Notes under the pieces: generated by a model
Database searches by the model: none
What the model was told of the DNA's origin: nothing
The model's input: the letters and a program-made list of their open reading frames with translations, nothing else
Made by a program: the position numbers and the translations under genes
Source of the DNA: Thermoleptolyngbya sichuanensis A183
GTDB lineage: Bacteria; Cyanobacteriota; Cyanobacteriia; Elainellales; Elainellaceae
NCBI RefSeq assembly: GCF_013177315.1
Contig: NZ_CP053661.1
Span: forward strand, 3,534,001-3,598,000
Length of the DNA: 64,000 nt
Direction of reading: 5' to 3'
In this document: positions 1-64,000 of the stretch, one piece after another
How the letters are laid out: each line of letters starts with the position of its first letter
How positions within the stretch are numbered: position 1 is the first letter of the stretch

Positions 1-270
1 GACGATTAATCCACTGGGGTCGATGATCACGCCGCTGCCTGTGCCGCTGCCATTGCGACCGTTGGCGCGGATGTGAACCACAGCAGCTTCGGCATCTTGA
101 ATATTACTCCGCGACTGGGCGGCGGCCGATTGGGTGAGGGAAGTGCCGGGGGTGGTCAGGGCAAATTCGCTGACGAGCGTGGTGGCGATCGCCGTTTGCA
201 GCAGCAGCAGGCTAGAGGCAGCCAGATGAGCAAAACGAACGGGCTGGGGACGTGCAAAGGAGCGTACCAT
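1..270 (-). CDS. Secreted trypsin-like (HtrA/DegP-type) serine protease, N-terminal part
   Basis: Only the first 90 codons are inside the window; the gene continues past the left edge. The protein starts MVRSFARPQP and has a hydrophobic stretch rich in Leu and Ala at about residues 14-32, consistent with a signal peptide or anchor. It then reads NGSGTGSGVIIDPSGLIV at residues 73-90. That glycine/serine-rich strand followed by DPSGLIV is how the protease domain of HtrA and related trypsin-like proteases begins, so export and proteolysis outside the cytoplasm are likely. The ATG at 268-270 has GGAGG 10 bases upstream. The catalytic His, Asp and Ser lie outside the window, so activity cannot be judged. 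Confidence 0.7.
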   Translation of the reverse strand, partial: MVRSFARPQPVRFAHLAASSLLLLQTAIATTLVSEFALTTPGTSLTQSAAAQSRSNIQDAEAAVVHIRANGRNGSGTGSGVIIDPSGLIV

Positions 271-782
271 AGAGCATGACCTCCGTAGGGGTGTTAGGTA
301 GTTCAGTGCAATGGTCGGAGCGTGATCAGAGGGCGATCGCAGGGATGTATGCCATCGTGCGAACTTGTCAACCAGCTAGTGAAATTTGACTGAAATTTGA
401 TATGTATAAAAGCTTACGGTTTCGATTCTCGATTTCCTTCCGAAACACAATCCAGAACAAAAACCAAAGCGGTATGTTAAAGTTCTTTTTGGACTGCCAA
501 CTGGGTTCCAAAAAGAAGTATTTCTCCGGTCAGTAAGCTTATGCAGTATGCTGCTTCGAGCCGTTGCTGCTTAACCGTTGCGGCTTAATTGCAGGGGTTG
601 CTTGAAGCTGTTGTTAGTACAATAGGGCGATCGCCCCAGCCGTAGCACTCCCCTTTCCCGCACGTTTCATTGCGCTCACAGGAAAAGGGGGTTGCATAAA
701 AGTGCAAGCAGACAGGAAAAGGGGCAGGAAAAGGGAGTATTGCTCCTGCCTTCTAGCGTTTGTTTTTTATATCTTCTGTGCC
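271..782. other. Intergenic region, no gene recognised
   Basis: This stretch separates two minus-strand genes. It holds the Shine-Dalgarno of the protease gene near 280-284, a HIP1 site near 628, and a G/A-rich run near 680-740 in which AGGAAAAGGG recurs three times. No reading frame with a recognisable product and no RNA gene was seen. Confidence 0.5.
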
Positions 783-2678
783 CTAAGCCCGGCCAAGCTT
801 AGCTCGCAGCCGCGCCACCAGGCGAATCAGGTGGGTACGCGGACTGAGGTAGCGCCGCACTAGGCTGGAAACATCGAGAGAGTCGGGCGATCGCCACACG
901 TCGATCACCGCCAGACTGCCCTCCAAAAACTGCTGCCGACAGCGACTCCGCTGAATTTTGCCGCTGGAGGTGCGGGGCAAGCCGCCGGGTTTCACCAGGG
1001 CGATCGCCCCCACGTCTACAAAATGTTCCCGAAACGCCACCCACCGCACGGTTTCCACCACGTCTGGCAAACACAACCGCTGGCGGGCGCTGCGTTCTAC
1101 TTCCTGCACAATCACCAGCCGCTCTTCGCCCGCTGCGTCGCCCCCCAGTTCACCATCGATCGGCGCGGCAAAAACCGCACAACCGCCCGCACGAAACGCC
1201 GGATAGCACGATTCCACCGTCTGCTCAATGTGCTGCGGATAGTGGTTGAAACCCCACAACACCAGCACATCGTGTAGCCGTCCGGTGATGAACAGTTCCC
1301 CCGCTTGCACAAAGCCCAAGTCACCCGTCCGCAAAAAGCCGCCCTCGCCCGTGGCCAGCGTCACCCCAAACGGATTCTCTTGCTCCGGCGGATGCTGCCA
1401 ATAGCCCTTGCCGATGCCGCTCCCCGCCACCCAGATTTCGCCAATTTCCCCATCGGCGCAGGGCATCCGCGTGTCTCGATTGACGATTTCTACTCGCGTG
1501 TCTAGCCAGGGGTGTCCGCAACTGATTAAGGTCTGCGTCCGCCGTGCGCCAGGGCGGGCAAGGCCGGGACGGGCCGGTTCGCAAATCTCCACGCGGTTTT
1601 GCTCCAAGCTTTGCGTGTCCACATGCAGCATTTTGGGAGGCAAATGCTTAGCGCCGCCCGTGATGAACAGCGTCGCCTCGGCCATGCCGTAGCACGGGTA
1701 AAATGCCTCCGGGCGAAATCCACAGGGGCGAAATTTTTCGGCAAACTGGTCAAGCGTGGTCTGCCGCACGGGTTCTGCGCCGCAAAAGGCAATGTCCCAG
1801 GTGGACAGGTCGAGGCGATCGCGCTGGTTTTCGGTAACGTATCGACCCAGCAGGCCATAGGCAAAGTTGGGGCCGCCGCTGGTGGTTGCGCCGTAGCGTG
1901 CGATCGCCTCCAGCCAGCGCACGGGCTTCTGCACAAAGGCAATCGGCGACATCAGCACGCACAGCGACCCGGCATAGAGCGAGTACAAAATATTGCCAAT
2001 CAGCCCCATGTCGTGAAACAGCGGTAGCCAGCCCACGCCCACCGACGCTTCGGTATGCTGAAACGCGCCGTGGAGCATCTGCTGATTGGCCCAGAGGCAG
2101 CCGTGGGTCACCATTACGCCCTTGGGTGTGCCCGTGGAGCCAGACGTATATTGCAAAAAGGCCAGGCTGTCGGGCGATAGGTCGGGCCTGCTCCAGCCCG
2201 CTGCTGAGGCGCGACCCGTTTCATGGGTCAGCCAGCAGATCGGGTGTGCCGGGGGCAAGGCAGGGACGAGCTGGCGCTGGAGCTTGGGCAAGAGCGATCG
2301 CCCCGTCAGCACGCCCGCCGACCCCGACCCCACCAACCGCGCCGCTACGTCGGCCACCCCCTGCTGATTGCGGGGCGGATGGCAGGGGACGGGAACCACC
2401 TGCGCCGCCAGACAGCCCAAAAACGCCACGATAAATTCCAGCGCCGCCTCGTAGGAATAGACCAGCGTCAGGCGATCGCCCGGTGCAAACTGCTGCTGGA
2501 GCCAGGCCGCCATTGCGGTCGCCTGCTGGTATAACCCGGCGTAGGTCAGGTGTCCCGCTTCGGTTTCGCCATCCTGCAAAAAGATGAACGCCTGTCGGTC
2601 TGGATGAACGTGCGATCGCCGCTCCAACAACTCGACCAGGTTAGACGGTTCCGGTGTCAAATGAATAAAATCGCTCAT
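783..2678 (-). CDS. Fatty acyl-AMP ligase (FAAL), stand-alone
   Basis: 631-residue member of the acyl-adenylate-forming superfamily. The ATP-binding P-loop YTSGSTGTPKG is at residues 177-187, followed by VTHG. The N-terminal part (LTYAGLYQQA near 44, then VPVPCHPPR near 95) resembles FAALs, which make acyl-AMP and pass it to an acyl carrier protein rather than to CoA. The C-terminal lid contains PRTSSGKIQRSRC with the expected catalytic lysine. FAALs feed fatty acids into polyketide, lipopeptide, glycolipid or hydrocarbon pathways. No carrier-protein or polyketide-synthase gene adjoins it here, so partner and product are unknown. A medium-chain acyl-CoA ligase is the alternative; the insertion typical of FAALs was not verified by alignment. 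Confidence 0.85.
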   Translation of the reverse strand: MSDFIHLTPEPSNLVELLERRSHVHPDRQAFIFLQDGETEAGHLTYAGLYQQATAMAAWLQQQFAPGDRLTLVYSYEAALEFIVAFLGCLAAQVVPVPCHPPRNQQGVADVAARLVGSGSAGVLTGRSLLPKLQRQLVPALPPAHPICWLTHETGRASAAGWSRPDLSPDSLAFLQYTSGSTGTPKGVMVTHGCLWANQQMLHGAFQHTEASVGVGWLPLFHDMGLIGNILYSLYAGSLCVLMSPIAFVQKPVRWLEAIARYGATTSGGPNFAYGLLGRYVTENQRDRLDLSTWDIAFCGAEPVRQTTLDQFAEKFRPCGFRPEAFYPCYGMAEATLFITGGAKHLPPKMLHVDTQSLEQNRVEICEPARPGLARPGARRTQTLISCGHPWLDTRVEIVNRDTRMPCADGEIGEIWVAGSGIGKGYWQHPPEQENPFGVTLATGEGGFLRTGDLGFVQAGELFITGRLHDVLVLWGFNHYPQHIEQTVESCYPAFRAGGCAVFAAPIDGELGGDAAGEERLVIVQEVERSARQRLCLPDVVETVRWVAFREHFVDVGAIALVKPGGLPRTSSGKIQRSRCRQQFLEGSLAVIDVWRSPDSLDVSSLVRRYLSPRTHLIRLVARLRAKLGRA

Positions 2679-2988
2679 CTTTGGACTAGGCAGCTTTTGG
2701 ACACCCTCTGAAAGGTAGTCTGACTGGGCCAGATACTCAAGTTCTGCAGGCAGACCTGATAGAATCCAAGACTGGATGCTAGACAGAATGCAAAACGTCG
2801 TCCATCAGAGCTAATTTGTAAAGGAACCTGAAAGCCTTGTTAATCAAGGATTTCCGAGAAACCGCTTTTCCTGGGCAAACATGACCTCAAAGCCACACAT
2901 GCCAAAAGTTTCAGGCTTCTTAAGATTTGCTTCATAAATTAGCTCTCAAGACAGCACAAGACAGAGTTTTACATAAGCCATTAACCTG
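2679..2988. promoter_or_regulatory. Divergent control region between FAAL and ABC importer genes
   Basis: 310 bases between divergent genes, so it should hold promoters for both. At 2919-2937 there is CTTAAGAT, a three-base gap, then CTTCATAA. That spacing imitates the tandem 8-base PHO box of cyanobacteria, with a good first half and a weak second half. It ends about 50 bases before the importer start. Nothing else was recognised. Confidence 0.3.
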
Positions 2989-3924
2989 ATGATGACCTCC
3001 TTCAAACGCCGCTCATTGTTGTTGGGCACTTTGGCAGTGCTTTTGGTGAATGCCTGCGCGGGTAGCCCGACCGCCCAAAACCCTGAAACTGGTTCACCTG
3101 CCGGAACTGCCGCCCCCTTGGTAGTTGGCTCGATTCCCGACCAAGACCCCGAAAAGGTGCAGCGACAGGCCGAGAAGCTGGCCGCCTATCTAGAATCAAA
3201 GCTGGGCGTGCCCGTGAAGTATCAGCCCGTTACGGACTATGCGGCTGCGGTCACGGCCTTCAAGGTGGGTGATCTAGATCTGGTGTGGTTTGGTGGGCTG
3301 ACGGGTGTGCAGGCGCGGCTGCAAGTGCTGGGGGCCCAGGCGATCGCCCAGCGCGACATCGACGAACAATTCACCAGCGTCTTCATTGCCAACACCCAGA
3401 GCGGCATTGCGCCCTTTACTGACCTCAAAGACCTTAACACGCTCAAAGGGCGCACCCTCACCTTTGGCAGCGAATCTTCTACCTCTGGTCGGCTGATGCC
3501 GCAATATTTCATTCAGCAGGCAGGCATGACGTTGTCAGATTTCAAAGGGGAAGTGGGCTTTTCGGGCAATCACGATGCCACCATCAAGCTGGTGGAAGCA
3601 GGAACCTACGAAGTCGGCGCACTGAATTCTCAAGTCTGGGAATCGCGAGTGGCGGAGGGTGCAGTAGACACCAATAAGGTGCAGGTGATTTGGACCACGC
3701 CGCCCTACTACGACTATCACTGGGTGATTAGCCCAGAGGTGGAAGAGCGCTATGGCCAGGGCTTCATCCAAAAGGTACAGGCGGCATTTACGGAGCTAGA
3801 CCCGGCGAACCCAGACCAGAAAGAGGTGCTGGAGTTGTTTGGCGCGGCAAAGTTTATTCCCACAAAAAACGAGAACTACTCGCAGATTGAGTCTGTCGGT
3901 CGCCAGATTGGCAAGATTCAGTGA
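2989..3924 (+). CDS. PhnD-like solute-binding lipoprotein of an ABC importer
   Basis: 311 residues, the usual length for PhnD/PtxB-type periplasmic binding proteins. The start MMTSFKRRSLLLG is a charged n-region followed by a hydrophobic core, and VNAC at residues 20-23 looks like a lipobox with Cys23, so the mature protein is probably a lipoprotein. The body shows the family pattern: VGSIPDQDPEKVQ, then DYAAAVTAFKVGDLDLVWFG. Such proteins bind phosphonate, phosphite or similar oxyanions; a closely related cyanobacterial group is often labelled putative selenate-binding. The substrate cannot be read from sequence. The stop overlaps the ATPase start by four bases (ATGA), so the genes are translationally coupled. 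Confidence 0.85.
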   Translation: MMTSFKRRSLLLGTLAVLLVNACAGSPTAQNPETGSPAGTAAPLVVGSIPDQDPEKVQRQAEKLAAYLESKLGVPVKYQPVTDYAAAVTAFKVGDLDLVWFGGLTGVQARLQVLGAQAIAQRDIDEQFTSVFIANTQSGIAPFTDLKDLNTLKGRTLTFGSESSTSGRLMPQYFIQQAGMTLSDFKGEVGFSGNHDATIKLVEAGTYEVGALNSQVWESRVAEGAVDTNKVQVIWTTPPYYDYHWVISPEVEERYGQGFIQKVQAAFTELDPANPDQKEVLELFGAAKFIPTKNENYSQIESVGRQIGKIQ

Positions 3925-4682
3925 TGGGCCCGCCCATTTTTTACCTCAGCCAGGTGACGCGCCAGTTTCAGGGGCTCACGGCTCTGGCCGAGGTGAACCT
4001 GAGCATTGCTGCTGGGGAAAGGGTCGCGCTGATTGGCCCCAGCGGCGCGGGCAAGAGTACCCTGCTGAGTCTGCTGAACGGGACGCTGCTGCCATCGGCG
4101 GGGCAGGTGACGGTGCTGGGGCAAGACCTGCGGCGGCTGTCGCCTCGGCAGCGACGGCGGGTGCAGCGGCAAATTGGGACGGTCTATCAGCAGCATCACC
4201 TCGTCACCAATCTGTCGGTGATTCACAACGTCAATGCCGGACACCTAGGGCGCTGGTCGCTGGCCAAGGCCGCTTGGTCGCTGCTGTGGCCCCAGTCGGT
4301 AGAGATCGCTGCACGGGCGCTGGCTCAGGTTGGCATTGCCGAGAAGCTGTATGTTCGCACCGATCGGCTATCGGGCGGCGAGCAGCAGCGAGTGGCGATC
4401 GCCCGTGTGCTGGTGCAAGATCCGGTGGCCATCCTGGCAGATGAGCCGATCGCCAGCCTCGACCCGGCCCGCGCCCACGACCTGATGGCGCTGCTGTGCC
4501 GCCTGACAGAGCAGAGTGGCAAAACGCTGGTGATCAGCTTGCACGATATCGAATATGCGTTTCAGTACTGCACGCGGCTGGTGGGGCTGCGGCAGGGGCA
4601 GATTCAGTTCGACGCGCCGCCTGCCCAAGTGACGGACGCGATGATCCACGAGTTATACCGCCTAGAGCAGCCTGTCCTTTAA
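3921..4682 (+). CDS. PhnC-like ABC transporter ATP-binding protein
   Basis: 253 residues with all ABC ATPase motifs in order: Walker A GPSGAGKST near residue 40, signature LSGGEQQRVAIAR near 150, Walker B ILADEPIASLDP just after, and the switch His in LVISLHDIEYA. It resembles PhnC, the ATPase of phosphonate-type importers. It begins inside the stop of the binding-protein gene and ends 16 bases before the permease gene, so the three form one operon. It should act on the cytoplasmic face and drive uptake through the fused permease. Confidence 0.9.
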   Translation: MMGPPIFYLSQVTRQFQGLTALAEVNLSIAAGERVALIGPSGAGKSTLLSLLNGTLLPSAGQVTVLGQDLRRLSPRQRRRVQRQIGTVYQQHHLVTNLSVIHNVNAGHLGRWSLAKAAWSLLWPQSVEIAARALAQVGIAEKLYVRTDRLSGGEQQRVAIARVLVQDPVAILADEPIASLDPARAHDLMALLCRLTEQSGKTLVISLHDIEYAFQYCTRLVGLRQGQIQFDAPPAQVTDAMIHELYRLEQPVL

Positions 4683-4698
4683 CCGTTTCTGCACCCCG

Positions 4699-6453
4699 AT
4701 GCCCGCTGCACCCACTGCCCTCCCACCGCCTCCCCCCTGGCTGAACCGCCGCAACGGGTGGGGATTGGTAATGCTGGGGGCGATCGCCCTTTCGCTCTAC
4801 GCCACGGGCATCGGACGACCAGACGCGACCCTGGTCAACCCCGGCGGCTGGGGCCAGTTTGTGGAGTTTTGGGCCAGCAGCCTGCGGCCCGACCTCAGCC
4901 GCGACTTTCTAGAGGTAATTGCCAGGGCAACTTTTGTCACCTTTGCCTATGCAGTCTGCGGCACGACCCTGAGCGTGGCGCTAGGGCTGGTGGGCGGCGT
5001 GCTGTCGTCGGAAACTTGGTGGCGGACGGTGTTGCCGAGGGCGGCGGCGGGCGGCGCGTGGGCGGCTCCCCTTTGGCTGCTGATTCGCGGGCTGCTGGCG
5101 GTTCCCAGGGCGATTCATGAACTCCTCTGGGGCCTGTTTTTTTTGAATATTCTGGGGCTAAATCCGCTGGTGGCGGTGCTGGCGATCGCCCTGCCCTTTG
5201 GGGCGATCGTGTCTAAGGTATTTGCCGAAATTTTTGACGAAACGCCCCAGGAACCGCTGGAATCCCTCCTGGGCAGCGGAGTGTCGCCGCTGGCAGCGTG
5301 GCTCTACGGACTGTTGCCCCAGGCGTTTCCAGATTTGCTGTCCTACACGACCTATCGGTTCGAGTGTTCGCTGCGGTCGGCGGCGGTGCTGGGGGTGATC
5401 GGCGCGGGTGGGCTGGGCTATGAAATTTTGCTGAGCCTGCAATCGCTCCGCTATGGGCAACTCTGGACGGGGTTCTATGCGCTGGTGCTGCTGAATGGCG
5501 GGGTCGATTGGTGGAGCAGCTGGGTGCGGCGCAGGTTGGGCTTCACCAGTCGGCTAGATCTCAACGTGGCCCAAAGATCCCAAAATTCCCACGCCCCAAA
5601 GCCCAATCTGCAAACTGCCAATCCCTGGCCGCTGCGGCTATCCTGGGGGGCGATCGCCCTGTCGATTCCGCTCTGCTTTTGGGGATTGGGCATCGACTGG
5701 ACGCGGCTCTGGTCGGCCCGCACGCGACGACTCTTGGGCGACATTGCAGCGGCCGCCACGCCCCAGTGGCCCAGCCCGGCCGAATGGGCAACGCTGCTCC
5801 ACCTGTCGGGCTTGACGCTGGTGATGTCCATTCTGGCGATCGCCCTGGCCGGATTGGGCGGGGTGCTGCTGTCTTTTCCTGCGGCCCAGACCTTTCTCCT
5901 GCCCGGCGGCTGGCTGCGGCCGCTAGACGACCCCACAACGACCCAAGCCCCCCTGGCCTGGCTGCTGCTGGTGGCAACCCGTTTGCTGCTATTGCTCAGC
6001 CGCGCTGTGCCTGCCCCCATCTGGGCGCTGGTGTGTCTGTTTGTGCTATTTCCAGGCATTTTGCCGGGGGCGATCGCCCTGGGTCTGCACAATTTGGGCA
6101 TCCTGGGCCGCCTCATGGCCGAGGTCAACGAAAACTTGGACGAGCGCCCCGTGCGATCGCTCCACGCCCTGGGCGCATCCGGTGGGCAGGCAATTCTCTA
6201 CGGCGTGTTGCCCCAAAACCTGGGGCGATTTCTGGCGTATACCCTCTACCGCTGGGAGGTCTGTATGCGCGAAACCGTAATCGTTGGACTGGTGGGCGCA
6301 GGGGGGCTGGGCCGCCTCCTGACCGAGCAACTCAGCAGCTTTGACTACGGCAGGCTGGTGCTAACGCTGGGGTGCTTTGTGGCGCTCACTTTTCTGGTGG
6401 ATTTGATTAGCCAGCAGATGCGATCGGTCGTCAGCGGCAAAGGGGAGGCGTGA
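4699..6453 (+). CDS. ABC importer permease with two PhnE-like domains fused in one chain
   Basis: 584 residues, about twice the length of a single PhnE. Two homologous membrane domains are visible. The first ends in an EAA-type loop (EIFDETPQEPLESLLGSGVS near residues 175-195) and IGAGGLGYEIL. The second repeats this as VNENLDERPVRSLHALGASG and VGAGGLGRLL. One polypeptide can therefore form the whole transmembrane channel, normally a dimer of separate PhnE subunits. A charged, non-hydrophobic linker near residues 270-305 joins the halves. Third gene of the importer operon; the next gene is convergent. Confidence 0.88.
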   Translation: MPAAPTALPPPPPWLNRRNGWGLVMLGAIALSLYATGIGRPDATLVNPGGWGQFVEFWASSLRPDLSRDFLEVIARATFVTFAYAVCGTTLSVALGLVGGVLSSETWWRTVLPRAAAGGAWAAPLWLLIRGLLAVPRAIHELLWGLFFLNILGLNPLVAVLAIALPFGAIVSKVFAEIFDETPQEPLESLLGSGVSPLAAWLYGLLPQAFPDLLSYTTYRFECSLRSAAVLGVIGAGGLGYEILLSLQSLRYGQLWTGFYALVLLNGGVDWWSSWVRRRLGFTSRLDLNVAQRSQNSHAPKPNLQTANPWPLRLSWGAIALSIPLCFWGLGIDWTRLWSARTRRLLGDIAAAATPQWPSPAEWATLLHLSGLTLVMSILAIALAGLGGVLLSFPAAQTFLLPGGWLRPLDDPTTTQAPLAWLLLVATRLLLLLSRAVPAPIWALVCLFVLFPGILPGAIALGLHNLGILGRLMAEVNENLDERPVRSLHALGASGGQAILYGVLPQNLGRFLAYTLYRWEVCMRETVIVGLVGAGGLGRLLTEQLSSFDYGRLVLTLGCFVALTFLVDLISQQMRSVVSGKGEA

Positions 6454-6502
6454 TAGCTGCCGGAGTGAAGAGAGCCTTTTGTCATTCCAGGCTGCTCGCG
6501 CC

Positions 6503-7306
6503 CTATCTCTCCATCATCCCGCTTTCCATCTCTCCGTTCGAGGCGAGCAGCAGTTGCATGACGCGGCTGGCATCTTCGAGCCGCCCAGTGACACGACGGA
6601 CTGGCTCTGGCCAAACCCTGACGAGGGTGGGGGTAGCAGCCACCTGGTCTTGCTCGGCCAGCTCAGGGAACTTGTATACGTCGATGATTTTCAGCGTGTA
6701 GGGCTGCTGAATCAGGTCTTCGAGCAGGCGATGCAGGTTCGTTAAAATCGCCTCCGTCACGTCGCTGTTGCTCGACACATAGAGGCGCAGCACATAGCCC
6801 TGTTTGGAGAAATCCGGCGACTGGGCTTGCCACGATAGCCGACTCCAAGACGATGGCTGAGCCTCTGGCTGGCTGACCTGCTGAATTGTCGGAGATTCGT
6901 AGCAAATCACCAAATCGTGCGATCGCCACAGTTCGGGAAAGCGGCTCTGATAGGTCAGCAGCATCAGCGACTCGTCCAGGTTGTCGGGCGGCTGCACGGT
7001 TTGCCAGAGCAAGTCCCCAGTGCCAAAGACGGCATTCAGCACGGCCTGATGCCGCGCCACCAGGGGATACACCTCAGCGGATGTGAGGACAGACTGGTTT
7101 TCGGGCGATCGCCAGCGGTCGATGGACGCGGTGTACCACGGCACAAGGAACAGCGGCGGCTCCGACAGATCGAGCCACTCCTGAAGCGCCGCGCACAGGT
7201 GCAAATGCCAATGGCTCTGCTTGTCTGGATCGATGCAGTACACCAGGTCGCCCCCCGGCGTAAACAGGGCAATTCCCTTGTATAGCTCTGGTAACGGGGC
7301 TTTCAT
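6503..7306 (-). CDS. Protein with C-terminal KaiB-like (thioredoxin-fold) domain
   Basis: 267 residues. Residues 172-254 look like the KaiB fold also used as the sensor domain of SasA: VLRLYVSSNSDVTEA, LKIIDVYKFPELAEQD, then VAATPTLVRVWPEPVRRVTG. The VxATPTLxRxxPxPxRRxxG pattern is the most telling part. The first 150 residues (IALFTPGGDLVYCIDPD..., FLVPWYTASIDRW...) form a separate domain not recognised here. KaiB binds KaiC in the circadian oscillator. By analogy this protein may bind KaiC or another clock partner, but that is inference. No other kai gene is in the window. The gene converges on the importer operon with 49 bases between. Confidence 0.7.
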   Translation of the reverse strand: MKAPLPELYKGIALFTPGGDLVYCIDPDKQSHWHLHLCAALQEWLDLSEPPLFLVPWYTASIDRWRSPENQSVLTSAEVYPLVARHQAVLNAVFGTGDLLWQTVQPPDNLDESLMLLTYQSRFPELWRSHDLVICYESPTIQQVSQPEAQPSSWSRLSWQAQSPDFSKQGYVLRLYVSSNSDVTEAILTNLHRLLEDLIQQPYTLKIIDVYKFPELAEQDQVAATPTLVRVWPEPVRRVTGRLEDASRVMQLLLASNGEMESGMMER

Positions 7307-7439
7307 GGAAAATCAACCGCCAGGCACAGGGGTGCAGGAATGTGCAAAAACAGGAATGTGCAAAAAAGCGAGAAGGGTAGATCTTTCGCACCCGATACAG
7401 TCCGAAAAATCCACCCCAGGAACCGTTGAGCTTTGCAAC

Positions 7440-8819
7440 TTAGACGCGCCCGCGCAGAATCTGCGCCATTTCGTTGGGCTTGGGCGACATTTCCAGCGCC
7501 GTTTCTTCGGTGATCCGTCCCGCCTCATACAGCTTATAGAGGGACTGGTTCATCGTACACATGCCGTCAAAGTTGCATCGCGGAATCAGCGCTTCCACTT
7601 CGTCCAGATCGCCCTTGCGGATATAGTCGCGAATTGCGTCTGTGTTGATCAGAATATCGTGGAAGGCGGCCCGCTTGCCGTCGGTGGTGCGGCAGAGGCC
7701 CTGCGCGATGACGGCCACCAGCGATTCGGCGATCGCCACCCGCATGGGTTCCTGCTGATCCGGCGGATACAGCCCCAAAATCCGCTCGATGGTCTTCACA
7801 GCGCTGTTGGTATGCAGCGTTCCCATCACCAAGTGACCTGTTTGCGCGGCTTTCAGGGCAGTGTTCACGGTTTCAATGTCCCGCATTTCTCCCACCAGAA
7901 TCACGTCCGGATCTTCCCGCAGCGAGGCCTTCAGTGCTGCGTCAAACTTCATCGTGTGAATGCCCACTTCCCGCTGGCGGATCAGGCACTTGCGGCTTGT
8001 GTGGACAAATTCAATCGGGTCTTCAATGGTGACGATATGCTTGGGCATTTCGCTGTTCATGTAGTCCACCATCGCCGCCATCGTGGTCGATTTACCCGAC
8101 CCGGTTGGCCCTGTCACCAGGATTAGCCCCTTGTGATAGTGGCAGATTTCCTTAAACACAGGCGGCAGGTTCAACTGCTCGATGGTCAAAATCTTCAGCG
8201 GAATTAGACGCATCACCATCGCCGGCCCGCGCAGCGAATCAAAGATATTGATCCGGACGCGGGCGAAGTCGTATTGCGTTGCGCCGTCAAAGTCGAGCGT
8301 GTCCTTAAACCGCTGAATCTCGGCATCCGAGAGAATTTCTTGCAGCCAGCTAAAGAAGGTATCGAGATCGGTGACTGGATACTCGGTCATGTCGATCTCG
8401 CCCCGGTTGCGGAAGCGCGGCGTTTCGCCCACGCCCAAGTGAATATCGGAATAGCCTTTGTCGTAGGCTTCGCGAACGATTTGCGCCAGCGTCGGCTGAC
8501 CGGGTGCAGCCTTGCTGCGGGAGGTCTGCATCGGCGGCGGCGCAGCGGGACGGTGTCCCATCATGGGCGGCGGCGCGGGTGTGGGCGGTGGCTTCACCGC
8601 TGGAGCGCCCATTCCGGGCATTGCACCCGCCGAAGCAGGGTTGACGCGAGTGCCGGGTGCTGTGTTGGCCTGGGTCGATGCGAAGGTTTGCGAGGGCATT
8701 TGCTGGCTGGTTTGCCCCAGATCGCCCATCGGTGGAGCGCTGGCAGGCGGACGACCCGGCGGTGGCGGCGTGCGGGGAACGGAGTTGGGCGGAATGCTTG
8801 GGCGTTGTGCGTCTGTCAT
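7440..8819 (-). CDS. pilT: Type IV pilus retraction ATPase PilT
   Basis: 459 residues. The core from about residue 109 is a secretion-type ATPase: an N-terminal domain with SDIHLGVGETPRFRNRG, Walker A GPTGSGKST at 237-245, Walker B DPDVILVGEMRD, and the His-box region GHLVMGTLHTNSAVKTIERI. PilT hexamers sit under the inner-membrane pilus base and power retraction for twitching and phototaxis. The first ~105 residues are an added low-complexity tail rich in Pro, Ala and Met, absent from short PilT proteins and more like the longer cyanobacterial paralogues (PilT2 type). The paralogue assignment is not secure. Confidence 0.93.
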   Translation of the reverse strand: MTDAQRPSIPPNSVPRTPPPPGRPPASAPPMGDLGQTSQQMPSQTFASTQANTAPGTRVNPASAGAMPGMGAPAVKPPPTPAPPPMMGHRPAAPPPMQTSRSKAAPGQPTLAQIVREAYDKGYSDIHLGVGETPRFRNRGEIDMTEYPVTDLDTFFSWLQEILSDAEIQRFKDTLDFDGATQYDFARVRINIFDSLRGPAMVMRLIPLKILTIEQLNLPPVFKEICHYHKGLILVTGPTGSGKSTTMAAMVDYMNSEMPKHIVTIEDPIEFVHTSRKCLIRQREVGIHTMKFDAALKASLREDPDVILVGEMRDIETVNTALKAAQTGHLVMGTLHTNSAVKTIERILGLYPPDQQEPMRVAIAESLVAVIAQGLCRTTDGKRAAFHDILINTDAIRDYIRKGDLDEVEALIPRCNFDGMCTMNQSLYKLYEAGRITEETALEMSPKPNEMAQILRGRV

Positions 8820-9382
8820 AAGTCCACGTCTCGCAAACGATGGGGAAGCGTGTTCACTGGCGGCGTTTCTGAGCGGACACTGTTAAGCCAGATTTAAGCC
8901 AGATTTCGGTTCATCCAGAGTTTGGTTAAGCCAGATTTCAATCCCTAACCAGTAGAGGATCGTCTAGATGATTGCCAAATTAGCTCAATCTCCATAATCT
9001 ACATTGATTATGGGCAAGACTTACGCACTTGCGATAGGCTCTCTGGGTTTTGAACAATTTCTCACGGGCTGCGCTCGCGAGAAATTGTCTAACTGCGTAA
9101 GTCCTAATGGATAACAGCATACTCAAGAAATTACGAATCCCGTAGGATACCCCCTTGAGAATTCCCAAGATGGGGAAGTGAAACATCATTTTAGATAGGT
9201 GATTAGATGGGTGATTGGGTAGATGGGTGATTGAGTCGGTGATCGAAATTGGGATTTTGGGTTTTGGATTTTAGATTTTGGGTTTTGAGTTTTGGGACTA
9301 TCTCGGTTCTCTAGAACGGCACGACCGATGAAACCGATGGAAGCCCTGCGTGCGCCTAGTCTACCAATCTAAAATCGCCAAT
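8820..9382. other. Repeat-rich intergenic region, no gene
   Basis: Upstream of pilT the motif TTAAGCCAGATTT recurs about three times at 8883-8940. A palindromic element follows at 9017-9105. At 9196-9235 a GATGGGTGATTGRG unit occurs twice in tandem. At 9249-9300 and 9363-9399 runs of GATTTTGGGTTTT and the complementary CCAATCTAAAATC appear, matching runs elsewhere in the window. No protein or RNA gene was seen. Confidence 0.6.
9017..9105 (+). repeat. Palindromic dispersed element, copy 1
   Basis: About 89 bases. Ends are GACTTACGCA and TGCGTAAGTCCT in inverted orientation. The right two-thirds folds into a GC-rich hairpin (TTTCTCACGGGC...GCGAGAAA). One of eight copies, in the orientation with the hairpin on the right. 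Confidence 0.85.
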
Positions 9383-10684
9383 CTAAAATCCAAAATCACC
9401 ATCGGGCTGGAGGGCGGCGCGGGCCAGGCGTGCAGTTCCATAGGCGGCTTCAGTGTGGGGAGAGGGCAGGACGGGCACTTGCAACAGGCGCGATCGCACG
9501 TTTGTCCAAACCTCATTCTGCGCCCCACCGCCCGCAGTCAGCACTTCTCGTAATGGCGTTGCGCCCAAGTCTGCCAGCCGCCGATAGCCCAGGGCTTCGA
9601 TGCGGGCGATGCCTTCTAGCAGCCCGTGCAGAAATTCCACGGGATTGTCGGGGCGCGGCTCCAGGCAGGGCGGCAGGTTGGGGTCGTTGATGGGAAAGCG
9701 ATCGCCCGGTTTGGGCAGGGGGTAATAGTCCTGCGGGCTGGGGCGAGACGGGTCGATCTGGGCGCTGAGGGCAGCAAGTTCGGCATCGCTAAAAAATTGC
9801 CGCAGCACCGCGCCGCCCGTGTTCGATGCGCCGCCCACCAGCCACAGATTGCCCAGCCGATGGCTGTAGATGCCGCTGGCAGCGTCTTCTACTCGCACGG
9901 TGCTGAGCAGCTTGAGAACCAGCGTAGACCCCAGCGAGGTGACGGCTTGCCCCGGCGTGCTGGCTCCACTGGCCAGGAAGGCGGCGATGCTGTCTGTCGT
10001 GCCCGCGCAGATCTGGCAGGTGGCGGGAATGCCCAGGCGATCGCCCAGGTCAGGCAAAATGGGGGCGATCGCCGTACCGGGCGCGTTTATCTGGGGCAAC
10101 TGCACGGGCAGGTTGGCCGCCAGCAGCCAGTCGGGATAGCGCAGTGCGCCCACGTCATAGCCCAGCTTGAGGGCGTTGTGATAGTCGCTGAGGCCGAGGC
10201 GACCGTGCAGCAGGAAGGCCAGCCAGTCGGCCTGGTGGAGGAGGTGCGGGGGGGGAGCGTTTTGGGCCAGAGGCAGCGTGCTAAGGAGCCAGAGGAGCTT
10301 GGCAAGGCTGGAGGTGGCGCTGAGGACGGTGTGCTGGGGCGGGGCGATCGCCGTCACCTGATCTAGCATTGCCGCACCGCGTGCATCGTTGTAGAGCAGG
10401 GGTTCGGCCAGGGGAATTCCGGCATCGTCGCACAGGAGGACGGTAGAAGAGGTGCCGTCGAGGGCGATCGCCGCCAGGGTTTGGCGAATCTCAGCCGGAA
10501 TTTGGGCAATCAGCGCCAGGAGGGTGTCTCGCCAGATTTCGGCGAGGGCGCTGGACGGAACGCTTGGGAAAGGTAGGCTGGCCTGCGCCACGATTTCGCC
10601 GCTAGCACTGATGGCGATCGCCCGTGCGCCGGAGGTGCCAAAGTCAATGCCGAGAAAGGTGTGGAGAGAGGTGGCGGCTGGCAT
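9383..10684 (-). CDS. FGGY-family carbohydrate kinase (ribulose/xylulose kinase-like)
   Basis: 433 residues from the ATG at 10682-10684, giving MPAATSLHTFLGIDFGTSGARAIA. GIDFGTSGARA is the phosphate-1 motif of FGGY kinases and normally lies close to the N-terminus. A frame open further upstream would add 61 residues of unlikely composition, so it was not used. Further family motifs are ALDGTSSTVLLCD, the ICAGTTDSIAAFLASG region and LTAGGGAQNEVW near the C-terminus. Cyanobacterial and plant proteins of this type include D-ribulose kinases first labelled xylulokinases; the sugar here is not certain. The start lies 41 bases inside the upstream SGNH hydrolase gene, suggesting coupled expression. 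Confidence 0.85.
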   Translation of the reverse strand: MPAATSLHTFLGIDFGTSGARAIAISASGEIVAQASLPFPSVPSSALAEIWRDTLLALIAQIPAEIRQTLAAIALDGTSSTVLLCDDAGIPLAEPLLYNDARGAAMLDQVTAIAPPQHTVLSATSSLAKLLWLLSTLPLAQNAPPPHLLHQADWLAFLLHGRLGLSDYHNALKLGYDVGALRYPDWLLAANLPVQLPQINAPGTAIAPILPDLGDRLGIPATCQICAGTTDSIAAFLASGASTPGQAVTSLGSTLVLKLLSTVRVEDAASGIYSHRLGNLWLVGGASNTGGAVLRQFFSDAELAALSAQIDPSRPSPQDYYPLPKPGDRFPINDPNLPPCLEPRPDNPVEFLHGLLEGIARIEALGYRRLADLGATPLREVLTAGGGAQNEVWTNVRSRLLQVPVLPSPHTEAAYGTARLARAALQPDGDFGF

Positions 10685-11609
10685 GGTGGAGGATAAATTC
10701 GGCGATCGCCTGACTGATTTGCGTGTTTCCGGCGGGGCTGGGGTGGATGCCGTCGCGATAGAGGGCTTCGGGGTTTCGCAGCGCGTTCCACCGAGGCAGC
10801 AGGTCAAGAAACGGCACATTGCCCGCTGCCAGCAAGGTGCTGAGTCGCTGGCGAGCGACCTGTTCATAGTCTCGTGGGCCAGGCTGTTTTAATTCTCGCC
10901 GCAGGGGAGACAGCGCCACCAGCAGTTGCGCTTGGGGCTGCACAAACTGACGCATCTGTTCAATCGTCAGCAGGTTATCGGCAACGGGGTCGCCGCTGGG
11001 CGGACGGGTCGCAGGGCGCTGGGTAGGGTAGGGCAGCAGCAGCGACAGGGCTTCCCATAGGGCCAGGGGCGGCCGACGACGGGGATATTGGCGATCGCGC
11101 CCCACGGGCCAGTCCGTCGGCGGCGGCGCAAACAGGTCGTCTGTATTCAGCAGCAGCACCACCACCTGCGCCCCAAAGGTGCCAAACTGCCGCAAATAGC
11201 CCCACTGGTTTTGCGGCCCCCAGGAGGGCGCGGCCGCATTCAGCACAATGCCCGGTCTGCCCAGCCGGAGCACGAGAAATTGCCGCACCTGTTCGGAAAT
11301 CGTGTGCGCTTGGTCTGTCCAGATGCCGCCGTGAACAATAGAGTCGCCCAGCAGCAGCACCCGCCAGCCTGCTGGAGGCATCTCACCAGTATTCCGCAGG
11401 CTGTGCTGGTTGATCACCATACGCTTGCCCCAGCGCCGGAGCCGCTGATGGGGGCGCAGCCGATAGCCCGCTTCTGGGTCGGCAACGTAGAGCGGGGGGT
11501 TGCCCAGGCCCAGCGCCCGCAGCCCCAGTTCCAGCAAGAGCAGCCCCATCAGCAGCAGCCCGGCCGCCCCCCCCTGGGCGATCGCCCGCATCAGCCTCTC
11601 CCAATCCAT
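10644..11609 (-). CDS. Membrane-anchored SGNH/GDSL hydrolase
   Basis: 321 residues. A hydrophobic segment at about residues 12-33 (GGAAGLLLMGLLLLELGL) should anchor the protein, with the catalytic domain outside the cytoplasm. Block I is LLLGDSIVHGG with the nucleophile Ser. Block V is DGIHPSPAGNTQ with the catalytic Asp and His. SGNH enzymes are esterases or acyl-transferases on lipids, sugars or cell-wall polymers; the substrate is unknown. The gene overlaps the following kinase gene by 41 bases and has no close neighbour upstream. Confidence 0.82.
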   Translation of the reverse strand: MDWERLMRAIAQGGAAGLLLMGLLLLELGLRALGLGNPPLYVADPEAGYRLRPHQRLRRWGKRMVINQHSLRNTGEMPPAGWRVLLLGDSIVHGGIWTDQAHTISEQVRQFLVLRLGRPGIVLNAAAPSWGPQNQWGYLRQFGTFGAQVVVLLLNTDDLFAPPPTDWPVGRDRQYPRRRPPLALWEALSLLLPYPTQRPATRPPSGDPVADNLLTIEQMRQFVQPQAQLLVALSPLRRELKQPGPRDYEQVARQRLSTLLAAGNVPFLDLLPRWNALRNPEALYRDGIHPSPAGNTQISQAIAEFILHHASRHLSPHLSRH

Positions 11610-11960
11610 CCCATTCGTGAGTCTTTGAAGAATTCTGTTCTAAATCTTAAAAACTTTACAGAGGTGAGCCACATAACCCTCAAGTGAAAAAAGTGTGGTT
11701 AAAATCAAGTCGGCTTGGCGCAGTTTGTCTGGCATTCGAGTCGATCTATCTACATATTCTTGATGCATTCTCAACTGCTTTCAGCTAGCCTAATGACTCT
11801 GCCGCAACCTATCTCGCTGTCCTGAATCTCGCCAGACTGCATCCAGCCAATGGGGATTCGGTTCGTTGCAGGATCAAGCCGGCCAGGGCGCTGCCCAAAC
11901 CGCGTTTTCAGAGTCACTTCAGCGGTTGATCAATTCTGAGTTGATCAATTCTGAAACGTT
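11610..11960. other. Intergenic region, nothing recognised
   Basis: Upstream side of the SGNH hydrolase gene. It contains a short duplicated TTGATCAATTCTGA near 11927-11953, partly self-complementary, and otherwise no gene or known element. Confidence 0.5.
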
Positions 11961-12052
11961 TAGGAGTTACGCAATTGGACGACTTCTCGCGGGCTGCGCC
12001 TGCGAGAAGTCGTCCAAAACCCAGAAAACTTAATCGCAGTGCGTAAGTCCTA
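11961..12052 (-). repeat. Palindromic dispersed element, copy 2
   Basis: About 92 bases in inverse orientation to copy 1: TAGGAGTTACGCA, then the hairpin ACTTCTCGCGGGC...GCGAGAAGT, then CCCAGAAAACTT and TGCGTAAGTCCTA. Both ends are flanked by TA. It ends 49 bases before a small membrane-protein gene. Confidence 0.85.
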
Positions 12053-12101
12053 ACGTTTCTAAACTTTCTAAACTCTACTTATTTAGCAAGGATTGGTACT
12101 T

Positions 12102-12242
12102 ATGACGGACTGGAATCGAGGCATTATGAAATTCCCCGGCGCAGATAGTCCGATTGCGCTGACGCTCTCGGCGGTGCTGATTTTGGGCAGCATTGCGGCG
12201 CTGATTCTGTGGGCGCTCCAGTCTGCCTACGCGCTGCCGTAG
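12102..12242 (+). CDS. Small single-span membrane protein, 46 residues
   Basis: ATG at 12102 preceded by AAGGA nine bases upstream. The product begins MTDWNRGIMKFPGADSP, then has one strongly hydrophobic segment (ALTLSAVLILGSIAALILWAL, residues 19-39) and a short tail SAYALP. Size and shape resemble the low-molecular-weight subunits of photosynthetic complexes, but no match to a named Psb, Psa, Pet or Ndh subunit was recognised. A good ribosome site, clean start and stop, and a strong terminator 33 bases downstream make it a real, probably monocistronic gene. Confidence 0.72.
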   Translation: MTDWNRGIMKFPGADSPIALTLSAVLILGSIAALILWALQSAYALP

Positions 12243-12274
12243 CCCGCGGGGTTTGCGATACGCAAATATAAGCC

Positions 12275-12303
12275 AAAAGGTCTGCTCTTGGGCAGACCTT
12301 TTC
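12275..12303 (+). terminator. Intrinsic terminator of the small membrane-protein gene
   Basis: AAAAGGTCTGC, a six-base loop, then GCAGACCTTTTC: an eleven-base perfect stem whose descending arm ends in a T-rich run. Confidence 0.85.
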
Positions 12304-12885
12304 AATTTCAAGTGTATTTAATTGTTTGCGTTGAATACGCCTAGTTCCCAATGCCAGGGACAAAAGGCGTGAATGCTGAATTTTAATTCAGTGTAGGCTG
12401 AACCCGCAGCACTCGCTCTTGAGCCTGCACGCCGATGCCTCTTTCGGAGGCAGAGGAGCTTGGGCGATGCAGCCGAGCATCTAGACGAAACAGAAGGTTC
12501 TAGACCATTGCTAGGCTGATATGCCCCAATCAAAGCAGCGTTACAAGCCGTAAGCGATCGCCGCGTCCGGTAGCGAGGCAGGAGGCACAGGCCCCGTCCG
12601 GGAAGATTGATTGAGAAACGTGCCTGTAGTCTAAGCTACCACTGGCAATTCGGCAGGCGATCGCCCTGTGACTAAACTTAATTTCTTACCCGCTGCCAAA
12701 CCGGACTGGAACTCGGCAAAGCGGCTGTCGGCCGTGATCCCCGCAGACGGGCGATCGCCATGCTTGCTCGATTTCCCACCCGTACCCATGCTGGAATTAG
12801 GGCTGGCATTGGGCAGATGCACCGTGCCGAGTAAGGCGATATGATGAGGAGTGAAATTAAGAAATGTAAAGAAGCGGGGCGAGTT
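12304..12885. other. Long gap before the SDR gene, no gene assigned
   Basis: About 580 bases. Short inverted repeats occur (GAATTTTAATTC near 12378; GCCTCTTTCGGAGGC near 12437). Short open frames exist on both strands but none shows coding character or a convincing ribosome site. A decayed transposase end near 12366-12480 on the minus strand is possible but not demonstrable. Confidence 0.4.
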
Positions 12886-13602
12886 ATGCAGGGCAAGGTG
12901 GTTGTCATTGTAGGCGCAACGGGGGGCATTGGGTCGGCACTGGCGCAAAAGCTAGCTCCCTTGGGTGCAGCGCTGGTGCTGGCGGCGCGAGATACAGCGA
13001 CGCTGAACCCGCTGGCCCATTCGCTGGCTGGTGCGCCCGGTGGTGTGCTGGCCGTGCCAACAGACATCACCGATCCGCAGCAGGCCGAAGCGCTGATGCA
13101 AAAGGCGATCGCCCAATTCGGCAAGGTAGACGTATTGGTAAACGCAGCGGGCGCAGGCATTCTCAAGCAGTACAACAAGATCGAACCCGCCGACCTGGAT
13201 GCCATGTTGGATTTGAACCTGAAGGGCAGCTTCTACACCTGTCAGTCCGCCGCCAACATCATGAAGGAACACAAGTCGGGGCACATCTGCAACGTGATCG
13301 GAATTTTGGGACAGCACCCGATGGCGATGGCGGCGGCCTACTGCGCTTCCAAGTTTGGTGTGGTGGGCTTCAGCAAGTGCATGGCAGACGAGCTAAAGCG
13401 CTTTGGCGTAAAGTTCACCCTGTTTTATTTCGGTGGCGTGGATACGCCCTTCTGGGATCAGGTCAGCCTCAAGGTCGATCGCACGAAGATGCTGCGCCCG
13501 GAGACGGCGGCCGACGCTATTCTGTTTGCTCTCACGGCAGAACCCCAGGCAGTGCCGTTGGAGATCAACATCCAGCCTGAGAGCCACTTGTTTTTTGGCT
13601 AA
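12886..13602 (+). CDS. Short-chain dehydrogenase/reductase lacking the usual catalytic serine
   Basis: 238 residues from MQGKVVVIVGATGGIGSALAQ; an in-frame ATG 45 bases upstream is less likely because the SDR fold begins here. The nucleotide-binding GATGGIG is at residues 10-16, the structural NAAG lies near residue 86, and the active-site YCASK near residue 149. In classical SDRs a Ser lies 13 residues before the Tyr; here that position is Gly (NVIGILGQ instead of the usual NISSxxG). The enzyme may be catalytically altered, or may use another residue. Substrate unknown. It lies upstream of pds in the same direction, with 177 bases between. Confidence 0.85.
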   Translation: MQGKVVVIVGATGGIGSALAQKLAPLGAALVLAARDTATLNPLAHSLAGAPGGVLAVPTDITDPQQAEALMQKAIAQFGKVDVLVNAAGAGILKQYNKIEPADLDAMLDLNLKGSFYTCQSAANIMKEHKSGHICNVIGILGQHPMAMAAAYCASKFGVVGFSKCMADELKRFGVKFTLFYFGGVDTPFWDQVSLKVDRTKMLRPETAADAILFALTAEPQAVPLEINIQPESHLFFG

Positions 13603-13752
13603 CCTTATTTTTTGGCTAAATTTTTTGGCTAATATTGACTGATGCTCCGAGTGGGGATCAAATGAACCCTCCTCAAGCGGCAAATCTCGGAAAAATGCCC
13701 GTTGACGGCCCGCTTTGTTACAGTTTGCAACATATAATGAGAGCTAGTGTAA

Positions 13753-15207
<1,455 letters not shown>

Positions 15208-15310
15208 ATCACTCCAGCGGTTTCATTTCTGGAATGCTAATCGTTTCAAATGAACCGCAGGTGACGGATTACTGATAGGTTTAACTGTATTCCTCCAGCC
15301 CTGCGATGTA

Positions 15311-16237
15311 ATGCTGCAACTGCCGAAGCCTTCCTGCAAAACCGTCCTGGTATCTCTGGACGATTCCTATGAGCGCTGTCGCCAGATCACTCAGGAATAT
15401 GCCAAGACGTTTTATCTTGGGACGCTGCTCATGCCGGAAGAAAAGCGTCGGGCGATTTGGGCGATTTATGTCTGGTGTCGGCGCACGGATGAACTGGTGG
15501 ACGGAGCAGAGGCAGCCTACACCACGGATGAAACGCTCGATCAGTGGGAAGAAAACCTAGAAACGATTTTTGCGGGGCATCCGCTGGAGGATGTGGACGT
15601 GGCGCTGGTGGATACGCTGGAGCGCTTTCCGCTGGACATCCAGCCCTTCCGCGACATGATCGAAGGGCAGCGGATGGATCTGTATCGCAACCGCTACGAA
15701 ACCTTTGAGGAGCTAAAGCTGTATTGCTATCGCGTGGCAGGTACGGTGGGGCTGATGTCGGCGGCCGTGATGGGCGTAGATGAGAGCCGCCGCACGGCTC
15801 CCTGGAGCAAAGGGGGTGCGGTTGATCCAACGCAGGAGGCGATCGCCCTCGGCATTGCCAACCAGCTCACCAACATTCTCCGCGACGTAGGCGAAGATGC
15901 GCGGCGGGGTCGAATTTACCTGCCCCTAGAAGACCTGGCCCTGTTCAACTACACCGAGGCAGACCTGTTTAACGGCGTGGTGGACGAGCGCTGGCGAGAG
16001 TTGATGAAGTTCCAGATTCAGCGGGCGCGAAAGTTCTTTGTCCAGGCCGAGAGCGGCGTTGGCCTGCTCAGTCGGGATGCGCGATTCCCAGTGTGGTCGG
16101 CGCTGATGCTCTATCGCCAGATTTTGGACGCGATCGAGCGCAATCGTTACGACGTGTTTCGCAAGCGAGCCTATGTATCGGGCCCGCGCAAACTGCTGAG
16201 CCTGCCGCTGGCGCGTCTGCGGGCCGAGGTGCTGTAG
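15311..16237 (+). CDS. crtB: Phytoene synthase
   Basis: 308 residues. Both aspartate-rich metal-binding motifs of head-to-head prenyl synthases are present: DELVD at residues 60-64 and [13 protein letters not shown] near 190-203, followed by RGRIYLP. The N-terminal [13 protein letters not shown] is the conserved phytoene synthase opening. It condenses two geranylgeranyl diphosphates through prephytoene diphosphate to phytoene, the committed step of carotenoid synthesis. It lies directly downstream of pds, as in many cyanobacteria, likely as one transcription unit. Confidence 0.97.
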
Positions 16238-16328
16238 GGCTGCCTTTGGCACGGATCAAGCCTGAAAAGCCCCGGTTGAATAGCCGTTTTGCCTGACCCG
16301 TGATCCCTGAAATGAAGCCTCCTGTTCT

Positions 16329-17348
16329 ATGCTGCTACCCGACTCTAGCCGCCTTCAGTTCACCCCAGATTTGACCATTTGCCGCCTGCTGAATGGAATG
16401 TGGCAGGTGTCGGGGGCGCACGGCCGAATCGATCCAAAGGGGGCGATCGCCAGCATGGTGGACTATCTCGATGCGGGCTACACCACCTGGGATCTGGCCG
16501 ATCACTACGGCCCAGCAGAGGATTTCATCGGCGCGTTTCGGCAGCAGCTGGCGGCCACGCGGGGCGAGGCGGCGCTGTCTCAGGTTCAAGCCTTTACCAA
16601 ATGGGTGCCCCGGCCGGGCCCGATGCCCCGTGCTGTCGTAGAGCGCAGCATCGACGTGTCGCGCCAGCGCATGGCCACGCCCTGCCTAGATTTGCTCCAG
16701 TTTCACTGGTGGGACTATGGCGACCCGGCCTATCTGGACGCGCTAAAACACATGACCGACTTGCAGCGCGACGGCAAACTCCGCCATCTGGCGCTTACCA
16801 ACTTTGACACCGAGCATCTGCAAATCATCCTCGATAGCGGCATCCCGATCGTGTCGAACCAGGTGCAGTATTCCCTGGTCGATCGCCGCCCGGAGGTCTA
16901 CATGGCGAAGCTGTGTCAGGAGCGGGGCGTACATCTGCTGACCTACGGTACGCTCTGCGGCGGCTTTCTGTCGGATCGCTACCTGGGCAAACCAGAGCCG
17001 CGTCGGGGCGAGCTGGCCACCGTGTCTCAGCAAAAATACAAACGCATGATCGATGCCTGGGGCAGCTGGGACTTGTTTCAGGACTTGCTGAAGACCCTGG
17101 CGGCGATCGCCCGCAGGCACGGGGTGAGTCTGTCCAACGTGGCAGTGCGGGCAATTCTCGATCGCCCTGCCGTAGCGGGGGTCATCGTGGGCACGCGCCT
17201 CAGCATTGCCGAACACCGCGCCGACAATGCCCGCGTGTTTGACTTCCAGTTGGATGCCAACGACTGGCAGCAAATTGAGCAGGTTTCGGGGCGATCGCGC
17301 AACTTGCTCAACCAAATTGGCGACTGCGGCGACGAGTATCGGGGCTAG
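16329..17348 (+). CDS. Aldo/keto reductase family protein
   Basis: 339 residues. The AKR catalytic tetrad can be placed: Asp and Tyr in [14 protein letters not shown], Lys in [10 protein letters not shown], and His in [12 protein letters not shown]. The NADPH-binding end is represented by [19 protein letters not shown]. Members reduce carbonyls with NADPH; some act as channel-like regulatory proteins. The substrate is unknown. It follows crtB by 91 bases in the same direction. Its last four bases overlap the end of the convergent recF gene. Confidence 0.85.
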
Positions 17349-18472
17349 GCTGGCGCAATCTGTCCCGCCACCACAGTTAGCACCTGCGACGACCGGAGCC
17401 ACTGCGAATCGAAAGAATCCAGATGCGTCGTGGTGATCAGGGTTTGGAACCGATCTTGAATTGTGTCCAGCAGCTTGTGCTGGCGCTTGGGGTCTAGTTC
17501 GGCCAGCACGTCGTCCAGCAGCAGCAGCGGCGGCTCTCCCACGACGGATTCGATCAGCTTCAGTTCGGCCAGCTTCAGCGCCAGCACCAGGGTCCGCTGC
17601 TGCCCCTGGGAGCCATATTGACGCGCAGGCGTGTGGTTGATGGTGAACTCGATTTCGTCGCGGTGGGGGCCGACGAGGGTGGTGTGCTGCACCTGTTCGG
17701 CGATCGCCCGCTGCCGAATTTTCTCCAAAAACGCCTGCTGAATCAGCGTCGGGTCATCTTTTTCCATCGGCACGCTGGGCGCATAGCGGATCTCCAGGCT
17801 TTCTCGGCTGCCGCTGATGTCTCTGTGCCAGAATTCTGCAAAGGGGGCAATGCGGGCGATCGCCCGGGCCCGGCGACGGATGACCCGCGTGCCCAGGGTC
17901 GCTAGCTGGGCATCCCACACCGCAAGCTGGGCGCGATCCAGCGGGATGGCGGCCTCGGTACGGCTGGAAGATTGCTTGAGCAGGGCATTGCGCTGGCGCA
18001 GCGCCAGGGTATATTGCTGCAACAGGTGCGCGTAGACGGGTTCAAGCTGGGTCAGCAGGGTATCAATCCACTGGCGACGATGCCCCGGCCCGCCTCGCAC
18101 CAGTTCCAGATCCAGGCTGGAAAATTCCACGGCGCTCATCGTGCCCAAAAATTCCACCTGGCGCTTCAGGGTTTGCCCGTTTAGCGACACGGTGCGTCGC
18201 CCGCTGCTCCGCAACACCAACCCCAAATCCACAGAGCCACTGTCTCGATCCAGCCGTGCAGCAATGCTGCCTTCTTCGGCTCCCTGCTGCACCAGATCGC
18301 GATCGCGGTTACTACGGTGCGATCGCAGCGTGGCCAGCAGTTCCACCGCCTCCAGCAGGTTTGATTTGCCCTGAGCATTGTCGCCCACCAAAATCGTCTT
18401 CGGCGCAGCGAAACTCACCGCCTGATCCCGGTAGTTGCGAAACTGGCGCAGATGCAGCGATCGGAGGAACAT
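17345..18472 (-). CDS. recF: DNA replication and repair protein RecF
   Basis: 375 residues, typical RecF length. The opening [19 protein letters not shown] is the family N-terminus, Walker A GDNAQGKS is at residues 30-37, and near the C-terminus there is [20 protein letters not shown], a combined Walker B and D-loop. RecF binds gapped DNA with RecO and RecR and helps load RecA at stalled forks. As usual in cyanobacteria it is not beside dnaA, dnaN or gyrB. It converges on the aldo/keto reductase gene with a four-base overlap. Confidence 0.95.
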
Positions 18473-18513
18473 GAGCAGGCGGGAATCGGGGGCAGATTGC
18501 GGTAATCCCTAGC

Positions 18514-19836
18514 CTAGCAGTCTAGCGTCGTCTCTCGTTCCCAGGTGGAAATGTGAGCGCTGTATTCGTTCCAGGCTTGTCGCTGGAGCTTGAGATAAGC
18601 CTGGGTGAAAGATTCGCCCAGCGCCTGGGGCAGCACAGGGCTGGCTTCAAATCGGCGCAGTGCATCTAGCAAATAGAGCGGCAGTTGCGGAACGGTGCCA
18701 GGGGGTAGCGGATCGGTGTAGCTGTTGTTGTCGTAGCGGGGGCCGGGGTCGCGCTTGTGGGCGATGCCGTCGAGTCCGGCGGCGATCAGGGCAGCGGGCA
18801 GCAGGTAGGGATTTGCCGCGCCATCGGCCAGACGCAGCTCAAACCGACCGGGTTCGGGAATGCGGACCATGTGGGTGCGGTTGTTGCCGCTGTAGCTGAC
18901 GGTGTTGGGCGACCAGGTGGCCCCAGAGTTGGTGACGGGCGCGTTGATGCGCTTGTAGGAGTTGACCGTGGGATTGGCGATCGCGCATAGCGCCTCAGCA
19001 GAATGCAGCACGCCGCCCAAAAACTGGTACGCCAGCGGCGATAGCCCCAGTTCGCCCTCTGGGTCTGCAAACAGATTGGTGTCTCCAGCGCTGTCCCAGA
19101 CTGAAAAATGGACATGGCAGCCGTTGCCCGTCAGGTGGGCAAAGGGCTTGGGCATAAAGGTGGCCCGCAGGCCGTGCTTTTCGGCGATGGACTTGACCAT
19201 GTATTTGAAAAACGCCTGCCGATCGGCCGTCACCAGCGCATCGTCATAGGTCCAGTTCATTTCAAACTGACCGTTTGCGTCTTCGTGGTCGTTTTGATAG
19301 GGCCCCCAGCCGAGGGCGATCATACTGTCGCAGATCTCGCGGATCACGTCGTAGCGGCGCATCAGGGCTTGCTGGTCATAGCAGGGCTTGCTCTGGCGAT
19401 CGCCCGCGTCGGAAATCTCCTCCCCGCTAGGCGATAGCAAAAAATACTCGCACTCCACGCCTGTTTTCACCCGTAGCCCCATCTCTGCCGCCTGCTGGAT
19501 CACTCGCTTTAGCACCAGGCGCGGCGCTTGCTCTAGGGGCTGGCCATCGACATGATGCAAGTCAGCGGGCAGCCACGCCACATCCGGCCGCCAGGAAAGC
19601 TGAAATAGCCGCTCTGCATCGGGAAAGGCCAGAATATCGGGGTCGGCGGGCGACTGATCCAACCAGGCCGCAAACCCCGCAAAGCCCGCCCCATTCGCTG
19701 CGATCGCATCAATACTCTCAGCAGGCACCAGCTTAGCCCGCTGCACCCCAAACAGATCCGTAAAGGAAATCATGAAATAGCGAATATTTCGCGCACGGGC
19801 GATCGCAGACAACGAGTTGGGCGAAGAATTGGACAT
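18514..19836 (-). CDS. glnT: Glutamine synthetase-like enzyme, GlnT/type III class
   Basis: 440 residues. Glutamine synthetase signatures: MISFTDLFGVQRAKLVP at the N-terminus; VECEYFLLSP with a metal-binding Glu; NDHEDANGQFEMNW; GNGCHVHFSVWD; and NRTHMVRIPEPGRFELRLADGAANPYL. The pattern fits the shorter GlnT-type ligases rather than the 470-residue GlnA or the 720-residue GlnN common in cyanobacteria. Such proteins make glutamine or glutamyl-amides such as gamma-glutamyl-methylamide. No methylamine genes adjoin it, so the amine is uncertain. No adenylylation-site region typical of GlnA was recognised. Confidence 0.85.
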   Translation of the reverse strand: MSNSSPNSLSAIARARNIRYFMISFTDLFGVQRAKLVPAESIDAIAANGAGFAGFAAWLDQSPADPDILAFPDAERLFQLSWRPDVAWLPADLHHVDGQPLEQAPRLVLKRVIQQAAEMGLRVKTGVECEYFLLSPSGEEISDAGDRQSKPCYDQQALMRRYDVIREICDSMIALGWGPYQNDHEDANGQFEMNWTYDDALVTADRQAFFKYMVKSIAEKHGLRATFMPKPFAHLTGNGCHVHFSVWDSAGDTNLFADPEGELGLSPLAYQFLGGVLHSAEALCAIANPTVNSYKRINAPVTNSGATWSPNTVSYSGNNRTHMVRIPEPGRFELRLADGAANPYLLPAALIAAGLDGIAHKRDPGPRYDNNSYTDPLPPGTVPQLPLYLLDALRRFEASPVLPQALGESFTQAYLKLQRQAWNEYSAHISTWERETTLDC

Positions 19837-20204
19837 GGCAGCTCAGTCACCGAAACACTAGACCTGGAAGTTATACACCAACTCCGGCCCTCCAGTCGGT
19901 ACATAGCTGACACCGCCGCAGGTGGTGCTTCTGAGGCAGGCGCAAATTCATCGAGCGATCGCCCTCCCACAGGATGCATTTGCGCCATCGGAACGCATCA
20001 AAGCCTGACAACAGCACCCTAGGCAGTGTCTTAAAACTTTCTAGGTCGTTGATTGCCTTGAGTCGATCCCCCTAAATCCCCCTTATTAATGGGGACTTCC
20101 GGAGTGGTTCGGCTCGGTTCCCCCCTTTTTAAGGGGGGCTAGGGGGATTTAAGGGGGGCTAGGGGGGATCGAAGGGTTTTAGAACACGCCCTAGCTTCCA
20201 AAAC
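19837..20204. other. Intergenic region with a C/G-run inverted repeat
   Basis: Upstream of the glutamine synthetase gene and downstream of the CRP-type gene. Most of 20065-20170 is the repeat described separately. The remainder shows no gene, and no glutamine-riboswitch core was found. Confidence 0.5.
20065..20170. repeat. CCCCCTAAATCCCCC-type inverted repeat
   Basis: GATCCCCCTAAATCCCCCTT at the left is answered on the right by two tandem copies of AAGGGGGGCTAGGGGGATT-like sequence, the last ending GGGGGGATC. The whole can fold into a long imperfect hairpin. Elements of this look are scattered in filamentous cyanobacteria. This is the only clear copy in the window. Confidence 0.7.
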
Positions 20205-20909
20205 CTATGAAGCGCTGTTACGCTTTTGCAGCATGGTCGATTCGGCTGGAATTGCGATCAGATTATCGCCGTAGGTGCGAATCAGCCCGCGCTGGCGCAG
20301 CTTGCCCATCAGCCGGGTCACCGTGACGCGAGTAGAGCCGATGGCGCTGCCGATTTGGGCGTGGGTCAGCGACCAGGGCAAATAGTACGTATCATCGCTG
20401 GGTTCGCCAAACTCTTCTACCAGCAGCGTGATGAAGCCCAGCAGGCGGTCGATGGTGCGGCGCTGGCCCAACGTACTCAGCCACAGCAGCTTGCGCTGGT
20501 GCTGCAATCGGAAGGCATCCAACACTTCCCGACGAAAGTGGGGCCAGTTGTCCAGATCGTGCCAGTAAAGCCAAATCACCGAGGTCTGTTCGACATGGGC
20601 AAAGGCCTGGAGCGTAAAGGGCGATTGCGCCACGATTTCAAAGGGTTGACCCGCGCCGACAAAGCCCAGAAATGCCTCTTCGGAGTTGATTCGGGGCAGG
20701 CGGGAGGAACTGCCGTTGGCGCTGACCTGCGCCTCGCCCACCAGACGCACTGCGCCCCGCTGCACCAGATACAGCAGTCCAGGACGCGCCGGAATCTTTT
20801 CATCCTTGGCAAAGGTGCGGGTGCGGTAATGCTCCTGGGCCCAGTCCAAAATCCGCTGCCACGTCAGAAATGGTCTAGAAGAGTCAGCCTGAGAAGACAC
20901 AGAATACAT
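20205..20909 (-). CDS. CRP/FNR-family transcription regulator
   Basis: 234 residues: an N-terminal cyclic-nucleotide-binding-like beta barrel (about residues 35-115), a dimer helix (125-170) and a C-terminal winged helix. The recognition helix region LTHAQIGSAIGSTRVTVTRLMGKL (182-205) closely resembles that of NtcA, so it may read NtcA- or CRP-like palindromes. The barrel differs from NtcA (GLLYLVQRGAVRLVGEA) and lacks an obvious cAMP-binding RxSA motif. A GTA-N8-TAC site lies about 160 bases upstream of the start. It is a paralogue of NtcA, not NtcA itself. Confidence 0.85.
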   Translation of the reverse strand: MYSVSSQADSSRPFLTWQRILDWAQEHYRTRTFAKDEKIPARPGLLYLVQRGAVRLVGEAQVSANGSSSRLPRINSEEAFLGFVGAGQPFEIVAQSPFTLQAFAHVEQTSVIWLYWHDLDNWPHFRREVLDAFRLQHQRKLLWLSTLGQRRTIDRLLGFITLLVEEFGEPSDDTYYLPWSLTHAQIGSAIGSTRVTVTRLMGKLRQRGLIRTYGDNLIAIPAESTMLQKRNSAS

Positions 20910-21529
20910 GAGGCAAGTCCTGGGAATTCAGTAAGTCGTACCGAAGTGTGCTGTTGCGTTGAACCAAGTGCAAACCCCGAAGTAGATCATGTGACGGCTC
21001 AGCCCAACCGGCAGAGTGCTGCTCAGGCAGAAACCTTAAGTTATAGGTGGTTTAGATATTTCCACTTACGTAATCTAGCGTACCGACCTCGTTCAGCCTT
21101 TCCGCATTTAGGACTACCAACTTTAGACCGTCAACAAGGGGGAACCGACAGCAGTGAACCGCAAAATCTAAGAATAGAAAGTTAATGATTCTTGTGATTC
21201 TAGCGCACGCTTTCAGAATAGCTTCACACTTTATCAATCATAGTAGGGAATTTTACGGAGTCTAGGTTACTCACAATACGTAAATCTCCTTTGAAAGTGT
21301 GCGGGAAAGTGGACAGCACCGCCGTAAACTCCCGCAGTTTTTTACGAGACTTTTACAAAAGCTTTGACTGTTTAAGGATTAGCCCTCCAGAATGAGGATT
21401 GGGCCAGAATGAGGGTGGGGGGCGATCGCCCGTTTGCTTCTATTCGCGCCTGATCGCTCCTGAGCGGTTCGCAGCGCCCCAGTCTGCGATCTGGCTCTGG
21501 TTCAACCTGGTTTTTGGAGCCTGTCGAGT
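20910..21529. other. 620-base region between the CRP-type regulator and moaD
   Basis: Divergent promoter region containing the NtcA-like box at 21070-21083. No protein-coding frame stands out: the long plus-strand frame running in from 20226 is antisense to the regulator. HIP1 occurs near 21423. Confidence 0.5.
21070..21083 (-). promoter_or_regulatory. Candidate NtcA/CRP-type binding site
   Basis: GTAATCTAGCGTAC is an exact GTA-N8-TAC match. Read on the minus strand, a TATAAC box follows 24 bases later (21045-21040), close to the 22-24 base spacing of NtcA-activated promoters. That promoter would point at the CRP-type gene. A chance match is possible, because the motif is only six fixed bases. 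Confidence 0.45.
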
Positions 21530-21790
21530 GTGTCTGACCCAACGGTGACCGTGACCATCAAGCTATTTGCCGCCTATCAGGAAGCCTACGGTATGCCAGA
21601 GCTAGTGCTGGCGCTGCCGCAGGGGGCAACCGTCGCTGAGGTGTGCGATCGCCTGTTGCAGGAGCATCCCGAACTGGAGCAGTGGCGATCGCTCACTCGC
21701 TTTGGCGTGAACTATCAGTTTGTAGAGCCGGACTGGGTGCTGCAAGACGGCGACGAGGTCGTGCTAATTCCCCCCGTCAGCGGCGGCTGA
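21530..21790 (+). CDS. moaD: MoaD/ThiS-type ubiquitin-like sulfur carrier
   Basis: 86 residues from a GTG start. It begins VTVTIKLFAAYQEAYG, typical of the first beta strand of MoaD, and ends VVLIPPVSGG. The terminal Gly-Gly is the tail that is adenylylated and thiocarboxylated. As the small subunit of molybdopterin synthase it supplies sulfur to precursor Z in molybdenum-cofactor synthesis. No other moa gene adjoins it, so a different sulfur-carrier role is possible. An in-frame ATG lies too far inside to be the start. Confidence 0.82.
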   Translation: MSDPTVTVTIKLFAAYQEAYGMPELVLALPQGATVAEVCDRLLQEHPELEQWRSLTRFGVNYQFVEPDWVLQDGDEVVLIPPVSGG

Positions 21791-21858
21791 TGCAGGCGGC
21801 CGACGCACAGAGCCGCTAGATTGCGCCACCGTTCACAAGATTCCGAAACATTCCGAAA

Positions 21859-21942
21859 CGGAGAGGGTGGGATTCGAACCCACGGTCCTTTTGGGACACT
21901 CGATTTCAAGTCGAGCGCATTCGACCACTCTGCCACCTCTCC
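21859..21942 (-). tRNA. tRNA-Ser (anticodon TGA)
   Basis: Read on the minus strand: acceptor arm GGAGAGG pairing with CCTCTCC, anticodon arm CGACTTGAAATCGAG with loop anticodon TGA, a serine-type extra arm, and T arm GTGGGTTCGAATCCCAC. Discriminator base G; CCA is not encoded. Confidence 0.95.
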
Positions 21943-21976
21943 GAGCCTTTTCAATCTTATACCGACTTATACCGAA

Positions 21977-22064
21977 AGGACTTACGCAGTTGGGCGATTT
22001 CTCGTGGGCGCAGCTCGTGAGAAATCGCCCAACACCTAGAAAACTTCGCAAGTGCGTAAGGCCT
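21977..22064 (-). repeat. Palindromic dispersed element, copy 3
   Basis: AGGACTTACGCAGTTGGGCG, hairpin ATTTCTCGTGGGC...GTGAGAAAT, CCTAGAAAACTT, then AAGTGCGTAAGGCCT. Inverse orientation. It lies just upstream of tRNA-Ser and downstream of nothing coding. Confidence 0.85.
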
Positions 22065-22120
22065 AACCTATTCGAGATTTTGGAGATTAGATGGGCGATT
22101 GGCAGAGTTGGCAGGAGGGG

Positions 22121-22151
22121 GTAATTCGCGAAGCGATCCCTACGGGAAACG
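22121..22151. repeat. Short palindrome AATTCGCGAAGCGATCCCTACGGGAA, intergenic copy
   Basis: Contains TTCGCGAAGCGATCCCTACG then GGAA. The same palindrome, with arms GGCGATT and AATCGCC, occurs three times inside the Eco57I-like methylase gene at 23341, 23451 and 25640. Confidence 0.6.
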
Positions 22152-22254
22152 TTCTTAAGCAGAAGTTCACCCGCTCAGGTGAGACGCTCGGATGAGGTGT
22201 GGGCCGGGTCTGCCGCCCTATTCTAAAAGCATGGAATTCAAAAGGAAACCAGCT

Positions 22255-22380
22255 ATGAACCTCTCCTATCGCGGTATCAAATACCAAGCCAACGTTCCCG
22301 CCGTCGCCACAGTTTCGGGGAAAGTGATTGGTAAATACCGTGGGGTTGAGCTACATGCTCAGGTCAAGCAAGAGCAATAG
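22255..22380 (+). CDS. DUF4278 domain protein, 41 residues
   Basis: MNLSYRGIKYQANVPAVAT at the start is the DUF4278 signature (MxLxYRGxxY), and the protein ends KYRGVELHAQVKQEQ. The domain is almost confined to cyanobacteria, has no known function, and is usually this short. The ATG at 22255 has AAAGGAAA directly upstream; an ATG 24 bases earlier lacks such a site. A hairpin terminator follows at 22445. Confidence 0.82.
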   Translation: MNLSYRGIKYQANVPAVATVSGKVIGKYRGVELHAQVKQEQ

Positions 22381-22444
22381 TTCATCCGCCATGCGACGTT
22401 TTTGGTAGTTTTTGGTAGAAAAAATCGGATTTCCGAAGCGACAT

Positions 22445-22480
22445 AACACCTGGCAGGGGGCTGCTGGGTGTTTTTCTTTT
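22445..22480 (+). terminator. Intrinsic terminator downstream of the DUF4278 gene
   Basis: AACACCTGGCAG, loop GGGG, then CTGCTGGGTGTT followed by TTTCTTTT. The stem has a few mismatches, but the T run is good. Confidence 0.7.
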
Positions 22481-22531
22481 GGAACTTACGCAGTTGGACG
22501 ATAGAACCCTTATCGCAAGTGTGTAAGTCCT
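22481..22531 (-). repeat. Palindromic dispersed element, copy 4 (deleted form)
   Basis: Only 51 bases: GGAACTTACGCAGTTGGACG joined to ATAGAACCCTTATCGCAAGT and GTGTAAGTCC. Both ends are kept but the GC-rich hairpin is missing, so it is an internal-deletion derivative. Confidence 0.7.
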
Positions 22532-22540
22532 GCCTTTGTT

Positions 22541-22610
22541 GGGGTTTGGGCGCTGGGGTTTGGGCGCTGGGGTTTGGGCGCTGGGGTTTGAGCGTTGGGC
22601 TTTGGGCGGT
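22541..22610. repeat. Tandem repeat, 5 x 14 bases
   Basis: Exactly five 14-base units: GGGGTTTGGGCGCT three times, then GGGGTTTGAGCGTT and GGGCTTTGGGCGGT. It abuts the stop codon of the YbjN gene. Confidence 0.9.
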
Positions 22611-23086
22611 CAGGGTAGGCGATCGCACGCCCGCTGCCCGCCAAACTTTTGGATAATCAAGTCGTCGTAGGTATCGGCAATGGTCACCACAGACAAAATG
22701 CAGGTTTGCAGTTCCATCAAGTCCATGTTCTCCCCGCCCAAGACGCTGTGCGAAAAAATCACGCCGCCCGTCTCTGCCAGATGAAACGCGCCAAACCGCA
22801 TCCGGTGGTTTTCCATCAGCAGATATCGCATCAGCGGCTCATCCGTTCGGCTGCCCAGGGTAACGCAGCTACTCGCCTTGACAATTGCCAGTTCTCGCTC
22901 GTCCCAGGGATGCACCTCCCAATCCAGCACCTCTACCTCAACCTTGGCTGAACCGTAGGACAGGTTAAACCGGGGAGCATAGGACAAAACTTGCAGCGAG
23001 TCCTTGAATAGCGCAGAGGTCGTGAGGTAGTCCGACACCTTGCGATAGGTCAGTTCTTGAACTGCGTTGGTAAACGTCAAAGGCAT
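22610..23086 (-). CDS. YbjN-domain protein
   Basis: 158 residues, soluble. The alternating strand/helix pattern with RFNLSYGSAKVEVEVLDWEVH, LMENHRMRFGAFHLAETGGVIFSHSVLGGENMD and a final helix with VVTIADTYDDLIIQKFGG matches YbjN proteins, which have a type III secretion chaperone-like fold. In Escherichia coli YbjN affects motility and stress responses; cyanobacterial members have no settled role. The stop region touches a 14-base tandem repeat. It is transcribed away from the divergent methylase gene. Confidence 0.8.
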   Translation of the reverse strand: MPLTFTNAVQELTYRKVSDYLTTSALFKDSLQVLSYAPRFNLSYGSAKVEVEVLDWEVHPWDERELAIVKASSCVTLGSRTDEPLMRYLLMENHRMRFGAFHLAETGGVIFSHSVLGGENMDLMELQTCILSVVTIADTYDDLIIQKFGGQRACDRLP

Positions 23087-23175
23087 AGCGTGCGATAAGG
23101 AAAAACGTAGGAGCGAGACGCGATCGATTCTGTGCCATCAATCCAATGCCATAGTAAGCTTTCGGATGACTGGAT

Positions 23176-23214
23176 GGCTGTCTTCTAGCGGCTGTCTTCT
23201 AGCGGCTGTCTTCT
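23176..23214. repeat. Tandem repeat, 2.8 x 14 bases
   Basis: GGCTGTCTTCTAGC repeated almost three times. It lies immediately upstream of, and possibly within, the leader of the methylase gene. Confidence 0.85.
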
Positions 23215-23262
23215 GTGTCTTTTGGTGGAGTCTTCTCGCCGTTTTTCTGCGGTCGTCTTGCT

Positions 23263-25788
23263 ATGCTTCAATCGCGCCAGTCGGATGAATTGCGCCAGTC
23301 GGATGCCCGTGGAGCCTATGCGGTAGATGATTTGCCCAGTGGAGCGATTCCCGTAGAGGTCGCTTCGCAAATCGCCCCTCATTCTCTGCAAGGCACAAGC
23401 GACCTGGAAACCTGGGCAGCGCGGAGCTATCGGCGGTTGCTGGACATCCTGGGCGATTCCCGTAGGGATTGCTTTGCGAATCACCAACCCACTCAGCCCG
23501 CCGACCACGCCCACGCTCGGATGCTGCTGCTGGCGCTGCTGTGCATCCCGCTCTATCAGCAGCGCAAACTGCTGGCAGTACATTGGCTATCCCTCAAACC
23601 CGATGAGTTTGCGCTAGATCAACTTTTGACCGCTGCCAATCATCAGCACGGGCTGGCGTTTCCGGTGGCGGCCCTGCCTTCCTTGTCGACCGAGGCGAAT
23701 GCGGCCCTGCTTGCGCTGTTGCGATCGCTCTTTCTCTGCGCTCCCTACCCGGTGGCGCGGCTGGGGCAACTGTATGAGCAGTGCCTCGCCTGGGCCCCGT
23801 CACCCGGACAATGTGCGCCGAGGGCTGCCCCAAAAGCAGACGGCCGCAAAGCACGGGGAATTTACTACACGCCGGAGCCGCTGGTGAACTACTGCGTTTC
23901 GCAAACCCTGGGGCAGTTGTTGAGCGACCCTACCCAAAAGCTGCTGAGGGTTCCGCGCATCCTTGATCCGGCGGCGGGGGGAGGGGCATTTTTGCTGGCA
24001 AGCTATGATGCGCTGCTGCGGTGGGTGGCGGGTTGGCCTGCGAATTCGGCGAGTGTGGACGGGGCAACTGTCCCCCCCTGTACCCAGCGGACCCCAATCG
24101 CCCCAATAGATTGTCCAGATCGCCCAGATCGCCCAGATTACCCAGTGGATTGCCCAGTAGATTGCCCAGTAGATTGGCACACTCGTCAGCAAGTGCTGCT
24201 CGACTGTATTTATGGGGTGGATGTGGATGAAACGGCGATCGCCCTCACCCGTCTCTCGCTCCAGCTCAAGCTGTTGGAGGGCCAGCCGCCACCGGGATTT
24301 GTGCTACCCGACCTGACGCAAAATCTAGTTTGTGCCGACGCGCTGCTGGGTCTGGACTGGGCCACCGCCTTTCCATCAGCCGCACAGGCAGGCGGGTTTG
24401 ACGGGGTATTGGGCAACCCGCCCTATATCGACGCTGCCCAGATGAGTCTGGAAACCCCCGACTGGCGACGTGCCTGCACCGAGCGCTATGGCTGCGCCAG
24501 GGGCAACTGGGACTTGTTTTGCGTATTTATCGAGCGATCGCTGGAGTTGTGTCGTCCAGGTGGAATGACGAGTCTGGTGGTGCCTAACAAGCTGCGCTCG
24601 GCGGGGTATGCTGCCACAGCGCGATCGCTCTTAGCAGAGAACTGTCAGCTTGTGGCGCTGCGGGACTATGCCCAGGTGGCGGTGTTTCGGGCGGCGGTCT
24701 ATCCGCTGGTGTATGTGGCGCGGCGGGGAAAGCCGGAAAAGCCAGGTTTGGGTTCTCCAGGACAGGACTCGATTTTTGCAAGTGCGCCAGTGCCCTATGA
24801 GCCAGTGCCCTATGAGCCAGTGACCCAAGAGCTAGTGACCCAAAAGCCAGTGACCCAAGAGCCAGTGCCCTATGAACCAGTGCCTTATGAGGTGATGGAA
24901 ACATTGACAGAGGTGGGACGGCGGCAATGGCTACACGCCAAGGGCGAAGCATGGTGGCTGGGCGATTCGCAGCAGGCAGGCAGCCTAATGGCGCGGTTGC
25001 AGCAGTTTCCGACGCTGGGGCAAATTGCCAGCGTGCGGGGAGCGGCGACGGTAGCCGAAGCCTATGACCTCCAGCGCTGGATTTGCAATCATCCCACGCC
25101 TGCCCCCAGCGACCTGCGCCTGGTCAACAGCGGCACGATCGATCCCTATCGCCTGCGGTGGGGCGATCGCCCGTTGCGCTATTTGGGCGATCGCTACCTG
25201 CACCCCATCCTGCCTGCACAACACTTGTGCCAACTTTCGCCCCAGCGCCAGCGACAGGCTACCCAACCCAAGCTAATCGTCGCGGGCATGACCCGACGGC
25301 TAGAGTGTGCGCTAGATGAGTCTGGGGGCGTGCTGGCGGGAAAATCGACCTCGATTATTCAAGCGCCCAACCCATCCTCCCCTCTAGCCAACCCTCTGGC
25401 GACCTGCCCTGATCTGCTGTGGCTGCTGCTGGCGATTCTGAACAGTTCGCTAATCCACTGGTACTTCGTGCAGCGGCATGGCGGCAACGCGCTCCAGGGC
25501 GGCTATTTGCGCGTGGGGCCGCCCCAGTTGCACCAGATTCCCATAGCGCTGGGTGAAAAGAGCGATCGCCCTGGGCTACAGCAAGTCCTAATTGACTTGG
25601 CGAAACAGCGGCATCACTGCGGAATAAGTCAAGACCTGAGGGCGATTCGCGAAGCGGTTCCTGCGGAAATCGCCCAGCTTGATGCCCAAATCGACGCAGC
25701 CGTTTACGCACTCTACGACCTGAGCGCACCTGAGATAGCAGAAATCCACGCAGAAGCTCGCCCGCAGACAAGCGGTTTAGCGGATTAA
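23263..25788 (+). CDS. Eco57I-like DNA methyltransferase / type IIG restriction-modification protein
   Basis: 841 residues from the ATG at 23263; a GTG at 23215 could add 16. The adenine-methyltransferase core is clear: motif X region RGIYYTPEPLVNYCV near residue 200, motif I ILDPAAGGGAFL near 233-244, motif IV GNPPYID near 384-390, then WDLFCVFIERSLELCRPGG and VVPNKLRSAGYA. The C-terminal third (residues 600-820) resembles TaqI/Eco57I specificity domains. The N-terminal 180 residues show no clear PD-ExK nuclease, so it may be a methylase only. Two low-complexity inserts (DRPDRPDYPVDCPVDCPVD near 286-305; PVPYE/PVTQE repeats near 490-530) and three copies of a palindromic repeat lie in frame. 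Confidence 0.82.
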   Translation: MLQSRQSDELRQSDARGAYAVDDLPSGAIPVEVASQIAPHSLQGTSDLETWAARSYRRLLDILGDSRRDCFANHQPTQPADHAHARMLLLALLCIPLYQQRKLLAVHWLSLKPDEFALDQLLTAANHQHGLAFPVAALPSLSTEANAALLALLRSLFLCAPYPVARLGQLYEQCLAWAPSPGQCAPRAAPKADGRKARGIYYTPEPLVNYCVSQTLGQLLSDPTQKLLRVPRILDPAAGGGAFLLASYDALLRWVAGWPANSASVDGATVPPCTQRTPIAPIDCPDRPDRPDYPVDCPVDCPVDWHTRQQVLLDCIYGVDVDETAIALTRLSLQLKLLEGQPPPGFVLPDLTQNLVCADALLGLDWATAFPSAAQAGGFDGVLGNPPYIDAAQMSLETPDWRRACTERYGCARGNWDLFCVFIERSLELCRPGGMTSLVVPNKLRSAGYAATARSLLAENCQLVALRDYAQVAVFRAAVYPLVYVARRGKPEKPGLGSPGQDSIFASAPVPYEPVPYEPVTQELVTQKPVTQEPVPYEPVPYEVMETLTEVGRRQWLHAKGEAWWLGDSQQAGSLMARLQQFPTLGQIASVRGAATVAEAYDLQRWICNHPTPAPSDLRLVNSGTIDPYRLRWGDRPLRYLGDRYLHPILPAQHLCQLSPQRQRQATQPKLIVAGMTRRLECALDESGGVLAGKSTSIIQAPNPSSPLANPLATCPDLLWLLLAILNSSLIHWYFVQRHGGNALQGGYLRVGPPQLHQIPIALGEKSDRPGLQQVLIDLAKQRHHCGISQDLRAIREAVPAEIAQLDAQIDAAVYALYDLSAPEIAEIHAEARPQTSGLAD
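23341..23378. repeat. 35-base palindrome inside the methylase gene, copy A
   Basis: GGAGCGATTCCCGTAGAGGT followed by CGCTTCGCAAATCGCCCC. The arms GGAGCGATT and AAATCGCCCC are inverted. Translated in frame as SGAIPVEVASQIAP. Confidence 0.7.
23451..23485. repeat. 35-base palindrome inside the methylase gene, copy B
   Basis: GGGCGATTCCCGTAGGGATT followed by GCTTTGCGAATCACC. Same element as copy A in the same orientation but read in another frame, giving LGDSRRDCFANH. Confidence 0.7.
24784..24895. repeat. In-frame 15-base tandem repeats in the methylase gene
   Basis: Seven units of 15 bases, of the types CCAGTGCCCTATGAG and CCAGTGACCCAAGAG. They encode PVPYE and PVTQE/PVTQK pentapeptides, so unit length keeps the reading frame whatever the copy number. 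Confidence 0.9.
25640..25675. repeat. 35-base palindrome inside the methylase gene, copy C
   Basis: GGGCGATTCGCGAAGCGGTT followed by CCTGCGGAAATCGCCC, opposite orientation to copies A and B. Translated as RAIREAVPAEIAQ near the C-terminus. Confidence 0.7.
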
Positions 25789-25814
25789 GCGGGTTAAGGA
25801 TTAACCTGTCTAGC

Positions 25815-26285
25815 CTAGAACGGAATATCGTCATAGTCGGCCGTTTCCACGGGAGCCTTGGCGGCGGGGGCAGCTTTGGCCGTGGAGGCTGCATAGGCCG
25901 GCGGAGCAGCGGGAGTAGTCGCAGCGGGACGGGATGCGGCTGTCCCTGGTACGTCGGCAGTAGAGGACCTCAGGCTGGCATCAGCTTCGATGCGGTGAAT
26001 GCGGGATACCGTTAGCTCTGCTCGCTTTTCCTTGAAGCCCTCTGGGCGGTCGATCATGTTCATACCCAGCCGACCTTCGAGAATGACGCGATCGCCCACA
26101 TGAAACCCTGCCTGGATCTCTTGCGCCAGATTGCCCCAGCCCACTACCTTGATCTGTCCTGGCGGCTCGTTATCGCGCAGCGCCGCAAACTGCACCGTCA
26201 TTTCAGCAATTGGCGTTTGACTATCGGAGGTATAGCGAAGCTGCGGCTCTTGAATCACCTCAGCCATCAAAATACAGTTGTTCAT
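25815..26285 (-). CDS. ssb: Single-stranded DNA-binding protein
   Basis: 156 residues. An N-terminal OB-fold (about residues 1-105) with NNCILMAEVIQEPQLRYT, VVGWGNLAQEI and GDRVILEGRLG, then a Pro/Ala-rich flexible linker, and the acidic tip DYDDIPF that recruits repair and replication partners. It resembles the longer cyanobacterial Ssb paralogue used in replication or repair. It converges with the methylase gene, 26 bases apart. No ribosomal-protein genes flank it. Confidence 0.9.
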   Translation of the reverse strand: MNNCILMAEVIQEPQLRYTSDSQTPIAEMTVQFAALRDNEPPGQIKVVGWGNLAQEIQAGFHVGDRVILEGRLGMNMIDRPEGFKEKRAELTVSRIHRIEADASLRSSTADVPGTAASRPAATTPAAPPAYAASTAKAAPAAKAPVETADYDDIPF

Positions 26286-26931
26286 AAATGCTCCTGGCGG
26301 TGTGGTTGGCTCAACCCAAGCAGAGTACAGGTGTATTTCTTAAACTCATATTCTAACATCTGTCCCAGGCAGGGGATCCGGGTCGATTATACGGTGATGA
26401 CCCTAAAAAAGCTGTCTGGCAAAAAATAGCGGTGAATAGGGCGCATCCCAGTTCTGCAAGTTTGCCCTCATCGGGTGCATGTCACTTTTGCAGATGCAGA
26501 ACTTGAGTGATATCGCAACAGGGTAGCTGAAAGCCCTTAGATAGAGCATTACAGCCTATGCGTATAAGTACCTCCTTACAAAGATGACATGCTCCCGCCC
26601 TCATCCCCCAGTCCCTTCTCCCAAAAAGGGAGAAGGGGAGCCGGATTGGAAGTCCCTCTCCCGCTTTGGGAGAGAGATTGAGGGTGAGGGCTACAAAAGT
26701 GGGATACGCTCGGTGTAGACTTCGCTAGCCACGAAACGAATTGCCAAAAGAACTGCAAAACGAACATCAAAAAGAACCCAGACAAAACACGCTGGGTTAT
26801 TCTTGGATTAATGGAAATTTTGGATAAAATCGCCGTCAGGAAGTTGCAGTCAGCGTCGGCAGCTTTAGGATGACGTTTCGTATGGCGCTAAGTTTCGCAT
26901 GGCGCTAAATCCCCTCGATCCCAGCGCAGGG
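26286..26931. other. Long intergenic region, one repeat, no gene
   Basis: About 645 bases upstream of ssb. The only recognisable item is the C-run repeat at 26598-26691. Short frames on both strands have no family character. Confidence 0.5.
26598..26691. repeat. CCCTCATCCCCC...GAGGGTGAGGG element, copy 1
   Basis: Left end CCCTCATCCCCCAGTCCC, a central hairpin TTCTCCCAAAAAGGGAGAA, then AGTCCCTCTCCCGCTTTGGG and right end ATTGAGGGTGAGGG. The ends are inverted. A second copy lies at 33551-33649. Confidence 0.8.
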
Positions 26932-27369
26932 CTAGCTCTGGACGTGCGTTCCCAAGATTTGCGCCAGTCCAGGCACGGCTGCTTCTACGTCGCCCTTGAC
27001 CGAGGTTCGCAGCTTGCCGTAGGAAGCCCGCACTACGCTGTTTTTGGCTTTTTCAATCTTGTGGTCGGTGACGCTGAGCAGGGTGTCTGCCGTGCGATCG
27101 CGGTTTTGAATTAGGTGCTGCACCGGGTCACCCGACTGGATGCCCTCGTTCCACATAGGGTCTAGCGCAGCGAGGGCTTCGGGCAATAGCCGCCGAATTG
27201 CGCCGGAAATGTAGCTTGGCTCTATGCCTTTCACAACTCCGTAAGCTGCTTTCAGCGCCAGCCCCGAAATGCCTCCTTTGGCGGCAACCTGTTCGTCGAT
27301 GAGCTTGACGCAATCTGCTACGAGGTTTTGAGTGGTGGTTTGATCGCTGAGTGTGTCGCTAAGCGCCAT
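26932..27369 (-). CDS. Conserved protein of unknown function
   Basis: 145 residues, no signal peptide or membrane segment. It begins MALSDTLSDQTTTQNLVADCVKLID and is largely helical: AAKGGISGLALKAAYGVVKGIEPSYISGAIRRLLPEALAALDP. The alternating hydrophobic pattern suggests a helical bundle. It resembles a family of about 145-residue uncharacterised proteins shared by cyanobacteria and actinobacteria (probably the DUF6918 group), but this is from memory of the pattern, not a search. No functional neighbour. Confidence 0.7.
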   Translation of the reverse strand: MALSDTLSDQTTTQNLVADCVKLIDEQVAAKGGISGLALKAAYGVVKGIEPSYISGAIRRLLPEALAALDPMWNEGIQSGDPVQHLIQNRDRTADTLLSVTDHKIEKAKNSVVRASYGKLRTSVKGDVEAAVPGLAQILGTHVQS

Positions 27370-27647
27370 GATGCTGTGCCTCTTTGCTGTGCCTCAATGG
27401 GTCGGTGAATGCGTCGGGTGAATGCGTTGGACAGAACTGCGTTGGACAGAAAAACTAGGTGGATGCATGGATCCGTTCGCGTTCACAGCGTTACTCTGCC
27501 CACTTCTTCTTGATCTAAGCCAGGTCATCTGGAATCTTAAGATTTCCATAGCGATCTTTGGACAGTCTTAACAAGTATGTAAATCTTTTTTTGACTGGAG
27601 CTTATTTTACAGCAGGATTTCGGTTCTTAGGCTCCAGTTCAGCTGTC

Positions 27648-27755
27648 TCATTTTTTCCAGGGCAGTTTGGTGCCCATTTCGGTCAGGGCTGAAATCACCA
27701 GATACACAATCACCAATCCGGCAGTGATTAGAAAAATTGGCAAGTCGTCTGGCAT
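27648..27755 (-). CDS. Possible small single-span membrane protein, 35 residues
   Basis: Reads MPDDLPIFLITAGLVIVYLV then ISALTEMGTKLPWKK. A hydrophobic core at residues 5-24 followed by a Lys-rich tail is typical of small thylakoid or plasma-membrane subunits. There is no clear Shine-Dalgarno upstream (CCTTCTCTC precedes the ATG), so confidence is limited. No named family was recognised. Confidence 0.5.
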   Translation of the reverse strand: MPDDLPIFLITAGLVIVYLVISALTEMGTKLPWKK

Positions 27756-27896
27756 GAGAGAAGGGGCAAGGAGGGGGTTAAAACTCGAATCAAAGCCTCT
27801 CAGGGTTGGATGGATCTTTGGGCTTAGTTGGGCTGGTTATGAATCTCTGCTTTTGTCTGAGCATTCGATTTCCAGCTTGGATTTACTTGTTCAGTT

Positions 27897-27988
27897 TAGG
27901 ACTTACGCACTTGCAATAAGCTAGCGGGATTTCAGACAATTTCTCGCGGGCGCAGCCCGCGAGAAATTGTCCAACTGCGTAAGTCCTA
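27897..27988 (+). repeat. Palindromic dispersed element, copy 5
   Basis: TAGGACTTACGCACTTGCAA, then AAGCTAGCGGGATTTC, the perfect hairpin AATTTCTCGCGGGC...GCCCGCGAGAAATT, and ACTGCGTAAGTCCTA. TA flanks both ends. It is 41 bases upstream of the DUF1622 gene. Confidence 0.9.
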
Positions 27989-28029
27989 CAGTTCATAGAA
28001 GTTCAGTTTATAGAAGTTTAGCGTTCCCT

Positions 28030-28449
28030 ATGCTGGTTCATCTCCCGGCAACTGATTCACTGTCTGCAAGTAGCTCGCTGATCCACAGAGCAGAGTTTTT
28101 GCTTCAGGAGATGGCGCTGCTGCTGAAGATTATTCTGGAGTTCATTGCGATTTTGATTGTGGCGATCGCCCTCGTCAAAACAATCCGCAAGTGTGTTCGT
28201 ATGTTTCGCTATCAGGGCTACATTGTGCAGCCGCCGATCCGGCTGGATTTGGGGCTTTCTCTAGCGCTGGCGCTGGAGTTTTTGCTGGCAGCCGACATTG
28301 TGGGCACGGCGGTTTCTCCCCACTGGAACGAAATCGCTAAACTGGCAGCGATCACGGGCATTCGCACCTTTCTCAACTACTTTTTGCACCGAGAAGTGCG
28401 GGAGCTTCAGGAGTCGCACAACGTGGTGCGCTCCTCCGAGGTCGAGTGA
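28030..28449 (+). CDS. DUF1622 membrane protein
   Basis: 139 residues from the ATG at 28030; upstream in-frame codons belong to the palindromic repeat and were excluded. A later ATG at 28111 is also possible. There are three hydrophobic helices: ALLLKIILEFIAILIVAIALV, LDLGLSLALALEFLLAADIVG, and a third around IAKLAAITGIRTFLNYFLHREV. The spacing and the RxxLNYFLxRE ending fit DUF1622 inner-membrane proteins of unknown function. It is bracketed by two copies of the palindromic element. Confidence 0.78.
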   Translation: MLVHLPATDSLSASSSLIHRAEFLLQEMALLLKIILEFIAILIVAIALVKTIRKCVRMFRYQGYIVQPPIRLDLGLSLALALEFLLAADIVGTAVSPHWNEIAKLAAITGIRTFLNYFLHREVRELQESHNVVRSSEVE

Positions 28450-28560
28450 GGCGCAACAGAAAGCAGAAAAAATGCCCCCTGGGCCAGAACTTCCACCATC
28501 GGCAGAAAGCTGACTCAAGGGGCGATCGCCATTCGCCACAGAAGACAGTTATTGAGGTTC

Positions 28561-28650
28561 AGGACTTACGCACTTGCGATAGGCTTTCTGGGCTTTGGAC
28601 GATTTCTCGCGGGCGCAGCCCGCGAGAAATCGTCCAACTGCGTAAGTCCT
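28561..28650 (+). repeat. Palindromic dispersed element, copy 6
   Basis: The most regular copy: AGGACTTACGCACTTGCGAT, AGGCTTTCTGGGCTTTGGAC, hairpin GATTTCTCGCGGGC...GCCCGCGAGAAATC, then GTCCAACTGCGTAAGTCCT. It sits between convergent genes. Confidence 0.92.
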
Positions 28651-28655
28651 AGAGG

Positions 28656-29882
28656 CTATTGAGGCAGTTGCAGACAGTCGAGGGTTCGCAGCGTTGCCGC
28701 AGCCGCATAGTTGCGCTGGGAGGCGGCGTTAGGCGCAAAGTTGTTGCCCTGCTCATTCAGCGGAGACGCAACGCCGCAGAAGCCCGATAGCTCGGTAATA
28801 GTCGCCGAGGCCCAGTGGTTTGTGGTGTCGGCAAAGGTGCGGGTGGGCTGATTTAGCAGCAGGGTAGGCGACGAGCCACGCGCCGTCAGCGCAAACTCAG
28901 CGGCTCGCTTCAGCACCGACACCAGTTCAGCACGGGTCACGGGCTGTGCCGGACGGAAGGTGCCGTCTTCGTAGCCGCGCACAATGTTGTTATCGCGGGC
29001 AAATTGGATCTTGGCGGCGCTCCAGCGGGATGCATTGACATCTCGATAGGGGTCACCGCTGGCGGCGGCAGGAATCTGCAGATTGACGTTAGGCGCTTTG
29101 GTGAGCGCATCCAGCACCATCGACACCAACTGCTCGCGGGTTAGCGTATCCAGCGGGCGGAAAGTGTTGTCGGGGAAGCCCGAAATGAATCCAGCAGCAA
29201 CCGCGTTGCGAATTTGCGTGGCGTAGATGTCTCTGGAAATGTCCGTGAAGGTGACCGGGACGGGCGTGGGGGTTGGGGTCGGCGTAGGCGTGGGGGTTGG
29301 GGTTGGCGTGGGCGTGGGCTGTGTGGCGACATCTCCGGGCGGGAAGACCCCTTCGTAGGTGAGATAGACGTGGCCCAGCGTGCGATCGCCAAAGGTGCGC
29401 TTGGTAAATCGCCAGCCCGGTTGCAGCGTAATTTTGGCAAAGTCTTCCGTTAAGCCATTCGCCCGTCCGATAAGCAGTTGCGGGCGAGAGCGGTCGTTGG
29501 GCACGCCCAGCATCACTAGGTCGCCGTTTTGCGGCAAAATCCGGATGCTGTAATCCAGCCCCATATCTTGGCCATTGACCCGGATCGAGTAGCCGTTGCG
29601 GTCGGTGGCGCGGTTGCAAATACCCGTGAAATCAAACTGGAGCAGCAGCGGTGTAACGATGGTTGGATTTGCCCCAGACTCGCTCCAGCAGGGGCGTGCA
29701 TCAGACACTTGCTCCAAAATCAGCAGTCGGCGGGTGGTCACGCCAGAAGACGACACAGCGATAAATCGACCCTGGTCTACCTCTTGCTGACCAAAGGTGG
29801 TGGCAGAGGTGGGAGCGGAAATAGACAGAGCACCCAGCGCGATCGCGCTAAGGGCTACGAGACGATGACGCAAACGTTTCAT
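28656..29882 (-). CDS. Exported DUF3747 protein with S-layer-homology domains
   Basis: 408 residues. A signal peptide ends near residue 27 (ALGALSISAPTSA/TT). Residues 28-180 match the cyanobacterial DUF3747 module: TFGQQEVDQGRFIAVSSSG, then LLILEQVSDARPCW and DFTGICNRATDRNGYSIR. A linker of about ten TP dipeptides follows, then three S-layer-homology repeats, for example FTDISRDIYATQIRNAVAAG...FRPLDTLTREQLV and YEDGTFRPAQPVTRAELV. SLH repeats usually bind pyruvylated peptidoglycan-linked polymer or outer-envelope components, so it should sit on the cell envelope. Function of DUF3747 unknown. Confidence 0.88.
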   Translation of the reverse strand: MKRLRHRLVALSAIALGALSISAPTSATTFGQQEVDQGRFIAVSSSGVTTRRLLILEQVSDARPCWSESGANPTIVTPLLLQFDFTGICNRATDRNGYSIRVNGQDMGLDYSIRILPQNGDLVMLGVPNDRSRPQLLIGRANGLTEDFAKITLQPGWRFTKRTFGDRTLGHVYLTYEGVFPPGDVATQPTPTPTPTPTPTPTPTPTPVPVTFTDISRDIYATQIRNAVAAGFISGFPDNTFRPLDTLTREQLVSMVLDALTKAPNVNLQIPAAASGDPYRDVNASRWSAAKIQFARDNNIVRGYEDGTFRPAQPVTRAELVSVLKRAAEFALTARGSSPTLLLNQPTRTFADTTNHWASATITELSGFCGVASPLNEQGNNFAPNAASQRNYAAAATLRTLDCLQLPQ

Positions 29883-30209
29883 AGCTGAGATGCGAAATGA
29901 AGTAGGACTGCAAAATTGAGTACCGCGGCCGGGCCGGATCGAGCAGCAACAAGACGCTGAGACTCAGATCTCCAGCACGATCGCCACCCGCTACCCACAG
30001 CGTAGGCATCAGAAGGTTTCCAAGCTTGTGGATTGACCGTTCGGGGCATCCAACCATTTGCAGTCGGTCTGCACCTGACATCTGCTAGTGTTCCCAAAGA
30101 CGGCCCGCCGATCAAACGAAGTCGAGGAGCGGGGCGAGTAAAATGGGCTGATGTGGCTTGAGGCTTGGCTAGCTGGACGTTCCGGCTCATCCAAATCCTC
30201 GAAAGCAGC
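29883..30209. other. Intergenic region, nothing recognised
   Basis: Promoter region of the DUF3747/SLH gene. No gene, repeat or RNA was identified. Confidence 0.5.
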
Positions 30210-30632
30210 CTATTCCACTGGGCTAAAACTAACGACATCAGTACCAGACAACACTACAAACAGTTCGCGATTGGTGCGCCCAAACTGGCAGACAACGCTG
30301 ACTACAGACTCGCCATTGGGCCTGCCGTCAGAAAGAACCGTAGAGCGAATGATTTGCCGAAATGGCCCACTCTCAGCCACAATATCATTCCAATAGGTCT
30401 GGATTGAGCGGGCGCTGATATCGTTTACATCTTGTAGGCTGGCTTCGTAGTCTGCAACGGCCGACTCGAACTGCTGGTCTCCAAGACGGGTGATAAAGCT
30501 TTCGGCGATCGCCGTTAGGGAAACTTGCGAAATTTGACGAGCTTCTGGAGCAGTCTGTGCCTGCGCTTGGGGTAGGGCAACGCCGACCAGCATTACGGCA
30601 GGAACGAGGACAAACAGAAACGCTGATTTCAT
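30210..30632 (-). CDS. Small exported protein of unknown function
   Basis: 140 residues from MKSAFLFVLVPAVMLVGVAL; 15 further in-frame codons upstream would spoil the signal peptide. Cleavage is likely near QAQA/QT. The mature part has an early helix pair (LTAIAESFITRLGDQQFESAVADY) and a beta-rich end (VVSVVCQFGRTNRELFVVLSG), an arrangement like DUF3887/NTF2-type periplasmic domains. This assignment is tentative. Confidence 0.65.
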   Translation of the reverse strand: MKSAFLFVLVPAVMLVGVALPQAQAQTAPEARQISQVSLTAIAESFITRLGDQQFESAVADYEASLQDVNDISARSIQTYWNDIVAESGPFRQIIRSTVLSDGRPNGESVVSVVCQFGRTNRELFVVLSGTDVVSFSPVE

Positions 30633-30838
30633 AACGAATTCCATGGGGTAGATTCGAGCACCGATTCCATATCCCATGACTGTGGCTCAGTTCAATTTGT
30701 GCCCAGCGTTGAAAAGAACTTTGGAAGCAACCAGGAAACGGGAAGTCGGAACTCGATGTGGGTCATTCAATCCTATTTCCACCTTTCAAAGCACCCATGC
30801 GGTTCACAGCCCTGAAACCGCTTTTCTGTAATAAATCG

Positions 30839-31462
30839 TTAGACCAGAGCGTCTCCCTGGCGGTTCTCGTCCGCCGCTGGTGGGCGTTCTTTGGGGCTTG
30901 GGAAGTCAACGGCTTCGTAAAAGTCGGCGATCGCCCCTTCCCAGCCCACGCTGGTCAGCAACACGCGATCGCCCTCGCCATAGGGATGCAGCACCCACAG
31001 GCCCTCCTCGTTGCGACGAAACACGTCTACCTGGAGCCGGGTTTGAGAAATCAGGACATATTCTTGCAAGCTCTCGATTTGGCGATAGTCGGCAAATTTG
31101 TCGCCCCGGTCAAAGGCTTCCGTCGCTTCGGACAGGACTTCGACAATCAGGCAAGGATAGCGCTTGAAAGTATTCGTCGTGCGATCGCGCTCATCGCAAG
31201 TCACCATCACATCTGGATAGTAGTAGCAGTTCAGTTCCTCAATGCGGGCCTTCATGTCTAAGGCGTAGGCCCGACAGCTTTGGTTGCGGAGATGTCCTCG
31301 CAGGAATGCCCAACAATTGAGTGCAATTGTGACATGGGCATCGGTGCCGCCTGCCATCGCGTAGATATAGCCATCGCGATACTCATGCTTCGTAGGGCGG
31401 GCGGCTTCCTCCGCCAGATACTCTTCTGGAGAAACGTAGTGATCAACGGAGACTGCAACCAT
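30839..31462 (-). CDS. Uma2-family (DUF820) putative endonuclease
   Basis: 207 residues from MVAVSVDHYVSPEEYLAEE. Family pattern: HEYRDGYIYAMAGGTDAHV near the N-terminus, YYYPDVMVTCDERDR with the PD of a PD-(D/E)xK-like core, and PCLIVEVLSEATEAFDRGDKFADYR with the E-V-x-S element and downstream Lys. Uma2 proteins are present in tens of copies in many cyanobacteria; their biological role is unresolved. A second, divergent member lies at 36124-36702. Confidence 0.85.
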   Translation of the reverse strand: MVAVSVDHYVSPEEYLAEEAARPTKHEYRDGYIYAMAGGTDAHVTIALNCWAFLRGHLRNQSCRAYALDMKARIEELNCYYYPDVMVTCDERDRTTNTFKRYPCLIVEVLSEATEAFDRGDKFADYRQIESLQEYVLISQTRLQVDVFRRNEEGLWVLHPYGEGDRVLLTSVGWEGAIADFYEAVDFPSPKERPPAADENRQGDALV

Positions 31463-31560
31463 CGGGGCTGAGGTAGGCCAGAACAGCCATAGAGTCACTG
31501 CATAGGTTTATTGTATCGGCTTGGGGCGATCGCCCTTCCAAGACAGCGGTTTCGGCTTTT

Positions 31561-31608
31561 GCAATCGCTGTTTAGCAATCGCTGCTTAGCATTCGCTGTT
31601 TAGCATTC
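31561..31608. repeat. Tandem repeat, 3.4 x 14 bases
   Basis: GCAATCGCTGTTTA, GCAATCGCTGCTTA, GCATTCGCTGTTTA and a partial GCATTC. It overlaps the last codons of the following minus-strand gene. Confidence 0.85.
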
Positions 31609-32070
31609 ACCACCCTGCTTAGCGTTCCCATTGAATAGCTCATAGACCTGGGTACAAAACGACCGCAGCCGGGTCTGGATTTCTTCGACGGGCTGCTGCG
31701 TTCCCAGCACGCGCCACTCGCCAACAGTAGACAAGCGCCACTGCTCGCCCTGGTGCGTCAGCCCGACGGCTTCTAGACCAATGACGCGGCGGGTTTGGGC
31801 GATCGCCCCCTCGCCCGATTCTGCCGCTGCTTCATCCTCAAACAAGCGGATCTGCACCAAAATACTGCGGGCCTGAAACCGAGGACTCCAACCCGGCAAG
31901 TGAAAGCCAATGTCGATGGAGTCAGGATCTACCAGTTCGCGGGTGCCGGGGTCATTGGCCCAGGGCTTCAGGTCTGCCTGCGCGTCGGGAAAGTAAGACT
32001 TGAATAAATTAACAGCGGCGGCAATCTTGGCGGCTAGCTCTAGCCCCTTTGCCTGTTCTGCTGCATTCAC
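31600..32070 (-). CDS. Conserved protein of unknown function
   Basis: 156 residues, cytoplasmic. It has an N-terminal helix (AEQAKGLELAAKIAAAVNLFKSYF) and a beta-rich middle (DPDSIDIGFHLPGWSPRFQARSILVQIRLFEDE) followed by LEAVGLTHQGEQWRLSTVGEW. The composition and ordered pattern look like a true conserved gene, but no named family was recognised. The C-terminus (NGNAKQGGEC) is partly encoded by a 14-base tandem repeat, so the end may vary between strains. Confidence 0.65.
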   Translation of the reverse strand: MNAAEQAKGLELAAKIAAAVNLFKSYFPDAQADLKPWANDPGTRELVDPDSIDIGFHLPGWSPRFQARSILVQIRLFEDEAAAESGEGAIAQTRRVIGLEAVGLTHQGEQWRLSTVGEWRVLGTQQPVEEIQTRLRSFCTQVYELFNGNAKQGGEC

Positions 32071-32586
32071 GCTGCTTGCTCCTGCGATGAATCCCCGTTC
32101 GGGGTTTTGGAATTTTAGATTTTGGATTTTGGGTTTTGGACTTGGGTTTATGAACTGAGTTGGGCGTGATGGAGAATGCTTTGGCGAATGACTTGGCTAA
32201 TAACTTGAGGAATGACTTGAGTGTAAATCTTACAGTTCAGCATGAATCACGGTAAAGGTACGAAAGAGCGGCGTTCTGGCAATGTCGCTCGACATAAACA
32301 CTAGCCCGCAGGTGCAACTGCAATCTATAGTGCGATACGACCCTGCTGACCGCAGTCACGATCAACACTATTTCTCAGAATTCTCCAGTTTTGCTAATCC
32401 TCGCTGCATCAAAGATAGAAAAGTGCCCAGGAGACAAGAAAGTGCCCAACCGCCTGACTAATCTGCCAGGATGCTGGGCACTTGTGCCATGCTTTGGTGT
32501 GGAGCGGGGTCGCTGCTCAGCGCAGAGGCGATGCAATGACCCCACTTAGAGAGAGTAGAAATAGAGAACAGAACACCTTTAGCCCA
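32071..32586. other. Intergenic region with simple repeats
   Basis: At 32103-32141 it holds a GGTTTTGGAATTTTAGATT-type heptamer run like those near 9250 and 46154. At 32440-32448 and 32475-32483 AAGTGCCCA and TGGGCACTT form a wide inverted repeat past the end of the fasciclin gene. No gene seen. Confidence 0.5.
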
Positions 32587-33285
32587 CTATTGCAGGTCGA
32601 GTCCGGGAGGAATCAGCACCTGATCGATTACGTGGATCACGCCGTTGCTAGCTACGATGTCGGCCTGGATGACGCGAGCGCCGGAGACAGTGACGGTTTC
32701 GCCATCCTGGGCGATCGCCACTGAGTTGCCCTCGACCGTTGCCACTTCACCGGGCTGAATCGCGTCTGAGGTGACGCTACCGGAAACCACATGGTACGCC
32801 AGGATTTGCTGCAACACACGCTGGTTTTCGGGCTGTAGCAACGCCTGCAACGTCTCTTCGGGCAGTGCCGCAAAGGCTTCGTTAGTCGGGGCAAACACGG
32901 TGAACGGGCCAGCTTCGTTTAGCGCACCGTCCAAACCTGCTGCTTTGAGGGCGGCTTCCAGCGTACTAAAGGATTCCCCTTGGGACACAATCTGGGTCAA
33001 CGTGCCCGCTGCCATCGCAGTTGCCCCGTCGGTTCTTGGAGCAACATCCGCCGTCGGCATATCAGCAGGCGCTTCTACACCCGTGACCGTTGCATCAATG
33101 ACCGTTTCGCCCATCGTCGTCTCGCCAGCTACGGTTTCAGACACAGCATCGGTCGTTGCGGCAGAGGGCATGACTTCATCCATCGAGGCCATGCCGGGGT
33201 AAGTGTAGGCTACAGTCGCCGTTACAACGCCCAGACCCAGCAGCTTGATCCACTGATTGCGAGTGCTCGTTTGCTTGATGTTCAT
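32587..33285 (-). CDS. Fasciclin (FAS1) domain protein, membrane-anchored or secreted
   Basis: 232 residues. A hydrophobic N-terminal segment (IKLLGLGVVTATVAYTYPG, residues 13-31) is a signal or anchor. Residues 32-95 are Thr/Ala/Val-rich linker. One FAS1 domain fills residues 95-232: FSTLEAALKAAGLDGALN, then the H1 motif GPFTVFAPTNEAFAALP, ILAYHVVSGSV, and the H2 end GVIHVIDQVLIPP. FAS1 domains mediate cell-surface adhesion. Single-domain secreted forms are common in cyanobacteria. Confidence 0.9.
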   Translation of the reverse strand: MNIKQTSTRNQWIKLLGLGVVTATVAYTYPGMASMDEVMPSAATTDAVSETVAGETTMGETVIDATVTGVEAPADMPTADVAPRTDGATAMAAGTLTQIVSQGESFSTLEAALKAAGLDGALNEAGPFTVFAPTNEAFAALPEETLQALLQPENQRVLQQILAYHVVSGSVTSDAIQPGEVATVEGNSVAIAQDGETVTVSGARVIQADIVASNGVIHVIDQVLIPPGLDLQ

Positions 33286-33708
33286 GGTTACCTCTTTGCG
33301 ACTAAACGCCTTGCTGAATGGTTAATCAACAACCCTGCATATTGCGAAATGTTGCGAATACTTGCAGACTCGTAGCAGTCTAAAATCAGCAGGCTGGAGA
33401 AACCGTCAACCAGAGGTAGGAGATTCGCCTATGGCAAAGATCTATCTCAGGACAGAGGAAAAACTCAGATAAACGGCGTTTTGCGGGAAACACTGCCCTA
33501 AAGCCTTGAAAAAGTTTCAAGAACGCGATGTGCAACTTTCAATCAATCTGCCCTCATCCCCCAACCCCTTCTCCCAAGTCGGCAGAAGCGGAGCAAGGGA
33601 GGCTTGAAGTCCCTCTCCCAGAGCGGGAGAGGGATTGAGGGTGAGGGGGATCGGCAACGTTGCACATTGCGTTTCAAGACTAAGCAAGACTAAAGATCTC
33701 AAAGAGGA
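33286..33708. other. Intergenic region holding one C-run repeat
   Basis: Promoter side of the fasciclin gene and 3' side of glsA. Apart from the repeat at 33551-33649 nothing was recognised. Confidence 0.5.
33551..33649. repeat. CCCTCATCCCCC...GAGGGTGAGGG element, copy 2
   Basis: Same ends as copy 1: CCCTCATCCCCCAACCCC and ATTGAGGGTGAGGGG, with AAGTCCCTCTCCCAGAGC between. The central hairpin is degenerate. It lies just past the 3' end of the glutaminase gene. Confidence 0.8.
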
Positions 33709-34734
33709 TTATGAGTTTTCTTTAGACAGCGAGATGAGACGCTCTTTTCCACCGAGATGCTCTAAAAAGTAGTGGCAGCCGCGAGACGAGTCGAATAAGT
33801 GCAGCCCAAATTCTTGCGAGATGGCTTCGCACACGCGCACGCCGCGCACGCTGTTGCCTCGGCCATCCAGCGGCGGCGAAAAGACGGCAATGCCAAGCTG
33901 GTCGGGCACGACGGCAATAATGCCGCCACAAACGCCGCTCTTGGCGGGCAGCCCCACGCGATAGGCCCACTCGCCCGCAAAGTTGTACATACCGCAGGTA
34001 TACATGACGCTGAGCATGTCGCGCACATAGCCCGCCTCGACCGCGCGATCGCCCGTCATTGGGTTCACGCCCTGGTTGGCCAGCGTCGCCGCCATCACTG
34101 CCAGATCCCGACAGGACACCATCACCGAACACTGCTGAAAGTACAGATCCAGCGCTTCTTCGATGTCCCAGTCCACCATTTTGAAATGGCGCATTAGGTA
34201 GGCCATCGCCCGGTTGCGATCGCCCGTGGCCCGCTCCGACACGTAGGTTGCCACGTCTACCACAATGTCGTGCCCGACGTAGCGGCGAAACATATTTAGC
34301 AGGCGATTGAGCCGTTCCGTTGGGCCGTCGCCAGCAATGAGGCTAGTGGTGGCGATCGCCCCCGCATTGACCATTGGGTTATAGGGCCGCTTCGACGCTT
34401 CATCCAAAATAATCGCGTTAAAGGCATCGCCCGTAGGTTCTACGCCCACCCGCGCCAGCACATAGTCGCGCCCGTGGTCTTCCAGCGCCAACCCCTGCAC
34501 AAACACCTTGGAAATGGACTGGATCGTAAACAGATGCGCCGTATCACCCACCTCAAACACCTGTCCATCCGCCGTTACCAGGCAAATGCCAAACAAATTG
34601 GGATCTACCTTGGCCAGTTCGGGAATGTAGTCCGCCACTTTGCCCCCGCGCAGCTCGCGGCAAGATTGGTAAAGACCTTCCAAAAAAGACTGCACTGCAT
34701 CAGGTGTTCGACATAGGCTGGCATCGTCGGGCAT
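33709..34734 (-). CDS. glsA: Glutaminase A
   Basis: 341 residues. This is the serine-dependent glutaminase fold (beta-lactamase-like). The catalytic Ser-x-x-Lys is S73-I-S-K76 in [10 protein letters not shown]. Other family blocks are [56 protein letters not shown] and [13 protein letters not shown]. It hydrolyses glutamine to glutamate and ammonia in the cytoplasm. Some forms support acid resistance or nitrogen recycling. It is divergent from the mutarotase-like gene. Confidence 0.95.
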
Positions 34735-34878
34735 GGCAACGTTTGGGGAATGGGGTGGAGAAGACAGGCGAGAAAAGCGGGGCTTGCCGCATCTGGAAAA
34801 ACCCAGAAAATTCTAATAAATTCTGGGGTTTGTGCCAGAGCAGTCCATGATTAGAGGTGTCGTTATTTCCCCAAAGCC

Positions 34879-35748
34879 GTGTTTGAGGTTTCCCAGCACC
34901 CATCCCAATATCTCACCTATGCGCTGACCGATTCGGCCACCGATGCCCGCCTAGAGGTCGTGCCTGAGCGCGGCGGCATCATCACTCGCTGGAGCGTGCA
35001 GGGGCGCGACATTCTCTATCTCGACGAAGCCCGCTTTGCAGACCCCAGCCTCAGCGTGCGCGGCGGCATTCCCATCTTGTTTCCCATTTGCGGCAACCTG
35101 CCCAACAATGCCTACACCTACAACGGCCAGACCTATCTGCTGAAGCAGCACGGCTTTGCCCGCGACCTGCCCTGGCTAGTCACCCATACCGAAGCGCTGG
35201 ATCGAGCCAGCATCACGCTCAACCTGAGCAGCAGCGACCAGACCCGTGCGCTCTATCCGTTTGAGTTTTCGCTGGACTTTACCTACATCCTGGAGGGCAA
35301 TCGCCTGGTGTTGCAGCAGCAGGTCACCAATTCAGGAAATACCATCATGCCCTTTTCGCTGGGGCTACATCCCTATTTCTCGGTGTCGGACAAGGCGCGG
35401 CTAGATTTCGACATTCCCTCAACGCAATACGTAGACCAGCGCACGCAGGAAACCCACGCCTATATGGATGGGTTCGATTTCAGCCAGGACGAAATCGACG
35501 TGCTGTTTCGCAAGCTGTCGTTTCAGTCCGCAACGGTGGAAGATTTTCGAGAAAACCTGAAGCTGCGGCTGGATTTTGACGATCCCTACACGATGCTGGT
35601 GTTTTGGACGCTAAAGGGCAAGGACTTTTACTGTCTGGAACCCTGGACGGGGCCGCGCAACGCGCTGAACACGGGCGATCATTTGATCGAACTGGCTCCG
35701 GGCGGCACGGTGCGGACGAGTTTCCGCATCACGGCCCAGTTGTCGTAA
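34879..35748 (+). CDS. Aldose 1-epimerase-family protein (hexose-6-phosphate mutarotase-like)
   Basis: 289 residues from a GTG start. The galactose-mutarotase-like fold is indicated by VVPERGGIITRWSVQGRDILY, SVRGGIPILFPICGNLP, KQHGFARDLPW with the catalytic-type His, LGLHPYFSV with the second His, and the late CLEPWTGP with the Glu. These are the D-hexose-6-phosphate mutarotase/YeaD-type features, so it probably interconverts anomers of glucose-6-phosphate or a related sugar. No sugar-operon neighbour. Confidence 0.85.
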   Translation: MFEVSQHPSQYLTYALTDSATDARLEVVPERGGIITRWSVQGRDILYLDEARFADPSLSVRGGIPILFPICGNLPNNAYTYNGQTYLLKQHGFARDLPWLVTHTEALDRASITLNLSSSDQTRALYPFEFSLDFTYILEGNRLVLQQQVTNSGNTIMPFSLGLHPYFSVSDKARLDFDIPSTQYVDQRTQETHAYMDGFDFSQDEIDVLFRKLSFQSATVEDFRENLKLRLDFDDPYTMLVFWTLKGKDFYCLEPWTGPRNALNTGDHLIELAPGGTVRTSFRITAQLS

Positions 35749-35817
35749 AGCAAAGCCTAGCCTGGGGTGGCGTGGCTTTTCCAGCGGCTTTTCCAGTGGC
35801 TTTTCTAAAAGACGGTC

Positions 35818-35868
35818 GCGAATTTGCAGGACACGCGAATTTGCGGGACACGCGAACTTTCGGGACAC
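35818..35868. repeat. Tandem repeat, 3 x 17 bases
   Basis: GCGAATTTGCAGGACAC, GCGAATTTGCGGGACAC, GCGAACTTTCGGGACAC. Just before it, GGCTTTTCCAG recurs three times at 12-base spacing (35774-35805). Confidence 0.85.
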
Positions 35869-36015
35869 GCAACCTCACAGGATATGGGAAGGGGCGATCG
35901 CCCTCGCTGCTACCCTCTAGTAAAGTCATCCAGACTTTCTTAGAAAAGCTTAGAAAAGATAGTCACACCTCACAGACAGGTGATATATTGATTAATCGGT
36001 GCGCTTGGCACTGAC

Positions 36016-36087
36016 GGGTCGCTAGCTCAGCGGTAGAGCACTCGGCTTTTAACCGATTGGTCCTGGGTTCGAATCCCAGGCGACCCA
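36016..36087 (+). tRNA. tRNA-Lys (anticodon TTT)
   Basis: 72 bases. Acceptor GGGTCGC pairs with GCGACCC, D arm GCTCAGCGGTAGAGC, anticodon arm CTCGGCTTTTAACCGA with TTT, and T arm CTGGGTTCGAATCCCAG. Discriminator A; CCA not encoded. Confidence 0.96.
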
Positions 36088-36123
36088 TTTTTTCTCAGAA
36101 TTTTTGCTTTACGACTGCTGTTT

Positions 36124-36702
36124 TCAGGCTTGTGCAGCAGGCGATCGCAGGAATTCGCTGACCTGAATCACGCAGTCTGGGAAAGACAGCGGGGCGATCG
36201 CCTCCTGTTCCGACAAAATTTGTTCTGCACCATAGCCCGCCCCACCAGGGTCTCGAAATACGTATAGGCGACGCTCCTGCACGTCCAGAATCCAACATTC
36301 CTGAATGCCCGATCGCCCGTAAACCGGAACCTTCAGGTCGCGATCGCGGCGTAGCGTACTGTCTGCCACTTCAATCAGCAAGAAGATTTCCGCTGGCGTG
36401 GGGTGGTGATCTTCATAGTCCAGCGGGTCGGGGTGAACCATAGCGACATCTGGCTCTGGCTGCGAAAAATCGCTCAACTGCACCGGGTCTTGGAACCGCA
36501 GCAGCGCTCGACCCGCCAGCCGTTGTGACAATACGCGATCAATTCGAGTCACCGCTGCGCTATGGGCCGTTCCCTTGGCTGCCATTGTATAAAGCTGTCC
36601 CTCAATCAGTTCTACGCGCTCGTCGGCAGCCAGGATGCCCGCTTCCACCATGCGGCGATAGTCCTGCACGCTGAGCGATCGCAATTCAGGGGCGATCGTC
36701 AT
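36124..36702 (-). CDS. Uma2-family (DUF820) putative endonuclease
   Basis: 192 residues. MTIAPELRSLSVQDYRRMVEAG, then ERVELIEGQLYTMAAKGTAHS, QPEPDVAMVHPDPLDYEDHHP with the PD, and EIFLLIEVADSTLRRDRDLKVPVYGRSGIQECWILD carrying the E-V-x-S and downstream Lys of the PD-(D/E)xK-like core. It is only distantly similar to the Uma2 protein at 30839-31462. Role unknown. Confidence 0.88.
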   Translation of the reverse strand: MTIAPELRSLSVQDYRRMVEAGILAADERVELIEGQLYTMAAKGTAHSAAVTRIDRVLSQRLAGRALLRFQDPVQLSDFSQPEPDVAMVHPDPLDYEDHHPTPAEIFLLIEVADSTLRRDRDLKVPVYGRSGIQECWILDVQERRLYVFRDPGGAGYGAEQILSEQEAIAPLSFPDCVIQVSEFLRSPAAQA

Positions 36703-37003
36703 CGGTTCAACGCTCCTTGTAAATTCGTAAAATAAATTCGTAAATTCGGTGCCGTAAGCTCAGTGTAAATTTGGGTAAATTTTGGTCGATCCACAGCCAG
36801 ATTAATCTGCCGTCGATATCTCTGTGCAAAAGACGGGATGAGCATTTATACTTAGAATAAATTAAGACAGGCTGCAACCAGACGATCCGCAGCCGACTTA
36901 CTGGACGATCTCGCGTCCGGTGATAAAAGTGTCTTAAGATTATCGTAAGCTTTTCTTGTTCAACGCCGAAATTAGCTGAACACACCGACTAGGAGGAATT
37001 TCT
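36703..37003 (+). promoter_or_regulatory. Upstream region of the aldolase gene
   Basis: AT-rich 300 bases. Near the gene is AGGAGGAATTTCT, a strong Shine-Dalgarno six bases before the ATG at 37004, which fixes the start. CGTAAATTCG recurs near 36722-36750. No specific operator was identified. Confidence 0.5.
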
Positions 37004-38083
37004 ATGGCGCTCGTGCCTATGCGACTGCTGCTGGATCACGCGGCCGAAAACGGCTACGGTATCCCTGCGTTCAACGTCAACAACATGGAGCAGATCCAGG
37101 CCATCATGCAGGCTGCTCACGAGACCGATAGCCCGGTGATTCTGCAAGCTTCTCGTGGCGCTCGGAAATATGCAGGTGAAAACTTCCTGCGCCACCTGAT
37201 TCTGGCGGCGGTGGAAACCTATCCCCACATTCCCATCGTGATGCACCAGGATCATGGCAACGAGCCTGCGACCTGCTATTCCGCCATCAAGAACGGCTTT
37301 ACCAGCGTGATGATGGACGGTTCGCTGGAAGCAGATGCCAAAACGCCCGCCAGCTACGACTACAATGTGGCCGTCACTAGCGAAGTGGTGAAAGTGGCTC
37401 ATGCCATCGGCGCTTCGGTGGAAGGCGAACTGGGCTGCCTCGGCTCTTTGGAAACAGGCAAGGGCGAAGCAGAAGACGGGCATGGCTTTGAGGGCGAGTT
37501 GGATCACTCCATGCTGCTGACTGACCCTGACGAAGCCGTAGACTTTGTGGAGCGGACTCAGGTAGACGCGCTGGCCGTTGCCATCGGCACCAGCCACGGA
37601 GCCTACAAGTTCACCCGCAAGCCGACGGGCGAAATCCTCGCCATCAGCCGCATTGAAGAGATCCACAGCCGCCTGCCCAACACCCACCTGGTGATGCACG
37701 GTTCTTCCTCGGTGCCCGAAGACCTGATTGCGCTGATTAACCAGTATGGTGGCGCGATCCCCGAAACCTACGGCGTGCCCGTGGAAGAAATCCAGAAGGG
37801 CATCAAGAGCGGCGTGCGGAAGGTGAATATCGACACCGACAACCGTCTGGCAATTACGGCTGCGGTGCGCGAGGCGCTGGCTGCCAATCCCAAAGAGTTT
37901 GACCCCCGCCACTTCCTGAAGCCGTCGATCAAGTACATGCAGAAGGTCTGCGCCGACCGCTATCAGCAGTTCTGGGCAGCGGGCAACGCCAGCAAGATCA
38001 AGCAGGTTTCGCTGGAAGAGTATGCCGCCAAGTATGCCAAGGGCGAACTGACTCAGGTGGCTAAGAAAGCCGTCTCTGTCTAG
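37004..38083 (+). CDS. fbaA: Class II fructose-bisphosphate aldolase
   Basis: 359 residues. Zinc and substrate residues of the class II family are visible: [17 protein letters not shown] at the start, [10 protein letters not shown] with metal-binding His, [11 protein letters not shown]-type strand ([12 protein letters not shown]), [21 protein letters not shown] and the phosphate loop [14 protein letters not shown]. It splits or forms fructose-1,6-bisphosphate and, in cyanobacteria, also sedoheptulose-1,7-bisphosphate in the Calvin cycle, so this is a housekeeping gene. Strong ribosome site; monocistronic to judge from its neighbours. Confidence 0.96.
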
Positions 38084-38277
38084 TTTTGTTTGAATTTCAA
38101 CTTGAACTTCAAGGCGATCGCCCCTTCAGGGAGTTGACCCATTTGGGCGATCGCTCTCCAATCAGCCACTCCTTCGCATTGCAGGGGCGGCTTTTTGATA
38201 TCTGCAAAGACATTTCGAGAAAACATTCCGACCTGCCCCACTGACCTGCTTTGGGGGAATTTCGCTATAAGAAGGGA

Positions 38278-39204
38278 ATGATTCGCAATCCTGCCCCCCA
38301 AAATCGCACGCTGCGGCTGACGGATGCCGAGCGATCGCACTTTCGCACCCGTCTGCTGCGGCTAGATCGTCCCATGACAGTGGATGAATTGCTAAACCGC
38401 ACAATTTGCCAGGATATGTTTGAAGCGGCGGCGTGGCTACCCGGTGAATTTGTAGATCTGCTGGTGCTAGACCCACCCTACAATCTGAGCAAGCAGTTTA
38501 ACGGGCAAACCGTCCGGCGGCGATCGCTCTCAGACTATGCCGCCTGGGTGCAGTCATGGCTGGTGCTGCTGCTGCCCACGCTCAAGCCGACGGCCTCGGT
38601 CTATCTCTGCGGCGACTGGCAATCGTCTCCAGCGCTATATGAGGTGGCCGCGCAGCACCTAATCGTCCGCAACCGCATTACCTGGGAGCGGGAAAAGGGT
38701 CGCGCCGCCCGCGCCAACTGGAAAAACTGCTCGGAAGACATCTGGTTTTGCACCGTGTCGCCCGACTATTACTTCAACGCCGAAGCCGTGCGGATCAAGC
38801 GGCGAGTCCTCGCACCCTACACCCAAAACGGCAGCCCCAAAGACTGGCAGCGCCAGCCCAACGGCAACTTTCGCCTTACTGCCGCCTCCAACCTGTGGAC
38901 CGATTTGACCATTCCTTTTTGGTCGATGCCCGAAAACACCGACCACCCAACCCAAAAGCCCGAAAAGCTGCTGGCAAAAATTATTCTCGCCAGTTCCCCG
39001 CCCGGAGCCGTGGTGTTGGACCCGTTTCTGGGTTCCGGCACGACTTCTGTCGTTGCCAAAAAGCTAGATCGGCAGTTTGTCGGGATTGAACTCGACGAGA
39101 CTTACGCTTGTCTAGCGGAAAAACGGCTGGCGCTGGCCGAGGGCGATCGCCGCATCCAGGGCTACACCGACGGCATATTTTGGGAACGGAATAGTAGGGG
39201 TTAG
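38278..39204 (+). CDS. Solitary beta-class DNA methyltransferase (DPPY type)
   Basis: 308 residues from the ATG at 38278; a TTG at 38251 could add nine. Catalytic motif IV VLDPPYNLSKQF comes before the AdoMet-binding motif I VLDPFLGSGTTSVVAKKLDRQFVGIELDE. That order marks the beta class, which modifies adenine N6 or cytosine N4. No restriction endonuclease gene adjoins, so it is probably an orphan methylase. Cyanobacteria often keep such orphans, including enzymes acting in or beside GCGATCGC. The target of this one cannot be deduced; DPPY favours adenine but does not exclude cytosine N4. Confidence 0.88.
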   Translation: MIRNPAPQNRTLRLTDAERSHFRTRLLRLDRPMTVDELLNRTICQDMFEAAAWLPGEFVDLLVLDPPYNLSKQFNGQTVRRRSLSDYAAWVQSWLVLLLPTLKPTASVYLCGDWQSSPALYEVAAQHLIVRNRITWEREKGRAARANWKNCSEDIWFCTVSPDYYFNAEAVRIKRRVLAPYTQNGSPKDWQRQPNGNFRLTAASNLWTDLTIPFWSMPENTDHPTQKPEKLLAKIILASSPPGAVVLDPFLGSGTTSVVAKKLDRQFVGIELDETYACLAEKRLALAEGDRRIQGYTDGIFWERNSRG

Positions 39205-39277
39205 GGGTTATTGCTCCGCAACGCTAACGCGAGGGGGGTTGGGATTAGGCAAAATCAGATTATCCGTGCCAAAACCG

Positions 39278-39313
39278 CCAATTCAAAATCCAAAATCGCC
39301 AATCTAAAATCAA
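39278..39313. repeat. CCAAAATC/CCAATCTAAAATC heptamer-type run
   Basis: CCAATTCAAAATCCAAAATC followed by GCCAATCTAAAATCA. Related runs are at 9363-9399, 32103-32141 and 46154-46187. Confidence 0.7.
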
Positions 39314-39340
39314 GATCGCGGGTTAGGAAGCGGACAGAAA

Positions 39341-40417
39341 CTACTCGAATGTGGTGCGGATAATGCGTTCGCCGGGGAGCCGATCGACGGCGGAAAGTCC
39401 TAAGTCGCGCACGACGAAAGACCGTTGCAGCCAGCGATCGCGCCCGTCGTAGCGGGGCACAAAGGACGAGCGGCCGTGAACCGTGCGGCGATTGTCGATG
39501 CAGAGCAGGTCGCCCGTGTCGAGCTTGATGCCGCGATAGACCTGGGCGATCGCCTCTCGCAGCGCTGTCAACGCCTCTTCTGCCTCCGGCGTGGTAGCGG
39601 TCATCAGGTCTTCATCATAGTTCAAAAACGGATCGTTGCGGCGGCCGTAGAGGACGGGCAAAATGCGGTCACTCTGCTGCGTGCGATCGCGATTGCCAAA
39701 GGAATAGTCGATCCCGGTGCGATAGAGCGGCTGGAACAGGAGGTCTTGATGCGCCTCCGACAGCAGTGGCAGAGCATGGGCGACGCTGGCGTAGGTGGTT
39801 TCGGCCATGTGGTCGTGGTCGGGCCGCAAACAAAACAGCAGCAAAAACTCTGGCGGGTAGGGATGAAACACGGTTTCTCGGTGAAACTGGAGCCGGGTTT
39901 GTGACCCTGTAGACACCTGCACATGCTCAGTTCCCTTGACGGGAGCCAGGTTTTGAAACAGGTCGCCGTTTTTCTCTTGAATATAAGACACCAGATGCCC
40001 AAGACGGCTGCCGATCATTGCCAGACAGCGCTCGCTAACGAAGGTGGTTTTTTGGGGCGATCGCTCGGCGTTGGGCGGTGTGGGAATGCGGTACAGCCCT
40101 GGATCAATCGGCAGCCCGCGAATCAGCAGGATGCCGTCGCTGTTCGAGCGCACCTGAAACTCTAGGAGCGATCGCCGCACAAAGCGGGGCATCTCGTCTG
40201 CCCGCATTTCACAATCAAACAAAAACTCTTCGGTGTCCTGGTAGGGATTGGGCCCCGGTGCCAGAAACAGGTTCATCGTCGCTTCGTCAAACTCGCCGCA
40301 GTCTACTATTTCTGGTGTTTCTGGTGTTTCTGGTGTTTCTGGAATTGACGGCAAAGTCGCCGGGGGTTGCAAAGGGGGTTGTAGGGATGCTTGGTGTGTG
40401 GATGCCTGCGTCAACAT
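39341..40417 (-). CDS. Fe(II)/2-oxoglutarate oxygenase, TauD/clavaminate-synthase-like
   Basis: 358 residues. The iron-binding His-x-Glu is in LQFHRETVFHPYPPEF near residue 188, and the distal His in DNRRTVHGRSSFVPRYDGRDRWLQRSF with the 2-oxoglutarate-binding Arg just after. GILLIRGLPID near residue 95 is the early strand of the family. The His-x-Glu form and overall pattern are closest to amino-acid beta-hydroxylases of the clavaminate-synthase group (AsnO/VioC-like), so a free or carrier-bound amino acid may be the substrate. The first 40 residues are low-complexity, with PETPETPETPE encoded by a 9-base repeat. No biosynthetic cluster around it. Confidence 0.82.
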   Translation of the reverse strand: MLTQASTHQASLQPPLQPPATLPSIPETPETPETPEIVDCGEFDEATMNLFLAPGPNPYQDTEEFLFDCEMRADEMPRFVRRSLLEFQVRSNSDGILLIRGLPIDPGLYRIPTPPNAERSPQKTTFVSERCLAMIGSRLGHLVSYIQEKNGDLFQNLAPVKGTEHVQVSTGSQTRLQFHRETVFHPYPPEFLLLFCLRPDHDHMAETTYASVAHALPLLSEAHQDLLFQPLYRTGIDYSFGNRDRTQQSDRILPVLYGRRNDPFLNYDEDLMTATTPEAEEALTALREAIAQVYRGIKLDTGDLLCIDNRRTVHGRSSFVPRYDGRDRWLQRSFVVRDLGLSAVDRLPGERIIRTTFE

Positions 40418-40578
40418 CTCGATTCCTCCTCAGACCTGGAACGACTATAGCCGCCAGATTGGGACGATGGCGGTTCAGTCACAACAGTTCTGCACTAATG
40501 CACTGCTAGTGCGCTTTCTCCAGCTTAGCCTTCGCGATGCTTAAGTTCCCAGACTGTAAAAAAGCGCGAAAAAAGCGC

Positions 40579-40610
40579 AAAAAAGGCGTACCCGATGCCC
40601 AGGTACGCCC
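40579..40610 (-). terminator. Intrinsic terminator of the PEP-CTERM gene
   Basis: On the minus strand: GGCGTACC, nine-base loop, GGTACGCC, followed by six T. An eight-base perfect stem, 40 bases past the stop codon. Confidence 0.9.
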
Positions 40611-40649
40611 CTTGCCAAGACTTCTCGAAGTCGATAATGATGCTGATGA

Positions 40650-41342
40650 TTACGCTTCGGTCTGCTTGGCTTGCTTGCGCTTTACCGAATAGCCTGCACC
40701 CAGCGCTGCCAGGCTACCCAGAATCGTCATCGGCTCCGGAACCGCAGTGCCCGTAGGCGGAACCACTGTGGGCGGCTTCTCAGGATCAAATGCCGTCGGA
40801 GCAACCCCATACTGCTTGGCGCTGCCACTACCGCCGTTGGGGCCAGAACCGACTGCTTGAAGACGAACCGCAAAGGTCTGGTTGAGGAACTCCTGAACCG
40901 TCAGACCAGCCTGGGCAATCTTGAAGGTAGTAGAAGTCAGCAGCCCGCCTGCGGCCCCCACGGTGCCAAACTGAACCGCCATTTCAAACCGCTGACCAAT
41001 ATTGCCACCGACGATGTTGTTGGTGTTGAAGGCAACTTTTGTTACGTCTTGCCCGGTGACATTGCTCGCCTTCAGCGTGTTGTGGTTGAACGTGCCGCCA
41101 AAGTTGAAGTAAACCGCCAGCAGGTCGCCAATATTGTTGGAATCGTTGACCTTGAGCGTTACTTCAACGCCATCTTCCACATCTTTTGCAAAAATATCGA
41201 CGTTAACCGGAGTGCCGCTGCGAGTGCCATCAGAGGCCGAGAAGCTAAGGCTAGCGGCGTTGGCAGGGTTGACCGCTGCCATCAGAACCACGATGCCCGT
41301 AGAGGCAAGTGCCGTAGACCAAGTAGTGAGTGCGTTTTTCAC
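40650..41342 (-). CDS. PEP-CTERM sorting-domain protein
   Basis: 230 residues. The signal peptide is MKNALTTWSTALASTGIVVL... cleaved after ANA/AS near residue 29. The mature part is Asn/Thr/Gly-rich beta structure. The C-terminus is a complete sorting signal: VPEPMTILGSLAALGAGYSV then KRKQAKQ, i.e. PEP box, hydrophobic helix and basic tail. Such proteins are processed by exosortase and end up in the envelope or matrix. Exosortase is not in this window. The function of the body is unknown. Confidence 0.88.
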   Translation of the reverse strand: MKNALTTWSTALASTGIVVLMAAVNPANAASLSFSASDGTRSGTPVNVDIFAKDVEDGVEVTLKVNDSNNIGDLLAVYFNFGGTFNHNTLKASNVTGQDVTKVAFNTNNIVGGNIGQRFEMAVQFGTVGAAGGLLTSTTFKIAQAGLTVQEFLNQTFAVRLQAVGSGPNGGSGSAKQYGVAPTAFDPEKPPTVVPPTGTAVPEPMTILGSLAALGAGYSVKRKQAKQTEA

Positions 41343-41416
41343 GAATCCAAACCTCTTGATGTAGTGATCAAAGGGCGCGGCTGAGAGAAAACTCAGAACG
41401 CGCTGTGTTAATGCCC

Positions 41417-41472
41417 CCTTATTCCATGCGCCTTATTCCATGCGCCTTATTTCATGCGCTCCATTCACTGCG
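41417..41472. repeat. Tandem repeat, 4 x 14 bases
   Basis: CCTTATTCCATGCG twice, CCTTATTTCATGCG, and a degenerate CTCCATTCACTGCG. It lies in the leader of the PEP-CTERM gene, about 75 bases upstream of the start. Confidence 0.88.
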
Positions 41473-41802
41473 CTGTGTCTGATTCAACACAGGATGCTGT
41501 ACACAATGCGGAGAGAATATTTCGCGCAAAACATTGTATTCCTGACTACATTTAAGATACCCACTCTATTGAGTTAAGTACTCTTTTATACACCATTCTT
41601 GATACGATCTTTAAACTTTGCCTTCTGGGGATGAATTCCTGTAAAACGACCTGGAGAATTGAGGAGTCTGAGTAAAACAACTCCATCACAGAGCCATCTG
41701 CCACGGCAGGAGCAGACTCGCGTTGTATAAAAGATGATCAGATATACCGTAATAGTACGAGTTTCACAAATCTTTCTGTGGCGCTGATGAATCGTCGCCG
41801 GG
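41473..41802. other. Intergenic region, nothing recognised
   Basis: AT-rich stretch between cofH and the PEP-CTERM gene's upstream repeat. No gene or known element was identified. Confidence 0.5.
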
Positions 41803-42957
41803 TCAGGACACACTGGAGACAACGGGCTGATACAGGGTGTCTCGCTGCTGGGCAGGGCGATCGCACTGGAGAATCGCCGCCCGCAACTCTTCGACCGTCT
41901 TGCACGTACCGCCCTGGGCACCCGCCATGCTGGTGATGTGTTCTTCCATCAGCGTGCCGCCGAGGTCGTTGCAGCCCCATTGGAGGGCTTCTGTTGCGCC
42001 CGCTAGCCCCAGCTTTACCCAGCTTGGCTGATGGTTGGCGATCCAATTGCCCAAAAAGAGCCGGGCTACTGCCGTCAGCTTTAGCGCGTCGGCCAGCACG
42101 GGCTGATCGCGCCCCACCCGACGGCGCAGGGGCTTGGGCGCGTCTTGTCCCACAAACGGCAGCAGGATGAATTCGGTGATGCCCGTCGCGCCTTGAGAAA
42201 GAGAGGCCTGCTGGAGCGATCGCACTTGACCGAGATGCCGCATCTGCTGCTCTGGCGTTTCGATGTGCCCAGAGAGCATCGTGCTGGTGCTGGGCATTCC
42301 CAGGCGGTGGGCAGTGGCGACGATTTCTAGCCACTCAGCAGCACTAATTTTTTCAGGACACAGGATTTTTCGCACCTCGTCGTCCAGCACCTCGGCCGCC
42401 GTTCCAGGCATGGAGCCAACGCCCGCGTCTTGCAGAGCCACAATTACCTCGGCATAGCTCAACCCATCCTGACGGGCGATAAACTGCACCTCTTGGGGCG
42501 AAAAGGCGTGCAGGTGGAGTTGGGGGAATTCGCGTTTAATCAGGCGCACCAAGTGGACATAGTAGGAGAGCGATCGCCCCCCGATCCGTGCCTCTGGATT
42601 TAGCCCGCCCTGCATACAGATTTCTGTCGCGCCCTGCTGCACGGCTTCGGCAGCCTTTTCTAGAATTGCGCCTTCGTTTAGCCAATAGGCTCCGGCCGCG
42701 TCGGCATCGCGGCGAAAGGCGCAAAAGCTGCAATGCTGTTCGCAAATATTGGTGTAGTTGATGTTGCGGTTGATGACATAGGTGACGACCTCACCCACCT
42801 GTCGTCGTCGCAGTTCATCAGCGGCCTGGCGGAGCGCGGCGATCGCCCCTGGGTCGGTTTGCCGCAACAGCGTCACGCCCTCCGCCTCGGTCAGGTCTAC
42901 CCCCGACAGCGCCCGCTCTAGGATGTGGCTCACGGTTCCTGGATGCGTCGCTACCAT
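41803..42957 (-). CDS. cofH: 7,8-didemethyl-8-hydroxy-5-deazariboflavin synthase subunit 2
   Basis: 384 residues. Radical SAM cluster motif CEQHCSFC with Cys72, Cys76 and Cys79 in [18 protein letters not shown]. Family context: [33 protein letters not shown], and the C-terminal [19 protein letters not shown]. CofH joins tyrosine-derived and flavin-precursor parts; with CofG it forms the deazaflavin chromophore F0. In cyanobacteria F0 serves DNA photolyase rather than methanogenic F420. CofG is not in the window; split cofG and cofH are normal here. Confidence 0.93.
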
Positions 42958-42973
42958 AGGTGCCTTAGCTTGC

Positions 42974-43654
42974 CTAGTCGATATAGCTGATTACTTCCTC
43001 TAGAGGATAGCGAACCTTGGGACGGGCGGCCGACTTGTCATCCTCGGCGCGATAGCCCGCAGGACACATCACCACCGACGCATACTCACCGCCCGCCAGC
43101 CCCAGCAGTTCGTCTACTTTAGCAGGTGCAAAGCCTTCCATCGGGCAGGTGTCTACGCCCAGCAGCGCCGCCGCCGTCATGAACTGACCCAGGGCAATGT
43201 AGGTCTGGCGCTTGGCCCATTCGTGCAAATCCAGCGGGTAGGGCGGCTTGTCCAAAAAGCCCTTGACCACATTGGCAAAGCCCTGCAAATTTTCAACACT
43301 GGTCTGCTGCACGTCCGCCATGCGAGCGATGTAGTGATCGACATCGGCCGCGTCGGTCTTGACTTTGGCAGCAAACACGACCAAATGCGACGCATCCACC
43401 ACCTGCGTTTGTCCCCAAGACAGGTCTACAATTTGGCGGCGCAGTTCTGGATTTCGCACCACCAGAAATTTCCACGGCTGAAGCCCAAAGGACGAGGGCG
43501 CAAGCACCAGGCTCTGTTCCAAAACCTGCCAAGTGGGTTCGGGAATCGTCTTAGACGGGTCAAATTTTTTGGTGGCATAGCGCCATTGAAGCTGCTGAAG
43601 CACTGTGTCGGCAGCAACCGGATTCGGAGCAATCGGATCGGCAGAAAGTGTCAT
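42974..43654 (-). CDS. NAD(P)H nitroreductase-family flavoprotein
   Basis: 226 residues from [12 protein letters not shown]; 14 extra upstream codons are unlikely. FMN-binding nitroreductase features: [60 protein letters not shown] and [11 protein letters not shown]. It resembles NfsB-type oxygen-insensitive nitroreductases or quinone reductases using NAD(P)H. The gene ends 16 bases before cofH in the same direction, so the two may be co-transcribed. Confidence 0.9.
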
Positions 43655-43886
43655 AAGAAATGGCCTGGTGTGAAGTGGCTTGTAGCAGAAACGCATCCAA
43701 TAGGGTCAGGACTGGCGCAGTTAAGTTCCCTGAAACTCTCTTAAAGAAGGGAGACTTGCCGGAGAAGGCATTCCCACTAGAAGGCTAAGTTAATATTTGC
43801 TTAATAGTTCAACCGTGTAAAGGTTTAGTGCGAAAACATTCTGCAAAATATTTGCTGAGCTTGCAAACTGTTACGCGCCAAACTCA

Positions 43887-44345
43887 TCAGGCAACCCGGC
43901 CGAGCGCCCGCAGGGCTGCCCAGGCGCGAGCAGAGCAGTCCTCCTGGCGCAGATTGGCGATCGCCCGCCACTGAATGCCCTCTGGGCCCACCTCAGTCGG
44001 GTCGCCTTGCAGCATTGCAGGACGTACAGGCAGCGTGCATTGGTGAATCAGGTGAATGGTGTGCGAGATGGGCGCGTCGGCGTTGGGGAAAAACTGCTCG
44101 AACACGGTCAACAGGCGATCGCACTGGAAGTCTTGAATCCCTGTCTCTTCCCAAACCTCGCGGCGTAGCCCCGTCAAGATGGGTTCCATCGGCTCTAGCC
44201 CGCCCCCTGGCAAGTCCCAGCAGTCGGGTTCTGGCGGCGATACCTGGTGCAGCATCAGCACCTCATCTCCGTCCACAAACAGCGCGACGACGGCGACGCG
44301 CAGCGGGGGCCCTGGGATGCTGGATATCGGCTGGGTGTCCGACAT
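43887..44345 (-). CDS. NUDIX hydrolase
   Basis: 152 residues. A complete Nudix box: GGGLEPMEPILTGLRREVWE then ETGI, near residues 47-70, preceded by LPG for substrate entry. It hydrolyses a nucleoside diphosphate linked to some moiety; the substrate is not predictable. Start and preceding sppA stop share a base (TAATG), so translation is coupled to sppA. Confidence 0.9.
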   Translation of the reverse strand: MSDTQPISSIPGPPLRVAVVALFVDGDEVLMLHQVSPPEPDCWDLPGGGLEPMEPILTGLRREVWEETGIQDFQCDRLLTVFEQFFPNADAPISHTIHLIHQCTLPVRPAMLQGDPTEVGPEGIQWRAIANLRQEDCSARAWAALRALGRVA

Positions 44346-46135
44346 TATTCAATCCTCAGGTTAAAGAGCAGGCGCATATAGAGGTTGGCGGGATCGTCCA
44401 GTAGCTCGAAGATTTCCAGGTCAGATTGCAGCGCATCGAGGCGATCGCCCAGCAGGGTACGGCTCCGAGAATCTTCCGGCAGACGGCTCTGCAAATCAGA
44501 CAAAAACTGTTCGCCGAAGCTGAGGCGCTTGGGATATTCCTCCACCGACCAAGTTTCCAACTTCGCCTCGGCGGCGGCTTCTTTGAGCGCGGCTTGCAGC
44601 CCGCCCAGTTCGTCCACCAGCCCCACCTCTTTGGCCGCTACGCCCGACCAGACGCGCCCCTGCCCCACCTGGTTAACCTGCTCCCGCGAGAGGGGCCGTG
44701 CCGATGCTACGGTGTCTAGAAATGTACCGTAGGCTTGCTCGGCCATCCGTTGCAGCAGCGCCATTTCTGCTTCGGTGCGGGGGCGGGAGGTGGTTTCGAT
44801 GTCGGCATAGCGCCCCGTTTTGATGATGTCCCAGGTAACGCCGTTGCGGTTTGCAAGGGTCTGGAAATTGGGCACGAGTCCAAACACGCCGATGGAGCCT
44901 GTGACGGTGTTGGGCGAGGCAAAGACCTTGCTTCCCTGGGCAGCAATGTAGTAGCCGCCAGAAGCCGCAACATTGCCCATCGAGGCGATCACGGGCTTTT
45001 CCTTTCGCATCAGCGTCACTTCGCGGGCGATCAGGTCAGAGGCGACTGCGCTGCCGCCGGGACTGTTGATCCGCAACACCACGGCTTTGATCTCCTTATC
45101 TAGCCGCAGATCTCGCAGCAGCTTCACGAAGCGATCGCTCCCGATCTGCCCCGTGCTGCCCGTGCCGCCCACGATGTCGCCGTTGAGATAGACCAGCGCA
45201 ATTCGATCGCCCCGCTTTTTCTCCGCCGCCACCGCCTGGGCGTAAGTGCCCAAACCAACACTGCGAAAGGTCTTGTCGTCTTCCTTGCGGTCGGTCAATT
45301 TTTTTAGGTCAGCGAGTACCTCATCGGGATAGGCGACCCGATCGATCAGTCCTGTGGTCTTCGCCTCGGTAGCCATGAGCAGACCGCCACTGTCGGCGAT
45401 CGCCTGGATCTGGGTGGGCGACAGGTCGCGGTGCTGGCTGGCGGTTGTAATCACTTCAGTCCACAGATCTCGCAGCAGCGCTTCGGTTTGCTGACGCGCT
45501 TCGGGGCTATTGTTCTGGCGGGTAAAGGGTTCCACCGCCGACTTGTAGCGCCCCACCTGAAGCACCTGCACACCCACACCGAATCGCTCCAGCGCCCCTG
45601 CAAAAAAGGTCATCTCCGAGCGCAGGCCGTTCATCTCCAGCACGCCCGCTGGGTTCATGGCCAAATCGGTTGCCGCCGAAGCCAGGTAATAGTCCCGCTC
45701 GCTCCAGTTCACGTCGTAGGCGTAGATGGGTTTGCCGCTGTCGCGGAAGGTGTCGAGCGCCTGCCGCACTTCCCGAAGCGTGGCATAGCCTGTGGTGGCA
45801 GGCAGATTCCCCTCCAGCAATAGCCCCACGATTTTTTTGTCTGCTGCGGCCGCTTCGATCGCGTCTATGGCGGTTCGCAGCGAGACGGGCTGGCGGGTCG
45901 TGCGCCCAGAGAGCGCCTCTTGAAAGACCTGGCCAGGGTTCACCGAAACGGGCGCGTCGGCAATGCCCCGATCCAGATTCAGCGTCAGCACGGATTTATC
46001 TTCGACCCTGGGCCCGCTGTCGCGTCCAGAAAGGGCGATCGCCACCAGCAGCATCACCATCCCGCCTGCGCTCAGCACGCCAAATAGCGCCAGCCCAGTC
46101 AGCGTTGCCAATACATTCTTCAGAAAATCGCGCAT
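44345..46135 (-). CDS. sppA: Signal peptide peptidase SppA, 67 kDa type
   Basis: 596 residues, the long two-domain form. An N-terminal membrane segment at about residues 8-36 anchors it. The catalytic dyad can be placed on both halves: Lys198 in VGRYKSAVEPF and Ser393 in MGNVAASGGYYIA. The second domain also contains LRINSPGGSAVASDLI and GSIGVFGLVPNF. SppA degrades released signal peptides; in cyanobacteria the long form has also been linked to light acclimation of phycobilisomes. Coupled to the downstream NUDIX gene by a one-base overlap. Confidence 0.95.
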   Translation of the reverse strand: MRDFLKNVLATLTGLALFGVLSAGGMVMLLVAIALSGRDSGPRVEDKSVLTLNLDRGIADAPVSVNPGQVFQEALSGRTTRQPVSLRTAIDAIEAAAADKKIVGLLLEGNLPATTGYATLREVRQALDTFRDSGKPIYAYDVNWSERDYYLASAATDLAMNPAGVLEMNGLRSEMTFFAGALERFGVGVQVLQVGRYKSAVEPFTRQNNSPEARQQTEALLRDLWTEVITTASQHRDLSPTQIQAIADSGGLLMATEAKTTGLIDRVAYPDEVLADLKKLTDRKEDDKTFRSVGLGTYAQAVAAEKKRGDRIALVYLNGDIVGGTGSTGQIGSDRFVKLLRDLRLDKEIKAVVLRINSPGGSAVASDLIAREVTLMRKEKPVIASMGNVAASGGYYIAAQGSKVFASPNTVTGSIGVFGLVPNFQTLANRNGVTWDIIKTGRYADIETTSRPRTEAEMALLQRMAEQAYGTFLDTVASARPLSREQVNQVGQGRVWSGVAAKEVGLVDELGGLQAALKEAAAEAKLETWSVEEYPKRLSFGEQFLSDLQSRLPEDSRSRTLLGDRLDALQSDLEIFELLDDPANLYMRLLFNLRIE

Positions 46136-46153
46136 GGGAGTGAGGAATTGTGT

Positions 46154-46187
46154 GGATTTTGGATTTTAGATTGGCGATTTTAGATTG
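46154..46187. repeat. GATTTTGGATTTTAGATTGG heptamer-type run
   Basis: Upstream of sppA. Complementary to CCAATCTAAAATCC-type runs near 9363 and 39278. Confidence 0.65.
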
Positions 46188-46246
46188 CCACATTATTGCC
46201 AATTTCAAGAGTCTGTGGGGCTTCCAGCGATTTTATCAGTCCGCTA

Positions 46247-46316
46247 AATTCAGTCTGCTAGATTCAGGGCGCTAGATTCAGGGCGCTAGATTCAGGGCGC
46301 TAGATTCAGGGCGCTA
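46247..46316. repeat. Tandem repeat, 5 x 14 bases
   Basis: AATTCAGTCTGCTA followed by four GATTCAGGGCGCTA units. The last unit supplies the stop codon of ccdA. Confidence 0.92.
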
Positions 46317-47057
46317 GATTGCCCCTGATCCGACGACGCGAGACAGCAGGGTGAACACGCCGAAGCCAATGAGCAGCACCCCACTCGCAGGCGTAATCCA
46401 GCCTGACCAGCGGCGCAGTTCCAGAATTTTTTTGAGAGAGGCAGTAAACGTGCCCGCCAGGATCAGCGGTGCAACGTAGCCCAGCGTGTAGGACAGCAGC
46501 AGCAGACTGCCCAGTAGCGGATCGCGGGTTGTCGAAACCCAGGCCAGCAGCGTCGCCAGCACCGGCGTGCTGCACGGCGAGGCCACCAGCCCAAAGGTCA
46601 GCCCCAGCAGGTAGGAGCGCACGCTTTCGGGCCAGTCTTTGGAAATCCACTCCATGCCCGTGAAAGAGGGCAACCGCAGCGGCAGGGCTTCCAGCAGGTT
46701 CAGGCCCATGAGAATGGCGATCAGGCTGACAATAATCGGCAGCCCGATGCCGACCTGGCCGTAGATGCGGCCGGCGATCGCCGCCAAAATTCCCAGCGCC
46801 GCCAGCGTCGTCGCCAGCCCCAGCGCAAACCAGGTCGATTGGGCCGCAGCCTGCCAGCGGCTCTTGGCTTCGTAGCCGCCGATATAGCCGATGGTAATGG
46901 GCAGCATGGACAACATACAGGGCGTGAGGCTGGTCAACAGGCCGGCGACAAAAATAATGCCCACGCTGGCGGGCGAGAGGTGGGTCAGTTGTCCCGACAC
47001 CAGCACATCTGCTGCGTGCTGGAGTTGATAGAGCGAGGTTTTCAGAGTCTCAAGCAT
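46314..47057 (-). CDS. ccdA: Cytochrome c biogenesis protein CcdA
   Basis: 247 residues from MLETLKTSLYQLQ; 15 codons upstream are open but improbable. Six membrane helices with the two redox cysteines in the conserved places: LLTSLTPCMLSMLP in the first and LVASPCSTPVLATLL in the fourth. CcdA carries electrons from thioredoxin across the thylakoid or plasma membrane to keep apocytochrome c haem-binding cysteines reduced, needed for cytochromes f and c6. Its usual partners CcsA and Ccs1 are not in the window. Confidence 0.93.
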   Translation of the reverse strand: MLETLKTSLYQLQHAADVLVSGQLTHLSPASVGIIFVAGLLTSLTPCMLSMLPITIGYIGGYEAKSRWQAAAQSTWFALGLATTLAALGILAAIAGRIYGQVGIGLPIIVSLIAILMGLNLLEALPLRLPSFTGMEWISKDWPESVRSYLLGLTFGLVASPCSTPVLATLLAWVSTTRDPLLGSLLLLSYTLGYVAPLILAGTFTASLKKILELRRWSGWITPASGVLLIGFGVFTLLSRVVGSGAI

Positions 47058-47210
47058 GGCAGCAGGCAGGGTTGCGACGCATGATAGGCAGGACAGAGCC
47101 ATTTATTTCTTCCCCTCAATTGTAGAGTGTGCCCGGAAACGCCACAGATTCTCAGAGTATTGGTATGGTAAAGCTGGATTTGGCGGGTCTAAGTGCCGAC
47201 CCTTACGCCA

Positions 47211-47246
47211 ACTCCTGCACCGACTCCTGCACCGACTCCTGCACCG
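47211..47246. repeat. Tandem repeat, 3 x 12 bases
   Basis: ACTCCTGCACCG three times, in the spacer between ccdA and the YdcF-like gene. Confidence 0.85.
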
Positions 47247-47390
47247 ATCTGCGGGGCGTAAATCTGGACTTCTAGAACCTGACGCTCCCGGAAGATTACG
47301 GAATTTTCACAGGCGCTTAATCAAAACATCGATCCAGTTCCGAAAAATCCGATCCATCCTGGTAAGCAAGTGTAAAGGATTGCAACTACC

Positions 47391-48170
47391 ATGCCCGGAC
47401 TCGATTCTTTAACCTGGCACGATGTTGAAAACGGGATGCGGCAACTCGCTATCCCAATGGCCCTGATGCTCGCTGCGACCCTGGCGATTGGGCTACGGCT
47501 GATGCCCCCGTCTGCCCGCCGCGTTGCCCGAAATGTCATCCTGTTTCTGGTCTGCTTTGGGCTGGTGGTGGTTTCCCCAACTGGGGTGGCTGCGCTAGAG
47601 CGGGGTATGGCGGTTTTTGCCGCTCCAGACACAGGGGAATCGGTGGATGCCATTGTGGTGCTGGGGCGCGGGCGGCGGCTCAACCCGTCGCGGGTGGCTA
47701 CGGTGGCTGAACTGTGGAATGCGGGGCGATCGCCCCAGATTTTTGCTAGCGGCGCGAGTGATGCGCCCCTGATTGTAGAGTCGCTGCGGGCGGCAGGCAT
47801 TCCGGCTGAGGCGCTGGGCGGCGAAGAATGCTCTCGCACAACGGAGGAGAACGCCTGGTTTTCTCGCGCTACCCTGTTTCCCCAAGGCGTGCGGCGGATT
47901 TTGTTGGTCACCGATTATCCGCATCTCTGGCGATCGCAGATGACTTATGAAAGCGTCGGTTTTTCCGTTATCACCCACCCCAGCCCCCTGCGCGACACGC
48001 TCTCTCGCAAGCGCCGCCTCTCGCTCATGACCCGTGAATCGCTAGCCCTCATTGCCTACCGCCTGAAGGGCAGGCTGGGCGATCGCACTACTTTTGACAC
48101 GCCTGCTTATGTAGAAAAGCGGCTAAGCAAGCAGCAGTGTTTGGTTGGTAGAGCAGCGGGGCAGGCTTAA
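47391..48170 (+). CDS. YdcF/DUF218-family protein
   Basis: 259 residues. Two N-terminal membrane segments (MALMLAATLAIGLRL and ILFLVCFGLVVVSP) precede a DUF218 domain: DAIVVLGRGRRLNPSRVATVAELW, IFASGASDAPLIVESLRAAGIP, CSRTTEENAWFS, and ILLVTDYPHLWRSQMTYESVGFSVI. Related proteins (YdcF, SanA, ElyC) sit in the envelope and affect wall integrity or vancomycin tolerance. The biochemical activity is unsettled. Confidence 0.85.
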   Translation: MPGLDSLTWHDVENGMRQLAIPMALMLAATLAIGLRLMPPSARRVARNVILFLVCFGLVVVSPTGVAALERGMAVFAAPDTGESVDAIVVLGRGRRLNPSRVATVAELWNAGRSPQIFASGASDAPLIVESLRAAGIPAEALGGEECSRTTEENAWFSRATLFPQGVRRILLVTDYPHLWRSQMTYESVGFSVITHPSPLRDTLSRKRRLSLMTRESLALIAYRLKGRLGDRTTFDTPAYVEKRLSKQQCLVGRAAGQA

Positions 48171-48211
48171 TCGGCGCGATTAGGGATTATTCATCACCCT
48201 TCTACTGCTCG

Positions 48212-50116
48212 TTACTCTTCTACTGGTAACCCCAGCCGCCGCTTCAGCCTAAACCAGCGATCGCGCAATTGCCAGAATTTGCTGGTTTCCATTGCGGCGA
48301 TGCGGCCACGGGCGCGGCCGAGTTCTGCCTCAAGGTGCTGGATTGCTTCGGGCTGGCTGGCTTGCCGTTCGCGATCGCGCAATTCTTGTAGGCTGAGGAG
48401 GGTTTGTCCGGGTGCAAACTCCTGCTTCCAAAACATCAGACGGAGGCGGCGCATCGCATCGCGCCAGGCGGGTTTGCCGCTGTAGCTGGCGTTGTCTTGG
48501 GTGTCGCTGCGCCAATAGACCTCGGCCGTGGCCTCGTAGCTAAAGCAAAACTCGGCCCGCTGGCAGAGCATCAGCACCAGGCAAAAGTCTTCGCCCAGAT
48601 CCAGCAGCGGGTCGCGGTCGAGAATGTCTTGAAGCAACTGACGGCGAACGACGTAGGAATTGGGCGGCATGAAGTTTCTTAGCTCCAGCAAATCTTGCAG
48701 CCGAAAGGGTTGAAAGTAGGGCAGGGTAATGGTGTCCATTTGGTGCAATGTTTCAGGGCTGCCGGATTCTAGAACCTTGAGCGTGCCGGAGTAGGCAACC
48801 CCAATATTGGACTGCTGTTCGAGGATCTTTACCAGAGTTTGCAGATGGTTGGGATGGATCGCGTCGTCGTCGTCCAGGATGGCAAAGTAGGGCGCATCGA
48901 CGGCACGGAGGCCCGTCCAGAGGGTGGTGCTGCGGCAGGGAGCAGGGCTGGCAAGGCGGCGAAACTGGAGGCGATCGCCATAGTGCCCCAAAAACGCCTC
49001 ATCCAGCCCCAGCACAGGCTGATATTCCACCAAAATCACGCCGATATTTGGATAGGTCTGGGCAGCGAGGCTGTCGAGGGCGCGACGAATATAGGACAGA
49101 GGACGGCCCCCCACCCGCACAATGACCTGCACCTGGGCAGGCGGTTGGGCACTCATGGGCGCAGGCACAAAGCCTTTGAAGCCTTTGTCTGTCAGCAGGG
49201 CCTCGTGGTGTGGCAGCAAATCGAGCAAATGCTTTTCTAGCGTGTAGTGCTGGATAAAAATTTCGTGAGCGGCGGCGGCCAAGGCTTCGGCCTGCTGGGG
49301 GTGCTGGGCGATCCAAGCCATGTGCTGCGAAATTTGCTCGACCTGTTCTGCGGGGTCGGCATCGGCATCGATATACAGCACCGTGTCGCCAAAGGCTTCG
49401 CGGATAAAAGCGTGGTCGCTGCAAATGGCGACGGCTCCGGCAGCGGCGATCTCAAAGATCCGCATGGAGGGCATTTCGGCCTGGCGGTGTTCTTCCCGGT
49501 GCAAACATAGCCCCACCCCCGCGCTGTGAATCGCCTCAAACACGCTGTTGCCGTCGTAGGGCAGTGCGCCGCGATGGGTCTGGTTCAGATAGGTCCAGCC
49601 GTCGGGGTTGCCGTATACGTCCATGTAGGGCTGCTGGTCTAGCCCTTCAAAGAGTTGCTTGAAGCGGGGCCCGTCCCAGTTTGACCCCAGATAGACCAGG
49701 CGCGGCTGGCTCAGGTCGGGCGGGCGATAGGCCGTTTTGGGGGCACTGGTGTAGAAGGGCGATTTGAAATAGCGCTTGGGGGTGTGGCAGAGCAGGTGAT
49801 GCAGCCAGCGATCGACGACGCGGGAGCCTATCAGGTAGCCGTCGTAGGACAGGGTGTTGGTAATCAGCCGATCGGTGCCTTCAAAAAATTCGGGCGGACT
49901 CCACATGCAGAGATAGGTAGGCACGGGCGCAACCTTGGGGGTCCAGTGGTGCAGCACGATGACGCAATCGGGCTGGGCGGCACGAATTTCCGCTCCGGTT
50001 TGCACTTCGACTGCCTGCCAGCCAATGTTTTCTGCAGCCAGCACCAGCCGCCGAGACATTTCGACTTCGGCAATGTAGGGCTTGTCGAAAAAGGGATTTT
50101 GGATGGCAAGTTTCAT
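48212..50116 (-). CDS. Two-domain glycosyltransferase (CgeB-like plus GT2)
   Basis: 634 residues. Residues 1-310 resemble CgeB/DUF3880-type glycosyltransferases: LVYLGSNWDGPRFKQLFEGL, MPSMRIFEIAAAGAVAICSDHAF and a final hexosyl-transferase helix. Residues 330-560 are a GT2 domain: VQVIVRVGGRPLSYIRRALDSLAAQTYPNIGVILVEY and the metal-binding ILDDDDAIHPNHL. The last 60 residues (LQELRDRERQASQPEAIQHLEAELGRARGRI) form a coiled coil. It probably builds an extracellular glycan. The neighbouring sulfotransferase, 96 bases away and divergent, fits a sulfated-polysaccharide locus. Confidence 0.85.
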   Translation of the reverse strand: MKLAIQNPFFDKPYIAEVEMSRRLVLAAENIGWQAVEVQTGAEIRAAQPDCVIVLHHWTPKVAPVPTYLCMWSPPEFFEGTDRLITNTLSYDGYLIGSRVVDRWLHHLLCHTPKRYFKSPFYTSAPKTAYRPPDLSQPRLVYLGSNWDGPRFKQLFEGLDQQPYMDVYGNPDGWTYLNQTHRGALPYDGNSVFEAIHSAGVGLCLHREEHRQAEMPSMRIFEIAAAGAVAICSDHAFIREAFGDTVLYIDADADPAEQVEQISQHMAWIAQHPQQAEALAAAAHEIFIQHYTLEKHLLDLLPHHEALLTDKGFKGFVPAPMSAQPPAQVQVIVRVGGRPLSYIRRALDSLAAQTYPNIGVILVEYQPVLGLDEAFLGHYGDRLQFRRLASPAPCRSTTLWTGLRAVDAPYFAILDDDDAIHPNHLQTLVKILEQQSNIGVAYSGTLKVLESGSPETLHQMDTITLPYFQPFRLQDLLELRNFMPPNSYVVRRQLLQDILDRDPLLDLGEDFCLVLMLCQRAEFCFSYEATAEVYWRSDTQDNASYSGKPAWRDAMRRLRLMFWKQEFAPGQTLLSLQELRDRERQASQPEAIQHLEAELGRARGRIAAMETSKFWQLRDRWFRLKRRLGLPVEE

Positions 50117-50212
50117 GAGGGCGATCGCAGACAGCAGGCAAAAACCGAGCGCAGGGGACGCAACGCGCTAGAGTTTATCTTAGGGCATCCCGCTAACCCC
50201 TCTAGATTTGCT

Positions 50213-50873
50213 ATGACTTCTTCGGCAGACCGTCCCATTTTGATCTACACCGTCCACAAAGCGGCTTCGATGTTTTTGCATCGGCTGACGCGGCAGATCG
50301 CGAGGGACCTGGAGATGGAATATTTCTCTATTAACAACAAGGCGGCGGGCTATCAAGAAGTGAAGGAATTGTCCTGGAATGGGTTCATCCAAAAATATCT
50401 GAGTCAGGCAGAAAAACGAGCTTGCTTCGGCCCAATTCGCTCGCTCGAAGCGATGCCTTCTATTCCCGAAGGAATAGAAGATTTTTCGGTAATTCTGCAT
50501 CTACGAGATCCGCGAGACGTGCTGGTTTCTTCGTTCTTTTCCAATGCCTTTAGTCACCCGGTTAATCCGGTGATTTTCAATCCAGATGAAGCAGCCCGAC
50601 GGGAATGGATTGAGCGGGGTATTGATGCGTTTGTAATCGAGCGATCGCCCGTTGTGATCGATCGCTATAACTGCCTGATTGCCAACCTGCTGGGACGAGA
50701 AAATGTCCTCTTTTTGAAGTATGAGGATATGGTACTCAACTATCAGGAATGGCTAGCAAAGTTCCTATCAGTTTTTATTGCACCAGAGCCAAATATCCCA
50801 ACTGAAACACAGCCCAAAGGACTGCTGGCGCTGCTAGAAAAGCTGCCGCTGGTTCAACGAGAAGGGCGATCGC
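50213..50873 (+). pseudogene. Sulfotransferase gene, 5' part, split by an insertion sequence
   Basis: Encodes 220 residues from MTSSADRPILIYTVHKAASM. The PAPS 5'-phosphosulfate loop is IYTVHKAASMFLHRLTRQIA, and HLRDPRDVLVSSFFSNAF supplies the 3'-phosphate-binding block. Translation would run eight bases into the insertion sequence and stop. Joining base 50873 to base 52173 restores one open frame of 283 residues, normal for the family. The intact protein would move sulfate from PAPS to a carbohydrate or other acceptor. Loss of the C-terminal 63 residues probably inactivates it. Confidence 0.85.
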
Positions 50874-52162
50874 CTGCTTGACTGACAAAACTAAGAAGCT
50901 GGAATACGGCTGAGGACAGTGAATTCACGCTTTAGGGAGTCATCGTGTTGTCGCCTTGATGCGATGGCAGGTTGAGGGTCAGGTGAACAGGAGAGGAACT
51001 GATAAACGTGAATCTTCCACTGGTGAGTGATAGCCAGCCGAATCCAATTCCAGCCCAGCTTGAGATAACTCATGCCGCGCTTCCAGTGAGCATCGACTTG
51101 GCGACGCTTGCCGGATGCGACCACTTGCACCCCTTGGAGAACTAAGAACAGCATCGTCAAGGCGATTACCCCACACAACTGGGAAAGGGCAACCTTGTCT
51201 CTGAGTCTGGAGGCTTCGAGATTAAACCCGTTGGACTTCAAATCCAAAAACGACTCCTCCACCTGAAATCTCAGTCGATATTGGGCAAACGTCTGCAAGT
51301 TCGTCGGCTCATCACTCACAATTGTCCAATTCTCGCTGCTGAGTTTGTCGTGGGCAAAGGCAAGGTAAACATTGTCGTAGGGCTTTGTTCTACCCACCGA
51401 CACTGCAGGCGTAAAGTAAGCTTGTCCTGGTTGCAATTGAACCGACGATACCTGGCGCCACTGCCCTTGGTGCTGAAATTGGAAGGAGCGTTTGATGCGG
51501 ATGCGGAAATGCCAACCCAGATTCTCCCGGAGGTATTTCATCAACTTGCCATCGGCAAACCCTCGGTCTGCCAAAAGGACAATCGCGACACCTTCGGGCA
51601 TCAGCCGTTGCGCTTGCCGCAGTACCCGTTGAATCGTCCACAACCTGACGGTGCTGCTTGATTGCGCCACCACTTTCCAAGCGACCGGAACCGTTCTTCC
51701 TCGGTACACCACTGCGACCCAGACGATGCAGAAACAATTCCATACGACCGTTGTATCGAGGCTTAAGTAGAGTCGTTGGGTCTGCCAGTTGGACAGAGCC
51801 TGCCCAATCAGCGCATGATGAGCGGACGCGACATTGATCCGCCGATTCGACAACCAGCGGCGAAACCGGCGTTGGTGGGATTGAGCCATTTGAGCGCGAC
51901 TCCTCACATACACCCCAAATCCATTGAGATGAACGTTTTGGCTTCCAATCATGCCAATGATCATCCAGCACAGTGTTTGCAGATGGCGAGCATCCTGCCA
52001 CTGAATGTCGCATTGACGCAGAAAATCATTCAACGCATCATAAAGACGGGAAGTCGGTGACATTGATTTGACTGGTTTGTGTGGTTACTTCTCAGCCTAA
52101 ATCATGCTCTGCTTCCCGCATGGCTTTCGTTCCAGCTTTAACCTGTTTTGTCAGTCAAGCAG
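50874..52162. mobile_element. Complete IS4-family insertion sequence, 1289 bases
   Basis: Perfect 18-base terminal inverted repeats CTGCTTGACTGACAAAAC at 50874-50891 and its complement at 52145-52162. Flanked by a direct repeat GGGCGATCGC (50864-50873 and 52163-52172), a 10-base target duplication that contains HIP1. One transposase gene on the minus strand. The ends are intact and the host frame is restored on removal, so the insertion is recent. Confidence 0.93.
50891..52063 (-). CDS. IS4-family DDE transposase
   Basis: 390 residues, intact. DDE residues: LSLDTTVVWN, IVLLADRGFAD, and the IS4 YREK signature YRLRFQVEESFLDLK (Y-x2-R-x3-E-x6-K). The stop codon overlaps the inner end of the left inverted repeat. 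It is a homologue of the broken transposase at 58769-59257 plus 61059-61174. Confidence 0.93.
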   Translation of the reverse strand: MSPTSRLYDALNDFLRQCDIQWQDARHLQTLCWMIIGMIGSQNVHLNGFGVYVRSRAQMAQSHQRRFRRWLSNRRINVASAHHALIGQALSNWQTQRLYLSLDTTVVWNCFCIVWVAVVYRGRTVPVAWKVVAQSSSTVRLWTIQRVLRQAQRLMPEGVAIVLLADRGFADGKLMKYLRENLGWHFRIRIKRSFQFQHQGQWRQVSSVQLQPGQAYFTPAVSVGRTKPYDNVYLAFAHDKLSSENWTIVSDEPTNLQTFAQYRLRFQVEESFLDLKSNGFNLEASRLRDKVALSQLCGVIALTMLFLVLQGVQVVASGKRRQVDAHWKRGMSYLKLGWNWIRLAITHQWKIHVYQFLSCSPDPQPAIASRRQHDDSLKREFTVLSRIPAS

Positions 52163-52172
52163 GGGCGATCGC

Positions 52173-52363
52173 CCAGCCCCACTTTCTCTGCACTCTATCA
52201 GGAGCTTTTTGAAGCCCACAAAGCTGATTTCCAGGTAGAAGATGAAGACGTTTATCGCCACAAGCGACAGGTGCTTCCCGGAGATCACACGCGCAAGCTG
52301 CAACCGGAAACGATTGCGGTTCTAAACGAGAAATTCGCAGAGGTTCTCAACGCCTTGAGATGA
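52173..52363 (+). pseudogene. Sulfotransferase gene, 3' part, separated by the insertion sequence
   Basis: In frame with the 5' part once the insertion sequence and one target copy are removed. Reads SPTFSALYQELFEAHKADFQ, then HKRQVLPGDHTRKLQPETIAVLNEKF and ends NALR. The RQVxPGDHRxKLxPETIxxLN pattern is the usual C-terminus of sulfotransferase-domain proteins. A start codon inside the insertion sequence (52148) could express a 71-residue fragment without function. Confidence 0.85.
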
Positions 52364-52420
52364 GATACGAACCAGTTGCGAATTCACAAATCCGTTAGGA
52401 GCGCCGTATCAGCTACGAAC

Positions 52421-52511
52421 TTAGGACTGACGCAGTGGGACAATTTCTCGCGGGCTGCGCCTGAGAGAAATTGTCCAAAACCCAGAAAACCGATCGCAGT
52501 GCATCAGCCCT
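52421..52511 (-). repeat. Palindromic dispersed element, copy 7
   Basis: TAGGACTGACGCAGTGGGAC, hairpin AATTTCTCGCGGGC...GAGAGAAATT, CCCAGAAAACCG, then GCAGTGCATCAGCCCT. Inverse orientation, more diverged. Between convergent genes. Confidence 0.8.
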
Positions 52512-52515
52512 GGAA

Positions 52516-54447
52516 CTATTCCAACTCTACCGACACAGGCGGGGCTGCAGAATCGGCGGGCTGGGCCGGGCTGCTGGAGTCGCGCATGAGTTGGGCGATC
52601 GCCCCGATGAGTTGACTCAGCTTGCCTTCGTCCAGCAGCGTGTTAATCAGCGACAGCCCGCTGGTAGACAGCAAGAGTTGGCTCACGTCGGGGCTTTTGC
52701 CGTTGCCGTTGCTGCCTGCGCCAGGGAAGGCGTAGATGCGGGCATCGCCCAAAACACCCGGCTGCGGAGCCAGCGCTTTGACAATTTCTGGCAGCTTTTC
52801 GGAGAGTTCTGGCCAGAGCGTGACCAGCGTTTGCGCCGTCAGGTTGGGCGTGCTGATCAGGTTGCGGGCGGTGAGTTCTGCTTGCAAGCCTTCGGCTTCG
52901 GCCAGCAGCTTGTCGCGCTGGGCGGCGGCCAGGGTGCGGATGGATTCGGCCTCTAGCTCTGCCGCCTGACGAGCGATTTCTGCCTGACGACGACGGCGGA
53001 ACACGTCGATTTCCACCACGTTTTGTTCTGAAATGCGCTTTTCTTGGGCGGCGCGTTCAGCCGCGATGACGGCCAACTGGCGCTGCCGTTCGGCGACTTC
53101 CAGTTCGGTTGCAGTGGTTACGCCTGCTTCGGCACGGGCCCGCTCTGCGTCGGCCTCTAGGCTTTCCTTGCGCTTGGTGGCAATGGCGATCGCCGCATCC
53201 TCCTGGGCAATCCGCGCCAGCCGCTCGGACTCTGCCACCTGCACCTGCGCCTCCAGCCGCTGCGATTCCACCGTTTTTTGGCGGGTGATTTCTGCCAGGG
53301 CTGCCTCCTGCTGCTGCAACGCCTGAGCCACTTTCAGCTTTTTCTGCTGTTCCTCCAGAGCAATGTCCGCCTGGATTTGGCTCTGCTGCACGCCCAACTG
53401 CTTGCGGATTTGCTCCTCTTCCACCGTTTTTTCCTGGAGGATCTTGGCCCGCTGGGTGGCAGCCAGTTCTTTCACCTTGGCTTCTTCAATTTCTCGCTCC
53501 CGCTGTGCCTTCAGGCTTTCTACCTGCAACTGCTGCTCCAGCCGAGCAGTTTCTTTTTCTTGCAAAATTTGGAGCGATCGCTTCTCAGCATCCAGTTCTT
53601 TTTGCTCGATGGCGACCTGCGTAGCCAGTTCCACTTCCCGCTTTTGCTGAATGGATTTTTGAATCGTCTCCGTCCGCAGCCGCACGCCCTGCGCGTCAAA
53701 GAAGTTGTTGGTGTCGTAAGTGTCGCTTTCCTGAATTTCTGATACGGCAATGTTGTTCAGCGTTAGCCCAACTTTCGCCAGGTCGGGCTGCATCAGGTTT
53801 AACACTTCCTGGGCAAAGCCCAGCTTGTCGGAGTCGATTTCTGCCAGACTCTTTGTTTTTGCAGCGGCCCGAATCGCGTCATCTGCCCGCTTTTCCAGCG
53901 CGTTTTTGATGTCCTCTGGCGTAATCTTGTTGCCCTGAGATAGCCGCGCAGCAGCCGTTAGCACGTCCTCCTCAGAGGCCGTGATGCAGACATAGAAAGT
54001 AGCCCGCATGTCGGCACGCAGGTAATCTTTCGTGCGAACGGCAAGTTTACCAGCCCGCTCCACATCGATGGAGATTTCGCGCAAGGGTACGCGAGTCAGT
54101 TCATGAAAGCCGGGAAGAACGACACAGCCCCCATTCAAAATCACGGTTTTGCGCTTAAAAAAGACCCCGCCCGTTCGCACAAATGCCTCGTTGTTGGGCG
54201 TAATTTTGTAAACACGGGTGTACGCAAAAACTGCCACCAGGAGCAACAGAACCAAACTGCCGATTAACGCTGGGAATACGAGCAGTCCGCTTACGGGAAA
54301 CTGGGCCAGCCTAGTGGGAACAAGCGCAGTGTCGAGGGGGGCGATCGCCACAATTTCGGAATACTCAGCATCACGCGCCTGAAACTCGTCCAGTTCATAA
54401 ACCGGAACCGTGGGCAAAGACTGAATGAACGTTAGCCAGAACAGCAT
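52516..54447 (-). CDS. Flotillin/SPFH-domain protein (YqiK-like)
   Basis: 643 residues. One membrane span at about residues 52-75 (VSGLLVFPALIGSLVLLLLVAVFAY). The SPFH/Band 7 domain covers residues 80-260: YKITPNNEAFVRTGGVF, VVLPGFHELTRVPLREISIDVER. A long Glu/Gln/Ala/Lys-rich coiled coil (260-540) is followed by a C-terminal region (LAAAQRDKLLAEAEGLQAELTARN) and a low-complexity tail. Flotillins scaffold ordered membrane domains. The gene is 30 bases downstream of the YqiJ-like gene, the standard yqiJK pairing. Confidence 0.9.
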   Translation of the reverse strand: MLFWLTFIQSLPTVPVYELDEFQARDAEYSEIVAIAPLDTALVPTRLAQFPVSGLLVFPALIGSLVLLLLVAVFAYTRVYKITPNNEAFVRTGGVFFKRKTVILNGGCVVLPGFHELTRVPLREISIDVERAGKLAVRTKDYLRADMRATFYVCITASEEDVLTAAARLSQGNKITPEDIKNALEKRADDAIRAAAKTKSLAEIDSDKLGFAQEVLNLMQPDLAKVGLTLNNIAVSEIQESDTYDTNNFFDAQGVRLRTETIQKSIQQKREVELATQVAIEQKELDAEKRSLQILQEKETARLEQQLQVESLKAQREREIEEAKVKELAATQRAKILQEKTVEEEQIRKQLGVQQSQIQADIALEEQQKKLKVAQALQQQEAALAEITRQKTVESQRLEAQVQVAESERLARIAQEDAAIAIATKRKESLEADAERARAEAGVTTATELEVAERQRQLAVIAAERAAQEKRISEQNVVEIDVFRRRRQAEIARQAAELEAESIRTLAAAQRDKLLAEAEGLQAELTARNLISTPNLTAQTLVTLWPELSEKLPEIVKALAPQPGVLGDARIYAFPGAGSNGNGKSPDVSQLLLSTSGLSLINTLLDEGKLSQLIGAIAQLMRDSSSPAQPADSAAPPVSVELE

Positions 54448-54477
54448 TGGAATATCCCTAAGATAGATTAAAGTAAC

Positions 54478-55236
54478 TCAACGAGAATCTTTGAGAGTAT
54501 GAGAACCGTTCAGCCAGCGATCCTGGTCAGGACTGTCCTTTGCAATGACCAGATAGCCCGCCCCCGATCGCTCGATCACCAGCACTGCGTCTCCCCGCCG
54601 GGGCAACACGCTGGCCCAGTCTGGCAGCATAGCGTTCACCGTTACCCGATTGCGGGCCGCATCCAGCACGTCTACCTGGCCGATGCGCCCTTCTGCCACG
54701 CTGGGAATGTGTCCCGTGCTGACAATCCCCAAACAACCCACGAGGCGATCGCCACTGACATCTTCTCCAAAGGAGGCAAAAATTCGCCCCAGCGGCCGCG
54801 CAATCTGTCCACCTAGCACCAGCGCCAGCCCAAACGACCCCAGCAGTACAGAGCCACTTGCCAAACTCCCCAGCAGCGTTTCCAGGGTTCCCCCCAGAAA
54901 CACATTGCCCATCCAGCCCAGCAGCCCCCATAGGCTGAAGTCTGTCGCCAGCAACAGCATTAGCGGCGCACGACCCAACCCAAACCACCGCAGCACGTCT
55001 AGCGGACTGAATTCGCTGCCAGAATCTACATCAGTATCCAGGTCGAGCGGCGCAGCAACCTCGAAGTCTACGTCCAACTCTGCGTCCAGATCCACATCCA
55101 GATCGGCATCCAAGTCCAGATCAGCGTCTAAATCTGCATCATCGCCGCCGCCAGAAAAAATGACTACCAGAAACAGCGCCACTCCAATTCCAAGCAGCAC
55201 CCAATAAGGTAAGTTAGCAGCGGCAAAGACAGGCAT
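54478..55236 (-). CDS. YqiJ/NfeD-like OB-fold membrane protein
   Basis: 252 residues from MPVFAAANLPYWVLLGIGVALF; 25 upstream codons are rejected because they displace the membrane segment. After helix one comes an acidic stretch of alternating Asp-Leu, Asp-Ala and Asp-Val pairs (residues 34-60). Three membrane helices follow (APLMLLLATDFSLWGLLGWM onwards), and then a C-terminal OB-like domain (DRLVGCLGIVSTGHIPSVAEGRIGQVDVLD). YqiJ/NfeD proteins accompany flotillins and help build membrane domains. First gene of a two-gene operon with the flotillin. Confidence 0.85.
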   Translation of the reverse strand: MPVFAAANLPYWVLLGIGVALFLVVIFSGGGDDADLDADLDLDADLDVDLDAELDVDFEVAAPLDLDTDVDSGSEFSPLDVLRWFGLGRAPLMLLLATDFSLWGLLGWMGNVFLGGTLETLLGSLASGSVLLGSFGLALVLGGQIARPLGRIFASFGEDVSGDRLVGCLGIVSTGHIPSVAEGRIGQVDVLDAARNRVTVNAMLPDWASVLPRRGDAVLVIERSGAGYLVIAKDSPDQDRWLNGSHTLKDSR

Positions 55237-55455
55237 GATGACGGCAGACTGAAGAAGGGGCTGAAACCTGCTGCGATCGCCCCGTCGTGCTGGCTTAGCA
55301 GCAGGGGGCAAATGTGCCAGCGAAAAAATCGTCTACTCAGAATCCACTACAGCAAAGTCAGGCAGCATTCCCGAAACCGGAGTTCTATGCGCCCATCCTA
55401 GCGGCCCTAGAATAGAAGTACGGCAAACGTGACTGTTTCTTAACGTCTAAAGGCT

Positions 55456-55815
55456 ATGAAACTAAAGCGCATTGGGCATGTGGCGATCCGCGTCGAGGAT
55501 TTGGATCGAGCGGCGCAGTTCTATCAGAACTTGGGCATGGATCTGGTTTGGAAAGACCCAGACTGGGCATATCTGAAAGCGGGGGACGACGGGCTGGCGC
55601 TGCTGAGTGCCGCCTACGAGCAGGCGGAGCCCCACTTTGGCTTTGTGTTTGGCGATCGCGCTGAGGTGGATGCTGCCTATGAGCAACTTAAAGCCGAAGG
55701 GGTTCACGTCACGCCCGTCCACGAACACCGCGACGGCACGGCTTCGTTCTATGGCCGCGACCCCGACGGCAACTGGTTTGAGTACCTTTACGAGCCAGTC
55801 GCTGTGCCTGCCTAG
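55456..55815 (+). CDS. VOC/glyoxalase-family protein
   Basis: 119 residues, a single vicinal-oxygen-chelate domain. MKLKRIGHVAIRVEDLDRAAQFYQNLGMDLVW is the first beta-alpha-beta-beta-beta unit. The second ends DGTASFYGRDPDGNWFEYLYEP with a metal-type Glu. The His of GHVAIRV and the terminal Glu could bind metal. Members include glyoxalase I, fosfomycin resistance and dioxygenase proteins; this one cannot be specified. Free-standing. Confidence 0.88.
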   Translation: MKLKRIGHVAIRVEDLDRAAQFYQNLGMDLVWKDPDWAYLKAGDDGLALLSAAYEQAEPHFGFVFGDRAEVDAAYEQLKAEGVHVTPVHEHRDGTASFYGRDPDGNWFEYLYEPVAVPA

Positions 55816-56053
55816 TGGTTTGTCAACTTTCGTTTTGTCAACTTTAGTTTTAGGGTCAGCCCCCCAGTTTGTAGTGAGCGCTTTGGCGCTAAAGCACTCG
55901 CTACAAGCCGCAGTTTCTGCGGATTCTGAAATGTTTACGCTGCATTGGTCTGGCGACATAGGCGAGCAGGTGCGCGCAATAGCTTACGGAGTAAGCGCAG
56001 AGGTTGGCTGACTGCGCGTCCATCCCTGTCGATTTTCCCCGGAGCCTGTCGCC

Positions 56054-57502
56054 ATGACAAAAACAAAAAGTAAAGATTTGACGGTTTTGATCATTTCGCT
56101 GCTGGTTACCGTTGGCTCGATCGGTCTGCTGTCTGCCTGGATTTTTCCTCGCCTTCAGCCAGGACGAATGTCGCCTACGGTTGTGGGCACGCCCTCCCCA
56201 ACCGTAGGTGAGACGCCGCCAGACCTAAGCAGCCTGCCAGACCGAATCAGCCTTGGCAATCGGCAGTTAATCACGTCAGTCACTACGCCTGCCAAGCGGG
56301 AGGGCATTGCCGCGTTTGACGCGCAAGACTACGACAAGGCTGTGGAGTGGTTTGAGCTGTCGCTGAAGGCACTGCCCAACGACCCGGAGACGCTGATTTA
56401 TCTGAACAATGCGCGGCTGTCGCGGCAGCAGACCCCTTACAAAATTGCCACCAGCGTTCCCATTGGCAAAAATCTCAACGTGGCGCAGGAGATTTTGCGG
56501 GGCGTGGCCCAGTCACAGGATGAGGTCAACCGCAACGGCGGCATCAACGGTGCGGGGCTAGAAGTCACCATCATCAACGACGACAACGACCCAGCGATCA
56601 CACGAGAAATGGCGAAGCTGCTGGTGGAAAACGAGAGCCTGCTGGCAATAGTGGGACATAACACCTCGGATGCGTCGATGGCCGCAGCGCCGATCTATCA
56701 GCAGCATGGGCTGGTGATGATTTCCCCCACGACCTTTGATGCCGATGTCGCGAAGGTGGGCGACTATATTTTTCGCGCAGTCCCCACGGCGCAGTCGATG
56801 GTATTGCCGCTGGTGGAATACATTATGGCGCGATCGCCCCGTCCTGCCAGAATCCTTGTCTGCTACGATTCCCAAGCGCCCGACAACAACCGGTTTAGAA
56901 ATGCGTTTATCGATGCGCTGACCGGGCGGGGCGGCGAGATTGTGAAACTACTGAATGAGCAGGGTGAGGATCTGTGTGATTTTGGCTCCCAGAGCTTTGA
57001 TGCAGCGAGGGCGATCGCCCAGGCCGAGGAGCAGTCTGCCACAGGACTGTACCTCGGCCCCAGCATTAACTATCTCGATCCGGCAATTGAGGTCGCCCGT
57101 GCCAACGCCGGAAAGCTGCCGCTCTACAGCAGCCCGTCGCTCTATACCCAAAAGATTCTGCAAGACGGTCAGGCTGCCGTAGAAGGCCTGATCTTGCCCA
57201 CGCCCTGGAGTCCCGATGCCTATCCCCGTTTTGCCCGCAGCGCCCAGCAGCTTTGGGGCGCAACGGTAAACTGGCGCACGGCGACGGCCTATGACGCAAC
57301 CCAGGCTGCTATTGCGGGACTGCGCCGAGAGGCGACCCGTAGCGGTTTACAAAAAGCATTGCAAGCGCCAGATTTCGCGACCACGGGTGCAGAAGACGAA
57401 ATGGTGCGGTTTCTCGACACGGGCGATCGCCGCCTCACGCCCGTCCTGGTGCAAGTTCAACGAATCGAGTCAGGCAGCTACCGATTCAGAGCCATTGATT
57501 AA
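56054..57502 (+). CDS. Receptor-type periplasmic binding protein (LivJ-like) with TPR-like segment
   Basis: 482 residues. The N-terminal membrane segment LTVLIISLLVTVGSIGLLSAWIF (residues 9-31) anchors it, with the rest outside. A TPR-like helix pair (AFDAQDYDKAVEWFELSLKALPNDPETLIYLNNARL) lies near residues 87-122. The type I periplasmic-binding fold fills 135-480: QEILRGVAQSQDEVNRNGGI, LLAIVGHNTSDASMAAAPIYQQHGLVMISPTT, and VEGLILPTPWSPDAYP. Such proteins usually bind amino acids or amides. No ABC genes adjoin, so a sensory or scaffold role is possible. Confidence 0.85.
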   Translation: MTKTKSKDLTVLIISLLVTVGSIGLLSAWIFPRLQPGRMSPTVVGTPSPTVGETPPDLSSLPDRISLGNRQLITSVTTPAKREGIAAFDAQDYDKAVEWFELSLKALPNDPETLIYLNNARLSRQQTPYKIATSVPIGKNLNVAQEILRGVAQSQDEVNRNGGINGAGLEVTIINDDNDPAITREMAKLLVENESLLAIVGHNTSDASMAAAPIYQQHGLVMISPTTFDADVAKVGDYIFRAVPTAQSMVLPLVEYIMARSPRPARILVCYDSQAPDNNRFRNAFIDALTGRGGEIVKLLNEQGEDLCDFGSQSFDAARAIAQAEEQSATGLYLGPSINYLDPAIEVARANAGKLPLYSSPSLYTQKILQDGQAAVEGLILPTPWSPDAYPRFARSAQQLWGATVNWRTATAYDATQAAIAGLRREATRSGLQKALQAPDFATTGAEDEMVRFLDTGDRRLTPVLVQVQRIESGSYRFRAID

Positions 57503-57629
57503 TTCAGAGCCATTGATTAGCGGCCAGCAAAGGTTGGACGATCCATTTCATTGAGCGCCAAAGTTACTATTGGATTACGCCCAGGCAGGCAAGAAGCAGC
57601 CTCACCCAGTTTTCCATTACGCTAAAGCC

Positions 57630-57718
57630 AGGACTTACGCACCTGAAATCGTTTCCTGGATTTTGAATGATTTCTCGTGGGCTGCGCCCGCAAGAAGTCG
57701 TCCAACTGCGTAAGCCCT
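57630..57718 (+). repeat. Palindromic dispersed element, copy 8
   Basis: AGGACTTACGCACCTGAAAT, TCCTGGATTTTGAATG, a partly decayed hairpin ATTTCTCGTGGGC...GCAAGAAGT, and ACTGCGTAAGCCCT. It ends nine bases before a headless reading frame. Confidence 0.85.
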
Positions 57719-57726
57719 ATTTATAA

Positions 57727-57912
57727 CTCCTGGAAATCAAGCGCAACGATCCGCAAAAGTGGGAACGCATCGTAGATTGGCTCAGCGTTTTGTTTGCAGG
57801 CGGCACTGAAGCCGTCAAAGCGTTCTATCCGCTGGCAGGTATCCCAATTGAAGTGGCTCGAAAGCTGTACGAGATTTACACCAAAAATCGTAAACCACTG
57901 CCAGAGGGATAG
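57727..57912 (+). pseudogene. Headless gene fragment of 61 codons
   Basis: Open frame ending at TAG 57910-57912, reading LLEIKRNDPQKWERIVDWLS, FAGGTEAVKAFYPLAGIPIE and ARKLYEIYTKNRKPLPEG. It has coding character but no start codon: a TAA precedes it and the palindromic element copy 8 lies just upstream. Probably the 3' remnant of a larger gene. Family not recognised. Confidence 0.55.
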
Positions 57913-57921
57913 ATTGCGCTG

Positions 57922-58182
57922 TCATTGATGCAGCGAAGTTGGTTTGGTTGGTTGCATAGAGGGCGATCGCCCCTTTTCGGTCACTCTGTCTGCATCCTGC
58001 CGATGGCGCTGGGTTTCCGCATTGAACACAATCACAAACTGCGCCTGGGGCAATAGCCGCCGCACGGCTTGCAAATAGCCCTCGGCATCAGCACGTTTGC
58101 AGAAGGCGGCCACCGTGATCCGCTGCATTTTGGGCAGCAGGCGCACGACAAGCCACCGATTCAAAGAGTCTCGGTAAGGCAT
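57922..58182 (-). CDS. Short conserved protein of unknown function, 86 residues
   Basis: MPYRDSLNRWLVVRLLPKMQ, then RITVAAFCKRADAEGYLQAVRRLLPQAQFVIVF is a compact beta-alpha-beta unit of about 52 residues resembling small cyanobacterial proteins of unknown role. The last 30 residues (AETQRHRQDADRVTEKGRSPSM...) look non-conserved, and GRSPS is encoded by a HIP1-containing stretch. It converges on the headless fragment. Confidence 0.6.
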   Translation of the reverse strand: MPYRDSLNRWLVVRLLPKMQRITVAAFCKRADAEGYLQAVRRLLPQAQFVIVFNAETQRHRQDADRVTEKGRSPSMQPTKPTSLHQ

Positions 58183-58351
58183 AATGGTTCTGTTCCGTTG
58201 AGTGTGGATGATTCCGCAGCAAGGGAAGCTAAGCCAGTGCAGAAAGGTTGGTCGCCGGGATGCACTGGCTTATTGCGCTGCTGAAACTGTTCTCATCCTA
58301 CATATTCGGGTTGGTTAAGTCAAATTGGTAAATTTGGTTTGAGAGATTTGG

Positions 58352-58558
58352 ATGGAAAGCTTTGGAAAAAGGCTGAAACAATATCGTGAGGCAGCGTCTT
58401 TAACTCAGCGTGAACTAGCAGCCAGATTAGATGTGACAATCACTACTGTGCAAAACTGGGAAGCAGATCGCTACCTTCCCAGGCTGACCCCTCAGCAAAC
58501 GCAGCTACTTTGCCAAACTTTGGGCATCAGTCTAGATGATCTGGCAGGCGAAAGTTAG
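58352..58558 (+). CDS. Helix-turn-helix (XRE/Cro-type) DNA-binding protein, 68 residues
   Basis: MESFGKRLKQYREAASLTQRELAARLDVTITTVQNWEADRYLPRLTPQQTQLLCQTLGISLDDLAGES, shown here in pieces: the helix-turn-helix is SLTQRELAARLDVTITTVQN at residues 16-35, followed by the WEADRYLP motif usual in cyanobacterial XRE proteins. A single domain with no effector part, so a small repressor or antitoxin-like regulator. A decayed relative follows directly. Confidence 0.85.
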   Translation: MESFGKRLKQYREAASLTQRELAARLDVTITTVQNWEADRYLPRLTPQQTQLLCQTLGISLDDLAGES

Positions 58559-58560
58559 GC

Positions 58561-58674
58561 GTATATATTGTCCAGGATGTTGTCCAATCGACTGTGATCA
58601 ACTGGGAGAGCGATCGCTACAAACCGAAGCTTTACGCGACCCAGATGAAAGCAGGCTGCGACCTGACTGCCTGA
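58561..58674 (+). pseudogene. Decayed XRE-type helix-turn-helix gene fragment
   Basis: Open stretch reading VQSTVINWESDRYKPKLYAT then QMKAGCDLTA and stop. This matches the recognition-helix end and WExDRYxP motif of the intact gene just upstream but lacks the first helices and any start codon. Likely a broken tandem duplicate. Confidence 0.65.
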
Positions 58675-58768
58675 CACAAGTGGTTGAAAGAGTTGAGACC
58701 TCGTCAACAGAGGGAAAAGGTGAGCTGACATGAGACGCTGAAATTTGCGTCATCTCAGGGTCTGTATC

Positions 58769-59257
58769 ATGCCAGCCACCACCTGCCTCTATGATCAAGT
58801 GCTGTCGTTATTGCGTCAATCCAGTAATGCCCGCGACCTGCGCCACCTCAAAGCGCTGGCGTGGATGGTGACGGCCCTGGTGTGCAGCGGTCGGTTGAGC
58901 CTGCCGCAGTGGGAAGCCTATGTGCCCAGTCGGGCCCGTCAGGCGCAAAGCACCGAACGCCGGTGGCAGCGCTTCCTAGGCAATCGCCGGGTGCGGGTCA
59001 AAAGTCTGTACGTGCCGCTGGTGCTAGCCGCCATCCATCGCTGGCAAGGTCGGCGGCTTTACCTGGCGCTCGATACGACGGTGTTGTGGAATCGCTACTG
59101 CAGGATTCACCTGACGGTTACCTGTTGCGGACGAGCGGTGCCGCTGCTGTGGCGGGTTTTGGAGCATCCCAGTGCCACCGTCAGCACGAAGCGATACCTC
59201 CCCATGCTGCGGTTAGCCCATCGGCTGTTGCAGTCGTACCCCGATGTGATGGTTATG
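58769..59257 (+). pseudogene. IS4-like transposase, 5' part, interrupted by an IS110 element
   Basis: 163 codons from MPATTCLYDQVLSLLRQSSN. Contains RRLYLALDTTVLWNRYCRIH with the first catalytic Asp, closely matching the transposase at 50891-52063 (LYLSLDTTVVWN). The frame breaks inside VMVM|LADRGFA, where the IS110-family element enters; the second part resumes at 61059. Codons upstream of the ATG to 58745 are open but not needed. Confidence 0.88.
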
Positions 59258-59575
59258 GGGAGACAGAACCGCAACAGAGAGGAGACGACCATGCATTGAG
59301 CGACAGTCAGATGTCTACTAACATATCGCTTCGCTCCTCTCATACAGCTCACTAAGAGCCAGAGAAATGGTAATAGGAAAAGGAACTGGGCTAGGGATTG
59401 AGGACGACCATCCAACGTCAGACATCTCGATGTCTACTAACATATTGCATCGCCTCAACCTTGACCAGCTTCCTTCAACGAATTCTCAGGGAGTGGTGAC
59501 AGACACCTTCCATAATCTCTTCGCTCAGAAGCAGGCAGCCCAGTTCCAGACAACAAACTATCCCCAACTTAGCTG
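59258..59575 (+). ncRNA. Candidate bridge RNA region of the IS110 element
   Basis: The long non-coding leader of IS110 elements encodes a bridge RNA that pairs with target and donor DNA. Here the leader contains a 17-base direct repeat GATGTCTACTAACATAT at 59310-59326 and 59429-59445. Each copy is preceded by GACGACCAT at a similar but not equal distance and followed by a GC-TCGC segment, which may reflect two related stem-loops. Exact RNA ends are not visible; the assignment rests on family knowledge and layout. Confidence 0.5.
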
Positions 59576-60901
59576 ATGGAAAGAACCTTTGTCGCCTACA
59601 TCGGCATTGACTGGTCAGATCGCAAACACGACATCTGTCTGTACGACCCCGAGAGCGCACAGCGAGAATACAGCGTGATTGGCGCTCAACCGCAAGAGAT
59701 TGCCAACTGGGTTGCGACCTTGCAACAGCGATACGGCAACAGCCCAATTGCCATCTGCCTGGAGCAAAAGCGAGGACCCCTGATTTACGCGCTGTGCCAG
59801 TACGACAACCTAGTGCTGTTTCCCATCAATCCGCGCACGGTTTCTAACTATCGACGAGCCTTTCAGCCCTCACGAGCAAAATCAGACCCCGTAGATGCCC
59901 AGATTTTGATTGAGCTGCTGCTCAAGCACCCAGACAAGATCCCCCCGTGGCAAGCCGCATCTTGTGAACTGCGAGCGTTGCGGCAGTGGAGTGAATCCCG
60001 CCGCATGCTGGTGGGAGAGAAGGTACGACTGACCAATCGCATCACCGCTGCTTTGAAGAACTTTTATCCTCAAGTGCTGGAGTGGTTTGAGGATAAAGAT
60101 ACTCAAGTGTTTTGTGACTTTATCACTCAATACCCTGACCTCCACTCTGCCCAAGCGGTTTCGGCTGAGGAATTGACTCTGTTCTTCCAGTCTCATCGAG
60201 TCATCCGCCGGAGCGCCATTGAGCGGCGCATTCACCAAATCCAAACCGCTGGCATCCCCCTGACAGAAGACCCAGGGATTGTTGAACCGATGCAATGGCT
60301 GGTGCAAACGCTGGTGATTCAGCTCAAGGCGCTGTTGCATCGACTCGATGAGTTAAATCAAACGATTGAGCAATTGTTTCAGTCTTTGCCAGATGCGGCG
60401 TTTTTCGATGCTTTACCCGGAGCAGGACCCCATCTTGCGCCCCGGCTACTGATTGCGTTTGGCGATGACCGCAGTCGCTTCGGCAGCGCCCAGGCGTTTA
60501 TGAGCTATATCGGCATTGCACCCGTCAAAGAGGAGAGTGGCAAGAAACGTTGGACGCATTTGCGCTGGAGTTGTCCAAAGTTCTTGCGGCAGTCCTTTGT
60601 AGAGTGGGCTGACCAGTCGCGGCGGCACTCATCGTGGGCCAATGCGTTCTATCAGCAGCAGCGGCGATCCGGCAAAAGTCATCCCAAAGCGATTCGCGCT
60701 CTGGCGTATAAGTGGGGACGGATTCTCTGGCGCTGCTGGCAAGACCGAGTGCCCTATGACGAAGACCGCTATCTGGCGGCGCTCCAGCGGAAGAGGTCGC
60801 CGCTAGCGGCGATGCTAGTCCAAAGTCCGCTTGAGGGGATGACGAGTGCAGGAGGTGAGTGCGGTAATTCTAGGGTTCAAGTTACGCTAAAAGACACATG
60901 A
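59576..60901 (+). CDS. IS110-family DEDD transposase
   Basis: 441 residues, intact. The N-terminal RuvC-like DEDD domain shows YIGIDWSDRKHDICLYD, AICLEQKRG, and FQPSRAKSDPVDAQILIELL. The C-terminal Tnp20 domain shows DALPGAGPHLAPRLLIAFGDD and SYIGIAPVKEESGKKRWTHLR. IS110 transposases act as RNA-guided recombinases with a bridge RNA. Start ATG at 59576; the tail after about residue 415 (SPLEGMTSAGGECGNSRVQ) is low in conservation signals. Confidence 0.93.
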   Translation: MERTFVAYIGIDWSDRKHDICLYDPESAQREYSVIGAQPQEIANWVATLQQRYGNSPIAICLEQKRGPLIYALCQYDNLVLFPINPRTVSNYRRAFQPSRAKSDPVDAQILIELLLKHPDKIPPWQAASCELRALRQWSESRRMLVGEKVRLTNRITAALKNFYPQVLEWFEDKDTQVFCDFITQYPDLHSAQAVSAEELTLFFQSHRVIRRSAIERRIHQIQTAGIPLTEDPGIVEPMQWLVQTLVIQLKALLHRLDELNQTIEQLFQSLPDAAFFDALPGAGPHLAPRLLIAFGDDRSRFGSAQAFMSYIGIAPVKEESGKKRWTHLRWSCPKFLRQSFVEWADQSRRHSSWANAFYQQQRRSGKSHPKAIRALAYKWGRILWRCWQDRVPYDEDRYLAALQRKRSPLAAMLVQSPLEGMTSAGGECGNSRVQVTLKDT

Positions 60902-61058
60902 CAGTTCAACAAATGGAACGTATTTAGGAATGAAACATTTAATGCAATGTAGCCAACCTCGGGCTGGCTTATGGTTTGCTGCGTTTAGAGTCTGTGCATC
61001 AATTTACTCAGTACCTTTTCACGGTTGACTGTTGACTCCGTCTCCCTCAGGGCCTATG

Positions 61059-61174
61059 TTAGCCGACCGCGGGTTTGCTAACCATGACCTGCTGGAGTGG
61101 CTAAGCCAAAGTCGCTGGCACTATTGTTTACGCTTGCCCAGTGACGTAGTGGTGCAGGGTCCGCGCCGTCATCC
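61059..61174 (+). pseudogene. IS4-like transposase, middle part, cut again at its right end
   Basis: Continues the frame of 58769-59257: LADRGFANHDLLEWLSQSRW, HYCLRLPSDVVVQGPRRHP, with the second catalytic Asp in LADRGF. After PRRHP homology stops and a third transposon begins near 61175. The part with the YREK signature is absent from the window. Confidence 0.85.
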
Positions 61175-61270
61175 TGTTAACTTTAGTTTGGACTAATGGT
61201 GAAGAGGAAGGCAGTCAATGAGAAGCACCGACTGCCGTAAGGTCAATGAAGTACAACCAACATTGACCCC

Positions 61271-62424
61271 ATGATTTTCAACGAACTTCAGCAATTTCGC
61301 CAAACGTTGTATGCCAGCTTGGGAAACGCCAGAGATGCCCTGTTTGATCTGATGGATGCCGTGTTAGTGAGTGCGTGCATCGTGTCGTTTGTGAGGCTAT
61401 CGCAGAGTCCTGTCTTTCGTCGCCAGTGGTCGAGCACCTATGAAGCGTTGCGCGATAGCCGCCTACCCCGATCAAAGGTGCTGAAGCTGTTGGTGCAGCA
61501 GATACCGACTCAGCAGCAACCGTTGTTGGCAGGTGATGCGAGTCGGTGGAACCGTCCTGCTGCCAGGCGTTTGAAAGACCGCACCTTATCAGGCAGAACA
61601 GGACATGCCCCGATAGCCGGACAAAACTACAGTACCTTAGCCTGGATTGCTGAAGACAGGGGCAGTTGGGCATTACCATTGCGGCATGAGCGCATCACCA
61701 GCTTTGAAACACCCGCCAGTAAAGCGGCATTCCAACTCAAACAAGTGACTCGGCAGTTAGCGGTGCGTCCGTTGGCGATCTACGACCGAGGGTACGGCAA
61801 TGCCAGTTTTGTCAACCAAACGGCAGGGATTGAGGCAGACTTGCTGCTGCGGGTTACATCCAATCGATGTGTCTATGGCGCGCCCCCAGCGTATCGAGGG
61901 CGAGGCGCACCTGCCAAGCATGGACATAAGATGAAACTCAATGACCCTGACACTTGGAGTGTCCCGGTCGAAACCGTTGAAGTCGATGATCCCAACTGGG
62001 GACGAGTGCGGGTCAGTCGTTGGAGTGCATACCATTTCCGCAAATCCCCCAAACGGGCAATGGAAGTGTTGCGCGTGGAGGTGCTGGAGACACAGAGCAG
62101 CACGCGACGCTTGGCTCCTTTGTGGTTAGTTTGGCTGGGTGAGCAGATGCCTCCGTTAGAAACCCTGTGGTTGCACTACCTCCGTCGCTTTGCCATTGAA
62201 CACTGGTATCGCTTTGCCAAGCAGAGGCTATATTGGACACATCCCCAGTTCAGTTCTGTATCGGCAACCGAACAGTGGAGCAGCCTGATGCCGTTGCTCA
62301 GTTGGCAGTTGTGGTTAGCGCGAAAGGACTGTACTGACCACCCCTTGCCCTGGCAGGCACCGCAAGAAACGTTGACTCCGGGTCGGGTCGCACAAGCGTT
62401 TGCAGGCATTTTGGCAGCGATCGC
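61271..62424 (+). pseudogene. Third transposase gene (NF041680/IS4-like), 3'-truncated
   Basis: About 385 residues of a cyanobacterial DDE-type transposase: MIFNELQQFRQTLYASLGNA, FVRLSQSPVFRRQWSSTYEAL, LLAGDASRWNRPAARRLKDRT with the first Asp, AIYDRGYGNASFVNQTAG with the second, and YLRRFAIEHWYRFAKQRLYW with the Glu region. It ends at LTPGRVAQAFAGILAAI; relatives continue for roughly 40 more residues. At 62417-62424 (GCGATCGC) the sequence switches to the antisense of the next gene. The frame stays open to 63013 by chance. Confidence 0.85.
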
Positions 62425-64000
62425 CCGCCTGCCGCGCCGCCTGACTGGTGAGGAACTGGTTCACCGTGTTGCGCCAGGTGGAGTCGGTGGCAGGCAGCAG
62501 CATTCCGTAGGGGTCGCAAGACAGCGGCTCTGGCGGCAGCAGCGTGTAGCCTGCCCTAGCCAAGGAACTGCTGGTTTGCAGTGCTTCGCCCAGCAGCAGC
62601 ACGCCGTCGCCCGCAAACAGATCAATCGCGCCACTCCGCAGCGCCTGGAATCCTGCTGTACGAGCCGTATCGCCGCGCAACGTCACAATTTGCGCCGCTG
62701 GATAGCGCTGCCGAATCACCTGCTCGGTCACCGTGTCGCGCAGAACCCCGATCCTGGCTCCGGTCAGCGTACCCAGCGCGTTGAACTGTTCGGCGGTGTC
62801 GGCCGCGGCCAAAAGCTGTACCCCCGTCAGGAAAAAGGGCGCAGAAAACAGCACTCCCTCAATATCGGATCGCAGCGTGTTGGGCCCACACTCGATTTGT
62901 ACAGTGCCTGCTTGCACCAGGCTAAAGCGGTTCGACACCTCGGCGGCGATGAGGTCGAGGCGGATCGGGCGGCCCAGTTGCGCCTGGAGTTGCTGGGTGA
63001 GGCCGTTGAGTAAATCGACGCAATAGCCCGACAGGTTCCCTGCGGCGTTGACCGTGCCGAAGGGCGGCGAGCCAGGTTGTACGGCGGCCCGCAGCACGCC
63101 CGATTCGGCGATCGCCCCCAGCACCGACCCGGGGCGATCGCCCGGTAAGCGGGTCGTCACCTCTGGCACAAAGGGAATCGGCGGCGGCCCGCCAAAGGCT
63201 TGTTCCAGTTGCTCCTGGGAGAGCGATCGCACCAGTCGCAAGTCCAGCGGCTCCTCGCTGATCGACTCGGCATAGGCGGCGCTCAGAAACATCTCATAGG
63301 CGGGCTGATTGTTCAAATGCCGCTGCAAGAAGGCCAGGCTCATCTCGCGCACATACTCCTGCCCCAGGCGCGGCGACGGCCCAGAGAGCAGCAGGCTCAC
63401 GGTGTCTAGCGTCGCCCCAGAGGAGGGCGTGTTGTCGGCAAAGGTGTGGCTACTGGGAACCATGATGGCCAGATACTTTGCAGGCGTATTGAGCCAGAGA
63501 AAGGGATGAATCTGCTGCTGCACCGCTGAGGCGATGAAATCATTGCTGCCGCTCATCATCATCACGGGCACCTGGATTTGCCCCAGCCCTTCGGGCCCAA
63601 AGACGGGATGGGTCAGCGGACTGACGGCGATCGCCGCCTGGACTCGCGGGTCGCGCAGCATGTAGGTATAGGGCGGCAGGCGGCTGGCCCCACATTGCAG
63701 CACGAGCGACACATCCAGTCGCGCCTGCGGACGGGCACATTCCTGCTGAAACAGGTCGCCCGTGTTCAAGCTTGCGCCCGCCAACGCCAGCGCCGTGTAG
63801 CCGCCAAAGGAATGCCCCAGCACGGCGACTCGCTGCAAGTCCATACGTCCAGCCAGCCCTGGGTCGGTGTCTGCCATCTCGCCCAGGGTATCCAGCACAT
63901 AGCTGACATCCAGCGGGCGATCGACAAATTCCACGGGTGTCACGGGGCTGGTCAGCACACCTGCCAGGGCGCTAGTGCGGCGGCTCTCGTCGCTGCCGAT
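62315..64000 (-). CDS. Alpha/beta hydrolase fused to an SBP_bac_3-type binding domain, incomplete at both ends
   Basis: The frame enters from the right edge, so the N-terminus is missing. The hydrolase part has the nucleophile elbow VAVLGHSFGGYTALALAG and later MMSGSNDFIA and PSSHTFAD, giving Ser, Asp and His. After about 280 residues comes a family 3 solute-binding domain: LRAAVQPGSPPFGTVNAAGNLSGYCVDLLNGLTQQL, then DIEGVLFSAPFFLTGVQLLA and LFAGDGVLLLGEAL. Genuine homology ends near 62424 (LTSQAARQAG); the last 36 codons are antisense to the truncated transposase. Both domains suggest an envelope location. Activity of the truncated form is doubtful. Confidence 0.78.
   Translation of the reverse strand: MGSDESRRTSALAGVLTSPVTPVEFVDRPLDVSYVLDTLGEMADTDPGLAGRMDLQRVAVLGHSFGGYTALALAGASLNTGDLFQQECARPQARLDVSLVLQCGASRLPPYTYMLRDPRVQAAIAVSPLTHPVFGPEGLGQIQVPVMMMSGSNDFIASAVQQQIHPFLWLNTPAKYLAIMVPSSHTFADNTPSSGATLDTVSLLLSGPSPRLGQEYVREMSLAFLQRHLNNQPAYEMFLSAAYAESISEEPLDLRLVRSLSQEQLEQAFGGPPPIPFVPEVTTRLPGDRPGSVLGAIAESGVLRAAVQPGSPPFGTVNAAGNLSGYCVDLLNGLTQQLQAQLGRPIRLDLIAAEVSNRFSLVQAGTVQIECGPNTLRSDIEGVLFSAPFFLTGVQLLAAADTAEQFNALGTLTGARIGVLRDTVTEQVIRQRYPAAQIVTLRGDTARTAGFQALRSGAIDLFAGDGVLLLGEALQTSSSLARAGYTLLPPEPLSCDPYGMLLPATDSTWRNTVNQFLTSQAARQAGDRCQNACKRLCDPTRSQRFLRCLPGQGVVSTVLSR

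Follow-up and report, generated by a model that had tools for sequence, protein, structure and literature searches.

Canonical circadian KaiB is a single domain of ~100 aa. The state of KaiB that binds KaiC is fold-switched and itself thioredoxin-like, and T. elongatus KaiB is shifted to its fold-switched form by the mutations G89A, D91R (PMC6378743). Lateral KaiB-KaiB charge pairs (R23/K26 with E84/D91) are needed for cooperative assembly on KaiC; SasA is without these charges, yet binds KaiC (PMC6769508). A cyanobacterial family called elongated KaiB was described by Schmelling 2017 (PMC5520375), and its KaiB domain was named KaiB-4 by Wayment-Steele 2023 (PMC10808063). According to the latter paper, the NMR structure of the Thermosynechococcus KaiB-4 domain (8UBH) is monomeric, fold-switched and thioredoxin-like, and the biological role of KaiB-4 is left as an open question. 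The same paper describes a KaiB homologue from Legionella which was crystallised in the fold-switched state, is reported not to be a clock protein and is implicated in stress responses. Here we describe an elongated KaiB gene from Thermoleptolyngbya sichuanensis A183 and its conserved pairing with the pilus retraction gene pilT2.

Identification of an elongated KaiB protein

The window analyzed (a stretch of 64,000 nucleotides of the genome) contains at 6503-7306 an open reading frame of 267 aa on the minus strand, with the ATG at 7306 and the stop codon ending at 6503 (Table 1). When the protein was compared with Pfam, the KaiB family (PF07689) matched residues 174-252 with 82.6 bits (cut-off 27) and an E-value of 1.6e-23; VAATPTLVRVWPEPVRRVTG represents residues 222-241. 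An earlier note, made from the DNA sequence, had placed a KaiB-fold domain at the C-terminus of this reading frame, and the domain was confirmed and the coordinates were exact.

Two NCBIfam KaiB equivalog models scored below their cut-offs (73.4 bits, cut-off 110; 72.2 bits, cut-off 145.3), and the SasA-type histidine kinase model gave a weaker match (28.7 bits, E-value 6e-7). The best PDB sequence match was 8ubh (E-value 1e-23), followed by canonical KaiB chains from ~4e-18, and SasA was matched at 0.0014. The KaiB of the same genome shares 43 % identity with the protein over residues 152-251. Thus, by NCBIfam, PDB and own-genome comparison, the KaiB domain is nearer to KaiB than to SasA. The genome also contains kaiA, canonical kaiB and a longer KaiB-domain reading frame that fits SasA, all located away from kaiB-4.

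The protein shares a homologous KaiB domain with canonical KaiB (KaiB1). However, this identity was ruled out by length and architecture, by the missed equivalog cut-offs and by replaced residues, including those of the lateral charges, and the gene lies outside the kaiA-kaiB locus. In the case of SasA, the likeness consists of a two-domain architecture with a thioredoxin-like domain of the KaiB type and the absence of lateral charges. In SasA, however, the KaiB-like domain is N-terminal and followed by a histidine kinase, whereas in the window protein it is C-terminal, no kinase domain was found (Pfam, NCBIfam), and sequence similarity to KaiB is much higher than to SasA. SasA was therefore ruled out by architecture and cut-offs. 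Legionella Lpp1115 (PDB 4KUN) is also a KaiB homologue, but it is a single-domain protein of 91 aa and matched with an E-value of merely 2.4e-8.

The 8UBH sequence is identical in 83/83 residues to the KaiB domain of a full-length homologue (locus L133 of genome G106), which aligns with the window protein over residues 6-253 and whose gene sits behind pilT2. Because 8UBH is both the best PDB match and identical to this homologue, the window protein is, by sequence, a member of the elongated KaiB / KaiB-4 family. Like the family as described (~250 aa, restricted to cyanobacteria), it consists of a conserved N-terminal extension of ~150 aa followed by a KaiB domain, and no difference was found. 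The suggestion in the earlier note that the protein is neither KaiB nor SasA was correct by cut-offs and architecture. The N-terminal domain was also rightly called unrecognised, but the family had already been named (PMC5520375, PMC10808063) and is not new.

Table 1 Features of the kaiB-4 locus (positions in the window)
Feature	Position	Strand	Basis
kaiB-4 (elongated KaiB), 267 aa	6503..7306	-	ORF; Pfam KaiB; homologues in 78/291 genomes
N-terminal orphan domain, residues 1-140, predicted alpha/beta	6887..7306	-	conservation (74 sequences); no Pfam match; AlphaFold2 pLDDT 76.8
Variable linker, residues 141-167	6806..6886	-	weak conservation and gaps in alignments
KaiB domain, residues 168-253	6548..6805	-	Pfam PF07689 residues 174-252; 8ubh match residues 171-253
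133-nt gap between pilT2 and kaiB-4	7307..7439	-	promoter and terminator searches
pilT2, 459 aa PilT/PilU-family pilus retraction ATPase, directly upstream of kaiB-4	7440..8819	-	NCBIfam TIGR01420; Pfam T2SSE
Proline-rich N-terminal extension of PilT2, ~residues 1-100	8520..8819	-	sequence

Conservation and distribution of the N-terminal domain

When 74 sequences were aligned, K10, T16, P17, D20, W33, H34, Q42, P51, F53, L54, P56, A60, W101 and W127 were among the invariant residues, and C38, beside the invariant W33-H34 pair, was nearly invariant (73/74). A profile of the domain was applied to 291 genomes spread evenly over the phylum, and it was found in 78 of them, all belonging to the class of T. 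sichuanensis A183. The separate and conserved N-terminal domain proposed in the earlier note was thus confirmed. A contig scan with six short peptide patterns returned matches in cyanobacteria only.

A Pfam search gave no match for this domain in the window protein and no convincing family for 68 members. No sequence relative was found in the PDB; the best match, stathmin (E-value 0.037), was judged to be due to chance. An alignment of 12 sequences from the window and related loci was used as AlphaFold2 input. The resulting model of the domain was of moderate quality (alpha/beta, pLDDT 76.8) and that of the full-length protein was poor (pLDDT 49). When the domain model was compared with the PDB using Foldseek, no match was significant; the top match, to a cofilin/ADF-H fold (E-value 0.025, TM 0.35, rmsd 11), was not accepted.

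The domain occurs once per genome and always within a KaiB-4 protein (78 genomes), and no free-standing copy was seen among the 291 genomes sampled. An apparent split copy (genome G019, locus L090, 7542-8266), in which kaiB-4 extends over three reading frames, was attributed to pseudogenization or to an error in the assembly.

A stress or redox sensor based on the thioredoxin-like domain, acting apart from both the clock and pili, would be in keeping with the position of C38 next to W33-H34 and with the stress responses in which the Legionella homologue is implicated (PMC10808063). We consider it highly improbable, as inspection of the KaiB domain of the window protein revealed no CxxC motif and the pairing with pilT2 described below would be left unexplained.

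Both kaiA (76/78 genomes with kaiB-4 and 44/60 without; Fisher P value 4e-5) and pilT2 (73/78 and 41/60; 2e-4) were more frequent in genomes with kaiB-4. These tests ignore phylogeny and should carry no weight alone.

The pilT2-kaiB-4 gene pair

The product of the gene upstream of kaiB-4 matched NCBIfam TIGR01420 with 464.8 bits (cut-off 319). It shares only 41 % identity with PilT1 of the same genome, which is encoded behind a PilB-like gene. A proline-rich N-terminus is the mark of PilT2 according to a 2025 review (PMC12288463), and proline accounts for ~28 % of the N-terminal extension in 67 homologues. Because of this N-terminus and the low identity to PilT1, the protein was assigned to PilT2; it is a second PilT homologue located outside the pilBTC locus. 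The extension was similar in genomes with and without kaiB-4, and a role as a KaiB-4-specific docking site is therefore not supported.

In 67 of 74 loci, gene calls placed a PilT homologue upstream of kaiB-4 in the same orientation, and in 64 of these it was the immediate neighbour. Using whole-genome coordinates, the two genes were adjacent in 69 of the 78 genomes, representing 39 of 42 genera and 19 of 20 families. The next commonest neighbour was found in 23 of 74 loci, and no kai gene was among the recurrent neighbours identified in these loci. The median gap between the two reading frames was 90 nt, with 17 of 67 pairs separated by 50 nt or less. In the window, neither a promoter-like site nor a minus-strand terminator-like site was found in the gap, and the two genes may be co-transcribed. 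When 20 pilT2 loci of kaiB-4-negative genomes were inspected, no KaiB-like gene was found behind pilT2 except in genome G212 (locus L166, 3346-3774), where the KaiB domain is intact and the N-terminal domain is eroded.

Other genes recur around the pair. A UDP-GlcNAc 2-epimerase gene (wecB) and the gene of a conserved protein of ~130 aa with no Pfam match, divergent from pilT2, recur in 22-23 loci (L092, 3475-5223, and ~20 similar ones). In the window, a phosphonate-type ABC transporter (PhnD-, PhnC- and PhnE-like by sequence reading; 2989-6453) is convergent with kaiB-4. Its permease (584 aa) seems to consist of two permease units fused together.

The pairing has exceptions. In four genomes pilT2 is elsewhere in the genome (G206, G304, G200 and G017), and in five none was found at the threshold used (G067, G248, G198, G283 and G163). 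In the first four of the latter, kaiB-4 is intact whereas an intact pilT2 is missing. In the reduced genome G163 (2.8 Mb), pilT2 and kaiB-4 are adjoining pseudogenes with stops and frame changes (locus L139, ~7226-8503). Its relative G198 has an intact kaiB-4 preceded by faint remains of a pilT2 that contain stops, and kaiB-4 is also kept in another relative, G283. A further 41 genomes have pilT2 without kaiB-4. Thus, neither gene strictly needs the other.

The persistence of the pair while other neighbours change suggests that KaiB-4 and PilT2 are functionally linked, and the joint decay of both genes in G163 is in line with this. We regard a link to PilT2 or to pili as probable. This conserved linkage also lends indirect support to the idea in the earlier note that another process is tied to the clock. 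The conserved context is the new element, absent from the literature searched. No paper naming both KaiB and PilT2 was found (subscription journals were mostly outside this coverage, and earlier notice is possible). Among papers naming KaiB and PilT, no title or abstract contains the link, and the available text of PMC5520375 and PMC10808063 does not mention it.

The exceptions to the pairing also bear on a different explanation, in which KaiB-4 acts on the clock itself by competing with KaiB and SasA for KaiC CI. The two genes would then be paired through common transcription or an inherited gene order and not through a direct role in the pilus. The four genomes with kaiB-4 and no intact pilT2, and the 41 with pilT2 alone, are in its favour, and a domain held permanently in the switched form would compete strongly, since KaiC binds the fold-switched state. 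Competition for KaiC, as the earlier note suggested, is plausible given the fold-switched structure of the domain of one member, a state that in KaiB binds KaiC. However, inherited order alone is unlikely when the surroundings were reshuffled (other neighbours in at most 23 of 74 loci) and the pair stayed, and competition does not need a conserved N-terminal domain. As an account of KaiB-4 function, we therefore consider it quite unlikely.

Comparison of KaiB-domain residues

Residues are given in T. elongatus KaiB numbering. Across the KaiB-4 family, in contrast to canonical KaiB, G89 is replaced mostly by I, L or M, D91 is replaced mostly by G, A, T or S, and K58 is Q in 75 % of the members. 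The replacement of G89 and D91 fits a stable fold-switched state. The full-length model of the window protein was too poor for this question, and its fold-switched state is expected by homology. A classical thioredoxin fold, named in the earlier note as grounds for rejecting a KaiB-type domain, cannot discriminate here because the KaiC-binding form of KaiB is itself thioredoxin-like (PMC6378743).

The lateral charges are not kept. R23, K26, E84 and D91 correspond to A, T, S and L in the window protein, and R23, K26 and E84 are present in 43 %, 25 % and 29 % of the family. A41, in the KaiA/CikA-binding strand, is T in 97 %. On the other hand, P51, A54 and E55 around helix alpha2, which in KaiB meets the KaiC B-loop, are at least 95 % conserved, and K43 is retained, as is most of the ATPTL segment. 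This pattern could fit a non-cooperative binding of KaiC, although structural constraints may instead account for the retained residues, those of alpha2 included. Binding of KaiC by KaiB-4 is predicted, with the chances for and against it about equal.

The same residues are relevant to the possibility that the KaiB domain has lost KaiC binding and now serves, apart from the clock, as a thioredoxin-like module on which PilT2 or a different protein of the pilus docks. The loss of the lateral charges and the change of A41 are in line with such a module, as are the linkage to pilT2 with no kai gene among the recurrent neighbours identified and the fold-switched, non-clock homologue of Legionella (PMC10808063). 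SasA, however, binds KaiC although it, too, lacks the lateral charges; moreover, K43 and the alpha2 residues are kept, and 76 of 78 carriers have kaiA. We consider a module of this kind conceivable but on the unlikely side.

Proposed function of KaiB-4

Since the KaiB domain is expected to be in the KaiC-binding state and the gene is paired with pilT2, the simplest reading is that KaiB-4 is an adaptor between the Kai clock and type IV pilus retraction, to which we assign a probability of roughly 0.35. The C-terminal KaiB domain would be held in the fold-switched, thioredoxin-like state and would dock on KaiC CI like KaiB and SasA, without the slow fold switch. The orphan N-terminal domain would act on the type IV pilus via the retraction ATPase PilT2, and KaiB-4 would carry the clock phase to pilus retraction and thereby to motility or adhesion. 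That KaiB-4 combines a link to PilT2 or the pilus with KaiC binding is held tentatively. In a more specific form, which we regard as unlikely, KaiB-4 would bridge the KaiC ring and the PilT2 hexamer, and retraction would be clock-gated post-translationally, bypassing SasA-RpaA transcription.

Pilus biogenesis and competence are under clock control in S. elongatus (PMC7125226). In Synechocystis, the response regulator Rre6 in its phosphomimetic form makes contact with PilT2 (PMC7656254), and thus PilT2 can receive signals. Work on punctiforme (PMC6495340) is also cited in support of the adaptor reading, and so is the presence of kaiA in 76 of 78 genomes with kaiB-4. The exceptions to the pairing, the similarity of the PilT2 extension with and without kaiB-4 and the eroded N-terminal domain in G212 speak against it.

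The pairing joins two functional puzzles, the fold-switched KaiB-4 and PilT2, in the question of whether the partner of KaiB-4 is KaiC, PilT2 or both. If both are partners, the clock would have an output that targets a motor instead of transcription. If PilT2 alone is the partner, this would explain the existence of a permanently fold-switched KaiB.
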